Assembly: GCA_017522795.1 (NCBI GenBank)
Contig: JAFWXZ010000052.1
Location: forward strand, 1 to 51,199
Length of the DNA stretch: 51,199 nucleotides
DNA from: Clostridia bacterium
GTDB lineage: Bacteria; Bacillota; Clostridia; Oscillospirales; CAG-272
Direction of reading: 5' to 3'
Shown: positions 1-51,199 of the stretch, piece after piece
How the letters are laid out: the number at the start of each line of letters is the position of its first letter
Numbering within the stretch: the first letter of the stretch is position 1
Notes under the pieces: model-generated
What the model was told of the DNA's origin: nothing
What the model saw: only the letters and a program-made list of their open reading frames with translations
Databases searched by the model: none
Made by a program: the position numbers and the translations under genes

Positions 1-332
1 CCGGTGCCGCCGCCCATACCTGCGGTGATGAATACCATGTCCGCGCCTGCAAGAGCATCGCGAACAGTCTCAATAGATTCTTCTGCGCTACGCTTACCAA
101 CCTCGGGGTTAGCGCCGGCACCCTTGCCGTGAGTGATCTTCTCACCGATAACCAGCTTCTTTGCTGCGCAAGAGGTGTCAAGAGCCATGCTGTCTGTGTT
201 TACAGCAATGAATTCAACGCCGCGGATATTTGTAGAAATCATACGGTTAACAGCATTGTTTCCGCCGCCGCCTACACCGATTACCTTTATTTTAACGCCA
301 CTGTCGTATACCTGTTCAAAATCGAATTCCAT
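1..332 (-). CDS. ftsZ: Cell division protein FtsZ, N-terminal part (runs off the window)
   Basis: FtsZ is the tubulin-like GTPase that polymerises into the Z-ring at mid-cell. Only the first 110 or so residues are present. The start reads [12 protein letters not shown], then the nucleotide-fold strand [13 protein letters not shown], then AVNTD, and the open left edge ends in the GTP-binding tubulin signature GMGGGTG. The ATG at 330-332 has a GGAGGAT ribosome site a few bases upstream. It is the last visible gene of the dcw cluster, but murG ends in a strong terminator and ftsZ has its own promoter at 398-426, so it can be transcribed independently. No ftsA or ftsQ lies between murG and ftsZ. 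Confidence 0.97.
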
Positions 333-397
333 TTTAAATCCTCCATGTTTTTAGACTTTAGATTATAATTATTTATTTAAAATATTTTATCATTTAT

Positions 398-426
398 AGT
401 ATAACATAAGTTTTTTTTACTTGCAA
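398..426 (-). promoter_or_regulatory. sigma-A-type promoter for ftsZ
   Basis: On the minus strand there is a TTGCAA -35 (421-426) and a TATACT -10 (398-403) with exactly 17 bp between them, about 65 bp upstream of the ftsZ start. The 333-536 interval is otherwise AT-rich and holds no gene. Confidence 0.7.
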
Positions 427-536
427 GAGATTTAAAATATTTTCTGATATATTAACAAATTATTAAATATATAAAATATAAAACAGGGCAGAATATAAAA
501 TTGTTGACAAATTTGGCGTTGCAAGCAACTATAAAT

Positions 537-565
537 AAAAAGACGGTCATGAAACCGTCTTTTTT
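537..565 (-). terminator. Rho-independent terminator of murG, inside its last codons
   Basis: An 11-bp stem (537-547 with 554-564) closes a 6-nt loop. On the minus strand a U-rich run follows. The murG stop codon (547-549) lies within the hairpin, so the last codons of murG encode the left arm. Confidence 0.85.
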
Positions 566-1665
566 GAACCCTTTTTTAGTGAATAAAGTTCCTCAATAAT
601 CAGTTTTGAGGCATCCTCTTTATAAAAGGCGTTAATTTTTTTTGCCCTACTTTTTCGTCCGTTTTCGTCATTTTCAAGCTCTAAAAGTTTATTGATCAAA
701 GTCTCTTTGCTTAGATTTTTCTCCTCTATAAGCACGCCGGCACCGCCATCGGAAAGGTGCTTTGCATTTTTTAATTGGTGATTGCCAGACACGTTCGGCG
801 AGGGAATAAGAATAGATGCTACTCCAACCGCCGAGATTTCGGACAGAGTGACTGCTCCGCAACGGCAGATTACAATATCTGCCGCCCTCAATGCGGTTGG
901 CATATTGTCTATATAAGGCACTATCCGACAACCGAGATAGGTCTTATCTATATACTTTTTTTCTGCCTCGCTGTAATATCTTTTTCCCGAAGCGTGCAGA
1001 TGACGAATGGCTTTTATCTTTGATGAATGTTCATCCATTACCTCTGTCATTACCTCGTTCAACCTTTTTGCCCCTATGCTACCACCGAAGGAAAGAATAA
1101 AAATCTCATCCTTTGATAGCCCCAATTTCTTTCTTGCTTCACCTCTTGATATCCTACCGAAATCCTGTCGCAGAGGATTTCCAACTGTCACGCATTTTGC
1201 CTTGCTTCCGAGATAATCCTTGGTTCTTTCATGATTCAGAAGAATAAGATCACATTTGCCAGAAACAAGCTTTGTGGTCATTCCGGGTGTAATGTTGGAT
1301 TCGTGTACGGCGGTGGGAATTCCGAGGGCCTTCCCGGCGCTGATTACAGGCCAACACACGTATCCCCCTGTGCCGAGAATAACGTCGGGATGGAATTCTT
1401 TAATAATTTTTTCTGCCGAGGTTTTTGCTTTAAGGGCGGTAATTATTCGCCTTATATTGTCTGTTGTGAAGGATCTACGTATTCCTTCAATTTTTATCGT
1501 CTTAAGCTCAAAGCCTGCTCTCGTAACCACCTCGTTTTCCTTGCCGCCTTCGCGCCCGATAAACAAAATTTCCGCATCCTTATCCTTGCTTTTTAACTCT
1601 TCGGCAACGGCTATTGCAGGATTAACGTGTCCCGCCGTGCCTCCTCCGCATAATAATAGCTTCAT
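547..1665 (-). CDS. murG: UDP-GlcNAc:lipid I N-acetylglucosaminyltransferase MurG
   Basis: MurG transfers GlcNAc from UDP-GlcNAc to lipid I to form lipid II on the inner face of the membrane. The start MKLLLCGGGTAGHVNPAIA carries the glycine-rich GGTAGH loop of the GT28 family. Further on are the G13-type loop GGSIGAKRLNE and the C-terminal donor-binding segment CRCGAVTLSEISAVGVASILIP. I chose the ATG at 1663-1665 because it begins the conserved motif and has AGAGAGGAT upstream; an upstream in-frame start would add 27 unrelated residues inside ftsW. About 372 residues, normal for the family. It follows ftsW by 13 bp and ends in a terminator. Confidence 0.97.
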   Translation of the reverse strand: MKLLLCGGGTAGHVNPAIAVAEELKSKDKDAEILFIGREGGKENEVVTRAGFELKTIKIEGIRRSFTTDNIRRIITALKAKTSAEKIIKEFHPDVILGTGGYVCWPVISAGKALGIPTAVHESNITPGMTTKLVSGKCDLILLNHERTKDYLGSKAKCVTVGNPLRQDFGRISRGEARKKLGLSKDEIFILSFGGSIGAKRLNEVMTEVMDEHSSKIKAIRHLHASGKRYYSEAEKKYIDKTYLGCRIVPYIDNMPTALRAADIVICRCGAVTLSEISAVGVASILIPSPNVSGNHQLKNAKHLSDGGAGVLIEEKNLSKETLINKLLELENDENGRKSRAKKINAFYKEDASKLIIEELYSLKKGSKKTVS

Positions 1666-1678
1666 TTGTAAATCCTCT

Positions 1679-2833
1679 CTATTTTTGAATTTTTGCCTGT
1701 CTTGATACCGATAGAATAATTCCCATCTCAAAGAAAAGCATAACAAGTGATGAGCCTCCGTAGCTGAAAAAGGGCAGGGAGATACCCGTGTTTGGAATCG
1801 TATTTGTCACGACAGCAATATTCAGAAGCACCTGCACAGCCATCTTTATGCATATTCCGAGGCAAATAAGTCGCGAGTAGCAATCGGGCGCACGCAGGGC
1901 TATAACGCATCCTCTGTAGATGAGAAAGCCAAACACAAGCATTGCCAGAGCCGCACCTACCAGGCCAAGCTCCTCGCACAGAATAGCAAAAATCATATCG
2001 TTTGCAGGCTCGGAAACATAACAATGCTTTAAAATACTGTTGCCATATCCAACACCGAAAAGTCCTCCCGAGCCTATTGCCATAAGGCCCTGGAGCGTTT
2101 GCCAACCACCAGTCAGCTTATATTTCTCGGGATCCTGCCATACCGTTATTCTATCCTTGGTGTAATCGGTAAAAAGAGCAAGGCAAGTGACTCCTGTAGC
2201 TCCAACGCCACAGAAGGCGTATATGTATCTCGGATCAATTCCCGCAGCAAGTATCAGCATAAGACCTATAGCTCCGAGGATGATAATACAAGAAAGGTGC
2301 TTCTGTAGCATGACAAGAACTATAGGTATGGCAATTATTAGGCAGGGGAAAAGTGTTCCGTAGACAAACACCTTTCTTTTGCTGTGACTGTCGGTTGCCT
2401 TATCCTCAAACCTTTCAAAGTAGAGGGATAGCATTAAAATAATAGATATTTTTGCTATCTCTGACGGTTGAATGGTTATTGGACCTATGGAAATCCAACG
2501 TTGTGCACCGTTGCCTACGAAGCCAACAGCAAGCACTAATAAAAGTAAAAACAGCGTAAAGCCGTATAAATATGGCGTACATATTTTATAAATTCGAGGC
2601 TCAATCCGTGAAGCAATGATCATCACCGCAAAGCCAAGAAGCAGCCATATGGTCTGCCTCTTTATAAAGTACATACTGTCACCGTATCGTGCTGCGGCGT
2701 ACGCGGTCCCTGCGCTGAAAACCATTATTGTACCATAGGCGGTTATCAGGCATACTGCCAGAAGAAACAGTCTGTCTATTCTCCCGCTCATTTCGTTCTT
2801 AAATATTTTTTTTATACTTGAAAATAATGACAT
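1679..2833 (-). CDS. ftsW: FtsW/SpoVE-type SEDS glycosyltransferase
   Basis: This is a polytopic SEDS protein that polymerises lipid II with a partner class B PBP, here most likely the SpoVD/FtsI-like protein encoded earlier in the cluster. There are about ten hydrophobic segments. Family landmarks include GNGAQRWISIGPITIQPSEIAK, KHLSC, the loop with GLFGVGYGNS, FAILCEELGLVGA, and the C-terminal NTGISLPFFSYGGSS. I chose the ATG at 2831-2833, two bases after the mraY stop; another ATG three codons upstream (2842) would overlap mraY. It could equally be called spoVE: sequence reading does not separate the vegetative FtsW from the sporulation SpoVE. Confidence 0.93.
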   Translation of the reverse strand: MSLFSSIKKIFKNEMSGRIDRLFLLAVCLITAYGTIMVFSAGTAYAAARYGDSMYFIKRQTIWLLLGFAVMIIASRIEPRIYKICTPYLYGFTLFLLLLVLAVGFVGNGAQRWISIGPITIQPSEIAKISIILMLSLYFERFEDKATDSHSKRKVFVYGTLFPCLIIAIPIVLVMLQKHLSCIIILGAIGLMLILAAGIDPRYIYAFCGVGATGVTCLALFTDYTKDRITVWQDPEKYKLTGGWQTLQGLMAIGSGGLFGVGYGNSILKHCYVSEPANDMIFAILCEELGLVGAALAMLVFGFLIYRGCVIALRAPDCYSRLICLGICIKMAVQVLLNIAVVTNTIPNTGISLPFFSYGGSSLVMLFFEMGIILSVSRQAKIQK

Positions 2834-2835
2834 CT

Positions 2836-3822
2836 TTACCATTTGAAAAATAGTAGAGAAAGTGCGGAGAGAATAACTGTTGTTATTACGGCGAACGCGC
2901 ATATTTTGTTTTCGCTAAAACCGCATTTCTCAAGGTGATGATGAAGTGGCGCCATTTTGAACAGCCTTTTTTTAGTTCTCTTGTAATACACGACCTGCAA
3001 AATGACAGATACTCCCTCTATGACATATACACCGCCGATTAGAATAATCGATGCGGGATTTCCTGAGCAAAAGGCTAAACCTACGGCAAGAGCGCCTAAA
3101 AAAAGAGATCCCGTGTCTCCCATAAAAATTTTTGCAGGGTGTCTGTTGAATATAAGAAATCCTGCCGCTCCACCGATAAGAGCTGCGGAAATTACGGATA
3201 CCCCTGTCAAAGAGAACAGTATACCTACGAAAAGAAAAGCCAAACCGACTGCAATGGAGGTGGAGGATGCAAGACCATCTATCCCGTCGCTAAGATTTGC
3301 GCAGTTCACAATTCCAAGTAGCAGAACGATTGCGAAGGGATAATACATAAATTCAAGATCGACCTCTCCAAATACAAGTCTGATTTTTTTTACGTCATCA
3401 AAATAGTGCGCCCATGCCATCAAAAAAAGAACAGCCAAAATGAATTGAAGCAAAAGCTTTTGCGCAGGCGAGAGCCCCGCATTTTTCTTTTTGTGAAGCT
3501 TCATCAAATCGTCAAATATTCCGACAAGCGAATTGCCAATAGCAAATAAAAGCGTTATGACTACGGCAATAGCAGAAGACATATCTTCATTTACGTATCG
3601 AGTAATCGTAAATGCGATTGAAAGCGAGATGACAGTGGCTAACACAAAAGCCAAACCGCCCATAGTAGGAGTACCGCTTTTGGATATATGCCAGGACGGT
3701 CCACCCTCATATATCGGTTGCTTTGCACGAGAGGAGAGGAAGGGAACAAGCCGTGCTTCAATAAAAACAGTGACTGTAAGAGAGATTAAAAAAGCAATCA
3801 GGCATAAAACAAGGCTATTCAT
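2836..3822 (-). CDS. mraY: Phospho-N-acetylmuramoyl-pentapeptide transferase MraY
   Basis: MraY attaches phospho-MurNAc-pentapeptide to undecaprenyl phosphate, making lipid I in the membrane. Visible landmarks are the Mg-binding GIFDDL loop, NLSDGIDGLA, MGDTGSLFLG and the HHHLEKCG histidine motif near the C terminus, with about ten membrane segments. 328 residues, slightly short of 340-360 but complete. The start at 3820-3822 has AGAAAGGAG upstream and overlaps the murF stop by 8 bp, implying translational coupling. In most Bacillota murD follows mraY; here ftsW follows directly. Confidence 0.97.
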   Translation of the reverse strand: MNSLVLCLIAFLISLTVTVFIEARLVPFLSSRAKQPIYEGGPSWHISKSGTPTMGGLAFVLATVISLSIAFTITRYVNEDMSSAIAVVITLLFAIGNSLVGIFDDLMKLHKKKNAGLSPAQKLLLQFILAVLFLMAWAHYFDDVKKIRLVFGEVDLEFMYYPFAIVLLLGIVNCANLSDGIDGLASSTSIAVGLAFLFVGILFSLTGVSVISAALIGGAAGFLIFNRHPAKIFMGDTGSLFLGALAVGLAFCSGNPASIILIGGVYVIEGVSVILQVVYYKRTKKRLFKMAPLHHHLEKCGFSENKICAFAVITTVILSALSLLFFKW

Positions 3823-5191
3823 TATTTTTCTCCTTTCTGAGCTTAAAGCAATCAACAACTCGCTCGAGCCTGAGCCCGCGAGATCCTTTTACAAAAATAT
3901 GCTCACCCTCATCACAGTACTTTCTGATTTGTTCGGCTGTAAAGCTTGGTTCGTCGGTATTGGAGTTTAGGTAAATCCTGTCGGAAGGGAAGCCCGATTT
4001 AACAGCTCCCCTTCCGATTTCTTCTGCGTGCTTTCCATATAAAAACAGCCTTTGGATTGTCTTAGATGATAGTGATTCTCCAACCTCAATATGTATTTTC
4101 TCACGACTGTCACCAAGCTCTAAGATTTCACCGAGAAGAAGACTTTTGCTTTCTTTCGTTTTCTTTTTGGAAAACTCCTTTATTGTTGCGATCATAGATT
4201 CTCGCGATGCATTGTAGCAGTCAACGTAAAAATGATATTTTTCAGCAAAAAAATCCTTCTGCCTTGTAATATCTCCTGATATATGAGATATTCTTTGAGA
4301 AAGTTCATTTGGAGATAAACCTGATTCCAAGGCGACACTAACTGCTGCGGCGAGGCATTTTAGATGATGCTCTTCTGGTAATGCAAAGATTGCGGAACAT
4401 AAGCATTCAGTTTTCTTATAAATGTTAACCCCGCAGTTTTTATTATTTTCCAAATAAATATCCGCCTCTTTGTCCACGGTTGAAAAGGTGATTTTTCTGT
4501 CTAAATGGAATAGCAGTTTTTCTTCCTTTGGTACTATTATTTTCCCATTATTCATGCCGTCGAGAATCTCCAATTTCGCTTCTGCAATCTGCTCTTTGCT
4601 ACCAAGCCTTCCAATGTGGGCACTTCCAATATTTGTTATGACGGCTATATCGGGGCATAGGCATTTTGACAGTCGGCTGATTTCTCCACGGCTATTCATA
4701 CCCATTTCCATAACAAGAACCTCGGTATTTTTCTTTGCAGATAGAACGGATAGGGGAAGTCCGATTTCATTGTTAAAATTACCCGCCGATGCGTGTAATT
4801 TGTATTTTTCAGAGAGAAGGATTTTCAAAAATTCCTTCGTCGTAGTTTTGCCAACGCTACCTGTTATTCCTATCTTATATAATAAATAAGGAAGATTTTT
4901 TACGTAATAAGTGGCTAAATCAATCAAAGCACGCCTTGTATCAAGGTGAAAAATATCGCTTGTTTCTGCCGTTGAAGAAAGAATGAATGCGTCATTTCTC
5001 TTGGCTGATACTACGTAATCTGCGCCGTCAAACCTTCTCCCGCAAAGCGCGACAAAAAGATCTTTAGGACGTACCTCGCGCGAATCTGTGCAGATGTGAG
5101 TTATCAGAGAGTTTTCGATTAATTTTGGTTGCCCTCCCGTTATTGCTGCAATCTCCTGCAGCGACATAGGTATACCAAGCTCTATTCTCAT
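3815..5191 (-). CDS. murF: UDP-MurNAc-tripeptide:D-Ala-D-Ala ligase MurF
   Basis: MurF is a cytoplasmic ATP-dependent ligase that adds D-Ala-D-Ala to UDP-MurNAc-tripeptide. The N-terminal substrate domain includes TDSREVRPKDLFVALCG RRFDG. The Mur ligase P-loop reads GITGSVGKTTTKEFL, followed by the family segment VMEMGMNSRGEISRL and ITNIGSAHI. The C-terminal domain ends with FVKGSRGLRLERVV. The ATG at 5189-5191 overlaps the murE stop in an ATGA arrangement; a second ATG eight codons in is a possible alternative. It ends with TAG, overlapping mraY. This matters because TAG is therefore a working stop codon in this organism. Confidence 0.96.
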   Translation of the reverse strand: MRIELGIPMSLQEIAAITGGQPKLIENSLITHICTDSREVRPKDLFVALCGRRFDGADYVVSAKRNDAFILSSTAETSDIFHLDTRRALIDLATYYVKNLPYLLYKIGITGSVGKTTTKEFLKILLSEKYKLHASAGNFNNEIGLPLSVLSAKKNTEVLVMEMGMNSRGEISRLSKCLCPDIAVITNIGSAHIGRLGSKEQIAEAKLEILDGMNNGKIIVPKEEKLLFHLDRKITFSTVDKEADIYLENNKNCGVNIYKKTECLCSAIFALPEEHHLKCLAAAVSVALESGLSPNELSQRISHISGDITRQKDFFAEKYHFYVDCYNASRESMIATIKEFSKKKTKESKSLLLGEILELGDSREKIHIEVGESLSSKTIQRLFLYGKHAEEIGRGAVKSGFPSDRIYLNSNTDEPSFTAEQIRKYCDEGEHIFVKGSRGLRLERVVDCFKLRKEKNNE

Positions 5192-6639
5192 TGTCGCTTT
5201 TGGTCACGCATCAGTAGGGCAGAGCTTATTATTTCCTTCTCATCAAAGGAATGATAACCACTACTGTCAATGTTGTATTTTTCGGGGCCCTTTCCTATGA
5301 TTGCAACGATATCTCCGTCTTGTGAATTAACTATTGCTTCGGATATTGCGTCGGCTCTGTTTTCGATAATTTCGTATTTCCCTCGCTCAAATCCTCGAAT
5401 TATGTCACAGATAATGTCCTTTATACGCTCACGTCGAGAGTTGTCTGATGTGACTATTATTCTATCTGCGTATTTTTCGGCAAATTTAGCCATCAACGGA
5501 CGCTTTTCACGGTCTCTGTCGCCTCCGCATCCGAATACGACCGTCAGCCGTTTGTTGCTTTTTAAAAGCGACAATTCCTTTAAGATGCTTTCAAAGGCAG
5601 CGGGGGTATGTGCATAGTCTATTATTACCGATATTTTGCTTTTTATAATCTCGTATCTTCCGCTAATATTGGATATCTGTTCTATACTGTTCTTAACATC
5701 GCAGGGCTTACAGCCCATATCAATGCATAACGCGGCAGCAAGCATTGAATTATAAGTGTTGTATATACCGGGCAAGGAAAGCTTTGTTTTGAATGAGAAA
5801 TCCCTTTGGTGATATATATATTCTACACCCGCAAAGCCTCGGTTATTTATATTTGTAGCCCAGCAATCTCCCCGCCAAATAATACCTATAGATATTTTCC
5901 TCGTTTTACATAATTCGTATGCTCGCTTGGCATACACGTCATCAATATTAAAGATTCCGCAACGGCATAGATCAAAGAGCTTTAACTTGGCGGCAAAGTA
6001 GTTATTCATATCACCGTGGAAATCGGTGTGTTCCTTTGACATATTTGTAAAGATACCGTAATCAAATATTAAGGGGGTAACCTTGTCAAGAGCAAGAGCG
6101 TGACTGGATACCTCCATTACCACTGCGCTGCATCCTGCTATTGACATTTGCTTTAGCGCACTGTATAGAAGATCAGGATCTGGGGTTGTCATAGAATAGT
6201 TTGTTTCGTTGATCTCTTTGTCATCTATTGTAATTTTTCCCGTACCGATAAATCCCGTTTTGTATCCCGCGTCGGACAGCACCTTGCTTATTAATGTTGC
6301 AGTGCTGGTTTTTCCGTTAGTGCCTGTAACACCTATTATTTTCATATTATTAAGGTCTGGGTTATGATATCTGAAAAAAGCTCTTGACATAGCAATCCTT
6401 GGATTTTCAACACGAATTGCAGGGATATTGCCAGGCAGAACAGCATTGGAGTCGCAGATAACCGCTATTGGCAAGATTTTACAATTGCTATAATCGGGCA
6501 TCCTTTGTGAGTTTGGAATAATGAAAATATCGCCATCTTCGATCTCCTCAAGGCGTATCTTCATCCCATTGAACTCAAGGTCATCCGCTACCTCGGAGAA
6601 AATATATTCCTCACGTCGAATTATATCAGAAATCTTCAT
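5188..6639 (-). CDS. murE: UDP-MurNAc-L-Ala-D-Glu:diamino acid ligase MurE
   Basis: MurE adds the third stem-peptide residue in the cytoplasm. The P-loop is GVTGTNGKTS (about residues 103-112), the carbamylated-lysine region is AAKLKLFD (about 216-223), and the C-terminal domain has GCGGDRDREKRP. The amino-acid selectivity motif, DNPR in meso-diaminopimelate enzymes, reads DNSR here (residues 399-402). The arginine that contacts the DAP carboxylate is kept, so DAP is the likely substrate, with a Pro-to-Ser change. The ATG at 6637-6639 has GGGAG upstream. 483 residues, normal length. It overlaps murF by 4 bp. Confidence 0.95.
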   Translation of the reverse strand: MKISDIIRREEYIFSEVADDLEFNGMKIRLEEIEDGDIFIIPNSQRMPDYSNCKILPIAVICDSNAVLPGNIPAIRVENPRIAMSRAFFRYHNPDLNNMKIIGVTGTNGKTSTATLISKVLSDAGYKTGFIGTGKITIDDKEINETNYSMTTPDPDLLYSALKQMSIAGCSAVVMEVSSHALALDKVTPLIFDYGIFTNMSKEHTDFHGDMNNYFAAKLKLFDLCRCGIFNIDDVYAKRAYELCKTRKISIGIIWRGDCWATNINNRGFAGVEYIYHQRDFSFKTKLSLPGIYNTYNSMLAAALCIDMGCKPCDVKNSIEQISNISGRYEIIKSKISVIIDYAHTPAAFESILKELSLLKSNKRLTVVFGCGGDRDREKRPLMAKFAEKYADRIIVTSDNSRRERIKDIICDIIRGFERGKYEIIENRADAISEAIVNSQDGDIVAIIGKGPEKYNIDSSGYHSFDEKEIISSALLMRDQKRQ

Positions 6640-6651
6640 ATTAACGTCTCC

Positions 6652-8895
6652 CTAATCCTCATAATCATTGACTATAGCCCGTATTACAATAACACTTCCG
6701 CGCTTTGCGCTACTTCCGGGAGGCAAGGACTGCTCGCTAATTATTGCCTCGGTGCTTGGCTCTGTAGCACCCGATCCCGATAATTTTATGCTAAGACCTG
6801 CGTTGATTGCCTCTCTTATAGCATCTACGGTTTTCATACCTATCAAGTTCGGTACAACGACGGTACTGCTGTTTTCCTTTGAAGTATACAGTATTATTTT
6901 TGATAGAGCTACCGTAATCCGATCTCCAGCGGATGGTGTCTGAGCAATTACGGTGTCACCGTTGCCTACGATCTCATATTCTATTTTTGCTTCCTTCAGC
7001 TTTTCTTTTGCCGATTCAATGTTCATTCCAACGTAATTATCTACCGAAATATTTACCTCCTCGGCACTTGATTTGTATTCGAGGTAGGGAAGAAGCTTTT
7101 CCATAAGCATTGATATATATGGTGCTGCGACAACGCTTCCGTATTTCACGTTCGAGGTTGGCTCGTCAACAACAATGATCATTGATATTCCACTGTCTCC
7201 GTTTTTTGCGTACGCCACGGTAGAGCCTATTCGCAGATAGGAGTTTCCGTTTTCGTCAAGAATATCGAATTTCTGCGACGTTCCTGTTTTTGCGGCTATG
7301 TCGTAGCCGGATACACCCGCGTTTTTTGCGCCACCGTCTCCGCTGACACCTTCTATAAGTATTTGAGAAACGGTATTTGCTACCTCCTCCGATACAACCG
7401 TTCGCTTAATTTCGGGAGTATGCTCGGATATCACGTTTCCGCTTGAGTCGATTATCTTGTCGACCACGTATGGAGTGACAAGCTTGCCCCCATTTGCAAC
7501 AGCCGATATTGCCGTCAGATGATTTATTATTGAAACCTTGAATCTCTGCCCAAAGGAGGCTGTTGCAAGCTCGGTAGAACCTATGTTTTCTTCCTTGTGA
7601 AATATTGTGGACGCTTCGCTTGGCAGATCAATTCCGCTTCTCTCGAAATATCCAAACTTTTCAACATATTTATAGAAATCCGTTGCACCGATCTTCTGCG
7701 ACAGCACCATCATACAGGGGTTGCAAGACATTTGCAGCCCATAGGCGAGATTGAAGCCCGATCCATGCCCCGTCGTTTTATGGCATCTGATGCGCCATCC
7801 GCCTATCTGATAGTATCCCTTGCAGGAAAATGTACTGTTTACGCTTGCAACTCCAAGGTCAAGAGCCGCCGATACTGTCACAATCTTAAAGGTAGAACCC
7901 GGCTCGTAGGTCTCACTTACCGCCTTGTTTGACCACATGATCTGCATAAGCTCGTTTTTGTAGGCATTATATTCGTCCGTACCAACTATCAGTCCCGAGT
8001 CAGTCAACTTTTGCTTTGATTGCTCATCAAGGGTAAATGGCTCGTTTGGATCAAATGGGGATGTTGTAGCCATTCCGAGAATTGCGCCTGTTGAGGTGTC
8101 CATTACTATACCGCACACGCGATTCTGCGCTCCATGGTTTACCCGCGCCAGCTCAATTACCGCCTCGAGCTCCGACTGAATATAGGAATCTATGGTGGTC
8201 ACTATGCTGTATCCGTCTATGGCGGGAAAATAATCGGAGTACTCGGTGTCGAGAGCCATTCCGTTGGCATCCTTAGCATACACGTAATATCCGTCCTCGC
8301 CGGCAAGAATGTCGTCGTAATAGTATTCGAGACCGAAAAGTCCTTGATTGTCGCTGCCTGTAAAGCCAAGTACGTGTGCGGCAAGCGTTCCTTCGGGATA
8401 GCTTCTTGAGGTTTTTGCCTCGGTGAATATCAGGCTCTCAAGATTGGTTGCTCTTATAAACTCAATCACGCGCCTGTATTCTTCCTCGGAGGCAGAGCTT
8501 TTAATAGTGACGTCAAGGATCGACGAATCGGTTATCTTTTTGTAAATGCCATCGGCATTTAGTGAGAGTAGGGGAGAGATGCCGTCGGCTATGATCCTTG
8601 CATAATCGATGCCGCTTTTCTTGCTCGCGTTTTTAATATCTCTTGTGGATACAAATATTCTCCACACCGTATTGCTCTCTGCTAGCACATTCATGTTTGA
8701 ATCGTATATTTTTCCTCGCTCTGCTCTTAGGGTAGATGAGGTTGTAACCTGGTCGTAAGTCTTTTCACGGTAGTAGTCGTATTTCAGATAATTAAGGCGA
8801 AAAATGTTAACCAGTAGATATGTGGCGAACATAACGAATACAAGCATTATTGCCGTAATTCTTCGCTTTGTCGTATTTTTATCGTTTCCTCTCAA
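6652..8895 (-). CDS. PASTA-domain class B penicillin-binding protein (SpoVD/FtsI-like), TTG start
   Basis: A septal or spore-cortex transpeptidase anchored by one N-terminal membrane helix (about residues 15-37). The dimerisation domain follows, then the transpeptidase domain with SxxK as STFK (334-337), SxN as SCN (391-393) and KTG as KTGTS (536-540). Two C-terminal PASTA repeats cover about 625-747. I place the start at TTG 8893-8895 with AGAGG upstream. The only upstream ATG (8941-8943) lies inside a terminator stem (8919-8951) and would add 16 residues with no membrane or family resemblance. The two PASTA domains favour SpoVD or a Gram-positive FtsI; I cannot separate these. It ends 12 bp before murE. 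Confidence 0.93.
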   Translation of the reverse strand: MRGNDKNTTKRRITAIMLVFVMFATYLLVNIFRLNYLKYDYYREKTYDQVTTSSTLRAERGKIYDSNMNVLAESNTVWRIFVSTRDIKNASKKSGIDYARIIADGISPLLSLNADGIYKKITDSSILDVTIKSSASEEEYRRVIEFIRATNLESLIFTEAKTSRSYPEGTLAAHVLGFTGSDNQGLFGLEYYYDDILAGEDGYYVYAKDANGMALDTEYSDYFPAIDGYSIVTTIDSYIQSELEAVIELARVNHGAQNRVCGIVMDTSTGAILGMATTSPFDPNEPFTLDEQSKQKLTDSGLIVGTDEYNAYKNELMQIMWSNKAVSETYEPGSTFKIVTVSAALDLGVASVNSTFSCKGYYQIGGWRIRCHKTTGHGSGFNLAYGLQMSCNPCMMVLSQKIGATDFYKYVEKFGYFERSGIDLPSEASTIFHKEENIGSTELATASFGQRFKVSIINHLTAISAVANGGKLVTPYVVDKIIDSSGNVISEHTPEIKRTVVSEEVANTVSQILIEGVSGDGGAKNAGVSGYDIAAKTGTSQKFDILDENGNSYLRIGSTVAYAKNGDSGISMIIVVDEPTSNVKYGSVVAAPYISMLMEKLLPYLEYKSSAEEVNISVDNYVGMNIESAKEKLKEAKIEYEIVGNGDTVIAQTPSAGDRITVALSKIILYTSKENSSTVVVPNLIGMKTVDAIREAINAGLSIKLSGSGATEPSTEAIISEQSLPPGSSAKRGSVIVIRAIVNDYED

Positions 8896-8911
8896 GTTTT
8901 TTACCTCTGAA

Positions 8912-8951
8912 TAAAAAAATATAGCGACGGACGAATGATCCATCGCTATAT
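8912..8951 (-). terminator. Rho-independent terminator within the dcw cluster, before spoVD
   Basis: The stem is 13 bp (8919-8931 with 8939-8951) around a 7-nt loop. The one imperfect position (C8928/A8942 as written) becomes a G-U wobble only in minus-strand RNA, and the U-run (8912-8918) also follows only in that direction. It therefore acts on transcripts coming from mraZ-rsmH and would lower expression of everything downstream unless read through. Confidence 0.85.
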
Positions 8952-8989
8952 CTTATTTATTAAGTTTCGGAATTATGAGAAATTTCTTC

Positions 8990-9430
8990 TTATTTTGCTA
9001 CATCAACATCTGCCATTGTCACTTCGCTGGTTTCGGGGATCTCAACCTCGTTTGCAGAGGGAGCGGGGGTAGAAAGAGCCTTTACGCCGATAAGAGCAAA
9101 GGAAAGGATGAACGCACAAGCAACCGACGCGGTAAGGAATGCCGATGCAGAAGCGCGGAAAGGAAATGCCTTAATGGTCTTATCCTTTACGGGAGCCTGC
9201 TTGATGGTAAGCTTATCGTCGACAAAGGAAACTATATTGGTCATAGCCACCTCACTTCTGGTCACTGCGGTTTTTACCGCAACGGGAAGAGCAGCGCTGT
9301 CAGCCTTCTGGGAGTTAGCCTTCATAAGCATATACTCGCCAATGGTGTAATTATTGTCGTCCTGGGAGATAGTGAATCTCTGCTTCATATTCTCATAGAG
9401 CTTGTCGTAATTATTAGTAGCCTGTGTCAT
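8990..9430 (-). CDS. Small single-pass membrane protein in the ftsL position
   Basis: 146 residues: an N-terminal cytoplasmic part of about 90 residues (MTQATNNYDKLYENMKQRF...), one strong hydrophobic helix at about 95-117 (AFLTASVACAFILSFALIG), then only about 29 Pro/Glu-rich residues outside. In other Bacillota the gene between rsmH and the PBP is ftsL, whose product has a short cytoplasmic tail, a membrane helix and a long extracytoplasmic leucine-zipper. This protein has the reverse proportions and no visible heptad repeat, so position suggests a divisome role but the sequence does not support calling it FtsL. The ATG at 9428-9430 has AGAGGAG upstream, 15 bp after the rsmH stop. A terminator follows it. 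Confidence 0.75.
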   Translation of the reverse strand: MTQATNNYDKLYENMKQRFTISQDDNNYTIGEYMLMKANSQKADSAALPVAVKTAVTRSEVAMTNIVSFVDDKLTIKQAPVKDKTIKAFPFRASASAFLTASVACAFILSFALIGVKALSTPAPSANEVEIPETSEVTMADVDVAK

Positions 9431-9445
9431 TTTTCTTTTCTCCTC

Positions 9446-10384
9446 TTACAATTTTTCCGCTACTCGAAGCTTTGCACTCCTGGAGCGGGGGTTAAATTCC
9501 AGTTCTTCGTCTGACGGTAATATGGGTTTTCTTGATATTTCCTTGATAATGGGCTTTCTGCCGCACACGCAGACAGGGAAGTCCTTTGGACAGGTGCATC
9601 CGCCCAAAAGCGATTTGTAGGATTGCTTTACTATTCTATCCTCTAATGAGTGGAAGGAAATGATAGCAAGTCGTCCTGTTGAAACAAGATTTGCTGCAGC
9701 AGAGTCGATCAAGGGCTTGATTGCATCCAGCTCGCCGTTCACCTCGATTCTGATAGCCTGGAAGGTTCTCTTGGCGGGGTGGGGACCGTCTGCTCTTGCT
9801 GCACTGGGGATCGCGCCCTTGATGATCTCTGTGAGCTTGTGTGTTGTGGTTATTGGTTCAGTTTCGCGGTATTTGCAAATGGAAGAGGCAATTCTGGGGG
9901 CAAATCGCTCCTCGCCATAATCATATATTATTCTTTTCAGCTGCTGCTCGGAATATTCGTTTACAATCTCATATGCCGATAGGGGAGAGGAGGTGTCCAT
10001 TCTCATATCCAGCCTTGCATCGTGCATATAGCTGAATCCTCTTTCGGGAGTGTCAAACTGATAGCTGCTGCAGCCGAGGTCGGCAAGAACGCCGCCGAGA
10101 TTTGTTATATTGTACTCCTTAATAACGTTCTCAAGGCTTGAGAAGTTTTCATTTACAAAGGTTATCTTGTCAAGATAATCCTTGAGTCTTTCCTTGGCTG
10201 CATTAATTGCATCCATATCGCGGTCAAAGCAAATTAGTCTTGAGCTTGGACCGAGTCGCTTTGCAATTTCAAGAGAGTGGCCGCCACCGCCAGTTGTACA
10301 GTCTACGTATGTGTAGCCGTCTCTGATATTAAGAGCCTCGATACATTCAAAAAGGAGAACCGATACGTGAGAAAAGTTATTCAT
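9446..10384 (-). CDS. rsmH: 16S rRNA m4C1402 methyltransferase RsmH (MraW)
   Basis: A SAM-dependent enzyme that N4-methylates C1402 in the decoding centre of 16S rRNA. The N terminus HVSVLLFECIEAL leads into the SAM motif DCTTGGGGHSLEIA, then FDRDMDAI, LADLGCSSYQFD, RGFSYMHDARLDMRMD, and the late motif ISFHSLEDRIVKQ. 312 residues, normal. The Cys-rich loop CTCPKDFPVCVCGRKP near the C terminus is typical of the family. It lies between mraZ and the small membrane gene, the usual start of a dcw cluster. The ribosome site (GAAAGGAA) is about 13 bases from the ATG, rather far. Confidence 0.97.
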   Translation of the reverse strand: MNNFSHVSVLLFECIEALNIRDGYTYVDCTTGGGGHSLEIAKRLGPSSRLICFDRDMDAINAAKERLKDYLDKITFVNENFSSLENVIKEYNITNLGGVLADLGCSSYQFDTPERGFSYMHDARLDMRMDTSSPLSAYEIVNEYSEQQLKRIIYDYGEERFAPRIASSICKYRETEPITTTHKLTEIIKGAIPSAARADGPHPAKRTFQAIRIEVNGELDAIKPLIDSAAANLVSTGRLAIISFHSLEDRIVKQSYKSLLGGCTCPKDFPVCVCGRKPIIKEISRKPILPSDEELEFNPRSRSAKLRVAEKL

Positions 10385-10414
10385 ACAAAATCAGTGTTCC
10401 TTTCGGGAGTCGTT

Positions 10415-10837
10415 TTATAGTCCGTTGTCCTGAAGGTAAGAACGAATTCCATCAAGATTGCGGCTTGCTTCACGGATTATCCACTGCTCTTCAGACCAGA
10501 CGTTGATAGTATTTCCCGCACCTACGAAGACAGCGTTTTTACTGATTCTTGCGTGCTCGAGAAGCTTGGCGTCCAGAAGAATTCTTCCGCTGGCATCAGG
10601 GGTGCATTTTTGAGCCAAGGACATGAAGTATTCTCTTGCATCTGCGCTTGCGGTATTTGGAAGCTTGTTAAGCTTATCTATAAGAAGGTCCCACTGACTT
10701 TTGGGGTATATGGTGAGGCAGGAATCAAGGCTTCGTGTAACGTAAAAAACTTCGCCAAGCTCTTCGCGATAAATGTTCGGTACTACGATTCGCTTCTTTG
10801 CGTCTATCGAGTACATTGCTGAGCTTATAAACGCCAT
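10415..10837 (-). CDS. mraZ: Transcriptional regulator MraZ
   Basis: MraZ is an AbrB-like double-domain DNA-binding protein that forms rings and binds TGGG repeats to regulate the dcw cluster. Two SpoVT/AbrB-type repeats are visible: one with SIDAKKRIVVPNIYREEL and a second with TPDASGRILLDAKLLEHA. 140 residues, as expected. The start at 10835-10837 has GAAGGAGG upstream. It is the first gene of the cluster, and two candidate operator boxes lie just downstream of its promoter at 10922-10938, so autoregulation is likely. Confidence 0.97.
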   Translation of the reverse strand: MAFISSAMYSIDAKKRIVVPNIYREELGEVFYVTRSLDSCLTIYPKSQWDLLIDKLNKLPNTASADAREYFMSLAQKCTPDASGRILLDAKLLEHARISKNAVFVGAGNTINVWSEEQWIIREASRNLDGIRSYLQDNGL

Positions 10838-10921
10838 TTTATTCTGCCTCCTTCACTTTTTATCGTTTGGCGGGGTACTTAGGGGATGAACCTGTACATT
10901 TGCGGGTTAAATCTACACAAA

Positions 10922-10938
10922 CTCCCACTTTCTCCCAC
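10922..10938 (-). promoter_or_regulatory. Candidate MraZ operator: two GTGGGAG boxes 10 bp apart
   Basis: Two identical GTGGGAG boxes on the minus strand (10922-10928 and 10932-10938) are spaced one helical turn apart, giving TGGGN-5-TGGGN. This is the arrangement known for MraZ binding. They sit immediately downstream of the mraZ -10 element. Confidence 0.75.
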
Positions 10939-10944
10939 GCGTAT

Positions 10945-10973
10945 ATTATAAACCATATTAAGAAAAAAATCAA
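10945..10973 (-). promoter_or_regulatory. sigma-A-type promoter of the dcw cluster
   Basis: On the minus strand a TTGATT -35 (10968-10973) and TATAAT -10 (10945-10950) are separated by 17 bp. The leader to mraZ is about 100 nt. The 10974-11194 gap to ispDF is rich in A and T runs; I see no gene and no convincing plus-strand promoter there. Confidence 0.8.
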
Positions 10974-11194
10974 GGGGGTTTTTAATATTTTTTTGCAGAA
11001 AATACAATTTTTTTTTATTTTTTTTGCATTTTTAGAAAAAAATCTTAGGCAAAAAGCCAAAAAGCCCTTTTCTTTTGCCATTTCTTATGGTAAAATGTAT
11101 ATGGAAAAATGCCGATCCTGGCGGAAATTGTAAATTTTCTGCTAACAGAGTTAAGAAAAATTGATTATGACATAAAACCGAAGGGAGCGCTCGA

Positions 11195-12370
11195 TTGGAA
11201 ATCTACACAAATCCCCACAATATTACAGCTGTTATTCTTGCTGCGGGCAGCGGAAGCCGTATGGCATCAGATACAACGAAACAAAGATTATGCCTTTTGG
11301 GAGAGAGCGTTTTAAAACGATCGGTGAGGGTAATTTCGTCTTGTGAAAAAATAAGCAACATTGTAGTCGTTTGCCGAGCGGACGAGGTCGATTGGGCACG
11401 AGGCGAGTTGTCCTGCTTTTCAAAGGTTTACGACATTGTCTCGGGCGGTAAAACAAGGGCAGAATCTGCAAGACTCGGTTTTGTTTCTATTCCTTCCAAA
11501 TCGGATTTCGTGGCTATTCACGATGCTGCAAGATGCCTTATTACCAAGGAAAACATATCCCGAGTAATCGATGCAGCAATCAAATACGGCGCTGCCACCG
11601 CGGGTACTTTTGTCACCGATACTGTAAAGCAGCTTGAAGAAAATATGATATGTGCAACCCTGCCGAGAGAGACGTTGTTTACGGCACACACACCTCAGAT
11701 TTTCAGATGTGATCTGTACAGAGATGCATTGGAAAGATCAGACACTGACGAGCGTATTACCGATGATAATATGCTTGTAGAATCTCTTGGAATAAGAGTT
11801 TGTCCTGTGGATACTGGCAAAAATAATATTAAGCTAACCATACCTGAGGACATAGCATATGCAGAATATATTATTGAAAGGAGAGGTCTTGTGGATATCA
11901 GAGTTGGACAGGGATATGACGTTCACAGACTTGTTGAAGGGCGCAGGCTCATTCTCGGCGGTGTGGATATTCCTCACTCCAAGGGACTGCTTGGACATTC
12001 TGACGCAGATGTTCTCGTCCACGCTATAATGGACGCATTGCTTGGTGCTTGCGGTCTTGGCGATATTGGAAGACATTTTCCTGATAACAGTGAGAAATAT
12101 AAAGATATCTCAAGCCTATTGCTTTTGAAAGAAGTATCAGAACTTATCTTGAATAACGGCTTTTCTGTTATGAACGTAGATTCCACTGTCGTTATTCAAA
12201 GCCCGAAAATTGCTGGCTATGTTGATGAAATGGTTGACAATATCTCCAAAATTCTTGGAATAGAACGGGGCAGAGTAAACGTTAAGGCTACGACAGAGGA
12301 GCGCCTTGGCTTCACTGGTAGAGAAGAAGGTATTTGTGCTCACGCCGTTGCAACAGTAAAAAAGGGGTGA
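11195..12370 (+). CDS. ispDF: Bifunctional IspD/IspF of the MEP isoprenoid pathway
   Basis: The IspD half (about residues 1-228) makes CDP-methylerythritol from MEP and CTP. It shows [12 protein letters not shown], the CTP-binding loop, AIHDAARCL and the TDD segment. The IspF half (about 232-391) makes the cyclic diphosphate and shows the metal-binding DVH in [38 protein letters not shown] and [13 protein letters not shown]. Fusion of the two enzymes is known in some bacteria; here IspE is encoded separately at 25196. Start is TTG 11195-11197 with AAGGGAG upstream and no better ATG before the IspD motif. Its 3' end overlaps a minus-strand terminator. Confidence 0.96.
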
Positions 12371-12478
12371 AAGATCACCCCAATCAAAAGACATAGCGCA
12401 CTCGCGTAAATGCTTGAAACTTCTTTAACTTTATTGTCGGCGCGAGGGCATTTGCCGTTGTCTGCCACAAGTGGCTCC
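12358..12478 (-). ncRNA. Candidate stand-alone small RNA, antisense to the ispDF end
   Basis: About 121 nt on the minus strand between a sigma-A-like promoter (12484-12512) and a terminator made of a 7-bp GC-rich stem (12364-12370 with 12375-12381) followed by six U. The RNA would begin near GGAGCC with a GCCAC/GTGGC hairpin. Then AGACA pairs with TGTCT and CTCGCG pairs with CGCGAG inside it. An AAATGC/GCATTT pair could form a pseudoknot with the second stem. No other gene on this strand nearby could use the terminator. I do not recognise the family; it is short for 6S RNA. An untranslated leader of rpe on the plus strand is the alternative reading. Confidence 0.5.
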
Positions 12479-12483
12479 TTATT

Positions 12484-12512
12484 ATTCTATGGTATTAATA
12501 AAGTTATGTCAC
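12484..12512 (-). promoter_or_regulatory. Promoter for the candidate minus-strand small RNA
   Basis: GTGACA (12507-12512) and TAGAAT (12484-12489) on the minus strand, each one mismatch from consensus, are spaced by 17 bp. A start near 12478 would produce the structured RNA described at 12358-12478. Confidence 0.5.
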
Positions 12513-12552
12513 TATATTATATATGATATGTATTATATAGAAAGGATAAAAT

Positions 12553-13203
12553 ATGACAAAAATTTCTCCTTCGGTTCTTGCCGCCGATCTTTCCAATCTT
12601 GCAAAAGAGGTGGCGGATATCGAATCTGCAGGCGCAGATATGGTACATCTTGACGTTATGGATGGTATGTTCGTCACCAATATTAGCTTTGGTCTTCCCG
12701 TGATTGAATCTCTTCGCAAGAGAAGCAATATGATTTTCGACGTTCATCTTATGATAGATGCTCCCGAGAGATACGCAGAGCGATTTATCGAGGCGGGAGC
12801 CGATATTCTGACCTTTCATCTTGAAGCCTGTAAGGAGTCGGGAAGACTGCTTGATGAGATACGAGATCAAGGCGTTATGGCGGGCATTTCTGTTAAGCCT
12901 GGTACTTCTATTGAAGAGGTTTATCCTTACCTTGATAGGTGTGATATGGTGCTCGTTATGACGGTAGAGCCTGGATATGGCGGACAGAAGCTTATACCCG
13001 AAACCATTGAAAAAGTAAGAAAACTTAAGGCAGAAACAAAAAAGCGCGGAATCGATATAGAAATTCAGGTTGACGGCGGTATAAACGAGAACAATGCCGC
13101 CGAGCTTATAAATGCGGGCGCAAGTATACTCGTTGCGGGTAGCTCGGTGTTCAAGGCTAATGACAGACGCGCGGCCATAGACGCACTCAGAAAAGATGCT
13201 TGA
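12553..13203 (+). CDS. rpe: Ribulose-phosphate 3-epimerase
   Basis: Interconverts ribulose 5-phosphate and xylulose 5-phosphate in the pentose phosphate pathway; a cytosolic TIM-barrel enzyme. Visible family motifs are ISPSVLAADLSNL, the metal and catalytic HLDVMDGMFV, FDVHLMI, MTVEPGYGGQ, and the phosphate-binding end EIQVDGGIN followed by AGSSVF. 216 residues, complete. AGAAAGGAT precedes the ATG. Only a weak plus-strand promoter (TTAATA, 17 bp, TATATA at 12495-12523) is visible. Its last 8 bases overlap the next gene, implying coupling. Confidence 0.96.
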   Translation: MTKISPSVLAADLSNLAKEVADIESAGADMVHLDVMDGMFVTNISFGLPVIESLRKRSNMIFDVHLMIDAPERYAERFIEAGADILTFHLEACKESGRLLDEIRDQGVMAGISVKPGTSIEEVYPYLDRCDMVLVMTVEPGYGGQKLIPETIEKVRKLKAETKKRGIDIEIQVDGGINENNAAELINAGASILVAGSSVFKANDRRAAIDALRKDA

Positions 13204-13954
13204 GAAAATATCCTTTTCCGATGCAATAGAGAAAGCCTCAGTCGCCGAGGCAACTCGGGGAGGAATAGGAACATACGGTGAGAAGATGCTTCACCGAACC
13301 TTGAAATTCTATTTTGAGCCTGACGAATCAAAGCACGAAATTACCTGCTTTGGCTCTGTTGCGGATATTCGTAATGACGACGGAATAATAGAGGTACAAA
13401 CCCGCTCTTTCAATAAGCTTGTTCCGAAGCTTGAGCGCTTTTTACCTCTGGAAAAAGTGACTGTTGTTTGCCCGATAATAGAGAATAAACGGATTTGTCG
13501 TATTGATATCGAAAGTGGAGAGAGCTTGCCACCGAGAAAAAGCGCAAAGAGAGGCAAGGCGATACACGCTTTATCCGAGCTATCAATGATACGGCGCTTT
13601 ATTCCGCACGATAATCTGACAGTTCTCGTTATGCTTGTAAACGTTGATGAAACCAGGCTTCTTAGTGGAAAAATCCGTGTTGGACGAAAGCTTACGTCCA
13701 AAATTAATTGTATACCCACCTCGCTTGGCTCTATCATGGAGCTGAAATCAATCGACGATTACCGTCTGCTTCTGCCTCCTGATATGCCCGAAACTTTTAC
13801 TGCCTTGGAATTTGAAAAGATTAGCGGACTTCGGGGTATTGGTGCGCACGGTGCTTTGATGCTGCTTTTGCAACTTGGAATACTGATTAGAGAGCGAAAG
13901 GGAAACCGGGCGTATATGTATATGCAAACGAAGATAAATAAAAAGGTGATGTAG
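13196..13954 (+). CDS. Uncharacterised protein with PD-(D/E)XK-nuclease-like N terminus and winged-helix-like C terminus
   Basis: 252 residues; I do not recognise a named family. The N-terminal third has a pattern resembling the PD-(D/E)XK nuclease core: a helical glutamate (E29 in YGEKMLHRTL), an aspartate at D57 (VADIRN), then a strand with E66-V-Q68 (GIIEVQTRSF), glutamine standing where lysine is usual. The C-terminal segment SGLRGIGAHGALMLLLQLGILIR, followed by a basic turn and two beta-like stretches, looks like a winged helix. There is no signal peptide or membrane segment. It overlaps rpe by 8 bp and is followed at once by a terminator, so it is made with rpe. A nuclease role is inference only. 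Confidence 0.7.
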   Translation: MLEKISFSDAIEKASVAEATRGGIGTYGEKMLHRTLKFYFEPDESKHEITCFGSVADIRNDDGIIEVQTRSFNKLVPKLERFLPLEKVTVVCPIIENKRICRIDIESGESLPPRKSAKRGKAIHALSELSMIRRFIPHDNLTVLVMLVNVDETRLLSGKIRVGRKLTSKINCIPTSLGSIMELKSIDDYRLLLPPDMPETFTALEFEKISGLRGIGAHGALMLLLQLGILIRERKGNRAYMYMQTKINKKVM

Positions 13955-13976
13955 ACGGGCGCTGCATCACCTTTTT
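13941..13976 (+). terminator. Terminator of the ispDF-rpe region
   Basis: AAAAGGTGATG (13941-13951) pairs with CATCACCTTTT (13965-13975), with extra pairs toward the loop and a U-run. The stop codon of the preceding gene lies in the stem. The 13977-14106 gap is AT-rich; it holds a TATAAT (14061-14066) without a recognisable -35, so the uxa operon may need an activator. Confidence 0.8.
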
Positions 13977-14106
13977 GTTTTAAATCAAATAAATCAAGTT
14001 TTAATAGAAATTAGTAAAAGCTATATCAAAATAATTAAGGCGTATCTTTATATATTCCTTTATAATGGATATAGTATAAAAAATAAAATATAGAGAGGCT
14101 TTCATT

Positions 14107-15396
14107 ATGGTTTTTGAAAAAAAGCAAAGAACTGAAAGAGTTATTCAGTTCGGTGAGGGCGGCTTCCTTCGCGGATTCGTGGACTGGATGCTTCAGAAGG
14201 TGAATGAAAATTCCAATTTTGACGGCAGCGTGGTAGTCGTTCAGCCTATCGAACAGGGCATGTGCGATATGCTTAATGCCCAGAATTGCGTATATACTCA
14301 CGTAATCAGAGGCGTTGAGGGCGTTGATACTACCGTAGTAGATGTTATTTCAAGATGTGTTAAACCCTATGATAATTTTGACGAGTATCTTGCACTCGCA
14401 GAGCAGCCCGAGATGCGTTTTATTGTTTCCAATACCACCGAGAGCGGCATAGTTTTCTCTGCGGATGATAAGATTACCGATACACCTCCGAAGAGCTTTC
14501 CCGCGAAAGTAGCATTGCTTCTTAAAAAGCGCTTTGAACTCGGTCTGCCCGGATTTATCTTCCTTCCTTGCGAATTAATTGATCGCAATGGTGACAATCT
14601 TAAGAAATGTATACTTCAGTATGCTGACCTTTGGCAGTTAGGAGAGGACTTCAAAAAATGGGTTGCCGAGGAAAATGTTTTCACAAACACTCTCGTTGAC
14701 CGTATCAATACAGGTTATCCCAAGGGAGAGGATCTTGGTCTTGGATACGAGGATAATCTCGTTAACACTTCCGAGTTTTTCCATCTCTGGGTAATTGAAA
14801 CTGATTTTGATCTTAACAGCGAGCTTCCGTTTAATAAGACCGACCTTAACGTAATCATCACTCCCGACAAGCTTGAGATGTACCGCACCAGAAAGGTAAG
14901 AATTCTTAACGGTGCACACACCTCTCTCGTTCCTTATGCGCTCCTGTCAGGATTTGATACCGTTAAGAGCTGCCTTGACGATCCCATTATGAGCGAGCAT
15001 CTTAAGAATTGCGTTTTCAACGAGATTTTGCCTACTCTCAATCTTCCCGAGGATGAGCTTCGCTCCTATGCAAATAGCGTTGTTGAGCGCTTTAGCAACC
15101 CATACATCAAACATTATCTCTCAGCCATCGCTCTTAATTCTGTTTCCAAGTTCAAGGTGAGAGTTCTTCCTTCTATTCTCGAGTATATCAATAGATTTGA
15201 TAAGATGCCCGAGACTCTTCTGTTCTCCTTTGCAAAGCTTATCGAGTTCTACAAAACCGATATGACCAACGACGACAAGGACGTTGTAGAGTTTATGAAG
15301 AAGAGCAGTACCGCCGAGATCCTTGCAAATCAGTCACTTTGGGGACAGGATCTGTCGTTCCTTACTGCAGAGGTGGAGAAGTATGTTAATAAATAA
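14107..15396 (+). CDS. uxaB: Tagaturonate reductase (altronate oxidoreductase) UxaB
   Basis: A mannitol-dehydrogenase-family enzyme that reduces D-tagaturonate to D-altronate with NADH in galacturonate breakdown. The N terminus has the Rossmann glycine motif QFGEGGFLRGF; later come NTTESGI, PCELIDRNG, and the family's catalytic segment KVRILNGAHTSLVPYALLSG. 429 residues, shorter than the E. coli enzyme but with all landmarks present. It is first in uxaB-uxaA-uxaC; the next start lies inside its last codons. Its neighbours, altronate dehydratase and uronate isomerase, decide for tagaturonate over other sugar acids. Confidence 0.9.
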   Translation: MVFEKKQRTERVIQFGEGGFLRGFVDWMLQKVNENSNFDGSVVVVQPIEQGMCDMLNAQNCVYTHVIRGVEGVDTTVVDVISRCVKPYDNFDEYLALAEQPEMRFIVSNTTESGIVFSADDKITDTPPKSFPAKVALLLKKRFELGLPGFIFLPCELIDRNGDNLKKCILQYADLWQLGEDFKKWVAEENVFTNTLVDRINTGYPKGEDLGLGYEDNLVNTSEFFHLWVIETDFDLNSELPFNKTDLNVIITPDKLEMYRTRKVRILNGAHTSLVPYALLSGFDTVKSCLDDPIMSEHLKNCVFNEILPTLNLPEDELRSYANSVVERFSNPYIKHYLSAIALNSVSKFKVRVLPSILEYINRFDKMPETLLFSFAKLIEFYKTDMTNDDKDVVEFMKKSSTAEILANQSLWGQDLSFLTAEVEKYVNK

Positions 15397-16753
15397 GCTT
15401 GATAACGTAGATATCAATCTTGCGGATGGCCATAAATATGCTATTCGCGATATAAAATGCGGCGAGGACATTATAAAGTATGGCAATCCTATTGGTCACG
15501 CTATCTGCGATATAAAAAAAGGTGAGCACGTACATACTCATAATGTAAAAACTAATCTTTCGGGCAACCTTGAGTATAGCTACGATCCTAAGTTTTACGA
15601 TACCCCCGCCGTTCCCACAGATCGCACCTTTATGGGCTACGTTCGCGAAAACGGTGACGTTGGTATCAGAAACGAGATCTGGATCGTCAACACGGTTGGA
15701 TGCGTTAATAAAATCGCACAGAAGCTTTCTGAGCTTACAGGCGCGAGATATTTTCCTCATCCCTTCGGTTGCTCCCAGCTTGGTGACGATCAGACAATAA
15801 CACAGAAGATCCTTCGCGGTATGGTAAATCACCCTAATGCTGCGGGTGTTCTCGTTCTCGGCCTTGGCTGTGAGAACAATAACATCGACGTTTTTAAAAA
15901 GGTGCTTGGTGAGTTTAATCCCAATAGAGTAAAGTTCCTTAACACCCAGGATCACGACGACGATATTGCCGCGGGCGTGGCTCTTATCAATGAGCTCAAG
16001 GAATACGCCGCAGGATTTGAGCGTCAGCCCGTTCATATTTCAAAGCTTCGTATCGGTCTTAAGTGTGGCGGTAGTGACGGTTATAGCGGAATCACTGCAA
16101 ATCCCCTTGTCGGACGTATGTCTGACAAGCTTATCTCTCACGGTGGAAGCTGTGTGCTTACCGAGGTTCCTGAGATGTTTGGAGCAGAGCATCTGCTGAT
16201 GCAGCGCTGCGAGAGCAGGGAGGTGTTTGATAAGACGGTTAAGCTTATCAATGATTTTAAGGATTACTATACAAGACATAATCAGGTTATATATGAGAAT
16301 CCCTCGCCCGGAAACAAAAAGGGCGGTATTACCACCTTGGAGGAGAAATCTCTCGGTTGCGTGCAGAAGGGCGGTCTCTCAAAAGTGGTCGACGTGCTCG
16401 ATTACGGCGACGTGCTGAGCAAAAACGGACTTTCGCTTCTTAACGGTCCTGGTAATGACATCGTAGCAATTACCAATCTTATGGCGGCAGGCGTGCATAT
16501 TATCCTGTTTACCACAGGCCGCGGAACACCTGTTGGCGCACCTGTTCCTACCATAAAGATTGCTACCAATCACTCGCTTGCAGAGCGAAAGACGGGATGG
16601 ATCGATTTCGATGCATCACCCACTCTTGAAGGCAATCCTCTTACCGAGGAGCTCTTTGATTACGTGGTCAGCGTGGCAGAGGGCAGAGAAACAAAGAACG
16701 AAATTAATGATTACAGAGAAATATCAATATTTAAGGACGGTGTAACACTATGA
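15383..16753 (+). CDS. uxaA: Altronate dehydratase UxaA
   Basis: Dehydrates D-altronate to 2-keto-3-deoxy-D-gluconate. An N-terminal SAF domain (about residues 1-90) precedes the large UxaA/GarD catalytic domain with GYVRENGDVGIRN, PFGCSQLGDDQ, LGLGCENNN and LKCGGSDGYSGITANP. 456 residues. I chose ATG 15383-15385, preceded by GGTGGAG, because it begins the SAF domain and overlaps the uxaB stop by 14 bp; an earlier in-frame start would lie deep inside uxaB. Its stop overlaps the uxaC start as ATGA, so the three genes are translationally coupled. Confidence 0.94.
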   Translation: MLINKLDNVDINLADGHKYAIRDIKCGEDIIKYGNPIGHAICDIKKGEHVHTHNVKTNLSGNLEYSYDPKFYDTPAVPTDRTFMGYVRENGDVGIRNEIWIVNTVGCVNKIAQKLSELTGARYFPHPFGCSQLGDDQTITQKILRGMVNHPNAAGVLVLGLGCENNNIDVFKKVLGEFNPNRVKFLNTQDHDDDIAAGVALINELKEYAAGFERQPVHISKLRIGLKCGGSDGYSGITANPLVGRMSDKLISHGGSCVLTEVPEMFGAEHLLMQRCESREVFDKTVKLINDFKDYYTRHNQVIYENPSPGNKKGGITTLEEKSLGCVQKGGLSKVVDVLDYGDVLSKNGLSLLNGPGNDIVAITNLMAAGVHIILFTTGRGTPVGAPVPTIKIATNHSLAERKTGWIDFDASPTLEGNPLTEELFDYVVSVAEGRETKNEINDYREISIFKDGVTL

Positions 16754-18108
16754 GTTTTATTAACGATAGCTTTATGCTCAAAAACGAGCCCGCGAAGAAG
16801 CTTTATGCAATGGTAAAGGATCTTCCCATCATTGACTACCATTGACATCTTTCTCCAAAGCAGATAGCAGAGAACTATCAGTTCAGAAATGCCTTTGATC
16901 TTTTCCTTGGCGGTGACCATTACAAGTGGCGTCAGATTAGAACTAACGGTGTTCCCGAGGAGTATATTACAGGAAATGCTGACGAGTACGAGAAATTCAA
17001 GATGTTTGCGGCGACTCTTCCTCGTCTTATTGGCAATCCTCTTTATCATTGGACTCACCTTGAACTTAAAAGATATTTCGACATTGACGAAACTCTTAAC
17101 GAGGAGTCCTGCGAGCGCATCTGGAATAAGGTAAACGAGTGCCTTGCAAAGCCCGAATATCGCGCTCAGGAGCTTATTCGTCGCTCTAACGTTGAGATCA
17201 TCTGCACCACCGACGATCCCGTTGATACACTTGAGTATCACGCAGCTCTTCGTAGCTTCTCTACAAAGGTTCTTCCTACCTTCCGTCCCGATAAGGCTGT
17301 TGAGATCGGCAAGGAGACCTTCGTTCCTTATATCGAGTCTACAGGCGTTAAGTCCTACGAGGAGCTTATCGCTTGGATAAAGGCTCGCATCGCATACTTC
17401 AACGAGTATGGCTGCCGTCTTTCTGACCACGCTCTCGAGTACGTTCCCTTCGCGGTTGGCGATCCCAAGGCTGCTTTTGATAAGCGTATGGCAGGTGAGG
17501 AGCTTACTAAGGAGGAGATCGATTCATTCAAGACCGCAATGCTTCTTGCGTGCGCTGAGGAGTACGTAAAGTACGATTGGGCTATGCAGCTTCACATCGG
17601 TGCGCTTCGTAATAATAACAAGAAGATGTATGAGAAGCTTGGCCCCGATACAGGCTTTGATTCTATCAACGATCTTTGCATCGCAGAGGATCTGGGCGCA
17701 TTTATGAGCCATCTTGAATGCGCTGATGCGCTTCCCAAAACTATTCTTTATACACTTAACCCCAAGGATAATTATGTTCTGGGAACTATGCTTGGTTGCT
17801 TCCAGGGAGCTGGCGTAGCAGGCAAGATTCAGTTCGGCTCTGGCTGGTGGTTCAATGATCAGCGTGACGGTATGGAGGCGCAGATGCAGGCTCTTGCCAA
17901 CCTTGGCACACTCTCCGCTTTCGTTGGTATGCTTACCGACAGCCGCTCCTTCGTTTCCTATCCTCGCCATGAGTACTTTAGACGCATTATGTGTAATCTT
18001 ATTGGTAAGTGGGTAGCTGAGGGCGAGTATCCCGAGGACTACAAGGCTCTTGAGAGCATTGTAACAGGAATCGCATACTATAACGCAAAGAAATACTTCA
18101 AGTTCTAA
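16750..18108 (+). CDS. uxaC: Uronate (glucuronate/galacturonate) isomerase UxaC with an in-frame TGA at codon 32
   Basis: Isomerises D-glucuronate to D-fructuronate and D-galacturonate to D-tagaturonate; an amidohydrolase-fold enzyme. From ATG 16750 the frame runs MSFINDSFML...LPIIDYH, then TGA (16843-16845), then HLSPKQIAENYQFRN and on without interruption to a TAA at 18106-18108 (452 codons). Downstream landmarks include DHYKWRQIRTNG, GNPLYHWTHLEL, TTDDP, HIGALRNNN and MLTDSRSF. The TGA falls between the two histidines of the N-terminal HxH metal motif; in E. coli UxaC that residue is, as I recall, cysteine. This fits selenocysteine, but a nonsense mutation or base error is equally a single change. 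A restart at ATG 17002 would lose the metal site. Confidence 0.88.
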
Positions 18109-18115
18109 AATGTTT

Positions 18116-18150
18116 ATCCCCGAGAAGATAAAAATTCTCGGGGATTTTTT
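18116..18150 (+). terminator. Terminator of the uxaBAC operon
   Basis: An 11-bp stem (18116-18126 with 18135-18145) with CCCCGAGAA in the left arm is followed by a T-run, 8 bases after the uxaC stop. Confidence 0.9.
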
Positions 18151-18160
18151 GAAAAACCTA

Positions 18161-18189
18161 TTGACAAACAGGGAAGTATATGCTATAAT
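18161..18189 (+). promoter_or_regulatory. Consensus promoter of tRNA-Leu
   Basis: Perfect TTGACA (18161-18166) and TATAAT (18184-18189) with a 17-bp spacer, ending 11 bp before the mature tRNA 5' end. Confidence 0.92.
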
Positions 18190-18200
18190 ATCAAATGTTC

Positions 18201-18284
18201 GCGGGAGTGGCGGAATCGGCAGACGCGCACGTTTGAGGGGCGTGTATCTTTGATGTACGGGTTCAAGTCCCGTTTCCCGCACCA
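18201..18284 (+). tRNA. tRNA-Leu(GAG) with encoded CCA
   Basis: Acceptor GCGGGAG pairs with TTCCCGC (one G-U), followed by discriminator A and CCA. The D-arm starts TGGCGGAATCGG. The anticodon stem CACGT/GCGTG encloses loop TTGAGGG, anticodon GAG, reading CUU/CUC leucine codons. A long class II variable arm and T-arm CGGGTTCAAGTCCCG follow. Its last 12 bases recur at the 3' ends of two downstream RNAs and its 3' end is partly duplicated near 20299. Confidence 0.96.
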
Positions 18285-18286
18285 AC

Positions 18287-18322
18287 AAAAAAGAGGCTAA
18301 CCAAAAGGTTGGTCTCTTTTTT
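18287..18322 (+). terminator. Terminator after tRNA-Leu
   Basis: A 16-bp stem including two wobble pairs closes an AAAA loop (18303-18306) and ends in six T; the A-run on the left arm makes it potentially bidirectional. Confidence 0.85.
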
Positions 18323-18327
18323 GTTGA

Positions 18328-18419
18328 GCGGGAACGGGACAGACCTCAGCTACCGCTTCGGTCTTCAGGCTAAAAACTCTTATCAAGAGTTTTATTAACG
18401 CCTGACATTTCCCGCACCA
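18328..18419 (+). ncRNA. tRNA-like structured RNA, copy A
   Basis: 92 nt beginning GCGGGAA and ending TTCCCGC-A-CCA: a 7-bp acceptor-like stem with discriminator and CCA, matching the neighbouring tRNA-Leu ends. The interior is not a tRNA: there is no T-arm or anticodon arm. Instead it shows hairpin P2 (AGACC/GGTCT, a TC/TC internal loop, then AGC/GCT) and hairpin P3 (CAGGC/GCCTG, then AAAACTCTT/AAGAGTTTT with an ATC loop). Copy B has the same layout with compensating base changes in several stems, which argues for a conserved RNA fold. It has its own terminator. The function is unknown to me. A small inverted-repeat mobile element is the main alternative. Confidence 0.6.
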
Positions 18420-18421
18420 GG

Positions 18422-18457
18422 ATAAAGACCAGGAGAAATTCTGGTCTTTATTTTTTT
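18422..18457 (+). terminator. Terminator after copy A
   Basis: ATAAAGACCAG (18422-18432) pairs with CTGGTCTTTAT (18441-18451); inner G-U and A-U pairs leave a GAAA tetraloop, followed by a run of T. The terminator after copy B has the same tetraloop with different stem bases. Confidence 0.85.
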
Positions 18458-18506
18458 GTTTTGAGAGACATATATGTATATCCTAAATCCTCCCAGTCTT
18501 TATCCT

Positions 18507-18600
18507 GGGGGAAAAGGGACAGACCTCAAGGCAGGCTTTCGGTCTTCGCTCTAAAAACAGTTATTAACTGTTTTCTTAACGAGCGACATTTCCCGCACCA
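18507..18600 (+). ncRNA. tRNA-like structured RNA, copy B
   Basis: A second unit of 94 nt with the same order as copy A: GGGGGAAA pairs with TTTCCCGC (one mismatch), then A-CCA. P2 is AGACC/GGTCT with the same TC/TC internal loop and apical AAG/CTT in place of AGC/GCT. P3 is CGCTC/GAGCG in place of CAGGC/GCCTG, then AAAACAGTT/AACTGTTTT in place of AAAACTCTT/AAGAGTTTT. Single-stranded parts (GGGACAGACCTC, TAAAAAC, TTAACG, GACATTTCCCGCACCA) are nearly identical between copies. Weak -35/-10-like sequences lie upstream at about 18463-18490; no strong promoter is seen. Confidence 0.6.
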
Positions 18601-18605
18601 AACAG

Positions 18606-18644
18606 AAAAAATACGAACCTTGAGAAATCGAGGTTCGTATTTTT
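18606..18644 (+). terminator. Terminator after copy B
   Basis: A long stem containing ATACGAACCT/AGGTTCGTAT closes a GAAA tetraloop. One T-G pair is a wobble only in plus-strand RNA, supporting plus-strand transcription. TTTTTCC follows. Confidence 0.8.
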
Positions 18645-18697
18645 CCTTTACAAGAGATTATTTTGGTATTCAAATTGCTAGATAAAAACTAATTTAA

Positions 18698-18728
18698 AAG
18701 GGTGGGACACCAATGCCCACCCTTGTTT
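18698..18728 (-). terminator. Terminator of the orphan gene at 18760
   Basis: AAGGGTGGG (18698-18706) pairs with CCCACCCTT (18716-18724). On the minus strand it follows the stop codon of the 18760 gene by about 35 bases; on the plus strand TTGTTTTATT follows, so it may work in both directions. Confidence 0.7.
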
Positions 18729-18759
18729 TATTTACAAATTCACACCTTCAATTAGTACG

Positions 18760-20169
18760 TTATTTTTTAGAAACTTTTTGGTTAATTAATTCAAAGATGT
18801 TTTTATCGTTTTTGCTTTTGTGAAGAGTAAATTTTCCTATAGATGTATGTAAAACTATTTTTTTGTTGCATTCTACTTCAGTGATATCCTCATAACCTAT
18901 ATTGAAACCAGTGTTGTATCCTCGATATTTCACTCCGTTTTCGTATATCTCAATACATTTATGATCAGGGTTACCCGAGATTTTGTTTCTCAACATAGCA
19001 ACAAAACAAAAAATTAATAACACTAACGATGTAAACATCGGTATGCCAAGTCCAAAAATAAAATATAACGTCCATTCCATTTGTGGATTTAAGAGTTGTA
19101 TTATTAAAGCCAAAACATTGTAAAATCCAAAAATAGGAGTTAATATCTTGAAGATAAATAATAATTGTTGCAACTTGCCATACTCTTGAGAATATATCAA
19201 CTTACCATAATCGTATTCGTATTCTTCAAAAAAGTCATCAAATGGATGGTAGTCAAAAACGAAGCCTTGTTGCTCACATTTTTCTTTGAATATTGCAACG
19301 TTTGGATCAGGCTTTTCATATGGTCCTATATACTGACGAAAACTATACACAATATCTTTATTGAATATAAAGCCTCTCTGCATTGTTTCATCGTTTTGCA
19401 AATATCCTAAAACGTTTCTTTCGGCAAAATCAAGAATATCGTTATTGACTTTATTTATCTTTATTTCCTCTTCGTCATATTTAATGGTTAATTCTTGATT
19501 GTCTAGTTCGTAATCAAATGTTTTTAATGGTATTCGTTTTTCAAACAATGGTTTGAATTGCATTTCTTTAGCTTTTAGCACACTTTCTTTGTTATGACTC
19601 ATAGGGCTTAACAAAAAAGAAACTATGCCATCATTATCGATGTCAAAATAACAATGAAAGAATGTATATCCAATGTGTAATTCGTTTTCAATAACTCCTT
19701 TACATCTTAAAATAGCGAGCGAACCCCACGATGTATCAAAAAGAATTTCAAGTGTATCATTTTTTTCTTGCATTGCTAAAATATAACCATCGTGAAAGGA
19801 ACCGGTATTAAAATCTAATGCCTCGAGATCCGATTTAGAAGTTATTGTTGTATACTCTTTAGGTATAATTTGCGATAAAACCTCTTGAGCTTCCTGTAGC
19901 ATTTCAGGAGTATATTTTTTGTGCTTTATTGTTTTGAAAATATTTCTATCGTTCCAATATGACTTAAGTTTATCTTCGTTTATAGAAAAATTATCAGTAT
20001 TATAATCCATAAAAAGAATATTGTAACGAGTGCCTTGGAAAATATGTAGAACTATTAATTGTGAAAAAGAACTATCAAAAACAACAGCTTTACAGTTGTT
20101 TCTTTTTATAGAAACAGCAAAAACAGGCGAATAATAAACACTGTTGTTATGCATTATTTTAGCAAGCAT
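18760..20169 (-). CDS. Orphan membrane protein with SFHDG-containing N-terminal region and PH-like C terminus
   Basis: 469 residues; I do not recognise the family. The first 330 residues are hydrophilic, with a SFHDG segment at 124-128. Two membrane helices lie at about 335-360 and 367-393. The last 70 residues (CIEIYENGVKYRGYNTGF...YEDITEVECNKKIVLHT) look like a bacterial PH-type beta domain facing the cytoplasm. The start has a near-perfect TAAGGAGG seven bases upstream and a promoter at 20208-20236. Base composition is visibly more AT-rich and codon use differs from flanking core genes. It sits alone between tRNA-Leu and a partial tRNA copy, so it was probably acquired. No toxin or immunity motif could be established. 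Confidence 0.8.
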   Translation of the reverse strand: MLAKIMHNNSVYYSPVFAVSIKRNNCKAVVFDSSFSQLIVLHIFQGTRYNILFMDYNTDNFSINEDKLKSYWNDRNIFKTIKHKKYTPEMLQEAQEVLSQIIPKEYTTITSKSDLEALDFNTGSFHDGYILAMQEKNDTLEILFDTSWGSLAILRCKGVIENELHIGYTFFHCYFDIDNDGIVSFLLSPMSHNKESVLKAKEMQFKPLFEKRIPLKTFDYELDNQELTIKYDEEEIKINKVNNDILDFAERNVLGYLQNDETMQRGFIFNKDIVYSFRQYIGPYEKPDPNVAIFKEKCEQQGFVFDYHPFDDFFEEYEYDYGKLIYSQEYGKLQQLLFIFKILTPIFGFYNVLALIIQLLNPQMEWTLYFIFGLGIPMFTSLVLLIFCFVAMLRNKISGNPDHKCIEIYENGVKYRGYNTGFNIGYEDITEVECNKKIVLHTSIGKFTLHKSKNDKNIFELINQKVSKK

Positions 20170-20207
20170 ATAGTTACCTCCTTAAGAACATATCGTTTCA
20201 ATAATAC

Positions 20208-20236
20208 ATTATACCATGTATTGAAATAATTTACAA
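20208..20236 (-). promoter_or_regulatory. Promoter of the orphan gene, overlapped by a dyad
   Basis: On the minus strand, TTGTAA (20231-20236) and TATAAT (20208-20213) are 17 bp apart. An imperfect inverted repeat, TTTCAA...TACAT (20196-20209) and ATGTATTGAAA (20216-20226), straddles the -10 and could be a repressor site. Confidence 0.65.
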
Positions 20237-20284
20237 GTAATATGTTTTGAAATTGGGAGCACTTCCCATCAAAATCAAGAGACT

Positions 20285-20315
20285 GGGTTCGTACATTTTC
20301 CCGTTTCCCTTACCA
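20285..20315 (+). repeat. Decayed partial copy of the tRNA-Leu 3' end (possible att site)
   Basis: GGGTTC, then TCCCGTTTCCC (20299-20309), then ACCA in the same order as in tRNA-Leu (GGGTTC 18259-18264; TCCCGTTTCCC 18268-18278; ACCA 18281-18284). The gap between the first two blocks has grown from 3 to 8 bases. A terminator follows, as after a real tRNA. No integrase gene is present between the copies. Confidence 0.5.
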
Positions 20316-20317
20316 CA

Positions 20318-20345
20318 AAGCAGAGTATTGAGCTCTGCATTTTTC
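20318..20345 (+). terminator. Terminator after the tRNA remnant
   Basis: GCAGAG (20320-20325) pairs with CTCTGC (20333-20338), followed by ATTTTTCG. Confidence 0.7.
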
Positions 20346-20355
20346 GTTTTATAAT

Positions 20356-20388
20356 AAAAAAGCTCAACCAAGCGGTTGAGCTTTTTTA
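20356..20388 (-). terminator. Bidirectional terminator after the YwaF-like gene
   Basis: A 14-bp perfect stem (20356-20369 with 20374-20387) with AAGC loop and A/T runs on both sides, adjoining the stop codon at 20389. Confidence 0.9.
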
Positions 20389-21756
20389 TTAAACGGTAGC
20401 CATTTCGGGACTCTTTTTATTTTTACCTTTGATTTTGTCAATAATCTTGTAGCTGAGAAGAGTAAGGCCAATAAAGGCAAAGTTCAGCGCGGTGAAAAGA
20501 ACAAAGACGGTGACTACAAGTATAGGGTAGATCTCAAATTCACCAAACTGCCAGTGAACAAGACCTGTAAATCCTGCGAACGGGATATAGTCAACGGCAA
20601 CCTCGGGATTGAACATATAGAAGTGATTTACAGCATATCCTTCGTTGGTATCAATAGCATTGATAATTGTACCGAAGACAAACACGAATGCAAAGTAGAC
20701 CACAAATATCCTCATCATGTTCTTGAATGCCGTCTTATCCAGCCTTGGAAAAATTCCAAGAGTAGCGCAGAGAACAGGAAACATTACAACGAAGCTATGC
20801 TCATAAATATAATGAAGAGGCCAGAATGTGATAGAGCTGTCGCCAAAGGTGAACAGAGTGATTGCAATCGCCGCACCAACCAGATTTGCAACATATCCGA
20901 AATCGAACGTCTTCTTATCCTTTGTAATTATGGTGTAAAGATAGAAGAATGCAGCGATATTACAAAGCTGAAGGGGAAGTCTTGAATAGGTAAATCCACG
21001 CAAAAATGGAGATAAAGTATGCATAACTTGTGCGATTACCATAAATGAAATAAACGTGAACTTGTCCTTCTGACTGCGTTTCCTAAAAACGAAATGAAGC
21101 ACAACAATTTCGACTATCAAGCAGCATATCCAAAGTATATGCAGATTTCCAAACATTTCGCCCGATAAACCAAGCTTGTCCTGATCGAAAAGAGTCTTGG
21201 GTATGTATGATGGCATCATCTGCATCATGATGAGCGGAGTAATACCGAGAAGCATAAGGAGCTCTCTCGGTGTTTTCATGCTGATTTTATGCTTGTAGGT
21301 AAGCTTCATCAGCACGGGAATTATTATAGCAAATATCAGCTCAAGGGTATATAATACGTGTCTTACGTGTACGTTGATATATTCACCACCTGCGCCTTCT
21401 GCTGTAAAATATGCAAAGGTGTCGTCATAAAGCAGTGCGGCAAGTATGCTTACAGGTAGGGAAAAGTAGCTTGCAATATTGCGGAAAAGCCTGCTTTCAA
21501 AGAACACAGACATAGGCAGAACCGCATATCCAATATGATATCCCCAGCGCATAAATGACTGCAGGGGATCATCCAAAGGACCGACCGTTTCTACGAATGA
21601 ATCAGAAAGAAAATATCTGACGACTCCCATCAGGCAGAAAGAGACGGCGAGTATTTTTAATACAAGCTGTGGACTAATCTTGTTCCACTTTTCAAAAGCA
21701 TACTTTAATGCTAAAATTGCAATAATCGAAAGTCCTAAAGTTATTAAAGTATTCAT
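20389..21756 (-). CDS. TMEM164/YwaF-family integral membrane protein, long form
   Basis: 455 residues with about 11-12 hydrophobic segments. The C-terminal half resembles the YwaF/TMEM164 family: SPFLRGFTYSRLPLQLCNIAAF (C265 at the cysteine that is catalytic in TMEM164 acyltransferase), then FWPLHYIYEHSFVVMFPV with two histidines, and an NxxYM segment near 375-383. YwaF proteins I know of are about 240 residues, so the first 200 residues here are an extra membrane module. The start at 21754-21756 has GAGGAAA upstream and a strong promoter. It is monocistronic. A lipid acyl-transfer role is inference from distant resemblance; it could be a transporter. Confidence 0.75.
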   Translation of the reverse strand: MNTLITLGLSIIAILALKYAFEKWNKISPQLVLKILAVSFCLMGVVRYFLSDSFVETVGPLDDPLQSFMRWGYHIGYAVLPMSVFFESRLFRNIASYFSLPVSILAALLYDDTFAYFTAEGAGGEYINVHVRHVLYTLELIFAIIIPVLMKLTYKHKISMKTPRELLMLLGITPLIMMQMMPSYIPKTLFDQDKLGLSGEMFGNLHILWICCLIVEIVVLHFVFRKRSQKDKFTFISFMVIAQVMHTLSPFLRGFTYSRLPLQLCNIAAFFYLYTIITKDKKTFDFGYVANLVGAAIAITLFTFGDSSITFWPLHYIYEHSFVVMFPVLCATLGIFPRLDKTAFKNMMRIFVVYFAFVFVFGTIINAIDTNEGYAVNHFYMFNPEVAVDYIPFAGFTGLVHWQFGEFEIYPILVVTVFVLFTALNFAFIGLTLLSYKIIDKIKGKNKKSPEMATV

Positions 21757-21785
21757 TTTTTTCCTCTTAAAATCAAGTTAAAAAA

Positions 21786-21814
21786 ATTATACCAAATATT
21801 CGTTCAAAAGTCAA
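21786..21814 (-). promoter_or_regulatory. Promoter of the YwaF-like gene
   Basis: TTGACT (21809-21814) and TATAAT (21786-21791) on the minus strand, 17 bp apart. Confidence 0.85.
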
Positions 21815-21889
21815 CAGGAAAAGTATCAAATTATGTTGAATTTGAATTAATAATTATTAAATAAATAATAAAAAAATTTTAAAAACCTC

Positions 21890-21918
21890 TTGATTTTTAT
21901 AAATACTTATGATATAAT
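21890..21918 (+). promoter_or_regulatory. Promoter of rpsT with a long leader
   Basis: TTGATT (21890-21895) and TATAAT (21913-21918), 17 bp apart. The untranslated leader is about 95 nt; GTGATC and GATCGC near its two ends can pair, so it may fold, but I do not recognise a known motif. Confidence 0.85.
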
Positions 21919-22021
21919 ATCACAGGAAAAATGTGATCGTATGTAAAGTGAGCTCTGACGGACCCTCTCAGCCGCAGAATTAACCGAGCGTAGATCGCGT
22001 AAAATTTAAAGGAGAAATAAA

Positions 22022-22285
22022 ATGGCTAATATTAAGTCCGCTAAGAAGCGTATTCTTGTTAACCGTACCAAGGCACTCCAGAACCAGATGGTTAAGAGCC
22101 AGCTCAAGACTATTATCAAGAAGTTCAACGCTGCAGTAGAGGCAGGCGATAAGACCGCTGCTTCCGAGCTTTACAGACTTGCTGTTAAGAAGGTAGACCA
22201 GGCAGTTGCTCACGGCATCCTTCACAAGAACAACGCGGCTCACAAGAAGTCCGAGTTCACCAAGAAGTTCAACGCAATGGCATAA
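22022..22285 (+). CDS. rpsT: Ribosomal protein S20
   Basis: Small-subunit primary-binding protein S20. It starts MANIKSAKKRILVNRTKALQN and contains the typical KTAASELYRLAVKKVDQAV helical hairpin and HKKSEFTKKF end. 87 residues, exactly family size. AAAGGAG lies eight bases before the ATG. It is monocistronic, with its own promoter and a strong terminator at 22293-22325. Confidence 0.98.
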   Translation: MANIKSAKKRILVNRTKALQNQMVKSQLKTIIKKFNAAVEAGDKTAASELYRLAVKKVDQAVAHGILHKNNAAHKKSEFTKKFNAMA

Positions 22286-22292
22286 TTTTTAT

Positions 22293-22325
22293 AAAAAGTC
22301 CGCCTTAACCCAGCGGACTTTTTTG
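22293..22325 (+). terminator. Terminator of rpsT
   Basis: AAAAAGTCCGC pairs with GCGGACTTTTT around a 9-nt loop, then a T-run. Confidence 0.9.
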
Positions 22326-22385
22326 TTTTTTTATTCTGATTTTAAAAGGGAATTGTGACTTCGTCACATTAGAGAAAATATATAC

Positions 22386-22414
22386 TTGACGAATTCTTTT
22401 TATTATGATAAAAT
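22386..22414 (+). promoter_or_regulatory. Promoter of dgt
   Basis: TTGACG (22386-22391) and TAAAAT (22409-22414), 17 bp apart, 40 bases upstream of the ATG. Confidence 0.75.
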
Positions 22415-22454
22415 ATAGTCAGAAAAGAAAAAGCCTTCTGAAAGGAGGAAAACA

Positions 22455-23684
22455 ATGAGTAAAAACCGTAATTACGAGCATTTGAGCCGTGAGATGTCAG
22501 AACGTATAAGATACGACAGAGAGCACGGTACTCGCCCGAATTTTGCAGCGGATGGTAAAAATGCGCTTCGCCGTGACATGAGCTCTGATAAGGAGTCTGT
22601 CTGGCGCCCCGCGTATCTTCGCGACGTTGACAAGATTCTTCATAGCCCCTATTATAACAGATATACCGATAAGACACAGGTGTTTTCGTTCTATAAAAAC
22701 GACGATATTACAAGGCGCGCCCTTCACGTTCAGCTTGTTTCTCGTACTGCCAGAACGCTTGGTGCGGCACTTGGGCTTAACCTTGATCTTATTGAGGCGA
22801 TATCGCTTGGTCACGATATTGGTCACACCCCATTTGGACACGCAGGCGAGCGCTTTATTAGCGAGGTTTATCATGCCGAGACTGGTAGATACTTCAACCA
22901 TAACGTTCATAGTGTAAGAGTACTTGACGGTATTTTTGATCATAACATCACCCTCGATACTCTTGATGGAATTATCACTCATAACGGTGAGTTTGAGATG
23001 GACGAATATCGTCCCGCATTCCTCGCGGGATTTGAAGAGTTTGACAAGATGGTTGAGAGCTGCTACGTTGATCAGTCCAATATCATCAAGATCATCCCCT
23101 CCACCCTTGAGGGATGTGTAGTTCGCGTTTCGGATATTATCGCATATCTTGGAAAGGACCGCCAGGATGCCGAGAAGGCGGGGCTGATTGATCTGTCTAA
23201 CGATATGGGTGATGTTGGTATCGGTACGATCAACTCTGATATAATGAATAACCTTATGGTTAATATTATTGAGAACAGCTACGGCAAGCCTTATATCAAG
23301 CTTGACGAGGAGCATTATCAGTCTATGCGCGCCGCAAAACGCGACAATTACGAGCAGATCTATAAAAAGGATCACGTATCCCGTGTCCTTGACGAGACCG
23401 TTCGTCCCATGATGCACAAGATGTATTATCAGCTTCTCGGTGATCTTAAGGCAGGGAAGAAGTCCTCGCCTATATATAAGCACCACGTTGACTTTGTTCT
23501 CGGCAACCACTATGCTCATTCAAAGCCTTATCTTGAAACAGAGCCTAATCAGATAGTCGTTGACTATATTGCATCGATGACCGACGATTATTGCACAGAG
23601 TTATACAAGTTCCTCTTCCCAAGCAGCAACGTTGATATCAAATATCACGGTTACTTTGAGGATCTTGTACCTCCCAAGAAATAA
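22455..23684 (+). CDS. dgt: dGTPase-like HD-domain triphosphohydrolase
   Basis: Members of this family hydrolyse dGTP or other dNTPs to the nucleoside and tripolyphosphate. The HD metal site is visible as H91 (RRALHVQL), H120-D121 (LGHDIGH) and D227 in VVRVSDIIAYLGKD; H124 and H129 of GHTPFGHAGE match the extended Dgt motif. The N-terminal region (RPNFAADGKNALRRDMSSDKES) is typical of the clostridial branch. 409 residues. AAAGGAGG precedes the ATG. It is alone between its own promoter and terminator. Which dNTP is preferred cannot be read from sequence. Confidence 0.88.
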   Translation: MSKNRNYEHLSREMSERIRYDREHGTRPNFAADGKNALRRDMSSDKESVWRPAYLRDVDKILHSPYYNRYTDKTQVFSFYKNDDITRRALHVQLVSRTARTLGAALGLNLDLIEAISLGHDIGHTPFGHAGERFISEVYHAETGRYFNHNVHSVRVLDGIFDHNITLDTLDGIITHNGEFEMDEYRPAFLAGFEEFDKMVESCYVDQSNIIKIIPSTLEGCVVRVSDIIAYLGKDRQDAEKAGLIDLSNDMGDVGIGTINSDIMNNLMVNIIENSYGKPYIKLDEEHYQSMRAAKRDNYEQIYKKDHVSRVLDETVRPMMHKMYYQLLGDLKAGKKSSPIYKHHVDFVLGNHYAHSKPYLETEPNQIVVDYIASMTDDYCTELYKFLFPSSNVDIKYHGYFEDLVPPKK

Positions 23685-23690
23685 AGCATC

Positions 23691-23722
23691 AGCCCCTTGG
23701 GACTTTTTCCGAGGGGCTTTTC
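23691..23722 (+). terminator. Terminator of dgt
   Basis: AGCCCCTTGG pairs with CCGAGGGGCT (one wobble), then TTTTCG. Confidence 0.85.
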
Positions 23723-23732
23723 GTTATACAAT

Positions 23733-23766
23733 AAAAAAATGCACTCCATTTGAAGTGCATTTTTTT
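23733..23766 (-). terminator. Bidirectional terminator of the rpsF-ssb-rpsR operon
   Basis: A 13-bp stem containing ATGCACT/AGTGCAT with A and T runs on either side, 17 bases past the rpsR stop. Confidence 0.88.
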
Positions 23767-23782
23767 ATAGCCAATTATTATA

Positions 23783-24028
23783 TTAGTTAGAAATGTAGGG
23801 GAGAAGTGCCATCTGGCGAGCTCTCTTGATAGCTACGGTGAGCTGTCTCTGGTGGAGAGCGCAGTTGCCGCTAACACGTCTGGGGAGAATCTTAGCTCTC
23901 TCAGAGGTGAACTTTCTAAGCTTAGCGATATCCTTGTAATCGATCTCGGTAACCTTATCCTGGCAGAAGATGCAAACCTTCTTTCTTCTGTGACCCTGAC
24001 GGAATGCAGGACGATTATTGTTTTCCAT
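23783..24028 (-). CDS. rpsR: Ribosomal protein S18, zinc-ligand form
   Basis: S18 pairs with S6 on the 30S platform. The core [31 protein letters not shown] is diagnostic. C19, C22, C56 and H59 give a possible C-x2-C...C-x2-H zinc site, the 'C+' paralogue form. 81 residues from ATG 24026-24028, which I prefer because GGAAAGGTGAT lies at a usable distance and MENNNRPAF is a normal S18 start; four extra residues upstream are possible. Last gene of rpsF-ssb-rpsR. Confidence 0.96.
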
Positions 24029-24113
24029 GAGTTTTATCACCTTTCCGACTCACGATTTCTATATTACATCTACCGCAGTGAGCCAAGCGGCAGATGGACG
24101 ATTTGCCTGTCTA

Positions 24114-24575
24114 TTAGAAAGGAAGGCTCTCGTCGCTGGGAATTTCTTCGAAATCAGCACTTCCTGTGCTGTTGAAAGAGGGCGCACCATAGGCTGTGGG
24201 AGTGTAGCTCTGCGCATTTGCTCTCTCTCCGTTGTTCTGGGAGGAGGCTGCGGGAGCACCGAAGCTGACCTCGTCAGCTACAACCTCGGTAACGTATCTC
24301 TTCTGGCCATTGTTATCGGTCCAGTTTCTGGTCTGAATGCTTCCGCATACTACGATGCTGGAGCCCTTCTTGAAATAACGAGAAACAAACTCAGCCTGCT
24401 GTCTCCACGCAACGATGTTGATGAAGTCTACCGACTGCTGACCCTGATCGGCCTTGGAATAACGACGGTTTACACCTATAGAGAAGCTGCAAACGGAAAT
24501 ACCGCTTGTTGTCTGCTTAAGCTCGGGATCTGCCGTCATGTGGCCCATAAGAATGACCTTATTTAAATCTGCCAT
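24114..24575 (-). CDS. ssb: Single-stranded DNA-binding protein SSB
   Basis: Binds single-stranded DNA in replication and repair. An N-terminal OB fold (LNKVILMGHMTADPELKQT..., FINIVAWRQQAEFVSRYFKKG, RNWTDNNGQKRYVTEVVADEVSF) is followed by a flexible Ala/Ser/Asn-rich linker and the acidic tip DESLPF that recruits partner proteins. 153 residues. I chose the MADLNK start (24575); AAAGGATGG precedes it. It lies between rpsF and rpsR, the standard order. Confidence 0.97.
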   Translation of the reverse strand: MADLNKVILMGHMTADPELKQTTSGISVCSFSIGVNRRYSKADQGQQSVDFINIVAWRQQAEFVSRYFKKGSSIVVCGSIQTRNWTDNNGQKRYVTEVVADEVSFGAPAASSQNNGERANAQSYTPTAYGAPSFNSTGSADFEEIPSDESLPF

Positions 24576-24632
24576 AGTTATGACCATCCTTTCAAATAAA
24601 GTATGCAGTATAAACTGCTATAGTAGCGAAAA

Positions 24633-24998
24633 TTAAGCCTCGGTTACTTCAACCTCAGCGGTAGCTTCGGGAGCTTCAACAACTTCCTCAGCCTTAGCTG
24701 CCTTCTCGATCTTGGTGGTGGTCATGTAACGAAGAACACCTTCGGTAATGCCAAGCACACGCTCAAGCTCAAGAGGGAAGCTGGGTTCGCTCTTGTAAGA
24801 AACAAGCACGTAGTATCCTTCTGTTACATAGTTGATAGGATACGCAAGTCTGCGCTTGCCCCACTCGTTAACGTCAACGTCAGTACCGTTCTCGTTAATG
24901 AGAGTAACGAACTTCTCGATAACAGCCTTTGCATCCTCTTCAACAAGGTTGCCGCTTACTGCAAAGAGAGTTTCGTAAGAACAAATCTTCTTTTCCAT
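24633..24998 (-). CDS. rpsF: Ribosomal protein S6
   Basis: S6 binds S18 and the central domain of 16S rRNA. It begins MEKKICSYETLFAVSGNL and contains VNEWGKRRLAYPINYVTEGYYVLVSYKS and VLRYMTTTKIEK. 121 residues, including an Ala/Glu/Val-rich acidic tail (EEVVEAPEATAEVEVTEA) longer than the minimal protein. AAAAGGAGG precedes the ATG. The leader at 25014-25075 may bind the S6:S18 complex and so autoregulate the operon. Confidence 0.97.
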   Translation of the reverse strand: MEKKICSYETLFAVSGNLVEEDAKAVIEKFVTLINENGTDVDVNEWGKRRLAYPINYVTEGYYVLVSYKSEPSFPLELERVLGITEGVLRYMTTTKIEKAAKAEEVVEAPEATAEVEVTEA

Positions 24999-25013
24999 CT
25001 GAATTTTACCTCC

Positions 25014-25075
25014 TTTTGGTCTTTTGGCCGTCTTGCGACAGCAAGGGGTTGGGCACAGTAGCCCAAACTACCAAA
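25014..25075 (-). promoter_or_regulatory. Structured leader of rpsF (candidate S6:S18 autoregulatory RNA)
   Basis: On the minus strand TTTGGT (25070-25075) pairs with ACCAAA (25015-25020), enclosing hairpins TTGGGC/GCCCAA (25049-25066) and CTTGC/GCAAG (25032-25045). The closing stem abuts the ribosome-binding site. S6:S18-binding leaders are known in this position; I could not confirm the consensus bulge. Confidence 0.45.
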
Positions 25076-25077
25076 GT

Positions 25078-25106
25078 ATTATAGCATAAGGATTTTTATT
25101 TGTCAA
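25078..25106 (-). promoter_or_regulatory. Consensus promoter of rpsF-ssb-rpsR
   Basis: Perfect TTGACA (25101-25106) and TATAAT (25078-25083) on the minus strand with a 17-bp spacer. Confidence 0.92.
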
Positions 25107-25137
25107 TAGAAATGCGAAAATATTTTATATTTTTATG

Positions 25138-25166
25138 TTGATTTTTTATTTATTATATTGTATAAT
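25138..25166 (+). promoter_or_regulatory. Promoter of ispE
   Basis: TTGATT (25138-25143) and TATAAT (25161-25166), 17 bp apart; the leader is short, about 23 nt. Confidence 0.8.
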
Positions 25167-25195
25167 AATGTAGAATGACGAGTAGGGGGGATAGA

Positions 25196-26077
25196 ATGAT
25201 CGTTAATGAAAACGCTTATGCAAAGATAAATCTTTATCTTGACGTACTTGGCCGTCGTGATGACGGATTTCACGATATATTAAGTGCGATGCATTCTGTC
25301 AGCCTTTGCGATATGCTTACACTCTCCTGTATCGAGTCTGACAGGACAGAGATCATTATTTCGACGGACGATCCCGAGATTCCTACCGACCGAAGCAATA
25401 TAGTTTATTCTGCTGTTGAGGCCTACCTCAATTACTTTAAAATAAATGCAAAGGTCGATATTCATATTGAAAAAAGAATTCCAGTCGGAGCGGGGCTTGG
25501 CGGAGGCTCTTCGGATGCTGCTGCGACTCTCAGGGCGTTAAACAAAGTATTCCATAAGGCAGACATAGATCAGCTGTACGATCTGGCGGCAGAGCTTGGT
25601 AGCGACGTTCCTTTTTGTATATGGGGTGGACTTTGCGTGTGTGTAGGCAGAGGAGAAAAGCTTACGCCTGTTTCCATGTGTGATGAAACAAGCTATGTTA
25701 TTTCGATAGGAAAAGAGCGGGTTTCAACACCTAAGGCATATGCGGCGCTTGATCGGCTTTACAATGACTTCAAAGAAAGAAATAGCGATAAAGCAGTTGC
25801 CAATAACGAGATGATAATAAATCTGCTTTCTGACAGAGAAAAAAGTATACCTGTTTACAATATTTTTGAGCAGGTTATCAAATTTGATGAAATAGATGGA
25901 ATTAAAGAAATTATGACAAAAAACGGGGCAGAGTACACCCTTATGAGCGGAAGCGGCCCATCTGTATTTGGAACATTTAACGATTCTCTTCGTGCTGAGG
26001 TGGCATGCGAGTCACTTAACAAAGCAGGCTTTCCCGCTTATCTTTGTCACTCTGTTTATCCGGAGGTAGTGATATGA
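25196..26077 (+). CDS. ispE: 4-diphosphocytidyl-2-C-methyl-D-erythritol kinase IspE
   Basis: Phosphorylates CDP-methylerythritol, the MEP-pathway step between the two activities of IspDF at 11195. It begins MIVNENAYAKINLYLDVLGRRDDGFHDI, and the GHMP-kinase ATP loop is VPVGAGLGGGSSDAAATLRALN; a C-terminal GSGPSVFGTF is the third GHMP motif. 293 residues. I chose ATG 25196 because GGGGGG lies six bases before it; an earlier start would add seven residues without family similarity. It overlaps the next gene as ATGA. Confidence 0.96.
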   Translation: MIVNENAYAKINLYLDVLGRRDDGFHDILSAMHSVSLCDMLTLSCIESDRTEIIISTDDPEIPTDRSNIVYSAVEAYLNYFKINAKVDIHIEKRIPVGAGLGGGSSDAAATLRALNKVFHKADIDQLYDLAAELGSDVPFCIWGGLCVCVGRGEKLTPVSMCDETSYVISIGKERVSTPKAYAALDRLYNDFKERNSDKAVANNEMIINLLSDREKSIPVYNIFEQVIKFDEIDGIKEIMTKNGAEYTLMSGSGPSVFGTFNDSLRAEVACESLNKAGFPAYLCHSVYPEVVI

Positions 26078-26826
26078 TTTACGATCTTTTGGCCCCTTTC
26101 TATGATGCAATAAATGCTGAAATAGACTATAAAAAATGGGCCGATTTTATAGAAAAAATACTGAAAAAAGAGTGTAAAAACCGACCCGAGCTTGTCCTCG
26201 ATCTTGGCTGCGGAACGGGAAAAATGACTCTTGAGCTGGCAAAACGCGGATACGATATGACAGGTATTGATTATTCGCCCGAAATGCTCGATATTGCTCG
26301 CTTGGCCGCAGAGGATGAGGGGAAAAATATTCTTTGGCTATGCCAGGATATGCGTGAGTTTGAGCTTTACGGCACCGTGGACGCGGTTGTCTGCTGTCTC
26401 GATTGTGTAAACCATCTGGAGGCGCGGGACGATCTCGAAAAATGCTTTTCGCTGGTGCATAATTACCTTATTCCCGATGGAATATTTATTTTTGATATCA
26501 ACGGAAAATATAAGTTTGAGAATGTCTATGCCGACAACACCTATGCCATGGAGGAGGAAGGCGCGGTCTGTGTCTGGGAAAATTATTACGATCCCGAAAG
26601 TAGAATATGCGACTTTTATATCACTCTGTTTAAGGAGTGCAGCGACGGCAGATACGAGAGATACGACGAGACTCAAAGTGAGAGAATGTATACACTTGAG
26701 GAGATAAAGACTGCTCTTGAAAAGTATAATATGGAATACCTTTACGCACTTGGTGACCTTGATTTTTCGCAGGGCAGCGACGAGTGCGAGAGAATATATA
26801 TTGTAGCGAAATGCAGAAAAGGATAA
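26074..26826 (+). CDS. SAM-dependent class I methyltransferase
   Basis: 250 residues with a classic Rossmann SAM site: LVLDLGCGTGKMTLEL (motif I), MTGIDYSPEMLDIA (motif II), then CLDCVNHL and the GIFIFDINGKYKFENV segment seen in many Bacillota methyltransferases annotated only by fold. The N terminus IYDLLAPFYDAI is shared by this group. CGGAGG lies upstream, and the start overlaps the ispE stop, so it is co-expressed with ispE and hslO. The substrate is unknown; a small molecule is as likely as RNA. Confidence 0.88.
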   Translation: MIYDLLAPFYDAINAEIDYKKWADFIEKILKKECKNRPELVLDLGCGTGKMTLELAKRGYDMTGIDYSPEMLDIARLAAEDEGKNILWLCQDMREFELYGTVDAVVCCLDCVNHLEARDDLEKCFSLVHNYLIPDGIFIFDINGKYKFENVYADNTYAMEEEGAVCVWENYYDPESRICDFYITLFKECSDGRYERYDETQSERMYTLEEIKTALEKYNMEYLYALGDLDFSQGSDECERIYIVAKCRKG

Positions 26827-26829
26827 GCA

Positions 26830-27723
26830 ATGGAAAATAAAAGCATCAACAATTCAACAATACTTCGTGCAATGACTCAGGACGGTTCTGCCCGAGTTTT
26901 AGTTATTAATTCGAGAAAAATAGTCAATGATATGATCGGATTCCACAAGACCACGCCCACCGCCACTGCGGCTCTCGGCAGACTTGTGACGGCTACGTCG
27001 GTCATTGGTACTATGCTTCCCGAGGACGGTGATACCGTCACCGTCAGCATCCAAGGGGATGGCGAGGCAGGCAGACTTCTTGCCGTGGGTGATTATTTCG
27101 GCAACGTTAAGGGATATATTCAGAATCCACTTGCGAATCCTCCTAAGAAGCCTAACGGAAAGCTTGACGTAGGTGCGGCAGTTGGCGCAGGTACTATCTC
27201 ATTTGTAAAATCTGTTGGAGCTATTGAGCCTCAGATCGGTACTATCGAGCTTGTCAGTGGAGAGATCGCTGAGGATATTGCTACTTATTTTGCAAAGAGC
27301 GAGCAGATCCCAACCGTTCTTTCTCTCGGCGTTCTGGTTGATACCGATTACTCCTGTCTTGCCGCGGGCGGTGTACTTATCCAGCTTATGCCTTTCCCCG
27401 ATGAAGCAACGGTTGACCTTATCGAGCGCAATGCAGCCGATCTTGTGAACATCTCCCGTCATTTCGCGGCAGGGCTTTCCAACGAGCAGATTATGGATAT
27501 TGCTATGCGCGATATTCCTTATGATATCTTTGATACCATTGAGGTGGACTACAAGTGCGATTGCTCCCGTCACCGCATGCAGGAGAAGATAAAGAGTCTT
27601 GGTAAGGGCGAGATCCTTAATATGCTTGACGAGCAGGTGGCAGAGGGCAAGGCGAGAGAGCTTACCGCGGTATGTCGCTTCTGCAACAGCGAATATACCT
27701 TCAGCGAAAAAGAATTACTTTAA
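26830..27723 (+). CDS. hslO: Redox-regulated chaperone Hsp33
   Basis: Hsp33 is a cytosolic holdase activated by oxidation and unfolding. The chaperone domain includes ALGRLVTATSVIGTM, QGDGEAGRLLAV and GYIQNPLANPP. The C-terminal redox switch has C243-x-C245 and C282-x2-C285, the four zinc cysteines (KCDCSR...CRFCNS). 297 residues, usual size. AAAGGATAAG precedes the ATG. It follows the methyltransferase by 3 bp and ends in a terminator. Confidence 0.97.
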   Translation: MENKSINNSTILRAMTQDGSARVLVINSRKIVNDMIGFHKTTPTATAALGRLVTATSVIGTMLPEDGDTVTVSIQGDGEAGRLLAVGDYFGNVKGYIQNPLANPPKKPNGKLDVGAAVGAGTISFVKSVGAIEPQIGTIELVSGEIAEDIATYFAKSEQIPTVLSLGVLVDTDYSCLAAGGVLIQLMPFPDEATVDLIERNAADLVNISRHFAAGLSNEQIMDIAMRDIPYDIFDTIEVDYKCDCSRHRMQEKIKSLGKGEILNMLDEQVAEGKARELTAVCRFCNSEYTFSEKELL

Positions 27724-27730
27724 TATAATC

Positions 27731-27773
27731 AAAAGAGTCCTCGGCGCGTATAATGAACCGAGGATTCTTTTTT
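27731..27773 (+). terminator. Terminator of ispE-methyltransferase-hslO
   Basis: AAAAGAGTCCTCGG (27731-27744) pairs with CCGAGGATTCTTTT (27758-27771) with one wobble, followed by TTATT. Confidence 0.85.
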
Positions 27774-27789
27774 ATTTGGAGTGATTAAT

Positions 27790-28341
27790 ATGAATTTTAA
27801 GGCAATGAATATGTTTGTGTCCGAGGAGAGTATAAACAAGCACCTTGAACATTTGCGCAGCTATCGACTAAGGCTCTCGATACTCGAAAAAAGTCTGCCC
27901 GAGCTGAAAGGAAAGGAAGTGTGGCAAATAATCAGATCGGGACTTGGCAGAGAGGTAAAGGAGGAGGCTCTGGGGCTTCATTGGTATATACGGGCGCACG
28001 AATGCTTTTTTAATTCCTTTACAGAGGCACCAAAAAGAAGTGAACTGATTAATAAATACTATTCCTCGCGTGAGCGCTTTGTTTACGACCTCTATCTTGA
28101 GGCTATGAAAAGAGATCACGGCTTTCTCTTTGTTTATGTCGACAGAGGAATTCCAAAAACTGCATTTGTGACTGCAGACGATAGGTCGTTTTTGAAAAGA
28201 TCTCCCGTCTTAGCACTAGATCTATATGAGCATACCTATTTTTCTGATTATGGCTTTTCAAAGGACAGATTCTTGCGCGCGGCACTGATGTATTTTGATA
28301 CGGCAAGACTGGACGACGTGCATCTTGACAATAAAGGATAA
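27790..28341 (+). CDS. Divergent Fe/Mn superoxide-dismutase-like protein
   Basis: 183 residues from ATG 27790 (numbering below counts three residues upstream, from a GTG at 27781). The C-terminal LALDLYEHTYFSDYG parallels the SOD signature DVWEHAYY, giving ligands D147 and H151; AHECFFNSF parallels the HSLFW/NHTFYW helix (H73); and an N-terminal helix with H24 (LEHLRSYRL) parallels the first-ligand helix. All four metal ligands can thus be matched, although overall similarity is low and the signature Trp is Tyr. It may be a redox-active or structural relative rather than a true SOD. TTGGAG lies upstream. The next gene's promoter overlaps its end. Confidence 0.6.
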   Translation: MNFKAMNMFVSEESINKHLEHLRSYRLRLSILEKSLPELKGKEVWQIIRSGLGREVKEEALGLHWYIRAHECFFNSFTEAPKRSELINKYYSSRERFVYDLYLEAMKRDHGFLFVYVDRGIPKTAFVTADDRSFLKRSPVLALDLYEHTYFSDYGFSKDRFLRAALMYFDTARLDDVHLDNKG

Positions 28342-28353
28342 AAAGGGTATAAT
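28325..28353 (+). promoter_or_regulatory. Consensus promoter of pfp
   Basis: Perfect TTGACA (28325-28330) and TATAAT (28348-28353) with 17 bp between, starting within the last codons of the SOD-like gene. Confidence 0.9.
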
Positions 28354-28386
28354 AGAAGCGCAAAGAAAATAAAGGACGGTAAAGCT

Positions 28387-29625
28387 ATGGCTATTTTAAA
28401 GGGAAATGCAGTTGTCGGTCAGTCTGGCGGTCCCACCGCTGCGATAAATGCTACGCTGGCGGGTGTTATCAGAGGCGCTCTTGATGCGAAAAATCAGGGA
28501 ACTATTGATACGCTCTACGGTATGAAAAACGGTATAGAGGGCTTCCTTGCCGAGAAACTTGTTGATCTTACAAAGTTTTTTGCTGATGAGAATGATATTG
28601 CTACGTTGGAGCTTACTCCTGCGGCAGCTCTCGGCTCTTGCAGAAAGAAGATGAAATCTCCCGAGGACGATCCCGAAACCTACGAAACAATTTTTAAAAT
28701 ATTTAAAAAATATAATATAAGATACTTCTTCTACATTGGCGGAAACGACTCTATGGATACCGTTATGAAGCTGTCAAAATATGCTTCAGATCACGATTAT
28801 GAAATGCGTGTGATTGGTGTACCAAAGACGGTTGATAACGATCTTATGGTGACAGATCATACTCCGGGATTTGGTTCTGCCGCAAAATATGTTGCTGTTT
28901 CTATGAAAGAAATACTTCGAGATGTGTCTGTTTATACTACAAAGGCGGTCACTATTGTAGAGATAATGGGACGTGACGCGGGCTGGCTCACTGCCGCAAG
29001 CGGACTTACCAGGCTCTCTGGCGGTATTTCTCCCGACCTTATTTATCTTCCTGAAGTAAGCTTTGATCCCGAAGAGTTCCTCGCTTCTATTACGGAAATA
29101 CAGAAGGATCATCCCGCGGTGCTCGTTGCCGTTTCGGAGGGAATTAAGTTCGAAGATGGCAGATACGTTGGCGAGGGGCTTGGAGGCAGAAAAATCGATG
29201 CATTCGGCCACGTTGCGCTCTCTGGCGCAGGAAAGGTGCTTGAGGAACTTGTAAAGGAGAGAATCGGCTGTAAGGTACGGTCTATCGAGCTTAATCTTCC
29301 TCAGCGCTGCGCTGCGCATCTTGCCTCGCTTACCGATGTTAACGAATCTGTTGGCGTGGGGCGTGCTGCTGTTGAGGCTGGCGTATGCGGAAAGACGGGC
29401 GTTATGATGACCATAAACAGAGTGAAAAGCGATGACTACTCTGTTTATTACGATAGCGCGGATATTTCCGGTATTGCGAACGGAGTTAAGGGAGTTCCCA
29501 CCGAATATATTAATTCAGACGGAAACGGGATTACCGATGAATGTGTAAAATATCTTGCTCCTCTTATTTTGGGAGAAGTACAACCCGTTTATGAGAACGG
29601 TTTGCCAAAGCATATTGTGATATAA
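28387..29625 (+). CDS. pfp: 6-phosphofructokinase, PPi-dependent type
   Basis: Phosphorylates fructose 6-phosphate, probably with pyrophosphate. VVGQSGGPTAAINATLAG is the N-terminal phosphoryl-donor loop. The discriminating motif reads IGGNDSMDT: the aspartate following N, where ATP enzymes have glycine (GGDGS), indicates PPi use. VPKTVDNDL carries the lysine typical of PPi enzymes, and EIMGRDAGWL is the substrate loop. 412 residues. AAAGGACGG precedes the ATG. Monocistronic, with promoter and terminator. PPi phosphofructokinases act reversibly in glycolysis in many clostridia. Confidence 0.92.
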   Translation: MAILKGNAVVGQSGGPTAAINATLAGVIRGALDAKNQGTIDTLYGMKNGIEGFLAEKLVDLTKFFADENDIATLELTPAAALGSCRKKMKSPEDDPETYETIFKIFKKYNIRYFFYIGGNDSMDTVMKLSKYASDHDYEMRVIGVPKTVDNDLMVTDHTPGFGSAAKYVAVSMKEILRDVSVYTTKAVTIVEIMGRDAGWLTAASGLTRLSGGISPDLIYLPEVSFDPEEFLASITEIQKDHPAVLVAVSEGIKFEDGRYVGEGLGGRKIDAFGHVALSGAGKVLEELVKERIGCKVRSIELNLPQRCAAHLASLTDVNESVGVGRAAVEAGVCGKTGVMMTINRVKSDDYSVYYDSADISGIANGVKGVPTEYINSDGNGITDECVKYLAPLILGEVQPVYENGLPKHIVI

Positions 29626-29626
29626 C

Positions 29627-29655
29627 AAAAAGTGCCGATTTCTCGGCACTTTTTG
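29627..29655 (+). terminator. Terminator of pfp
   Basis: AAAAAGTGCCGA pairs with TCGGCACTTTTT around a TTTC loop. Confidence 0.9.
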
Positions 29656-29675
29656 TTTTGTATTAGATATTCCAC

Positions 29676-30647
29676 TTACCAATGGGTGCTGTTATTTCTT
29701 CTGTCTTCCTCGGATTCACCGTCTCTTGGCGGATTGTTTTTGCCTTTTACCGCAATAACGATCAAATAAACTGCTATTCCACCGATAATGACCGCCATAA
29801 TCACGGTAATCAGATCGCCGCTTGCGATATTCTTATCAAACACCTCGCCCATATCCTCTACAACGATTACGATGGGAATATCGGTTTCCTTAGTAAAATC
29901 TGTTAAAGCCCTGTTGACCGTTTCGTCGTTTATTTCAAGTGAAGTATGGTTGGTGATATGGGACTTGTAGCCGTCGGGCGAGCCGTAATTTTTGTCAAAT
30001 GATGACTCAAGCCTCAGATTTACCACCTCATTGGTCATTTCATCAACCACCGTAGCGATATTTTTGCTTATAGAATATTCATAATAACCGCTCACGCCTG
30101 CGAGCATATGCTGTCCAAAGGGAGTGCTTTGGTTTCCAAACAGATTGTTGATCTCGTATTTGATATTATCGCCAACCCATGCAATCGTGTAATACCCCTC
30201 GCGCTCCTCGTCTATAAGAAAAACGATAAGAATGTTGTCCTCGTATTCCTTCGCAGTGTTAAACTCGGTGGCATACTGCCTGTTGGCATAATTTTGCATT
30301 TGCTCCTCGCTGTAGCTGTAATCTCCTCCGTTTGCTACGTTGGAAATCGCAGAGCCGAATGATCCGAATACGCTAAAAAGCAGGGAAACGACTATTAATA
30401 TCAGTATAACCGGAACGAACAGCATTCCCATCATTCCCCCGAGGCAGCCGCCTCCGTACCCAAAGAACGGTCTGTGCCATCCAAAGAAGAAAGGCCTGTG
30501 GTAGTGATGATGCGGACCGTGATAACCGCCAAAGCCTCCGGGTCTGTGACCTCCGCCGAATCCGCCACCGCTAGATCCGCCAAAGCCACCGCCTCGAGAA
30601 CCGCCACCGAAGCCTCCGCTTCGTCCTCCTCCGCCGGGTCCTGCCAT
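29676..30647 (-). CDS. Gly/His-rich N-terminus membrane protein of unknown function
   Basis: 323 residues. The first 65 are almost entirely Gly, Ser, Arg, His and aromatic residues (GGFGGG repeats, then HHHYHRPFFFGWHRPFFGYG). A membrane helix follows at about 73-98 and a second at about 282-303, with an acidic charged C terminus. The domain between them (EYEDNILIVFLIDEE..., TDFTKETDIPIVIVVEDMGEVF) vaguely recalls the TPM/YgcG fold, which I cannot confirm. With the first helix as an anchor the middle domain would lie outside. AGAGAGG lies upstream, with a promoter at 30683-30711. Not recognised as a named family. Confidence 0.75.
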   Translation of the reverse strand: MAGPGGGGRSGGFGGGSRGGGFGGSSGGGFGGGHRPGGFGGYHGPHHHYHRPFFFGWHRPFFGYGGGCLGGMMGMLFVPVILILIVVSLLFSVFGSFGSAISNVANGGDYSYSEEQMQNYANRQYATEFNTAKEYEDNILIVFLIDEEREGYYTIAWVGDNIKYEINNLFGNQSTPFGQHMLAGVSGYYEYSISKNIATVVDEMTNEVVNLRLESSFDKNYGSPDGYKSHITNHTSLEINDETVNRALTDFTKETDIPIVIVVEDMGEVFDKNIASGDLITVIMAVIIGGIAVYLIVIAVKGKNNPPRDGESEEDRRNNSTHW

Positions 30648-30682
30648 AGTATGACCTCTCTTTCAAAAATTCTTTATTATTA

Positions 30683-30711
30683 ATTTTACCAAAGAAATGT
30701 TAACAATTCAA
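30683..30711 (-). promoter_or_regulatory. Promoter of the Gly/His-rich membrane gene
   Basis: TTGAAT (30706-30711) and TAAAAT (30683-30688) on the minus strand, 17 bp apart. Confidence 0.65.
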
Positions 30712-30749
30712 GTATTTTTTATGTATTATATTAATATTTGTAAAAGGGG

Positions 30750-30778
30750 TTGATTTTTGTAATTTTTTGTGCTATAAT
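30750..30778 (+). promoter_or_regulatory. Promoter of metK
   Basis: TTGATT (30750-30755) and TATAAT (30773-30778), 17 bp apart, about 20 bases before the SAM riboswitch. Confidence 0.85.
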
Positions 30779-30799
30779 GCTATAGAAAATAAAATAATG

Positions 30800-30922
30800 C
30801 TTATCAAGAGTGGTGGAGGGACTGGCCCTGTGAAACCCGGCAACCTGTTTTTTCAAGGTGCTAAATCCCGATAGATGAGTTATGCTCTAAAGCTCGGGAG
30901 GAATGCCAACTCCCGAGCTTTT
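30800..30922 (+). promoter_or_regulatory. SAM-I (S-box) riboswitch with terminator, controlling metK
   Basis: The aptamer runs from CTTATCAAGAG through GGTGGAGGGACTGGCCC, GAAACCCGGCAACC and AAGGTGCTAAATCC to GATAGATGAG (30800-30879); P1 is CTTATC/GATGAG. The expression platform is a 12-bp terminator stem, AAAGCTCGGGAG (30889-30900) with CTCCCGAGCTTT (30910-30921). High SAM would favour termination and lower expression of SAM synthetase. Confidence 0.95.
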
Positions 30923-30942
30923 GATATTGAAAGGACTTAAAA

Positions 30943-32121
30943 ATGAAAAGAATTCTCTTTACATCTGAGTCGGTGACAGAAGGCCATCCCGACAAAATAT
31001 GTGACAAGATCTCAGACGCGATCCTTGATGAAATGATTGCACAGGACCCTATGTCCCGCGTTGCTTGCGAAACCTTTGCAACCACAGGTATCATTACCGT
31101 TATGGGTGAGATCACCACTAACGCTCGAGTTGATATCCAGAAGATCGTACGCGACACTGTATCCGAGATAGGCTACGACAGAGCAAAGTATGGCTTTGAC
31201 GCTACCACCTGCGCGGTTCTCAGCTCTATTCACGAGCAGAGCGCGGATATTGCTCTTGGCGTTGACAAGTGCCTCGAGGCTAAGGAGGGCGAATATGACG
31301 AGCTTGATACAGGTGCGGGTGACCAGGGTCTTATGTTCGGTTATGCCTGTGACGAGACTCCCGAGCTTATGCCTCTTCCCATTTCTCTTGCTCACAAGCT
31401 GGCAAAGCGTCTTACCGAGGTCAGAAAGGACGGAACGCTCTCCTATCTCCGTCCTGACGGAAAGACTCAGGTAACCGTTGAGTATGTTGACGGTGTTCCC
31501 AGCCGCATTGATACTATCGTCGTATCCTCTCAGCATTCCGCAGAGATCGATTCCGCTACTATCCGCAAGGATATTATTGACAAGGTTATTCTTCCCATCA
31601 TTCCCAAGGAGCTTCTTGACGGAAAGGTAAACATTTACGTTAACCCCACCGGCAGATTCGTTATCGGTGGACCTCAGGGCGATACAGGCCTTACGGGTAG
31701 AAAGATCATAGTTGACACCTACGGCGGTTATTCCCGTCACGGCGGCGGTGCCTTCTCCGGTAAGGATCCTACAAAGGTTGACCGCAGTGCATCCTACGCG
31801 GCAAGATACGTTGCAAAGAATATCGTAAAGGCAGGACTTGCAAAGAAGTGCGAGGTGCAGATTGCATATGCTATTGGTATTGCTAAGCCTGTGTCGGTAA
31901 TGATCGACACCTTCGGTACGGCAACCGTGGACGAGGAGAAGATTACCAACGCAGTAAATCAGCTTGTGGACCTTCGCCCCGCAGCAATTATCAACAAGTT
32001 CGAGCTTAGAAAGCCTATATACAAGCAGCTCGCTGCCTATGGACATATGGGTAGAGAGGACCTTGGAGTTAAATGGGAGGTGTGCGATATCGCAGACCGT
32101 CTTGCAAAGCTTTGCAAGTAA
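30943..32121 (+). CDS. metK: S-adenosylmethionine synthetase MetK
   Basis: Makes SAM from methionine and ATP in the cytosol. It begins [29 protein letters not shown], with the conserved GHPDK. Further motifs are [52 protein letters not shown] and [19 protein letters not shown]-like (here SASYAARY). 392 residues, full length. GAAAGGAC precedes the ATG. A SAM riboswitch in the leader gives feedback control by its product. Confidence 0.98.
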
Positions 32122-32130
32122 AATCATAAG

Positions 32131-32161
32131 AAAAGACGCAGCCTTTCGGGTGCGTCTTTTT
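32131..32161 (+). terminator. Terminator of metK
   Basis: AAAAGACGCA pairs with TGCGTCTTTT, with a partly paired TTTC-capped apex, followed by T residues. Confidence 0.85.
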
Positions 32162-32183
32162 CTCTAAAAACAGAATAAAAAAC

Positions 32184-32217
32184 AAGGCAGAAGTTGGATA
32201 TCACTTCTGCCTTTTGT
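32184..32217 (-). terminator. Bidirectional terminator of DUF951-ruvAB
   Basis: AAGGCAGAAGT (32184-32194) pairs with ACTTCTGCCTT (32203-32213); T-rich tails are present on both strands. It is 14 bases past the ruvB stop. Confidence 0.85.
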
Positions 32218-32230
32218 CGTTTAAATAGCA

Positions 32231-33310
32231 TTAATTGTCAAGATCAAACATCTTCTGACCGCTGATCTGACCGCCGCCAATTCCCGAAGCAAAGGGGATA
32301 CCAAGGTGGTCGTATGCAAGCTTTGTCACGCATCTTCCGCGAGGCGTTCTTGCGAGGAATCCAATCTGCATAAGATAGGGCTCGTAAACGTCCTCAATGG
32401 TGACAGTCTCCTCGCCAATGGTAGCGGCAAGGGTGTCGAGACCAACGGGGCCACCTGCATAATATTTGATAATAGCCTCGAGGAGCCTGCGGTCAATATT
32501 ATCAAGACCAAGCTCGTCTATTTCAAGAGCCTCGAGGGCGTATTTTGCAATGTCAGAGGTGATGGTTCCGTTGCCCTTGACAAGAGCGAAATCACGGACT
32601 CTTTTAAGCAGTCTGTTAGCTATACGGGGAGTTCCTCTCGAACGGGAAGCAATACTATACGCACCGTCGTCGGTGATAGAAATGTCAAGTATGCTTGCCG
32701 AGCGCTTAACGATAGTGGCAAGCTCCTCGGGGGTGTAAAGCTCAAGCTTGAGCAGCACGCCGAATCTGTCGCGCAGGGGAGTGGTAAGCTGTCCCGCACG
32801 GGTTGTTGCGCCGATAAGAGTAAACTTGGGTATAGGCATATGGATGGTTCTCGCGCTAGGGCCCTTGCCGATAATAATATCAATGGCATAGTCCTCCATT
32901 GCGGGATAGAGTATCTCCTCTGCCACTCTTGACAGACGGTGGATTTCATCAATAAAAAGAACGTCACCGGGAGCAAGATTGGTCAGTATTGCCGCAAGAT
33001 CGCCAGCTTTCTCTATGGCAGGACCGGAGGTGGTTCTGATATTAACTCCCATTTCGTTTGCGATAATAGCGGATAGGGTGGTTTTACCAAGACCGGGAGG
33101 GCCGTAGAGCAGAACGTGGTCGAGAGCCTCACCTCTCAGCTTAGCACTCTCTATGTAGACCTTTAGATTAGACTTCGCCTTTTCTTGACCCACGTATTCG
33201 GTTAGTGTTTTTGGGCGAAGACAGTTTTCAACCTCTCCGTCAGCCATTGCGTCGTATTCATTAGACAGAATTCGATTTTCATAGTCGAATTCGTTTACTT
33301 CTTCCATCAT
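32231..33310 (-). CDS. ruvB: Holliday junction branch-migration ATPase RuvB
   Basis: RuvB hexamers drive branch migration with RuvA during recombinational repair. Walker A is [12 protein letters not shown], Walker [12 protein letters not shown], sensor 1 [18 protein letters not shown], and the C-terminal winged helix ends [12 protein letters not shown]. 359 residues from ATG 33308-33310 (AAAGGATAG upstream), slightly longer than the usual 330-345 because of an acidic N-terminal extension ([15 protein letters not shown]). An in-frame start ten codons earlier lacks a better ribosome site. It follows ruvA by 19 bp. Confidence 0.97.
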
Positions 33311-33329
33311 AAGTGAGCTATCCTTTCGC

Positions 33330-33944
33330 TTATCTTGCAAGCTTCTTCAGCGCAAGCTTGATTATCTCTCCGACGTCGCTTACGGAGGGGTCGATCCCCT
33401 TCAGAACAGAGAGCACTGTATTCCTGTCATATCCAAGAACGGCAAGAGCTTCAGCAGCCTCGGAAATGGCAGAATTTGAAACAAAACTTGAGGCAGAAGA
33501 CAAAACAGCCTTTGCTGTATCGGTTGATCCAAACATCTCCTTAGACATCTTATCCTTCAGTTCAAGAATGATTCTCGCCGCTGATTTCGCACCGATTCCG
33601 GGGGACTTGGCAATAGCCTTTGCATCGTCTGTGCATATGGCAACGGCAAGCTTTTCGGGAGTCATCGTGGAGAGAATACTCATAGCTGCCTTTGGACCGA
33701 TTCCGCTGACTGAGGTAAGCCTGTTAAAGCACTCCTTCTCCTCATATGAGCCGAAGCCGAACATCTCAATTCCGTCCTCTCTTACAGCAAGGTGGGTGTA
33801 AAGCTTTACCTGCTTGCCAAGCTTGGAGAGCAGGGACTCGGAGGTGATAAAGCTGACTGTAAGCTTATATCCTACGCCACCGCAGTCAATAACGCAAGTG
33901 CTGATATCTCTGTAGGCGAGCTCGCCGTTAAGGTAATAAAACAT
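33330..33944 (-). CDS. ruvA: Holliday junction-binding protein RuvA
   Basis: RuvA tetramers clamp Holliday junctions and load RuvB. The N-terminal OB fold ([28 protein letters not shown]) is followed by two helix-hairpin-helix motifs ([14 protein letters not shown] and [16 protein letters not shown]) and the C-terminal RuvB-binding domain ([16 protein letters not shown]). 204 residues. GGAAGGAAC precedes the ATG. No ruvC is seen next to it. Confidence 0.97.
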
Positions 33945-33964
33945 TATTTATGTTCCTTCCGTGA

Positions 33965-34168
33965 TTATATTTGATGGTTGTCCGAGGGCAATACCTTTTT
34001 TATCATCTTTTCAAGCGACTCTCTCGGCAGAGTCATATCGCGTCCGCATCCGCAACATATTACGCGAACGTCACTGCCAACGCGCATTACCTGAAAAATT
34101 TCAGAAGAGCAGGGGTGCTTTTTTTTCATTAATAAACGGTCACCGACTGATAGTTTGATGATCTGCAT
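33965..34168 (-). CDS. DUF951-family small protein
   Basis: 67 residues beginning MQIIKLSVGDRLLMKKKHPCSSEIFQVMRVGSDVRV and ending LPRESLEKMIKKVL, the full pattern of the DUF951 family common in Bacillota. C20, C38, C39 and C41 (ICCGCGR) could bind zinc. Function is not established. GGAGGC lies upstream. It heads the ruvAB operon here, 20 bp before ruvA, with a promoter at 34253-34281. Confidence 0.9.
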   Translation of the reverse strand: MQIIKLSVGDRLLMKKKHPCSSEIFQVMRVGSDVRVICCGCGRDMTLPRESLEKMIKKVLPSDNHQI

Positions 34169-34252
34169 ATTGCCTCCGTTTTCTCTGCGATATATATATC
34201 TTTTTGCCTAATTAATATGCCTCTTGTTGTGTAGATACATAATTCCAATAAT

Positions 34253-34281
34253 ATCATACCATAAACTTTTCACTTTTTCAA
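34253..34281 (-). promoter_or_regulatory. Promoter of DUF951-ruvA-ruvB
   Basis: TTGAAA (34276-34281) and TATGAT (34253-34258) on the minus strand, 17 bp apart. Confidence 0.75.
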
Positions 34282-34364
34282 GTCGAAAATAAAATTTACT
34301 CTTTAGGAAAACCGCCTTTTTGATGAATAAAAATGCAAAAATATGCAAAAATCCGTCAAATCGG

Positions 34365-34393
34365 TTGACATTAATATAAAAATATAGTATAAT
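34365..34393 (+). promoter_or_regulatory. Consensus promoter of the nusB operon
   Basis: Perfect TTGACA (34365-34370) and TATAAT (34388-34393) with 17 bp between, 34 bases before nusB. It is divergent from the DUF951 promoter. Confidence 0.92.
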
Positions 34394-34427
34394 ATATTGA
34401 TTTTATTTATTTTGCGAGGTTATTGAC

Positions 34428-34829
34428 ATGCAAAGAAAAATAGCAAGAGAAAATGCTTTTATGCTTATTTTTGAGAGCGTTTGCAAAAGAGATGAAACTG
34501 CAGAGGAGATCTTTGATAAGGCGACTAACGTTCGCGGTCTTGAGGTTGACGATTACGTAAGAGAAGTGTTCTTCGGCTCTTACGAGAACGCGACTAGGAT
34601 CGAGGAGGCTATGGAGAAGCACTTTAAGGGCTGGAAGAAGGAGAGAATTTCTCCCGTATCCATGGCTATTCTCAGACTTGGCTGCTATGAGATTATGTTC
34701 CTCTCTGACATTCCCGCTAAGGTAAGTATTAACGAGGCAATTGAGCTTTCCAAGAAATACGATGACGAGAAGTCCTATTCATTCGTCAACGGTGTGCTTA
34801 ACGCGATAGCGGTTGAGTATAGCAAGTAA
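34428..34829 (+). CDS. nusB: Transcription antitermination factor NusB
   Basis: NusB works with NusE (S10) on boxA RNA in rRNA antitermination. The all-helical fold is recognisable by RKIARENAFMLIFE at the N terminus, the SPVSMAILRLGCYEIMFLSDIPAKVSINEAIELSKKY core and FVNGVLNAI near the end. 133 residues. It is first in a plus-strand run that continues with the Kae1-like gene, xseA, xseB and tlyA, a typical clostridial neighbourhood. Confidence 0.96.
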   Translation: MQRKIARENAFMLIFESVCKRDETAEEIFDKATNVRGLEVDDYVREVFFGSYENATRIEEAMEKHFKGWKKERISPVSMAILRLGCYEIMFLSDIPAKVSINEAIELSKKYDDEKSYSFVNGVLNAIAVEYSK

Positions 34830-34831
34830 TT

Positions 34832-35785
34832 ATGTGTGAGAAGGTTATTCTCGGAATAGATACCAGCAACTATACCACCTCGGTAGCAATAATGACGCTT
34901 GACGGTGAGCTTATAGCTAATCTCAAGAGGCCTCTGCCTGTTAAGGCAGGAGAGAGAGGCCTTCGTCAGTCGGATGCGGTTTTTGCTCATACGGTTAATA
35001 TTCCCGAGCTTATGCACCAGGCGCGAGAGCTTCTCATTGGCAAGAATATCGTTGCGGTCGGTGTGAGCGCTACACCGAGGAATGAAGAAGGTTCGTATAT
35101 GCCATGCTTTCTTTGCGGAGTAGCGGCGGCGGAGAGCATTTCCGCCACTCTTGGCGTTCCTCTTTACCGTTTTTCTCATCAGTGTGGACATATAATGGCG
35201 GCCGTCTATTCCTCGGGTAAATTCGAGGTTCTCGACGGTGAATTCGGCGCCTTTCATATCTCCGGCGGAACTACCGAGCTTGTCCGTGTAAAGCCTACGG
35301 AAAGCGGCTTTAAAACCCAGATTATCGGCGGTACTGCTGACCTTAACGCAGGGCAGGTGATCGATAGAATCGGTGTTTATATCGGCATGGGATTTCCCGC
35401 AGGACCGGGTATGGAGGCCGAGGCTATGAAGAATACCGAAAGAATACCTCATAAAAAGGTATCATCTAGCGGTATGACCGTAAATCTTTCGGGACTTGAA
35501 AATATGGCGATAAAGCTTTATCGCGACACCTGTAACGCACCTCTAACCGCCGCGTTCGTCTTTGACTATATCGGTCGGGCGATATCCGCTATGCTTGATG
35601 CGTACGTAGAGAAGTACGGTGACGGTTTGGTCGTATGTGCAGGCGGTGTTATGTGCAACGGTATAATTAAAAAAATGCTCTCCGAGCGATACAATGTCTG
35701 CTTTGCAGAGCCTGCGATGTCTGCTGATAATGCGGTTGGAATTGCAGTGCTTACGCTCAGAGCATATGAATCGGAGAAAAAATGA
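34832..35785 (+). CDS. TsaD/Kae1-family paralogue
   Basis: 317 residues with the ASKHA fold of TsaD (tRNA t6A synthesis): ILGIDTSNYTTSVAIM (phosphate-1), HQCGHIMAA keeping the HxxxH metal pair, FHISGGTTEL (phosphate-2) and VVCAGGVMCNGIIK (adenosine region). It departs from true TsaD at the first loop (canonical ETSCDETA) and in its shorter length. Clostridia often carry such a paralogue between nusB and xseA alongside a genuine tsaD elsewhere, so I do not assign t6A synthesis to it. The start follows the nusB stop by 2 bp without a clear ribosome site; its stop overlaps xseA (ATGA). Confidence 0.8.
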   Translation: MCEKVILGIDTSNYTTSVAIMTLDGELIANLKRPLPVKAGERGLRQSDAVFAHTVNIPELMHQARELLIGKNIVAVGVSATPRNEEGSYMPCFLCGVAAAESISATLGVPLYRFSHQCGHIMAAVYSSGKFEVLDGEFGAFHISGGTTELVRVKPTESGFKTQIIGGTADLNAGQVIDRIGVYIGMGFPAGPGMEAEAMKNTERIPHKKVSSSGMTVNLSGLENMAIKLYRDTCNAPLTAAFVFDYIGRAISAMLDAYVEKYGDGLVVCAGGVMCNGIIKKMLSERYNVCFAEPAMSADNAVGIAVLTLRAYESEKK

Positions 35786-37017
35786 TTGATATTAATTCGC
35801 TGAGAGAGCGTGATAATATTACGCCGTTCTCGGTATCCGCCTTAAACGAGTATATAAAGAGCATATTTGAGAATAATCGGACTCTTTCCTCGGTGACCGT
35901 AAGGGGAGAAATTTCCAATTTTGTAAATCACAGAAGTGGGCATCTTTACTTTTCCTTGAAGGACGGCGACGGACAGATACGGGCGGTTATGTTCAGATCG
36001 AGAGCCCAGGCACTAAGATTTATGCCCGAGTCGGGTATGAAGGTTATCGTTCACGGCTCGGTGACGGTGTATCCGCGCGACGGCTCGTATCAGCTCTACG
36101 TATCGTCTATGCAGCCCGACGGAATCGGCGCGCTTTATCTCGCTTACGAGCAGATGAAGGCAAGACTTGCCGAGGAGGGACTCTTTGATGAGGATCATAA
36201 AAAGCTGATTCCTGAGTATCCTCGCCGTATTGGTGTAATAACCTCTCCCACTGGCGCGGCTGTGCGTGATATAATTAACGTGACAGGCAGAAGATACCCT
36301 AACGCAGAGGTTTTCCTTTATCCCGCGCTTGTGCAGGGCGAGGGAGCGGAGGATAGTCTTATCCGCGCCCTTGATTATCTTGACAAAAGTTGTCTTTGCG
36401 ATGTTATTATAATTGGTCGCGGAGGCGGATCTATCGAGGATCTTTGGGCATTTAATAGTGAGAGGCTTGCGCGCAGGATCTATGAAGCCTGTACTCCTGT
36501 GATTTCCGCCGTCGGTCACGAAACCGACTTTACCATATGCGATTTTGTCGCGGATATGAGAGCACCTACGCCCTCTGCTGCGGCAGAGCTTGCTGTACCT
36601 GACAGACGCGAGCTTATGATGCGACTTGATTCCATAGACGAGCGCATAGCGCTTGCTCTCGTGCGAAGGCTTGACCGATCCCGCGAGAGATTTGAACATT
36701 TGAAGGCTATGGCAGACGTTCGTTCGATCTGTAAGCTTATAAAGGCGAGAGCTGATGCCGTGGTTGCTCTCGGTGATAAGGCTGAGTTGCTCGTTCGGTC
36801 GCGAGTAGATAAAGCGCGCGACAGACTTTCGGCAAACGCAGGGAAGGTGGACGCTCTTAGTCCTCTGTCAATTTTGTCGAGAGGATACGCTATAACCGAA
36901 AAGGACGGAGCTTTGATCAGAAGCACCGATCAGCTTAGTATTAACGATGAAATTGGCGTGATTCTATCCGACGGTAGTGTTAGTGCAACCGTCATTCATA
37001 TCGAAAAGGAGAATTAA
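35782..37017 (+). CDS. xseA: Exodeoxyribonuclease VII large subunit
   Basis: The catalytic subunit of ExoVII, which degrades single-stranded DNA from both ends. An N-terminal OB fold (VTVRGEISNFVNHRSGHLYFSLKDG) is followed by the catalytic domain with IGVITSPTGAAVRDI, IIIGRGGGSIEDLWAFN and SAVGHETDFTI, then a long coiled coil and the C-terminal ILSRGYAIT. 411 residues. It overlaps the preceding stop as ATGA and is followed after 2 bp by xseB. Confidence 0.97.
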   Translation: MIDINSLRERDNITPFSVSALNEYIKSIFENNRTLSSVTVRGEISNFVNHRSGHLYFSLKDGDGQIRAVMFRSRAQALRFMPESGMKVIVHGSVTVYPRDGSYQLYVSSMQPDGIGALYLAYEQMKARLAEEGLFDEDHKKLIPEYPRRIGVITSPTGAAVRDIINVTGRRYPNAEVFLYPALVQGEGAEDSLIRALDYLDKSCLCDVIIIGRGGGSIEDLWAFNSERLARRIYEACTPVISAVGHETDFTICDFVADMRAPTPSAAAELAVPDRRELMMRLDSIDERIALALVRRLDRSRERFEHLKAMADVRSICKLIKARADAVVALGDKAELLVRSRVDKARDRLSANAGKVDALSPLSILSRGYAITEKDGALIRSTDQLSINDEIGVILSDGSVSATVIHIEKEN

Positions 37018-37019
37018 CC

Positions 37020-37253
37020 TTGAAGGATATAAATTTTGAAGAAGCTATGACCAGGCTTGAGGGCGAGGTTAAAAAGCTTGAAAGTGGAAATATGACTCTT
37101 GACGAGTCGATCGCGACATTTGAGGAGGCTGTGAAGCTTATTCGAATATGCAACGAAAAGCTTGAAAATGCAGAGCGCAGAGTTCGCGTTTTGACCGAGG
37201 CATCAGACGGAAGTATAACCGACGTCCCCTTTGATCCGACCGATGAGACTTGA
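37020..37253 (+). CDS. xseB: Exodeoxyribonuclease VII small subunit
   Basis: Small helical partner that binds the XseA coiled coil. NFEEAMTRLEGEVKKLESGNMTLDESIATFEEAVKLIRICNEKL is the diagnostic helical hairpin. 77 residues. The start is TTG (37020-37022) with AAAAGGAG upstream; no ATG precedes the conserved part. Its last 11 bases overlap tlyA. Confidence 0.95.
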   Translation: MKDINFEEAMTRLEGEVKKLESGNMTLDESIATFEEAVKLIRICNEKLENAERRVRVLTEASDGSITDVPFDPTDET

Positions 37254-37971
37254 CGTTTATTTAGCCGATGCCGCACTTGTTGATAGCAGAACTGATGCTA
37301 AGAATTTTATTCTCGGCGGATCCGTTTCTGTGAATGGAAAAACGGTGAAAAAGCCCGCCTTTGAGGTTTCGGGAAATGAGGAGATAACGGTTGACAAAAG
37401 CTCAAAAAAGTACGTCAGCCGCGGCGGCCTTAAGCTTGAGGCGGCACTTGATAAGTTCTCGATTGACGTTAGTGGCGCGCTTGCAATTGACGTAGGAGCA
37501 AGCAGCGGCGGATTTACAGATTGCCTTCTTAAAAGAGGCGCGAAACGCGTTCTTGCCGTTGACTCGGGATCGGGGCAGCTTGTCCAGTCGATCAGGAATG
37601 ACTCGCGTGTTTTGGTTTATGAGAACTTTAACGCGCGTTATATGAATGCTGATGATTTTGACTATACTCCCAGCCTTGCCGTTATGGATGTTTCGTTTAT
37701 CTCAGCAAAGCTTATTATTCCCTCGGTCAGCTCGGTGCTTGCACCTGAGGGGCGCTTCATCTGTCTGATAAAGCCACAGTTTGAGGTGGGCAGATCGGGT
37801 CTTAATAAAAAGGGAATAGTCAAGAACGAAGAATTAAGACGCAGAGTAGTGAACGACGTGGTAGAATCCGCTTCACTTTGTGGATTTACACTTATGGGGC
37901 TTATGGAATCTCCAATAGTCGGCGGCGACGGAAATATCGAATATCTCGCATACTTTACAAAAAATAAATAA
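37243..37971 (+). CDS. tlyA: TlyA-family rRNA 2'-O-methyltransferase
   Basis: An S4 RNA-binding domain (MRLDVYLADAALVDSRTDAKNFILGGSVSVNG, about residues 1-60) joined to an FtsJ-like methyltransferase (GALAIDVGASSGGFTDCLLKRGA, SAM motif I; PSLAVMDVSFIS; CLIKPQFEVGR). Mycobacterial TlyA methylates 16S and 23S rRNA; haemolysin naming is historical. 242 residues from ATG 37243, overlapping xseB, chosen because it begins the S4 domain. Confidence 0.94.
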   Translation: MRLDVYLADAALVDSRTDAKNFILGGSVSVNGKTVKKPAFEVSGNEEITVDKSSKKYVSRGGLKLEAALDKFSIDVSGALAIDVGASSGGFTDCLLKRGAKRVLAVDSGSGQLVQSIRNDSRVLVYENFNARYMNADDFDYTPSLAVMDVSFISAKLIIPSVSSVLAPEGRFICLIKPQFEVGRSGLNKKGIVKNEELRRRVVNDVVESASLCGFTLMGLMESPIVGGDGNIEYLAYFTKNK

Positions 37972-37991
37972 TTACATAAAGGATAAATGCT

Positions 37992-38453
37992 ATGAAAAAC
38001 GCAAGACAGCAAAAGATTCTCGAGATTATAGCAAAATACGACATTGACACCCAGGACACTCTTATCAAGAGACTTGCTGAGGAGGGCTACACCGTCACTC
38101 AGACCACAGCATCAAGAGATATAAAGCAGCTGAATCTTATCAAGGGAGTGACTGCAAATGGCACGTATAAATATATTGCTCCTGGTGCGATGGTAACCAA
38201 CGAGTCAAAGGCGCCCGTTTTTAATTCTGCTATAACAGACGCGGTTGTCAGAGTAGAGGCGGCGGGACATATAGTAGTTATCAGAACCTTTTCGGGTATG
38301 GCAAACGCTATTGCAGTATGCTTTGACTCTCTCCGCAGAGATGACATAGTTGGCTCTGTAGCGGGTGACGATACTATTCTTCTTGTAGTAAAGACCGGCG
38401 AGGGCGCTCTTCGTCTGGAGTCCGAGCTGAGAGAAACATTTGGTATGAAGTAA
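37992..38453 (+). CDS. argR: Arginine repressor ArgR/AhrC
   Basis: Arginine-sensing transcription factor controlling arginine synthesis and use. The N-terminal winged helix (RQQKILEIIAKYDIDTQDTLIKRLAEEGYTVTQTTASRDIKQL) precedes a hinge and the hexamerising arginine-binding domain, with GDDTILLVVKTGEGA at the ligand site. 153 residues. AAAGGAT is upstream. Its place between tlyA and recN is the standard Bacillota order. Confidence 0.97.
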   Translation: MKNARQQKILEIIAKYDIDTQDTLIKRLAEEGYTVTQTTASRDIKQLNLIKGVTANGTYKYIAPGAMVTNESKAPVFNSAITDAVVRVEAAGHIVVIRTFSGMANAIAVCFDSLRRDDIVGSVAGDDTILLVVKTGEGALRLESELRETFGMK

Positions 38454-38470
38454 ACAATTGGAGAAAACTA

Positions 38471-40165
38471 ATGCTACTTTCGTTGCATATAGAAAATATT
38501 GCCGTTATAAAGTCGGTGGATTTTGACTTCACCGAGGGCTTTATGGTGCTCACGGGCGAGACGGGAGCAGGCAAATCAATAGTTATAGACAGTATAAATC
38601 TTCTCCTCGGCGGAAAGGGAGAACGTGAACTTATAAGACACGGAGAGCCATATGCTATGGTAAGCGGTCTGTTCGGCGAGCTTTCTTCATACACCGCCGA
38701 AAAGCTCTTGGAGCTTGGCATTGGGGTAGGTGAGGATGGAACCATTCTCGTTCAGCGCACACTGGGGGCTGACGGAAAGAATAAAATAACCTTGAACGGC
38801 AGGAGCATCAGCCTTGCCGTGCTCAAGAATGCTATGCCGTATCTGGTCAGTATTCACGGACAGAGTGATACTGCAAGCCTTATCAACGCTAAGAATCACC
38901 TTGAGCTTATTGACGTATATGCGGGATGTACCGAGCTTCTTGAGAAATACCGAGCCTCGTACGGCGTTCTTGAAGACATCCGAAAGGAAAAGAGCGAGCT
39001 TATCAGAAAGGCTCGCGAGGGAGAGCGACTTAAGGAGATACTTGAATATCAGATAAAGGATATTGATTCCGCATCTCTTCACGCAGGCGAAGAAGAGGAA
39101 CTGGTCGATAAAAAGGTTAAGATCAAAAACAGCGAAAAGATAACAAAGAACTCCGAGTTCGTCTTTAAGGCATTGAAGGGAAGCGAGCGCGGCAGTGTGT
39201 CATATCTTCTTGATAGAAGCATTACGGCGCTTTCGCAGTTATCCGACGTTGTACCCAGCTTCGTGGAATACTCCGAGCGGCTTCGCGATATGCTCTATCA
39301 AGTGGAGGATGTGGCTGAAGAGGTTTACGCAGTTCTTGCAGAGATCGACGATGATCCTACGGCTACGCTTAACGATATTGAGTCAAGGCTCGATAAGATA
39401 GGAAAGCTGAAGCGCAAGTACGGTTTTACCATTGAGGAGGTTCTCGCCTTCAGAGATAAGGCGTTCGCTGAATACGAAGCACTTGAAAACTCCGACGAGA
39501 TGATAAAGAAGCTTTCGGCAAAGGAAAAGGCGGCGTACGACGAGGCGCTTGAGTTGGCTAATCAGCTTCATGACATACGCGTCAGCGCGGCAGAGAGTCT
39601 TGAAAACAAGGTAAAGGAAACCCTTGAGTTCCTTGATATGCCTAAGGTCGTGTTCTTCGCATCCATAAATGAGAGCTTCAGCGCGGGAGAAAAACTCCTG
39701 AACAAAGATGGCTCTGATAACGTAGAGTTTTATATCAGCGCCAACAGAGGCGCTGAGCCTCAGCCTCTTTCAAAGATAGCTTCGGGTGGAGAGATGTCCA
39801 GAATTATGCTCGCGCTTAAGAGCGTAATTGCTGACAAGGATGGAATTCCTACCGTCATTTATGATGAGATCGATGCGGGCGTATCGGGTAAAACGGCAAG
39901 AAAGATCGGTATCAAAATGCTCGACCTTTCCAAAAATACTCAGCTGTTCTGCGTGACACACAGCGCACAGATCGCGTCACTTGGCGATGTACATTTTCTT
40001 ATCAGCAAGTCGGATGTGAACGGGGCTACCGAAACAAGAGTTAAAGAGCTTGATTATGACGGCAGGGTTGCCGAGCTTTCGAGAATTCTCGGCGGTATTG
40101 ATGTCACGGATTCTCAGCGCGCTGCGGCTCGTGATATGTTGTCCGAGAGAGCAGATTATCAGTAA
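38471..40165 (+). CDS. recN: DNA repair protein RecN
   Basis: An SMC-like ATPase acting early at double-strand breaks. Walker A LTGETGAGKSIVIDSI lies at about residues 31-46, long coiled-coil arms cover about 150-360, and the C-terminal head has the signature LSKIASGGEMSRIMLALK, Walker B TVIYDEIDAGVSG and the late FCVTHSAQIAS. 564 residues, full length. GGAG lies upstream. It follows argR by 17 bp. Confidence 0.97.
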   Translation: MLLSLHIENIAVIKSVDFDFTEGFMVLTGETGAGKSIVIDSINLLLGGKGERELIRHGEPYAMVSGLFGELSSYTAEKLLELGIGVGEDGTILVQRTLGADGKNKITLNGRSISLAVLKNAMPYLVSIHGQSDTASLINAKNHLELIDVYAGCTELLEKYRASYGVLEDIRKEKSELIRKAREGERLKEILEYQIKDIDSASLHAGEEEELVDKKVKIKNSEKITKNSEFVFKALKGSERGSVSYLLDRSITALSQLSDVVPSFVEYSERLRDMLYQVEDVAEEVYAVLAEIDDDPTATLNDIESRLDKIGKLKRKYGFTIEEVLAFRDKAFAEYEALENSDEMIKKLSAKEKAAYDEALELANQLHDIRVSAAESLENKVKETLEFLDMPKVVFFASINESFSAGEKLLNKDGSDNVEFYISANRGAEPQPLSKIASGGEMSRIMLALKSVIADKDGIPTVIYDEIDAGVSGKTARKIGIKMLDLSKNTQLFCVTHSAQIASLGDVHFLISKSDVNGATETRVKELDYDGRVAELSRILGGIDVTDSQRAAARDMLSERADYQ

Positions 40166-40182
40166 AATTATAAGGAGCATTC

Positions 40183-41082
40183 ATGAAAAAAGAGCTTTTC
40201 AGGTTCTTTAAAATGAATGACGTTGAATATAAAGAAAACATTTTGCTTTCGAGTATTTCACCAATCAGAATAGGTGCAAAGGCAACTGCGGTCACTTATC
40301 CCGATAATGAATTAAAGCTTGCGTTGCTTATAAGTTTTCTTGAGAAATCGAAAATCAAATACAAAATTGCAGGCAGAATGTCAAACTTGCTGCCGCCTGA
40401 TGAAAAATATGAAGGCGCGGTTATAAGGACCGATCGCTTAAGTGATTATACTATTAACTCTTATGTCCTGGAGGTGTTCTGCGGAATGACACTTCCGCAT
40501 ATCGCGCGGATTTTGCAGAACGCAGGGCTTAGCGGCTTTGAGGGATTGTCCGGAATACCTGGAAGTATTGGTGGTGCTATAGTTGGAAATGCGGGCGCAT
40601 TTGGCAGGCAGATATCCGATCTTTTACTTGACGTTCGTGTATACGACAGATCAAACGGCTATTTTTACAGCATAAAAGCATCCGACCTTAACTTTGGTTA
40701 TCGCAGCTCGTCGATTATGCATAGCGGGATTGTTATTACTTCAGCGCATTTTAATCTTTTGCAATCCGATCCATTAAGTATAAAAATCGAAATGGACAGG
40801 TGTAGGGAAATCAGAAAAAACACTCAACCAACGGATAAACCATCTCTTGGAAGTTGCTTTAAGCGACCGTGTGAGGATCTTGCCGCTGCATGGCTTATTG
40901 ATAAATGCGGATTGAAAGGATATAGCATTGGCGGAGCTCAGATATCCGAAAAGCACGCGGGTTTTATTGTAAACAACGGTGGATCAACGGCAAGTGATTA
41001 TATTGCTTTGTCGGTTTATACCGCAAAAAAGGTATACGAAAAATTTGAAATCTGCCTTGATAGAGAGGTTGAAATAATGTAA
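40183..41082 (+). CDS. murB: UDP-N-acetylenolpyruvoylglucosamine reductase MurB
   Basis: Reduces enolpyruvyl-UDP-GlcNAc to UDP-MurNAc using NADPH and bound FAD. FAD-domain motifs are AGRMSNLL and GLSGFEGLSGIPGSIGGAIVGNAGAFG; the catalytic parts are FGYRSS, the proton-donor serine in LGSCFKRP, and a C-terminal glutamate in REVEIM. 299 residues, the shorter type. It is remote from the dcw cluster, next to whiA as in many Bacillota, though rapZ and yvcK, which often lie between them, are absent. Confidence 0.95.
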   Translation: MKKELFRFFKMNDVEYKENILLSSISPIRIGAKATAVTYPDNELKLALLISFLEKSKIKYKIAGRMSNLLPPDEKYEGAVIRTDRLSDYTINSYVLEVFCGMTLPHIARILQNAGLSGFEGLSGIPGSIGGAIVGNAGAFGRQISDLLLDVRVYDRSNGYFYSIKASDLNFGYRSSSIMHSGIVITSAHFNLLQSDPLSIKIEMDRCREIRKNTQPTDKPSLGSCFKRPCEDLAAAWLIDKCGLKGYSIGGAQISEKHAGFIVNNGGSTASDYIALSVYTAKKVYEKFEICLDREVEIM

Positions 41083-41096
41083 AGGAGGATGATCAT

Positions 41097-42008
41097 ATGT
41101 CGGTATCCGCAGAACAGAAAAATGAAATAATTACCCATAGCTACAAGTCCTCCTGTTGCAGACGTGCAATGCTTTCGGGAATGCTTTTTGCTAAAGGTAG
41201 AGCAGAGGGTAAGACAGTCACTCTTTCTCTGGAAAAGCAGCAGTATGCTGACTTTTCCGCTAAGCTCATACGAGAGTTTTATACTAAAGATGCAGAGATT
41301 TTTCGCTTTTCAAAGGGCGGCAGAAGTATTAATCTCTCATTTGATTCACCTGCAGCAGCAAAGCTGATCGAGGATATTGGTGATCTTGGCGATCTTGAAG
41401 AATATACGGTTTGTAATATCATAACACAGAAATGCAAAGGTTGCATTTCGGCATTTTTGAGAGGAGTCTTTCTTGCTTCGGGCAGGCTTTCCGATCCGAA
41501 AAAGCAGTTTTCACTTGAGTTTACTCTCGGTGAGCGCACAGAAATATTTGCAAAAATACTTAGAGATCTTGATATGAATCCCCTTATTTCACATAAAAAA
41601 AGCGGAACAACGCTTTATTTTAGAAAGGGTGATGAGATCGAAAACTTTTACGGTCACGCGGGACTTAACGGACTTGTGTTTACTATAATTGAAACAAAAA
41701 TCAAGTCATTGGCGCGCAGAGAATCGCAGCGATATCTTAATTGCGTCACCAGCAACTTAGGAAGAATGGCGGCCGTATCCGAAAGACAGGTCAGCATTAT
41801 TTCCCGTCTTGACGAGCTTCAGCTCTTGTCATCACTTCCTGAGGAGCTTGAGGAGACAGCAAGACTGAAGCTTAGATATCCTGACTTACCTCTGTCAGCC
41901 CTTGCATCGCAAATGACTCCTGCAATTTCAAAGTCGGGATTGTCGCACAGACTTAAAAAGATCGAGGAGGTCGGCGCGAGACTGCTGAAGCTTAGCGATG
42001 GCAAATAA
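41097..42008 (+). CDS. whiA: DNA-binding protein WhiA
   Basis: WhiA has a degenerate LAGLIDADG-type N-terminal fold (CCRRAMLSGMLFAKG..., CKGCISAFLRGVFLASGRLSDPKKQFSLEF) and a C-terminal helix-turn-helix (LPEELEETARLKLRYPDLPLSALAS...SKSGLSHRLKKIEE). It regulates sporulation genes in Streptomyces and affects division and chromosome segregation in Bacillus. 303 residues. TAAAGGAGGATGATC precedes the ATG. Confidence 0.96.
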   Translation: MSVSAEQKNEIITHSYKSSCCRRAMLSGMLFAKGRAEGKTVTLSLEKQQYADFSAKLIREFYTKDAEIFRFSKGGRSINLSFDSPAAAKLIEDIGDLGDLEEYTVCNIITQKCKGCISAFLRGVFLASGRLSDPKKQFSLEFTLGERTEIFAKILRDLDMNPLISHKKSGTTLYFRKGDEIENFYGHAGLNGLVFTIIETKIKSLARRESQRYLNCVTSNLGRMAAVSERQVSIISRLDELQLLSSLPEELEETARLKLRYPDLPLSALASQMTPAISKSGLSHRLKKIEEVGARLLKLSDGK

Positions 42009-42036
42009 TAAAATTTAAGAAAGGTGGTGCGAGCTT

Positions 42037-45000
42037 ATGGGAGATTTCGTCCATTTACATCTTCATACAGAATATAGCCTGCTTGACGGCGCTACGAGAA
42101 TTTCTTCCATAGCGGATAAGGCTCTCTCGCTCGGGCAGGATGCGGTTGCGATTACCGACCACGGCGTTATGTATGGCGCAGTTGAGTTTTATATGGCACT
42201 TAAGGAGAAGGGAATCAAGCCTATTATTGGTTGTGAGGTCTACGTTGCCCCCAGATCCCGTCATTTGAAGGAGGGAAAGCAGGATTCCTCTGGAAATCAC
42301 CTTATACTCCTTTGCAAGAATGAAATAGGTTATAAAAACCTGTCTTATATGGTTTCTATGAGCTTCATCGACGGCTTCTATTCAAAGCCGAGAGTGGATA
42401 TGGAGCTTCTGCGTGCGCATAGCGAGGGACTTGTTTGTCTTTCGGGCTGTATAGCGGGAAAAATTCCGCAGCTTATTTTAGCAGGCAGTATGCCCGAGGC
42501 GGAGGCTGCGGCTCTCGAACTAAAAGAAATATTCGGTGACGACCTGTATCTTGAGATACAGAACCACGGTCTTGATGACGAGCGTAAGGCTTGCTACGGA
42601 CTAAAGCTTATCAGTGAAAAGCACGGGATTCCTCTTGTCGCCACAAACGACGTTCACTATCTTGAACGCGCTGATGCAGAGACACAGGCAACCCTTATGT
42701 GTATACAGATGAATACCCTGGTAAGTGACGGCAGACCTCTCGGATTTGAGACCGATGAGTTTTACTTTAAAAGCACCGAAGAGATGAAGGTGCTGTTTGC
42801 AACCTATAAAGGCGCTATTTCCAATACTGTAAAAATTGCAGAGAAGTGCAATTTTGATTTTGAATTTGACAATCTTCATCTGCCTGACTTCATACCCGAG
42901 GGCGGCATATCTCACAGGGATAAGCTTCGCTCGGATGCTTACAACGGATTTAATCGAGAGATAAACAGGGGCAGAATTGAATTTGATAAACATACAAGAG
43001 AAGAATACGAGGCGAGAATAGAGTACGAGCTGTCGGTTATTGATAAGATGGGCTTCAATGCGTATTTCCTTATCGTCAGCGATTTCGTCACCTATGCAAA
43101 GAATAAAGGAATTCCCGTTGGTCCCGGCAGAGGCTCGGGTGCTGGAAGCCTTGTAGCATTCTTGATCGGTATCACAGACGTTGATCCTATGAGCTTTGAT
43201 CTTCTCTTTGAGAGATTCCTCAATCCCGAGCGCGTATCTATGCCCGACTTTGATATTGACTTCTGCTATAACCGTCGTGAAGAGGTTATTGATTACGTCA
43301 AGAGCAAGTACGGCGATGATAAGGTGGCGCAGATTGTCACCTTCGGTACGCTTGCTCCGAGAGCTGCGGTGCGCGACGTTGGACGTGCTATCGGTATGTC
43401 GTACGGTAAGGTTGATACGGTTGCAAAGCTTATTCCTCGTGATGCGGCTAAGATTGAGGATGCTATTGCTACTGCCGAGCTTAATGCACTTTACAGTGGT
43501 GACGAGGAGATAAAGAGACTTATAGACCTTAGTATGAAGCTTGAGGGAATGCCCAGGCACGCTTCAACTCACGCGGCTGGCGTCGTTATGACCGAGAAGC
43601 CTACCTACGAATACGTTCCTCTCTCATACAGTGGTACCGGTGTTGTCACTCAGTTTGATATGAATACAGATGCAAGGCTTGGCCTTGTAAAGTTCGATTT
43701 CCTTGGTCTGAGATACCTTACTGTTATCGATGATGCGGTGAAGGAGATAAGAAAGCATACCCCCGATTTTGATATCACACGTATCGACTATAACGATAAG
43801 GAGACCTTCGACCTTCTCTGTGAGGCAAAGACTGATGGAGTGTTCCAACTTGAGTCGGGGGGAATGAAGCAGGTTTTGATCAAGCTTGCTCCCAACTGTC
43901 TTGAGGATATCATTGCTTGTGTTGCACTATACCGCCCGGGTCCTATGGACTCCATAGATAGTTTTATTGCCCGTAAGCACGGTGTAGAGAAGATTGAATA
44001 CAAGATTCCCGAATTAAAGGATATACTTGACGTCACTTATGGATGTATAGTATATCAGGAGCAGGTAATGCAGATTTGCAGAAGACTTGCGGGATACTCA
44101 TATGCTCGTGCGGATATCGTAAGACGAGCTATGTCAAAGAAAAGGACCTCTGCTATGCAGGCGGAACGGGAGGCGTTTGTATCCGGTTGCCTCGCACACG
44201 GAGTATCAAAGGTTGATGCCGAAGAAGTGTTCGAGGAAATGCTCGGTTTTGCAAAGTATGCTTTCAACAAGAGCCACGCAACAGCCTACGGTATTATTTC
44301 CTATCGAACAGCATATCTTAAAGCGCATTATCCGGGTGAGTATTTTACGGCCCTTCTCACCAGCGTCCTTGATAACGCGGGAAAGGTCAGGGAATATATA
44401 GCGGATGCAGCTCGCTTTGGCGTTCGGGTTTTACCTCCCGATATCAACGGTAGCAACGAGTACTTCTCGGCTAATGGCAGAAATATCCGCTTCGGACTTC
44501 TTGCTATCAAGAACGTTGGACGTAATTTTGCGAAAGCGGTGATAAAGAACCGTTCCATCTCAAAATATAGCTCATTTGATGAGTTTATTTCGAGAATGAT
44601 AGATTCCGATCTTAATAAGCGCACGGTTGAATCACTTATAAAATGCGGTGCATTTGACAGCCTCGGCACGCCGAGAAGCGCTCTAATGCAGTGCTATGAA
44701 AGCATCATCGATTCCGAGCACGACAGATCAAGGAATAATATCGCGGGTCAGATGGATCTGTTCTCACAGGTATCAGGCGACTCCGGTACTTCTATTAAGT
44801 ATAAGTATCCCGATATACCCGAATATTCAATGCGAGAGCTTCTGCTGCTTGAAAAGGAAAGCTCGGGATTGTATTTCTCAGGACACCTGATCGACGGATT
44901 TTCCCGCCATCTTGAAGCTATTTCTCCCGACAAAATCTCGGAGATTATAGAGCAGTCCGCGGATGATGCCGAAACAGACAGTAAATATAAGGACAAGGCT

Positions 45001-45501
45001 CAGGTGAAGATTGCGGGCATTATCACATCAAAGCGTACCAAGGTGACCAAAAACGGCGACGTTATGGCGTTCTTAACCCTTGAGGACAGATATGCCGAGA
45101 TCGAGGTTATCGCCTTTGCCAAGAGCTACGGAAAGTTTAGTCACATTCTTGAGGCCGAGGCCGCCGTGGCGATTCAGGGTAATATCTCCACCGAGGAGGG
45201 GGAGTCGCCGAGAATACTTTTATCCACAGCCACAGCCCTTATACCCGATTCGGAGTATTCATCAAAAAAAGCAAATACGGAAGAACCAAAGATTTATATT
45301 AAGGTTCCCAACCTTTTGGACAGTAGAATAAACAATTTGAAGCGTATTGCCGCCCTCAACCGTGGAAATGCTAAAATTGTGCTCTACGATAATAGCAGAG
45401 GTAAGTATTGCGCGCTCAAGGACGCGCTTGTTTCCCCTTCCGACAAGGTTATGGAAAGACTTTCGTCTATTTTCGGAGCAGAAAACGTAATTTTGAAATA
45501 A
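42037..45501 (+). CDS. dnaE: DNA polymerase III alpha subunit, DnaE type
   Basis: A replicative C-family polymerase. The N-terminal PHP domain begins FVHLHLHTEYSLLDGA, with CLSGCIAG and NDVHY metal-site residues. The polymerase core has GPGRGSGAGSLVAFLIGIT, the catalytic aspartates in MPDFDIDF (about residues 402-409), KSHATAYG and LYRPGPMDSI. Two helix-hairpin-helix elements follow and a C-terminal OB fold (VKIAGIITSKRTKVTKNGD). 1154 residues. Bacillota usually also encode PolC; DnaE then makes primer extensions. GAAAGGTGG precedes the ATG. Confidence 0.97.
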   Translation: MGDFVHLHLHTEYSLLDGATRISSIADKALSLGQDAVAITDHGVMYGAVEFYMALKEKGIKPIIGCEVYVAPRSRHLKEGKQDSSGNHLILLCKNEIGYKNLSYMVSMSFIDGFYSKPRVDMELLRAHSEGLVCLSGCIAGKIPQLILAGSMPEAEAAALELKEIFGDDLYLEIQNHGLDDERKACYGLKLISEKHGIPLVATNDVHYLERADAETQATLMCIQMNTLVSDGRPLGFETDEFYFKSTEEMKVLFATYKGAISNTVKIAEKCNFDFEFDNLHLPDFIPEGGISHRDKLRSDAYNGFNREINRGRIEFDKHTREEYEARIEYELSVIDKMGFNAYFLIVSDFVTYAKNKGIPVGPGRGSGAGSLVAFLIGITDVDPMSFDLLFERFLNPERVSMPDFDIDFCYNRREEVIDYVKSKYGDDKVAQIVTFGTLAPRAAVRDVGRAIGMSYGKVDTVAKLIPRDAAKIEDAIATAELNALYSGDEEIKRLIDLSMKLEGMPRHASTHAAGVVMTEKPTYEYVPLSYSGTGVVTQFDMNTDARLGLVKFDFLGLRYLTVIDDAVKEIRKHTPDFDITRIDYNDKETFDLLCEAKTDGVFQLESGGMKQVLIKLAPNCLEDIIACVALYRPGPMDSIDSFIARKHGVEKIEYKIPELKDILDVTYGCIVYQEQVMQICRRLAGYSYARADIVRRAMSKKRTSAMQAEREAFVSGCLAHGVSKVDAEEVFEEMLGFAKYAFNKSHATAYGIISYRTAYLKAHYPGEYFTALLTSVLDNAGKVREYIADAARFGVRVLPPDINGSNEYFSANGRNIRFGLLAIKNVGRNFAKAVIKNRSISKYSSFDEFISRMIDSDLNKRTVESLIKCGAFDSLGTPRSALMQCYESIIDSEHDRSRNNIAGQMDLFSQVSGDSGTSIKYKYPDIPEYSMRELLLLEKESSGLYFSGHLIDGFSRHLEAISPDKISEIIEQSADDAETDSKYKDKAQVKIAGIITSKRTKVTKNGDVMAFLTLEDRYAEIEVIAFAKSYGKFSHILEAEAAVAIQGNISTEEGESPRILLSTATALIPDSEYSSKKANTEEPKIYIKVPNLLDSRINNLKRIAALNRGNAKIVLYDNSRGKYCALKDALVSPSDKVMERLSSIFGAENVILK

Positions 45502-45555
45502 AATCTACACAGATTTGTTCATAATTATGTGGTAAAATGTTCTTGGAGGTAGCCC

Positions 45556-46230
45556 TTGCTTCTTAACCTGTTTTTCGATGTGATTTTAATTATAATATTG
45601 GTGCTTGGATCCTATTTTGGATATACACGGGGATTTTTTAGAATGGTCGCGCGACCTATGCGCCTCGTTTTGTGTTTCGGTATATCCATCGCATTTTGCA
45701 GGCCATTTGGCGAGAGCCTTATAGCGCCGCTTATCGAAGCACCGATAACTAATTACATCGAGGAGCTTATGCTGAAGAAGCTTACAGGTCTTTCTCCAGA
45801 TGCATCAGTCACGGAAATACCGACAGTTATGAGGATCGCGGCGGCAATCTTTCATCTGCCTGCAGATATTACAGTTGATACGGTGGAACAAATAGTTTCA
45901 TCTTTTTCCACCCCTGTGGTCAGTATGATATCGGTTGCTCTTGCTTTTATAATTTTACTTTTATTATTAAGAATCGCGTTCAACCTTTTAGTCGATCTTG
46001 CCGACGGTATTTTAAGCATCGGTGTAATTGGCAGTCTCAACCGCTTTTTCGGTGTCTTACTGTCTTGCGGTGCGGCGTTTGTTGCCGCGTGGATGTTAAC
46101 ACAAGTGGTAGATCTGCTTTTGCGCTCTCCATTAATTATCAGCTCGGAGATAACGCGTGATTTTTGCGGCGGACCGATATATAGATTTTTTATTAGCTTC
46201 AGTCCTCTGCGACTGCTGTTATCATTTTAG
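45556..46230 (+). CDS. CvpA-family membrane protein, TTG start
   Basis: 224 residues with four or five hydrophobic segments. The opening LNLFFDVILIIILVLGSYFGYTRGFFRMV is the CvpA/colicin-V-production pattern (Phe-Asp then Gly-x-Gly-Phe), and the last third (NLLVDLADGILSIGVIGSLNRFFGVLLSCG) matches the family's LNRxxG segment. Function is poorly known; envelope roles are reported in other bacteria. TTG at 45556 with TGGAGG at ideal distance is the only good start. A gap of 49 bp separates it from clpE. Confidence 0.85.
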   Translation: MLLNLFFDVILIIILVLGSYFGYTRGFFRMVARPMRLVLCFGISIAFCRPFGESLIAPLIEAPITNYIEELMLKKLTGLSPDASVTEIPTVMRIAAAIFHLPADITVDTVEQIVSSFSTPVVSMISVALAFIILLLLLRIAFNLLVDLADGILSIGVIGSLNRFFGVLLSCGAAFVAAWMLTQVVDLLLRSPLIISSEITRDFCGGPIYRFFISFSPLRLLLSF

Positions 46231-46251
46231 TTTTATTACAAGTTAAACTTT

Positions 46252-46265
46252 GTCGCACCTGCGAC
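46252..46265. promoter_or_regulatory. Short perfect dyad upstream of clpE
   Basis: GTCGCA-CC-TGCGAC, a 6-bp inverted repeat, ends 14 bases before the clpE ATG. No T-run follows, so it is not a terminator. It could be an operator or a hairpin near the ribosome site; it does not match the CtsR or CIRCE consensus as I know them. Confidence 0.35.
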
Positions 46266-46279
46266 GGAATGGAATATAA

Positions 46280-48577
46280 ATGAAAATACAAGTTTGTGCC
46301 AGATGTAAAAAAAGACCTGCATCGGTCTATATAACCCGTCTTGACGGCGGAAATTCAATAAACGAGGGGCTCTGCTTCCAGTGCGCTGCCGAGCTTGGCA
46401 TTAAGCCTCCGCCTGTGGTGGATATGCTTAAGAAAATGGGCATTGACGAGGATGCTATCCAAGGAATGACCGAGGAGATAAACGGTATGATGGAAAATGC
46501 GCTCGTTGAGTCCGACGAGGAGGGCGAGAACGGAAAGGTTCCTACTCTTAACCTCGGTGAGATTTTTGGTATGCCCGTAAAGCCTCAGCCCGAAAAGAAC
46601 GGTGATAATAAAAAACGCACCGATGGAAAGAAGGAGGATCCTTCAAAGAAGCTTCTTTCTACCTATTGCTCAAATCTCAACATGAAGGCTGCGGAGGGCA
46701 AAATTGACAGAATAGTCGGCCGTGACAGAGAGATCGACCGAATGATACAGATTCTCTCCCGCAGACAGAAGAACAACCCTTGCCTTATTGGCGAGCCGGG
46801 TGTTGGTAAGACCGCTATCGTAGAGGCTCTTGCGCTTAGAATAGTCGAGGGAAAGGTGCCCGAAACTCTCAGGGAATTTGAGGTATGGCAGCTTGACCTT
46901 ACCGCTCTCGTTGCGGGCACACAGTTCCGCGGTCAGTTTGAATCACGTATACTTGGCTTGCTCAAGGAGATTAAGGCTGCGGGCAATATTATCCTTATGA
47001 TCGATGAGGTTCATAATATTGCGGGCGCGGGAGAGACCTCCGACGGCAGTATGAGCGCGGCGAACCTGCTGAAGCCCGCACTGTCAAGAGGTGAGATCAG
47101 AGTTATCGGTGCTACTACACTTAAGGAGTACAGAAAGTGCATAGAGAAGGACAGCGCTCTTGAGCGTCGTTTCCAGCCTATAAAGATAGAGGAGCCCTCG
47201 GTTGAGGATACCGTTGATATTATCAAAGGTATAAAGAGCTATTACGAGGATTATCACGGCGTTGCTATTTCCGACGAGGTTGCTCGTCTTGCGGCAACTT
47301 TATCCGAGAGATATATTACCGACAGATTTTTACCAGACAAGGCGATTGACCTTATTGATGAGGCGGCGGCAAAGGCGGCTCTTAACTGTCCCGAGCTTAA
47401 TGAAAGACGCAGGAATGACAAGCGACTTGCCGAGATCGCGGCAAGAACTGCAGAGCTTGAGACCAAGGTGGAGAATCCCGATGGACAGACCGAGGAGAAC
47501 TATAAGGAGCTTGCCGATCTTAAATCCGAGAGGATCAGAATTGAAACCAGGCAGAAGATCATTATTCCAGTTATCAGCGATCTGAGGCTTACCCCTGAGG
47601 ATCTCCTTCGTGTAATTGAAATATGGACGGGCATTCCCGCGGCAGAGCTTTCAGTAGGTGAGCTTTCCGAGCTTTCGGGGCTCTATGACCGTATTTCAAA
47701 GAAGGTTATTGGTCAGGATGAGGCTGTAAGCTCTGTTGTACGTGCTATCAAGCGTAAGCGTGCAGGCGTTTCTTATAGACAGAATCCCGTGTCAATGATC
47801 TTTGCAGGACCTACGGGTGTCGGAAAGACCGAGCTTGTTAAGGTGCTGGCACAGGATCTCTTTAAGCAGCCCGAGTCGCTTATCAGGCTTGATATGTCCG
47901 AGTTTATGGAGAAGCATTCGGTTTCCAGAATCGTAGGAGCCCCTCCAGGATATGTTGGCTATGATGAGGCGGGACAGCTTACAGAAAAAATCAGACGTCG
48001 TCCCTATTCGGTTGTTCTCTTTGACGAGATCGAGAAGGCACATCCCGACGTGCTTAATATTCTGCTCCAGGTGCTTGACGACGGTAAGATCACCGATGCA
48101 CAGGGCAGACAGGTCAATTTTGAAAATACTGTTATCATTATGACCACAAACGCGGGCAGCGAGGGCTCGTCCTCTATACCCGGATTCGCAGAAAAGCGTG
48201 AACTTAAGTCGAAGGACAGAACCGAGAAGGCTCTTTCAACCTTCCTTCGCCCCGAGTTCATTAACCGTATAGACGAGATAATTACCTTCCGCCATCTTGA
48301 TAAGGATGACTTTGTGAAGATTGCCGATATTATGCTTGGCAAGCTTCGTGATCACTTCAAGGAAAAGGGAATTAAGCTTATTTACGGTGAGGATGTTTTG
48401 AAGCTTATAGCAGAGGAGTCCTATTCCGAAAAGTACGGCGCAAGAAATATGCGCAGATATATAGAGCGCGCCGTTGAGGATAAGCTTGCTGCATTGATTC
48501 TTGATCATTACGGCAGCGGCATAAGTGGAATTTCGCTTTCCGTATCTGATGGTGACATCAAGGTTGATTTTATATAA
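46280..48577 (+). CDS. clpE: ClpE-type AAA+ ATPase with N-terminal zinc finger
   Basis: A two-AAA-domain unfoldase that feeds ClpP or remodels aggregates. The N terminus has C6-x2-C9 and C32-x2-C35 (CARC...CFQC), the ClpE zinc finger, in place of the ClpC N-domain; a charged linker of about 60 residues follows. Walker A1 is GEPGVGKTA (about 172-180) with Walker [13 protein letters not shown]-like middle region has [18 protein letters not shown]. Walker A2 is GPTGVGKTE (about 510-518) with [13 protein letters not shown]. 765 residues. The ribosome site is weak (GGAATGG). No ctsR or mcsAB lies nearby. Confidence 0.92.
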
Positions 48578-48604
48578 TAAATGACAGAAAGGCAGATATA
48601 AATT

Positions 48605-49426
48605 ATGGCAGAATGTTCACATGATTGTTCTACATGCTCGCAGAAGTGTTCTAAGGAGTCGCTGCTCGAGCCGCAGAACAAGGCGAGTAATGTAAAACGC
48701 GTTATAGGAGTTGTAAGCGGTAAGGGCGGTGTCGGTAAGTCGCTCGTTACATCTATGCTTGCGGTGACTATGTAGAGAAGAGGATATAAGACCGCAATCC
48801 TTGATGCAGATATAACAGGCCCCTCTATTCCTAAGTCCTTTGGACTGAAGTGCGGATCTGTTGAGGGCAGTGATCTAGGTATGTTTCCGCCCAGAACCAA
48901 GACGGGAATTGAGGTTATGAGCGTTAATCTCCTTATGGACGAGGAGACCAAGCCTGTCGTATGGCGCGGACCTGTTATTGCAGGAGTGGTAAAGCAGTTC
49001 TGGACAGACGTTGTTTGGGGCGAGGTAGACTTTATGTTCGTTGATATGCCTCCCGGAACCGGTGACGTTCCTCTTACCGTTTTCCAGAGCCTGCCTCTTG
49101 ACGGTATCGTTATCGTTGGCAGCCCTCAAGAGCTTGTTTCTATGATAGTAGAGAAGGCTGTTAATATGGCTTCTCTTATGGACGTAAAGCTTCTTGGACT
49201 TGTTGAAAACTACAGCTACATCATTTGTCCCGACTGCGGCAAGGTTATCAAGCCCTACGGTGACAGTCATATTGATGAGATAGCAGAGGCGCACTCTACC
49301 TCTGTTCTTGCAAAGTTGCCCATCGATCCCAGCCTCGCATCACTTTGCGACAAGGGTGTGATCGAGCTGTTTGAGGGCGATTATATGGAGAGAGCGGCGG
49401 ATCTTATCGAAAAGCTTGCTAAATAA
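48605..49426 (+). CDS. Mrp/ApbC/NBP35-type P-loop Fe-S carrier with an in-frame TAG at codon 57
   Basis: A MinD-like ATPase that carries or inserts Fe-S clusters. From ATG 48605 the N terminus has four cysteines (C4, C8, C11, C15), then the deviant Walker A SGKGGVGKS and LVTSMLAVTM, then TAG (48773-48775), then RRGYKTAILDADITGPSIPKSFG and the rest without a break to 49426 (273 codons). Later motifs are FMFVDMPPGTGDVP and the cluster-binding CPDCGK. The interruption is between Walker A and the A' segment, so neither half alone is functional. At this site relatives often have Gln or a similar residue; CAG to TAG is one change. murF and the gene at 13196 end in TAG, so TAG is normally a stop. 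Confidence 0.85.
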
Positions 49427-49443
49427 TTATAACAGAATATAAG

Positions 49444-49489
49444 AAAATCACAGGAAAGCAAATTATGCATATTTCCTGTGATTTTTTTG
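49444..49489 (+). terminator. Terminator after the mrp gene
   Basis: AAAATCACAGGAAA (49444-49457) pairs with TTTCCTGTGATTTT (49472-49485), followed by more T. Confidence 0.92.
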
Positions 49490-49515
49490 TTTAAAAAAAT
49501 ATTTTTTAAATCCTT

Positions 49516-49551
49516 TTTGTGACAAGATATTTGAGGGGCGTGTGCTACAAT
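49516..49551 (+). promoter_or_regulatory. Candidate Spo0A-activated sigma-A promoter of spoIIGA-sigE
   Basis: GTGACA (49519-49524) and TACAAT (49546-49551) are separated by 21 bp, longer than the 17 bp of nearly every other promoter in this window. The Bacillus spoIIG promoter has an unusual 22-bp spacer and relies on Spo0A bound at the -35. A 0A-box-like TTGTCACAA on the minus strand (49517-49525) overlaps the -35 here. Confidence 0.45.
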
Positions 49552-49572
49552 ATTTTACGTAGGAGGCGAAAG

Positions 49573-50436
49573 ATGAAAACACTTTATATTGACGTATATT
49601 TTCTTATCAATTTTACCGTAGATCTTCTTGCATTGTACTTTGCTTCCTGCTTTTCCAAGGTGCCGACTTCGACGAAAAGACTGCTTATTTCATCTGCGGT
49701 TGGAGCACTGATTGCCGTAGGGGTTGTTTTGCTGCCAGAATATGCTATATTGAAATTTATAATAGCTACCGCAGGGTTAATCGCCATGGGATTTATAGCG
49801 CCGAAGCGGGTATCTGTAAGGAGAAAGCTTAAATTTGTATTTGCCTTTCTGATCTTTGAAGCCTTGCTTGGCGGTGCGGTTTCCTTTCTTTGGGGAATAC
49901 TCGATAAATACATATCAAATTTTTTTGACGGAGCAGAGGGTGGCGCGGTAAACCGTAAGATGCTTTTTCTCTCCCTAATAGTTCTTTTATCAATAGGAGT
50001 ATTTAAGATGCTTGTTTCATTCTTTTCAAATATCGAAAGCGAGGGAAGCGTTGATGTTGAGATTTCCTTCCTCGATAATACCACGGTGGTATCGGCATTC
50101 GTTGATAGCGGCAATCTTGCCGTGGATCCAATGGACTTGAGCCCTATATTATTATTAAAGAAAGAGGTAGCAAAAACAATTCTGCCTGAGAATATCATTG
50201 AACTTTCAAATATTGACTCTCTTGAAAGAAAAGTAAAAAAACGCATCAGACTTGTTCCGCTATCCAGAGGAGGAGAAACGCACGTTATGGTAGGAGTTAA
50301 AGCCGATGCTGTAAGGCTTGTCGGAGGAAAGAACGAGGAGCTTCGCGTCACCTTGGTTATAGATAAGGAAGGAGGAGATTTCGGCGGTTATAAGGCTCTT
50401 ATGCCTGCCGCCGCGCTTGACAATGCTATTAGATAA
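49573..50436 (+). CDS. spoIIGA: Sporulation sigma-E factor processing peptidase SpoIIGA
   Basis: A membrane aspartic protease in the mother-cell face of the sporulation septum that cleaves pro-sigma-E. The N-terminal half has five membrane helices, starting MKTLYIDVYFLINFTVDLLALY. The C-terminal protease half has the active-site AFVDSGNL (D178) and later GFGGYKALMPA-like text (here GDFGGYKALMPAAAL). 287 residues. ATG 49573 has AGGAGGCG seven bases upstream; an earlier in-frame start would add 18 basic residues before the first helix. It overlaps sigE by 14 bp. Confidence 0.95.
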   Translation: MKTLYIDVYFLINFTVDLLALYFASCFSKVPTSTKRLLISSAVGALIAVGVVLLPEYAILKFIIATAGLIAMGFIAPKRVSVRRKLKFVFAFLIFEALLGGAVSFLWGILDKYISNFFDGAEGGAVNRKMLFLSLIVLLSIGVFKMLVSFFSNIESEGSVDVEISFLDNTTVVSAFVDSGNLAVDPMDLSPILLLKKEVAKTILPENIIELSNIDSLERKVKKRIRLVPLSRGGETHVMVGVKADAVRLVGGKNEELRVTLVIDKEGGDFGGYKALMPAAALDNAIR

Positions 50437-51136
50437 AGTAAAAAAAACGTTTATTAGATTCAGACTTTTTTTAGCACGCCTGTTCAGAATAAACGGTGTA
50501 TATTATATAAATGGTAGTGAAACACTTCCTGCTCCGCTTTCGGCAGAAGAAGAGGAACTGATGATAAAAAACATTGACACCGAAGAAGCGAGAGATGCGT
50601 TGATCGAGCATAATCTTCGGCTTGTGGCTTATATAGCAAAGAGATTTGAGAATACAGGTGCAAATATTGAGGAGCTTATTTCCATCGGCACGGTTGGTCT
50701 TATCAAGGCAATATCAACCTTTAATTCGGATAAGAATATCAAGCTTGCAACTTATGCATCTCGCTGTATTGAGAACGAAATCCTTATGTTTATCAGAAAA
50801 ACATCTTCTCACAAGAGAGAAATATCAATAGACGAGCCGCTTAGCGTGGATTGGGACGGCAACGAGCTTTTGCTATCGGATATACTCGGCAGCGACGTAG
50901 ACGTTGTGACTAAAGATATGGAAACGATAGAGGAGAGAAAAATCGTCAGGGAGGCAGTATCGGATCTTAATGATAGGGAAAGGATAATAGTAGAGCTACG
51001 CTTTGGGCTTGGAAACCAAGTTCCTCTTACTCAAAAGGAGGTGGCGGACGCTCTTGGCATCAGTCAGAGCTATATTTCCCGTCTTGAAAAGAAAATTATT
51101 GCAAAATTACACGATGAGCTAAACGGAAAAATATAA
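50423..51136 (+). CDS. sigE: RNA polymerase sporulation sigma factor sigma-E
   Basis: The first mother-cell-specific sigma factor. The basic, hydrophobic pro-region (LLDKVKKTFIRFRLFLARLF) leads to GVYYINGSETLPAPLS, matching the segment around the SpoIIGA cleavage site in Bacillus pro-sigma-E. Region 2 follows (ALIEHNLRLVAYIAKRF, ELISIGTVGLIKAISTF, KLATYASRCIENEILMFIRK), and region 4 ends with the helix-turn-helix LTQKEVADALGISQSYISRLEKK. 237 residues from ATG 50423; the start lies within spoIIGA without its own strong ribosome site, so it is probably coupled. The last 63 bases of the window after it hold an AT-rich dyad and no gene. Confidence 0.96.
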   Translation: MLLDKVKKTFIRFRLFLARLFRINGVYYINGSETLPAPLSAEEEELMIKNIDTEEARDALIEHNLRLVAYIAKRFENTGANIEELISIGTVGLIKAISTFNSDKNIKLATYASRCIENEILMFIRKTSSHKREISIDEPLSVDWDGNELLLSDILGSDVDVVTKDMETIEERKIVREAVSDLNDRERIIVELRFGLGNQVPLTQKEVADALGISQSYISRLEKKIIAKLHDELNGKI

Positions 51137-51199
51137 ACATTGGATTTAGTTTCTGATAATTGATTAATATCATAATCAAAAAACAAGGACTCCGAGGAG

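Follow-up and report, generated by a model that had tools for sequence, protein, structure and literature searches.

Candidate mobile cassettes in tandem behind a tRNA-Leu(GAG) gene of a Clostridia bacterium and their likeness to the tRNA-linked repeats of Escherichia coli

The window, a stretch of 51,199 nucleotides from a gut bacterium of the Clostridia (contig JAFWXZ010000052.1), carries two related units of folded DNA, A (18328-18419) and B (18507-18600), in tandem behind its tRNA-Leu(GAG) gene. They are best explained, with a probability of roughly 0.6, as two non-autonomous mobile cassettes of the tRNA-linked-repeat (TLR) kind. Units of this type share one architecture and occur in tandem arrays, their ends copy the end of the tRNA at the same locus, and related cores are found at different tRNA genes. 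In other families a similar hairpin occurs in both orientations, and the conservation of the stems is strand-symmetric.

Results

Organization of the tRNA-Leu(GAG) locus

The single tRNA gene of the window, tRNA-Leu(GAG), was located by ARAGORN and Rfam at 18201-18284 on the + strand, to which all features described in this paragraph belong. It is preceded by a promoter at 18161-18189 (TTGACA, 17 bp spacer, TATAAT; 12/12 matches), which was the sole strong promoter-like site of the stretch in the promoter scan; none was found inside unit A or B, and the other promoter-like match (18050-18079) lies upstream. The last 12 bases of the gene (18273-18284, TTTCCCGCACCA) constitute the copied end, X. 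Directly 3' of the CCA there is an 18-bp terminator-like hairpin (18285-18324) with a T-run within its 3' arm, followed by X' of unit A (18328-18340). X' takes up the first 13 bases of the unit, in which the 3' arm of the tRNA (T-stem and acceptor 3' strand) recurs in inverted form but for one missing base (GCGGGAACGGGAC, to be compared with GTCCCGTTTCCCGC after reverse complementation). Hairpin 1 (18341-18364, AGACC-TC-AGC..GCT-TC-GGTCT) and hairpin 2 (18366-18404, CAGGC-TA-AAAACTC..GAGTTTT-ATTAAC-GCCTG) form the core, and X, which repeats the tRNA 3' end directly (18408-18419), closes module A (18285-18419). Module B (18420-18600) opens with a GAAA-loop terminator (18420-18454) identified by both the fold and the terminator scan, and contains a second, alternative arm (18490-18505, CTCCCAGTCTTTATCC) complementary to 18420-18435. 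It continues with X' (18507-18520), a less perfect inverted copy of the tRNA 3' arm than that in A, with hairpin 1 (18521-18545) and hairpin 2 (18547-18585), both placed by the fold and the covariation alignment, and is closed by its own direct copy X (18589-18600). Folding revealed a further GAAA-loop terminator-like hairpin after B (18606-18645). Each module reads terminator-like hairpin, inverted tRNA end X', two-hairpin core and direct tRNA end X, and from the tRNA onwards the array runs X, hairpin, X', core, X, hairpin, X', core, X and a last hairpin.

The terminator scan scored only the hairpin after A and not those after the tRNA and after B, in which the T-runs sit within extended stems. 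The tRNA 3' arm, the first hairpin and X' folded together as one long hairpin (-54.7 kcal/mol, z -13), so that X' has two possible pairing partners, the X of the tRNA and the one that closes its own cassette. In the minimum-energy fold, the preceding arm and X were the partners of the alternative arm (18490-18505) and of X' in unit B. Rfam contained no family for the unit cores, and permissive scores added, besides the tRNA, only matches below the gathering scores. Elsewhere in the window, Rfam identified a SAM riboswitch aptamer (30798-30881, + strand, 69.1 bits); a 469-aa open reading frame without Pfam match lies directly after the modules (18760-20169, - strand).

An earlier note on this DNA had described A and B as tRNA-like RNAs that share a fold with paired stem changes, and both the positions of the units and this description were confirmed. 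Its statement that the T and anticodon arms are missing also held, as ARAGORN and Rfam found nothing in the stretch of the units other than the tRNA-Leu and the fold lacks both arms. The mimicry of the tRNA acceptor that it reported is perfect in A but imperfect in B, with the 12 terminal bases of the tRNA closing both units, and the terminator that it assigned to each unit is present as a GAAA hairpin after both but was scored only after A. The note had overlooked that each unit begins, at its 5' end, with the acceptor and T-stem strand of the tRNA in inverted form, and that the module is larger than the unit.

Fold and covariation of the units

Folded as RNA, unit A reached -34.9 kcal/mol compared to -17.6 ± 3.1 kcal/mol for shuffled sequence (0 of 200 shuffles as good), and unit B reached -27.5 kcal/mol, with 1 of 200 shuffles as good. 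The units also beat shuffled sequence when folded as DNA, unit A alike on both strands. Between A and B the stems differ by paired changes (CAGGC/GCCTG against CGCTC/GAGCG, CTCTT/AAGAG against CAGTT/AACTG, and AGC/GCT against AAG/CTT within the TC/TC loop). Covariation was measured on 17 distinct full units from nine genomes of the genus, giving 27 pairs and 459 cells. Paired cells amounted to 91.3% (shuffled 78.0 ± 1.1; 0 of 500 shuffles as high), cells changed on both sides numbered 62 compared to 20.3 ± 3.4 (0 of 500), and the covariation score was 0.378 compared to 0.143 ± 0.015 (0 of 500) and to 0.108 for the best slid alignment. The number of pairs with a change on both sides (11 compared to 10.1; 193 of 500) and that of further pair types (23 compared to 27.3; 495 of 500) were not above those of the shuffles. 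The covariation statistics proposed in the earlier note thus came out positive on three measures but not on these two. Together with the homologues that carry the same helices, these findings support a selected fold, as the note had claimed.

Relatives of the units within the family

Classes of elements (1, 2, 3 and so on) were assigned by eye, A and B belonging to class 1. A DNA search of 70 genomes of the genus and of fetched stretches yielded the 17 full units, from which a covariance model was built. A search with such a model had been proposed in the earlier note, and it found homologues in other genera of the family: the model matched 13 of 395 family genomes, seven in the genus of the window and six across four other genera. 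One of these six (L138) had an E value of 0.0097 and no tRNA, was treated as chance and was excluded from the comparison of X with the tRNA given below. Carriers of class 1 in the genus are 13 genomes (G000, the genome of the window, and G005, G012, G022, G025, G034, G037, G039, G048, G051, G052, G062 and G069). An exact pattern searched in 84,980 species genomes returned nine stretches from five Clostridia/Oscillospiraceae metagenome-assembled genomes (MAGs), of which three have names referring to deer or yak gut, and there were no matches to the class-1 pattern in viral contigs. MAG contigs tend to break within repeats. Class-1 matches numbered one to four per locus. In the other genera one or two units stand behind tRNA-Leu(GAG) at six of the loci examined (L134-L137, L143 and L145), and at two loci (L133 and L148) the stretch covered held no tRNA.

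Correspondence of the copied end with the local tRNA

Among the 39 class-1 matches that remain of 40 when L138 is left out, 29 have an upstream tRNA, always a tRNA-Leu, and ten have none in the stretch covered. The first 9 of the 12 nt of X are those of the unit's own tRNA in 27 of the 29 units, and all 12 agree in A and B. When the tRNAs were shuffled, a mean of 7.9 units had a matching X and none of 10,000 shuffles was as high as 27, tandem units in this count not being independent of each other. The earlier note had proposed looking for further copies at other tRNA genes, and at tRNA-Leu(CAG) such units were found, ending in the CAG version of X (L049 and L152). The core of unit B is 91% identical to those of two G048 units, in which X differs.

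The arrays also differ at one orthologous site. At the uxaC-tRNA-Leu site, in the four genomes with a readable downstream stretch (a fifth, G022, is cut there), G000 has two class-1 units, G039 two others, and G052 and G012 one each; in G052 two cassettes with an unrelated core precede the class-1 cassette behind the one tRNA. In the genome of the window, with 27 tRNA matches, several other tRNA genes show a like order downstream, with a hairpin, an inverted end, a different core and then their own end copied. Across 89 tRNA loci, a sample biased by how the loci were chosen, a direct copy was present at 43, an inverted one at 40 and the two together at 31 (p < 0.02 compared to the ends of tRNAs for other amino acids). 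In a less biased sample, 36 tRNA-Leu(GAG) loci of the genus whose downstream sequence extends over 250 nt or more, 14 had a direct copy, four a strict inverted copy and six class 1; the other 22, with no direct copy within 300 nt, count against the cassette reading.

A flank like that after B was found directly 3' of the CCA at four tRNA-Leu loci without a class-1 unit (L089, L100, L101 and L115) and at one tRNA-Ser locus (L174). Since this flank recurs at other tRNA genes, it is only suggestive as an empty site, and L100 and the others were rejected as clean ones. Elements of class 2 were found in at least 18 instances, 10 of 18 having a 13-69 nt direct repeat between the right flank and the left sequence. 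One of them (L017) stands behind what reads as the end of an rpsU-like gene, which recurs identically over 69 nt on the far side of the element. At two loci (L040 and L045) a second repeat type (CTCGCT..CGGCTCGGTCAC..GCCGCT..GCTAC) is nested between the two hairpins of a class-2 element.

A similar hairpin 2 across Clostridia

In the order, the class-1 model matched 15 of 394 genomes, five of them in the genus of the window; outside the family the matches were weak and mostly partial (E 5e-5 to 8e-3 per genome). In the class, the pattern GCTAAAAAC-N9-16-GTTTTCTTAACGC matched 16 of 391 genomes, and the reversed pattern, used as a control, had no match in the same 391. Twelve stretches from the order and 22 places from the class gave 39 distinct sites. 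Thirty of these, at 23 loci, lie at most 700 nt behind a tRNA or tmRNA gene; the hosts are tRNA genes for different amino acids and tmRNA (the latter identified by Rfam), and the surroundings again read hairpin, X', core, X. Nine sites had no tRNA or tmRNA in reach, one of them (L256) being behind what reads as an rpsU-like gene end. At the 30 sites, all of other families, hairpin 2 was antisense to the RNA gene in 27 cases and sense in three. Partial similarity suggests that class 1 is linked to this class-wide hairpin; partial model matches, and an exact pattern that misses the window's own units, weigh against the cassette reading at this point.

Candidate enzymes and neighbouring frames

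Reverse transcriptase (RVT_1) was found in 11 of 70 genus genomes and in none of the 13 class-1 carriers, and Y1 transposase exceeded the cut-off in 15 of 70 and in four of the 13 carriers (G005, G012, G022 and G051), not including G000; the genomes, that of the window among them, are incomplete. Neither enzyme was consistently found in the carriers, and neither was taken as the driver; a tRNA-primed retroelement was set aside for want of a reverse transcriptase in these 13 incomplete genomes. Behind other tRNA-Leu(GAG) genes, three loci (L069, L074 and L102) hold arrays of short, different hairpins followed by an open reading frame, which is 23S_rRNA_IVP (PF05635) in L069 and alike by eye in L074. 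L069 has a short partial X'; L074 and L102 have no clear inverted or second direct tRNA end, and such arrays were rejected as an autonomous form of the cassette.

Base pairing, orientation and alternative explanations

The units might instead give rise to a putative RNA, as proposed for rrA, rrB and rrF of E. coli, which we consider rather unlikely. The strong fold with its paired changes agrees with this explanation, and wherever the locus includes a tRNA (29 units) the core lies in its sense, as an RNA gene would; in the family of the window this uniform orientation also counts against a mobile cassette. The units are further flanked by terminators on both sides, an arrangement also seen in E. 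coli rrnB, whose T1 has a reported efficiency of 87% (PMC8144298). Against an RNA stand the antisense position of the similar hairpin 2 at 27 of 30 sites of other families, the lack of an own promoter in the units, their detection in 13 of 395 family genomes, and the seven of 27 units with a matching X that do not end in CCA.

The balance of mismatched pairs bears on the same question. In the class-1 core, 831 cells comprised 767 Watson-Crick, 15 G-T, 14 A-C and 35 other pairs (40 rows in an alignment fitted to the covariance model, including the probably chance match L138), and the X'/X stem of the class-1 rows had 13 G-T and 21 A-C. Helices 2, 4 and 5 of the 17 genus units alone had 2 G-T and 4 A-C. 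In comparison, 98 tRNAs from the loci examined had 85 G-T and 6 A-C in their acceptor and T stems (Fisher p 1.9e-6 against the class-1 core), showing that the core is without the G-U bias of tRNA stems. Selection of the fold as RNA would be expected to favour G-U on the strand concerned, and the absence of such an excess speaks against selection on the RNA strand. Together with the mostly antisense hairpin 2, it argues against a plain small RNA cotranscribed with the tRNA and for a mobile DNA cassette. The earlier note had inferred either a small-RNA class exploiting tRNA end processing or a tRNA-targeting mobile element or MITE. The former is partly, if weakly, supported; as the sole reading it is weakened by the orientation and pair statistics, and both units sit behind terminator-like hairpins with the tRNA promoter as the only strong one. 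The mobile element fits better and is the best supported, given the CAG-end cores at tRNA-Leu(CAG), the differing arrays at the uxaC site and the two orientations of hairpin 2. A read-through RNA of the kind reported for rrA, rrB and rrF might nonetheless be made.

Passive repeats, generated by tandem duplication and kept matched in X, X' and the hairpins by template-switch (quasi-palindrome) correction with no movement of their own, are quite improbable. Such correction would give the strand-symmetric stem changes observed, the tRNA end, hairpin and X' do form a long near-perfect palindrome, and G037, also of the genus of the window, has four units in tandem that include near-identical copies. 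The unpaired motifs are conserved as well, however, and the similar hairpin 2 occurs class-wide behind tRNAs for different amino acids and behind tmRNA, both of which would require transfer between unrelated loci.

tRNA and tmRNA 3' ends are usual sites of integrases, and the copied ends could represent attL and attR of a tyrosine or serine recombinase element that lost its middle; in G022 an open frame (L013, 1-345) reads across GCACCA and ends within the hairpin of a class-1 module. This frame, which may resemble the end of a large serine recombinase, had no Pfam match and only weak PHROG matches, and the assignment was not confirmed. Remnants of an integrative element are very improbable, the short stretch between the copies being conserved and folded, unlike random remains.

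Discussion

Under the mobile cassette reading, each cassette sits exactly behind the CCA end of a tRNA gene and would bring its own terminator, with which the tRNA would still end correctly. The cassette probably moves, or moved, as DNA, its hairpins serving as the recognition structure, an enzyme probably acting in trans, and X' directing or recording insertion at the CCA end; any RNA from the units would come from read-through. We infer the guiding role of X' from its double pairing and from its tracking of the target. Against this reading, no transposition event, circle or moving enzyme was seen, and arrays can also grow by ordinary unequal recombination. In a wider form, a Clostridia-wide DNA family would work like the TLRs of E. 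coli, with pairing of arm and target at the 3' end of a stable RNA gene directing insertion at the CCA end by an undescribed enzyme; this we hold to be clearly unlikely. Likening X' to a retroviral primer-binding site may serve as an idea only.

IS200/IS605 transposons and REP/PATE elements also place hairpins in short non-autonomous DNA, and an arm of the element base-pairs with the cleavage site, guide sequences fulfilling this role in IS200/IS605. The pairing of X' with X may be likened to that of guide and cleavage site, and the hairpins, the short non-autonomous DNA and the arm-target pairing are common to both; in contrast, the Clostridial arm is at least 12 nt long and matches the local tRNA. 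Arrays with Gut-1 RNA and 23S intervening-sequence proteins are likewise rich in hairpins and share some of the tRNA genes behind which they stand, and Rfam found Gut-1 matches beside modules, but their sequence is different and they have no clear X' and X.

The closest counterpart is found in E. coli, where TLRs have been known since 1978, most without known function; they are described as having a 3' end identical over 18-19 bp to that of the upstream tRNA or rRNA and occurring in one to five copies per locus, rrB as lying between two terminators, and rrA, rrB and rrF as having modest CsrA effects (PMC8144298). The Clostridial units likewise stand directly behind a tRNA gene, end in a copy of its 3' end (12 nt compared to 18-19 bp) and number one to four per locus in class 1. 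Their core is not homologous to those of E. coli, homology not being part of the definition given in PMC8144298, and they differ in the terminator-like hairpin that precedes each unit. In K-12, direct copies of RNA gene ends were present at the tyrT-tyrV, arg and rrnB loci, and the class-1 model had no match in eight E. coli loci. Visual inspection also suggested an inverted arm in the tyrT-tyrV repeats (GGGGAAGGAT / ATCCTTCCCC). The number of shuffles as good, of 300, was 2 for tyrV, 8 for tyrT, 9 for argV and 13 for argY, and 81, 213 and 88 for argQ, argZ and rrfB, respectively, and several tandem tRNA genes without repeats also reached 5-11; given these scores, the inverted arm is not established for E. 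coli. Our literature searches for such elements outside E. coli found none. The Clostridial units fall under the definition of a TLR, the end they copy being shorter and their core unrelated. Found around such a different core, in either orientation and at many RNA genes of Clostridia, the TLR architecture would be general and no longer a curiosity of one group, and the target-matching inverted arm and the missing G-U pairs are testable hints at DNA cassettes that insert at tRNA ends.
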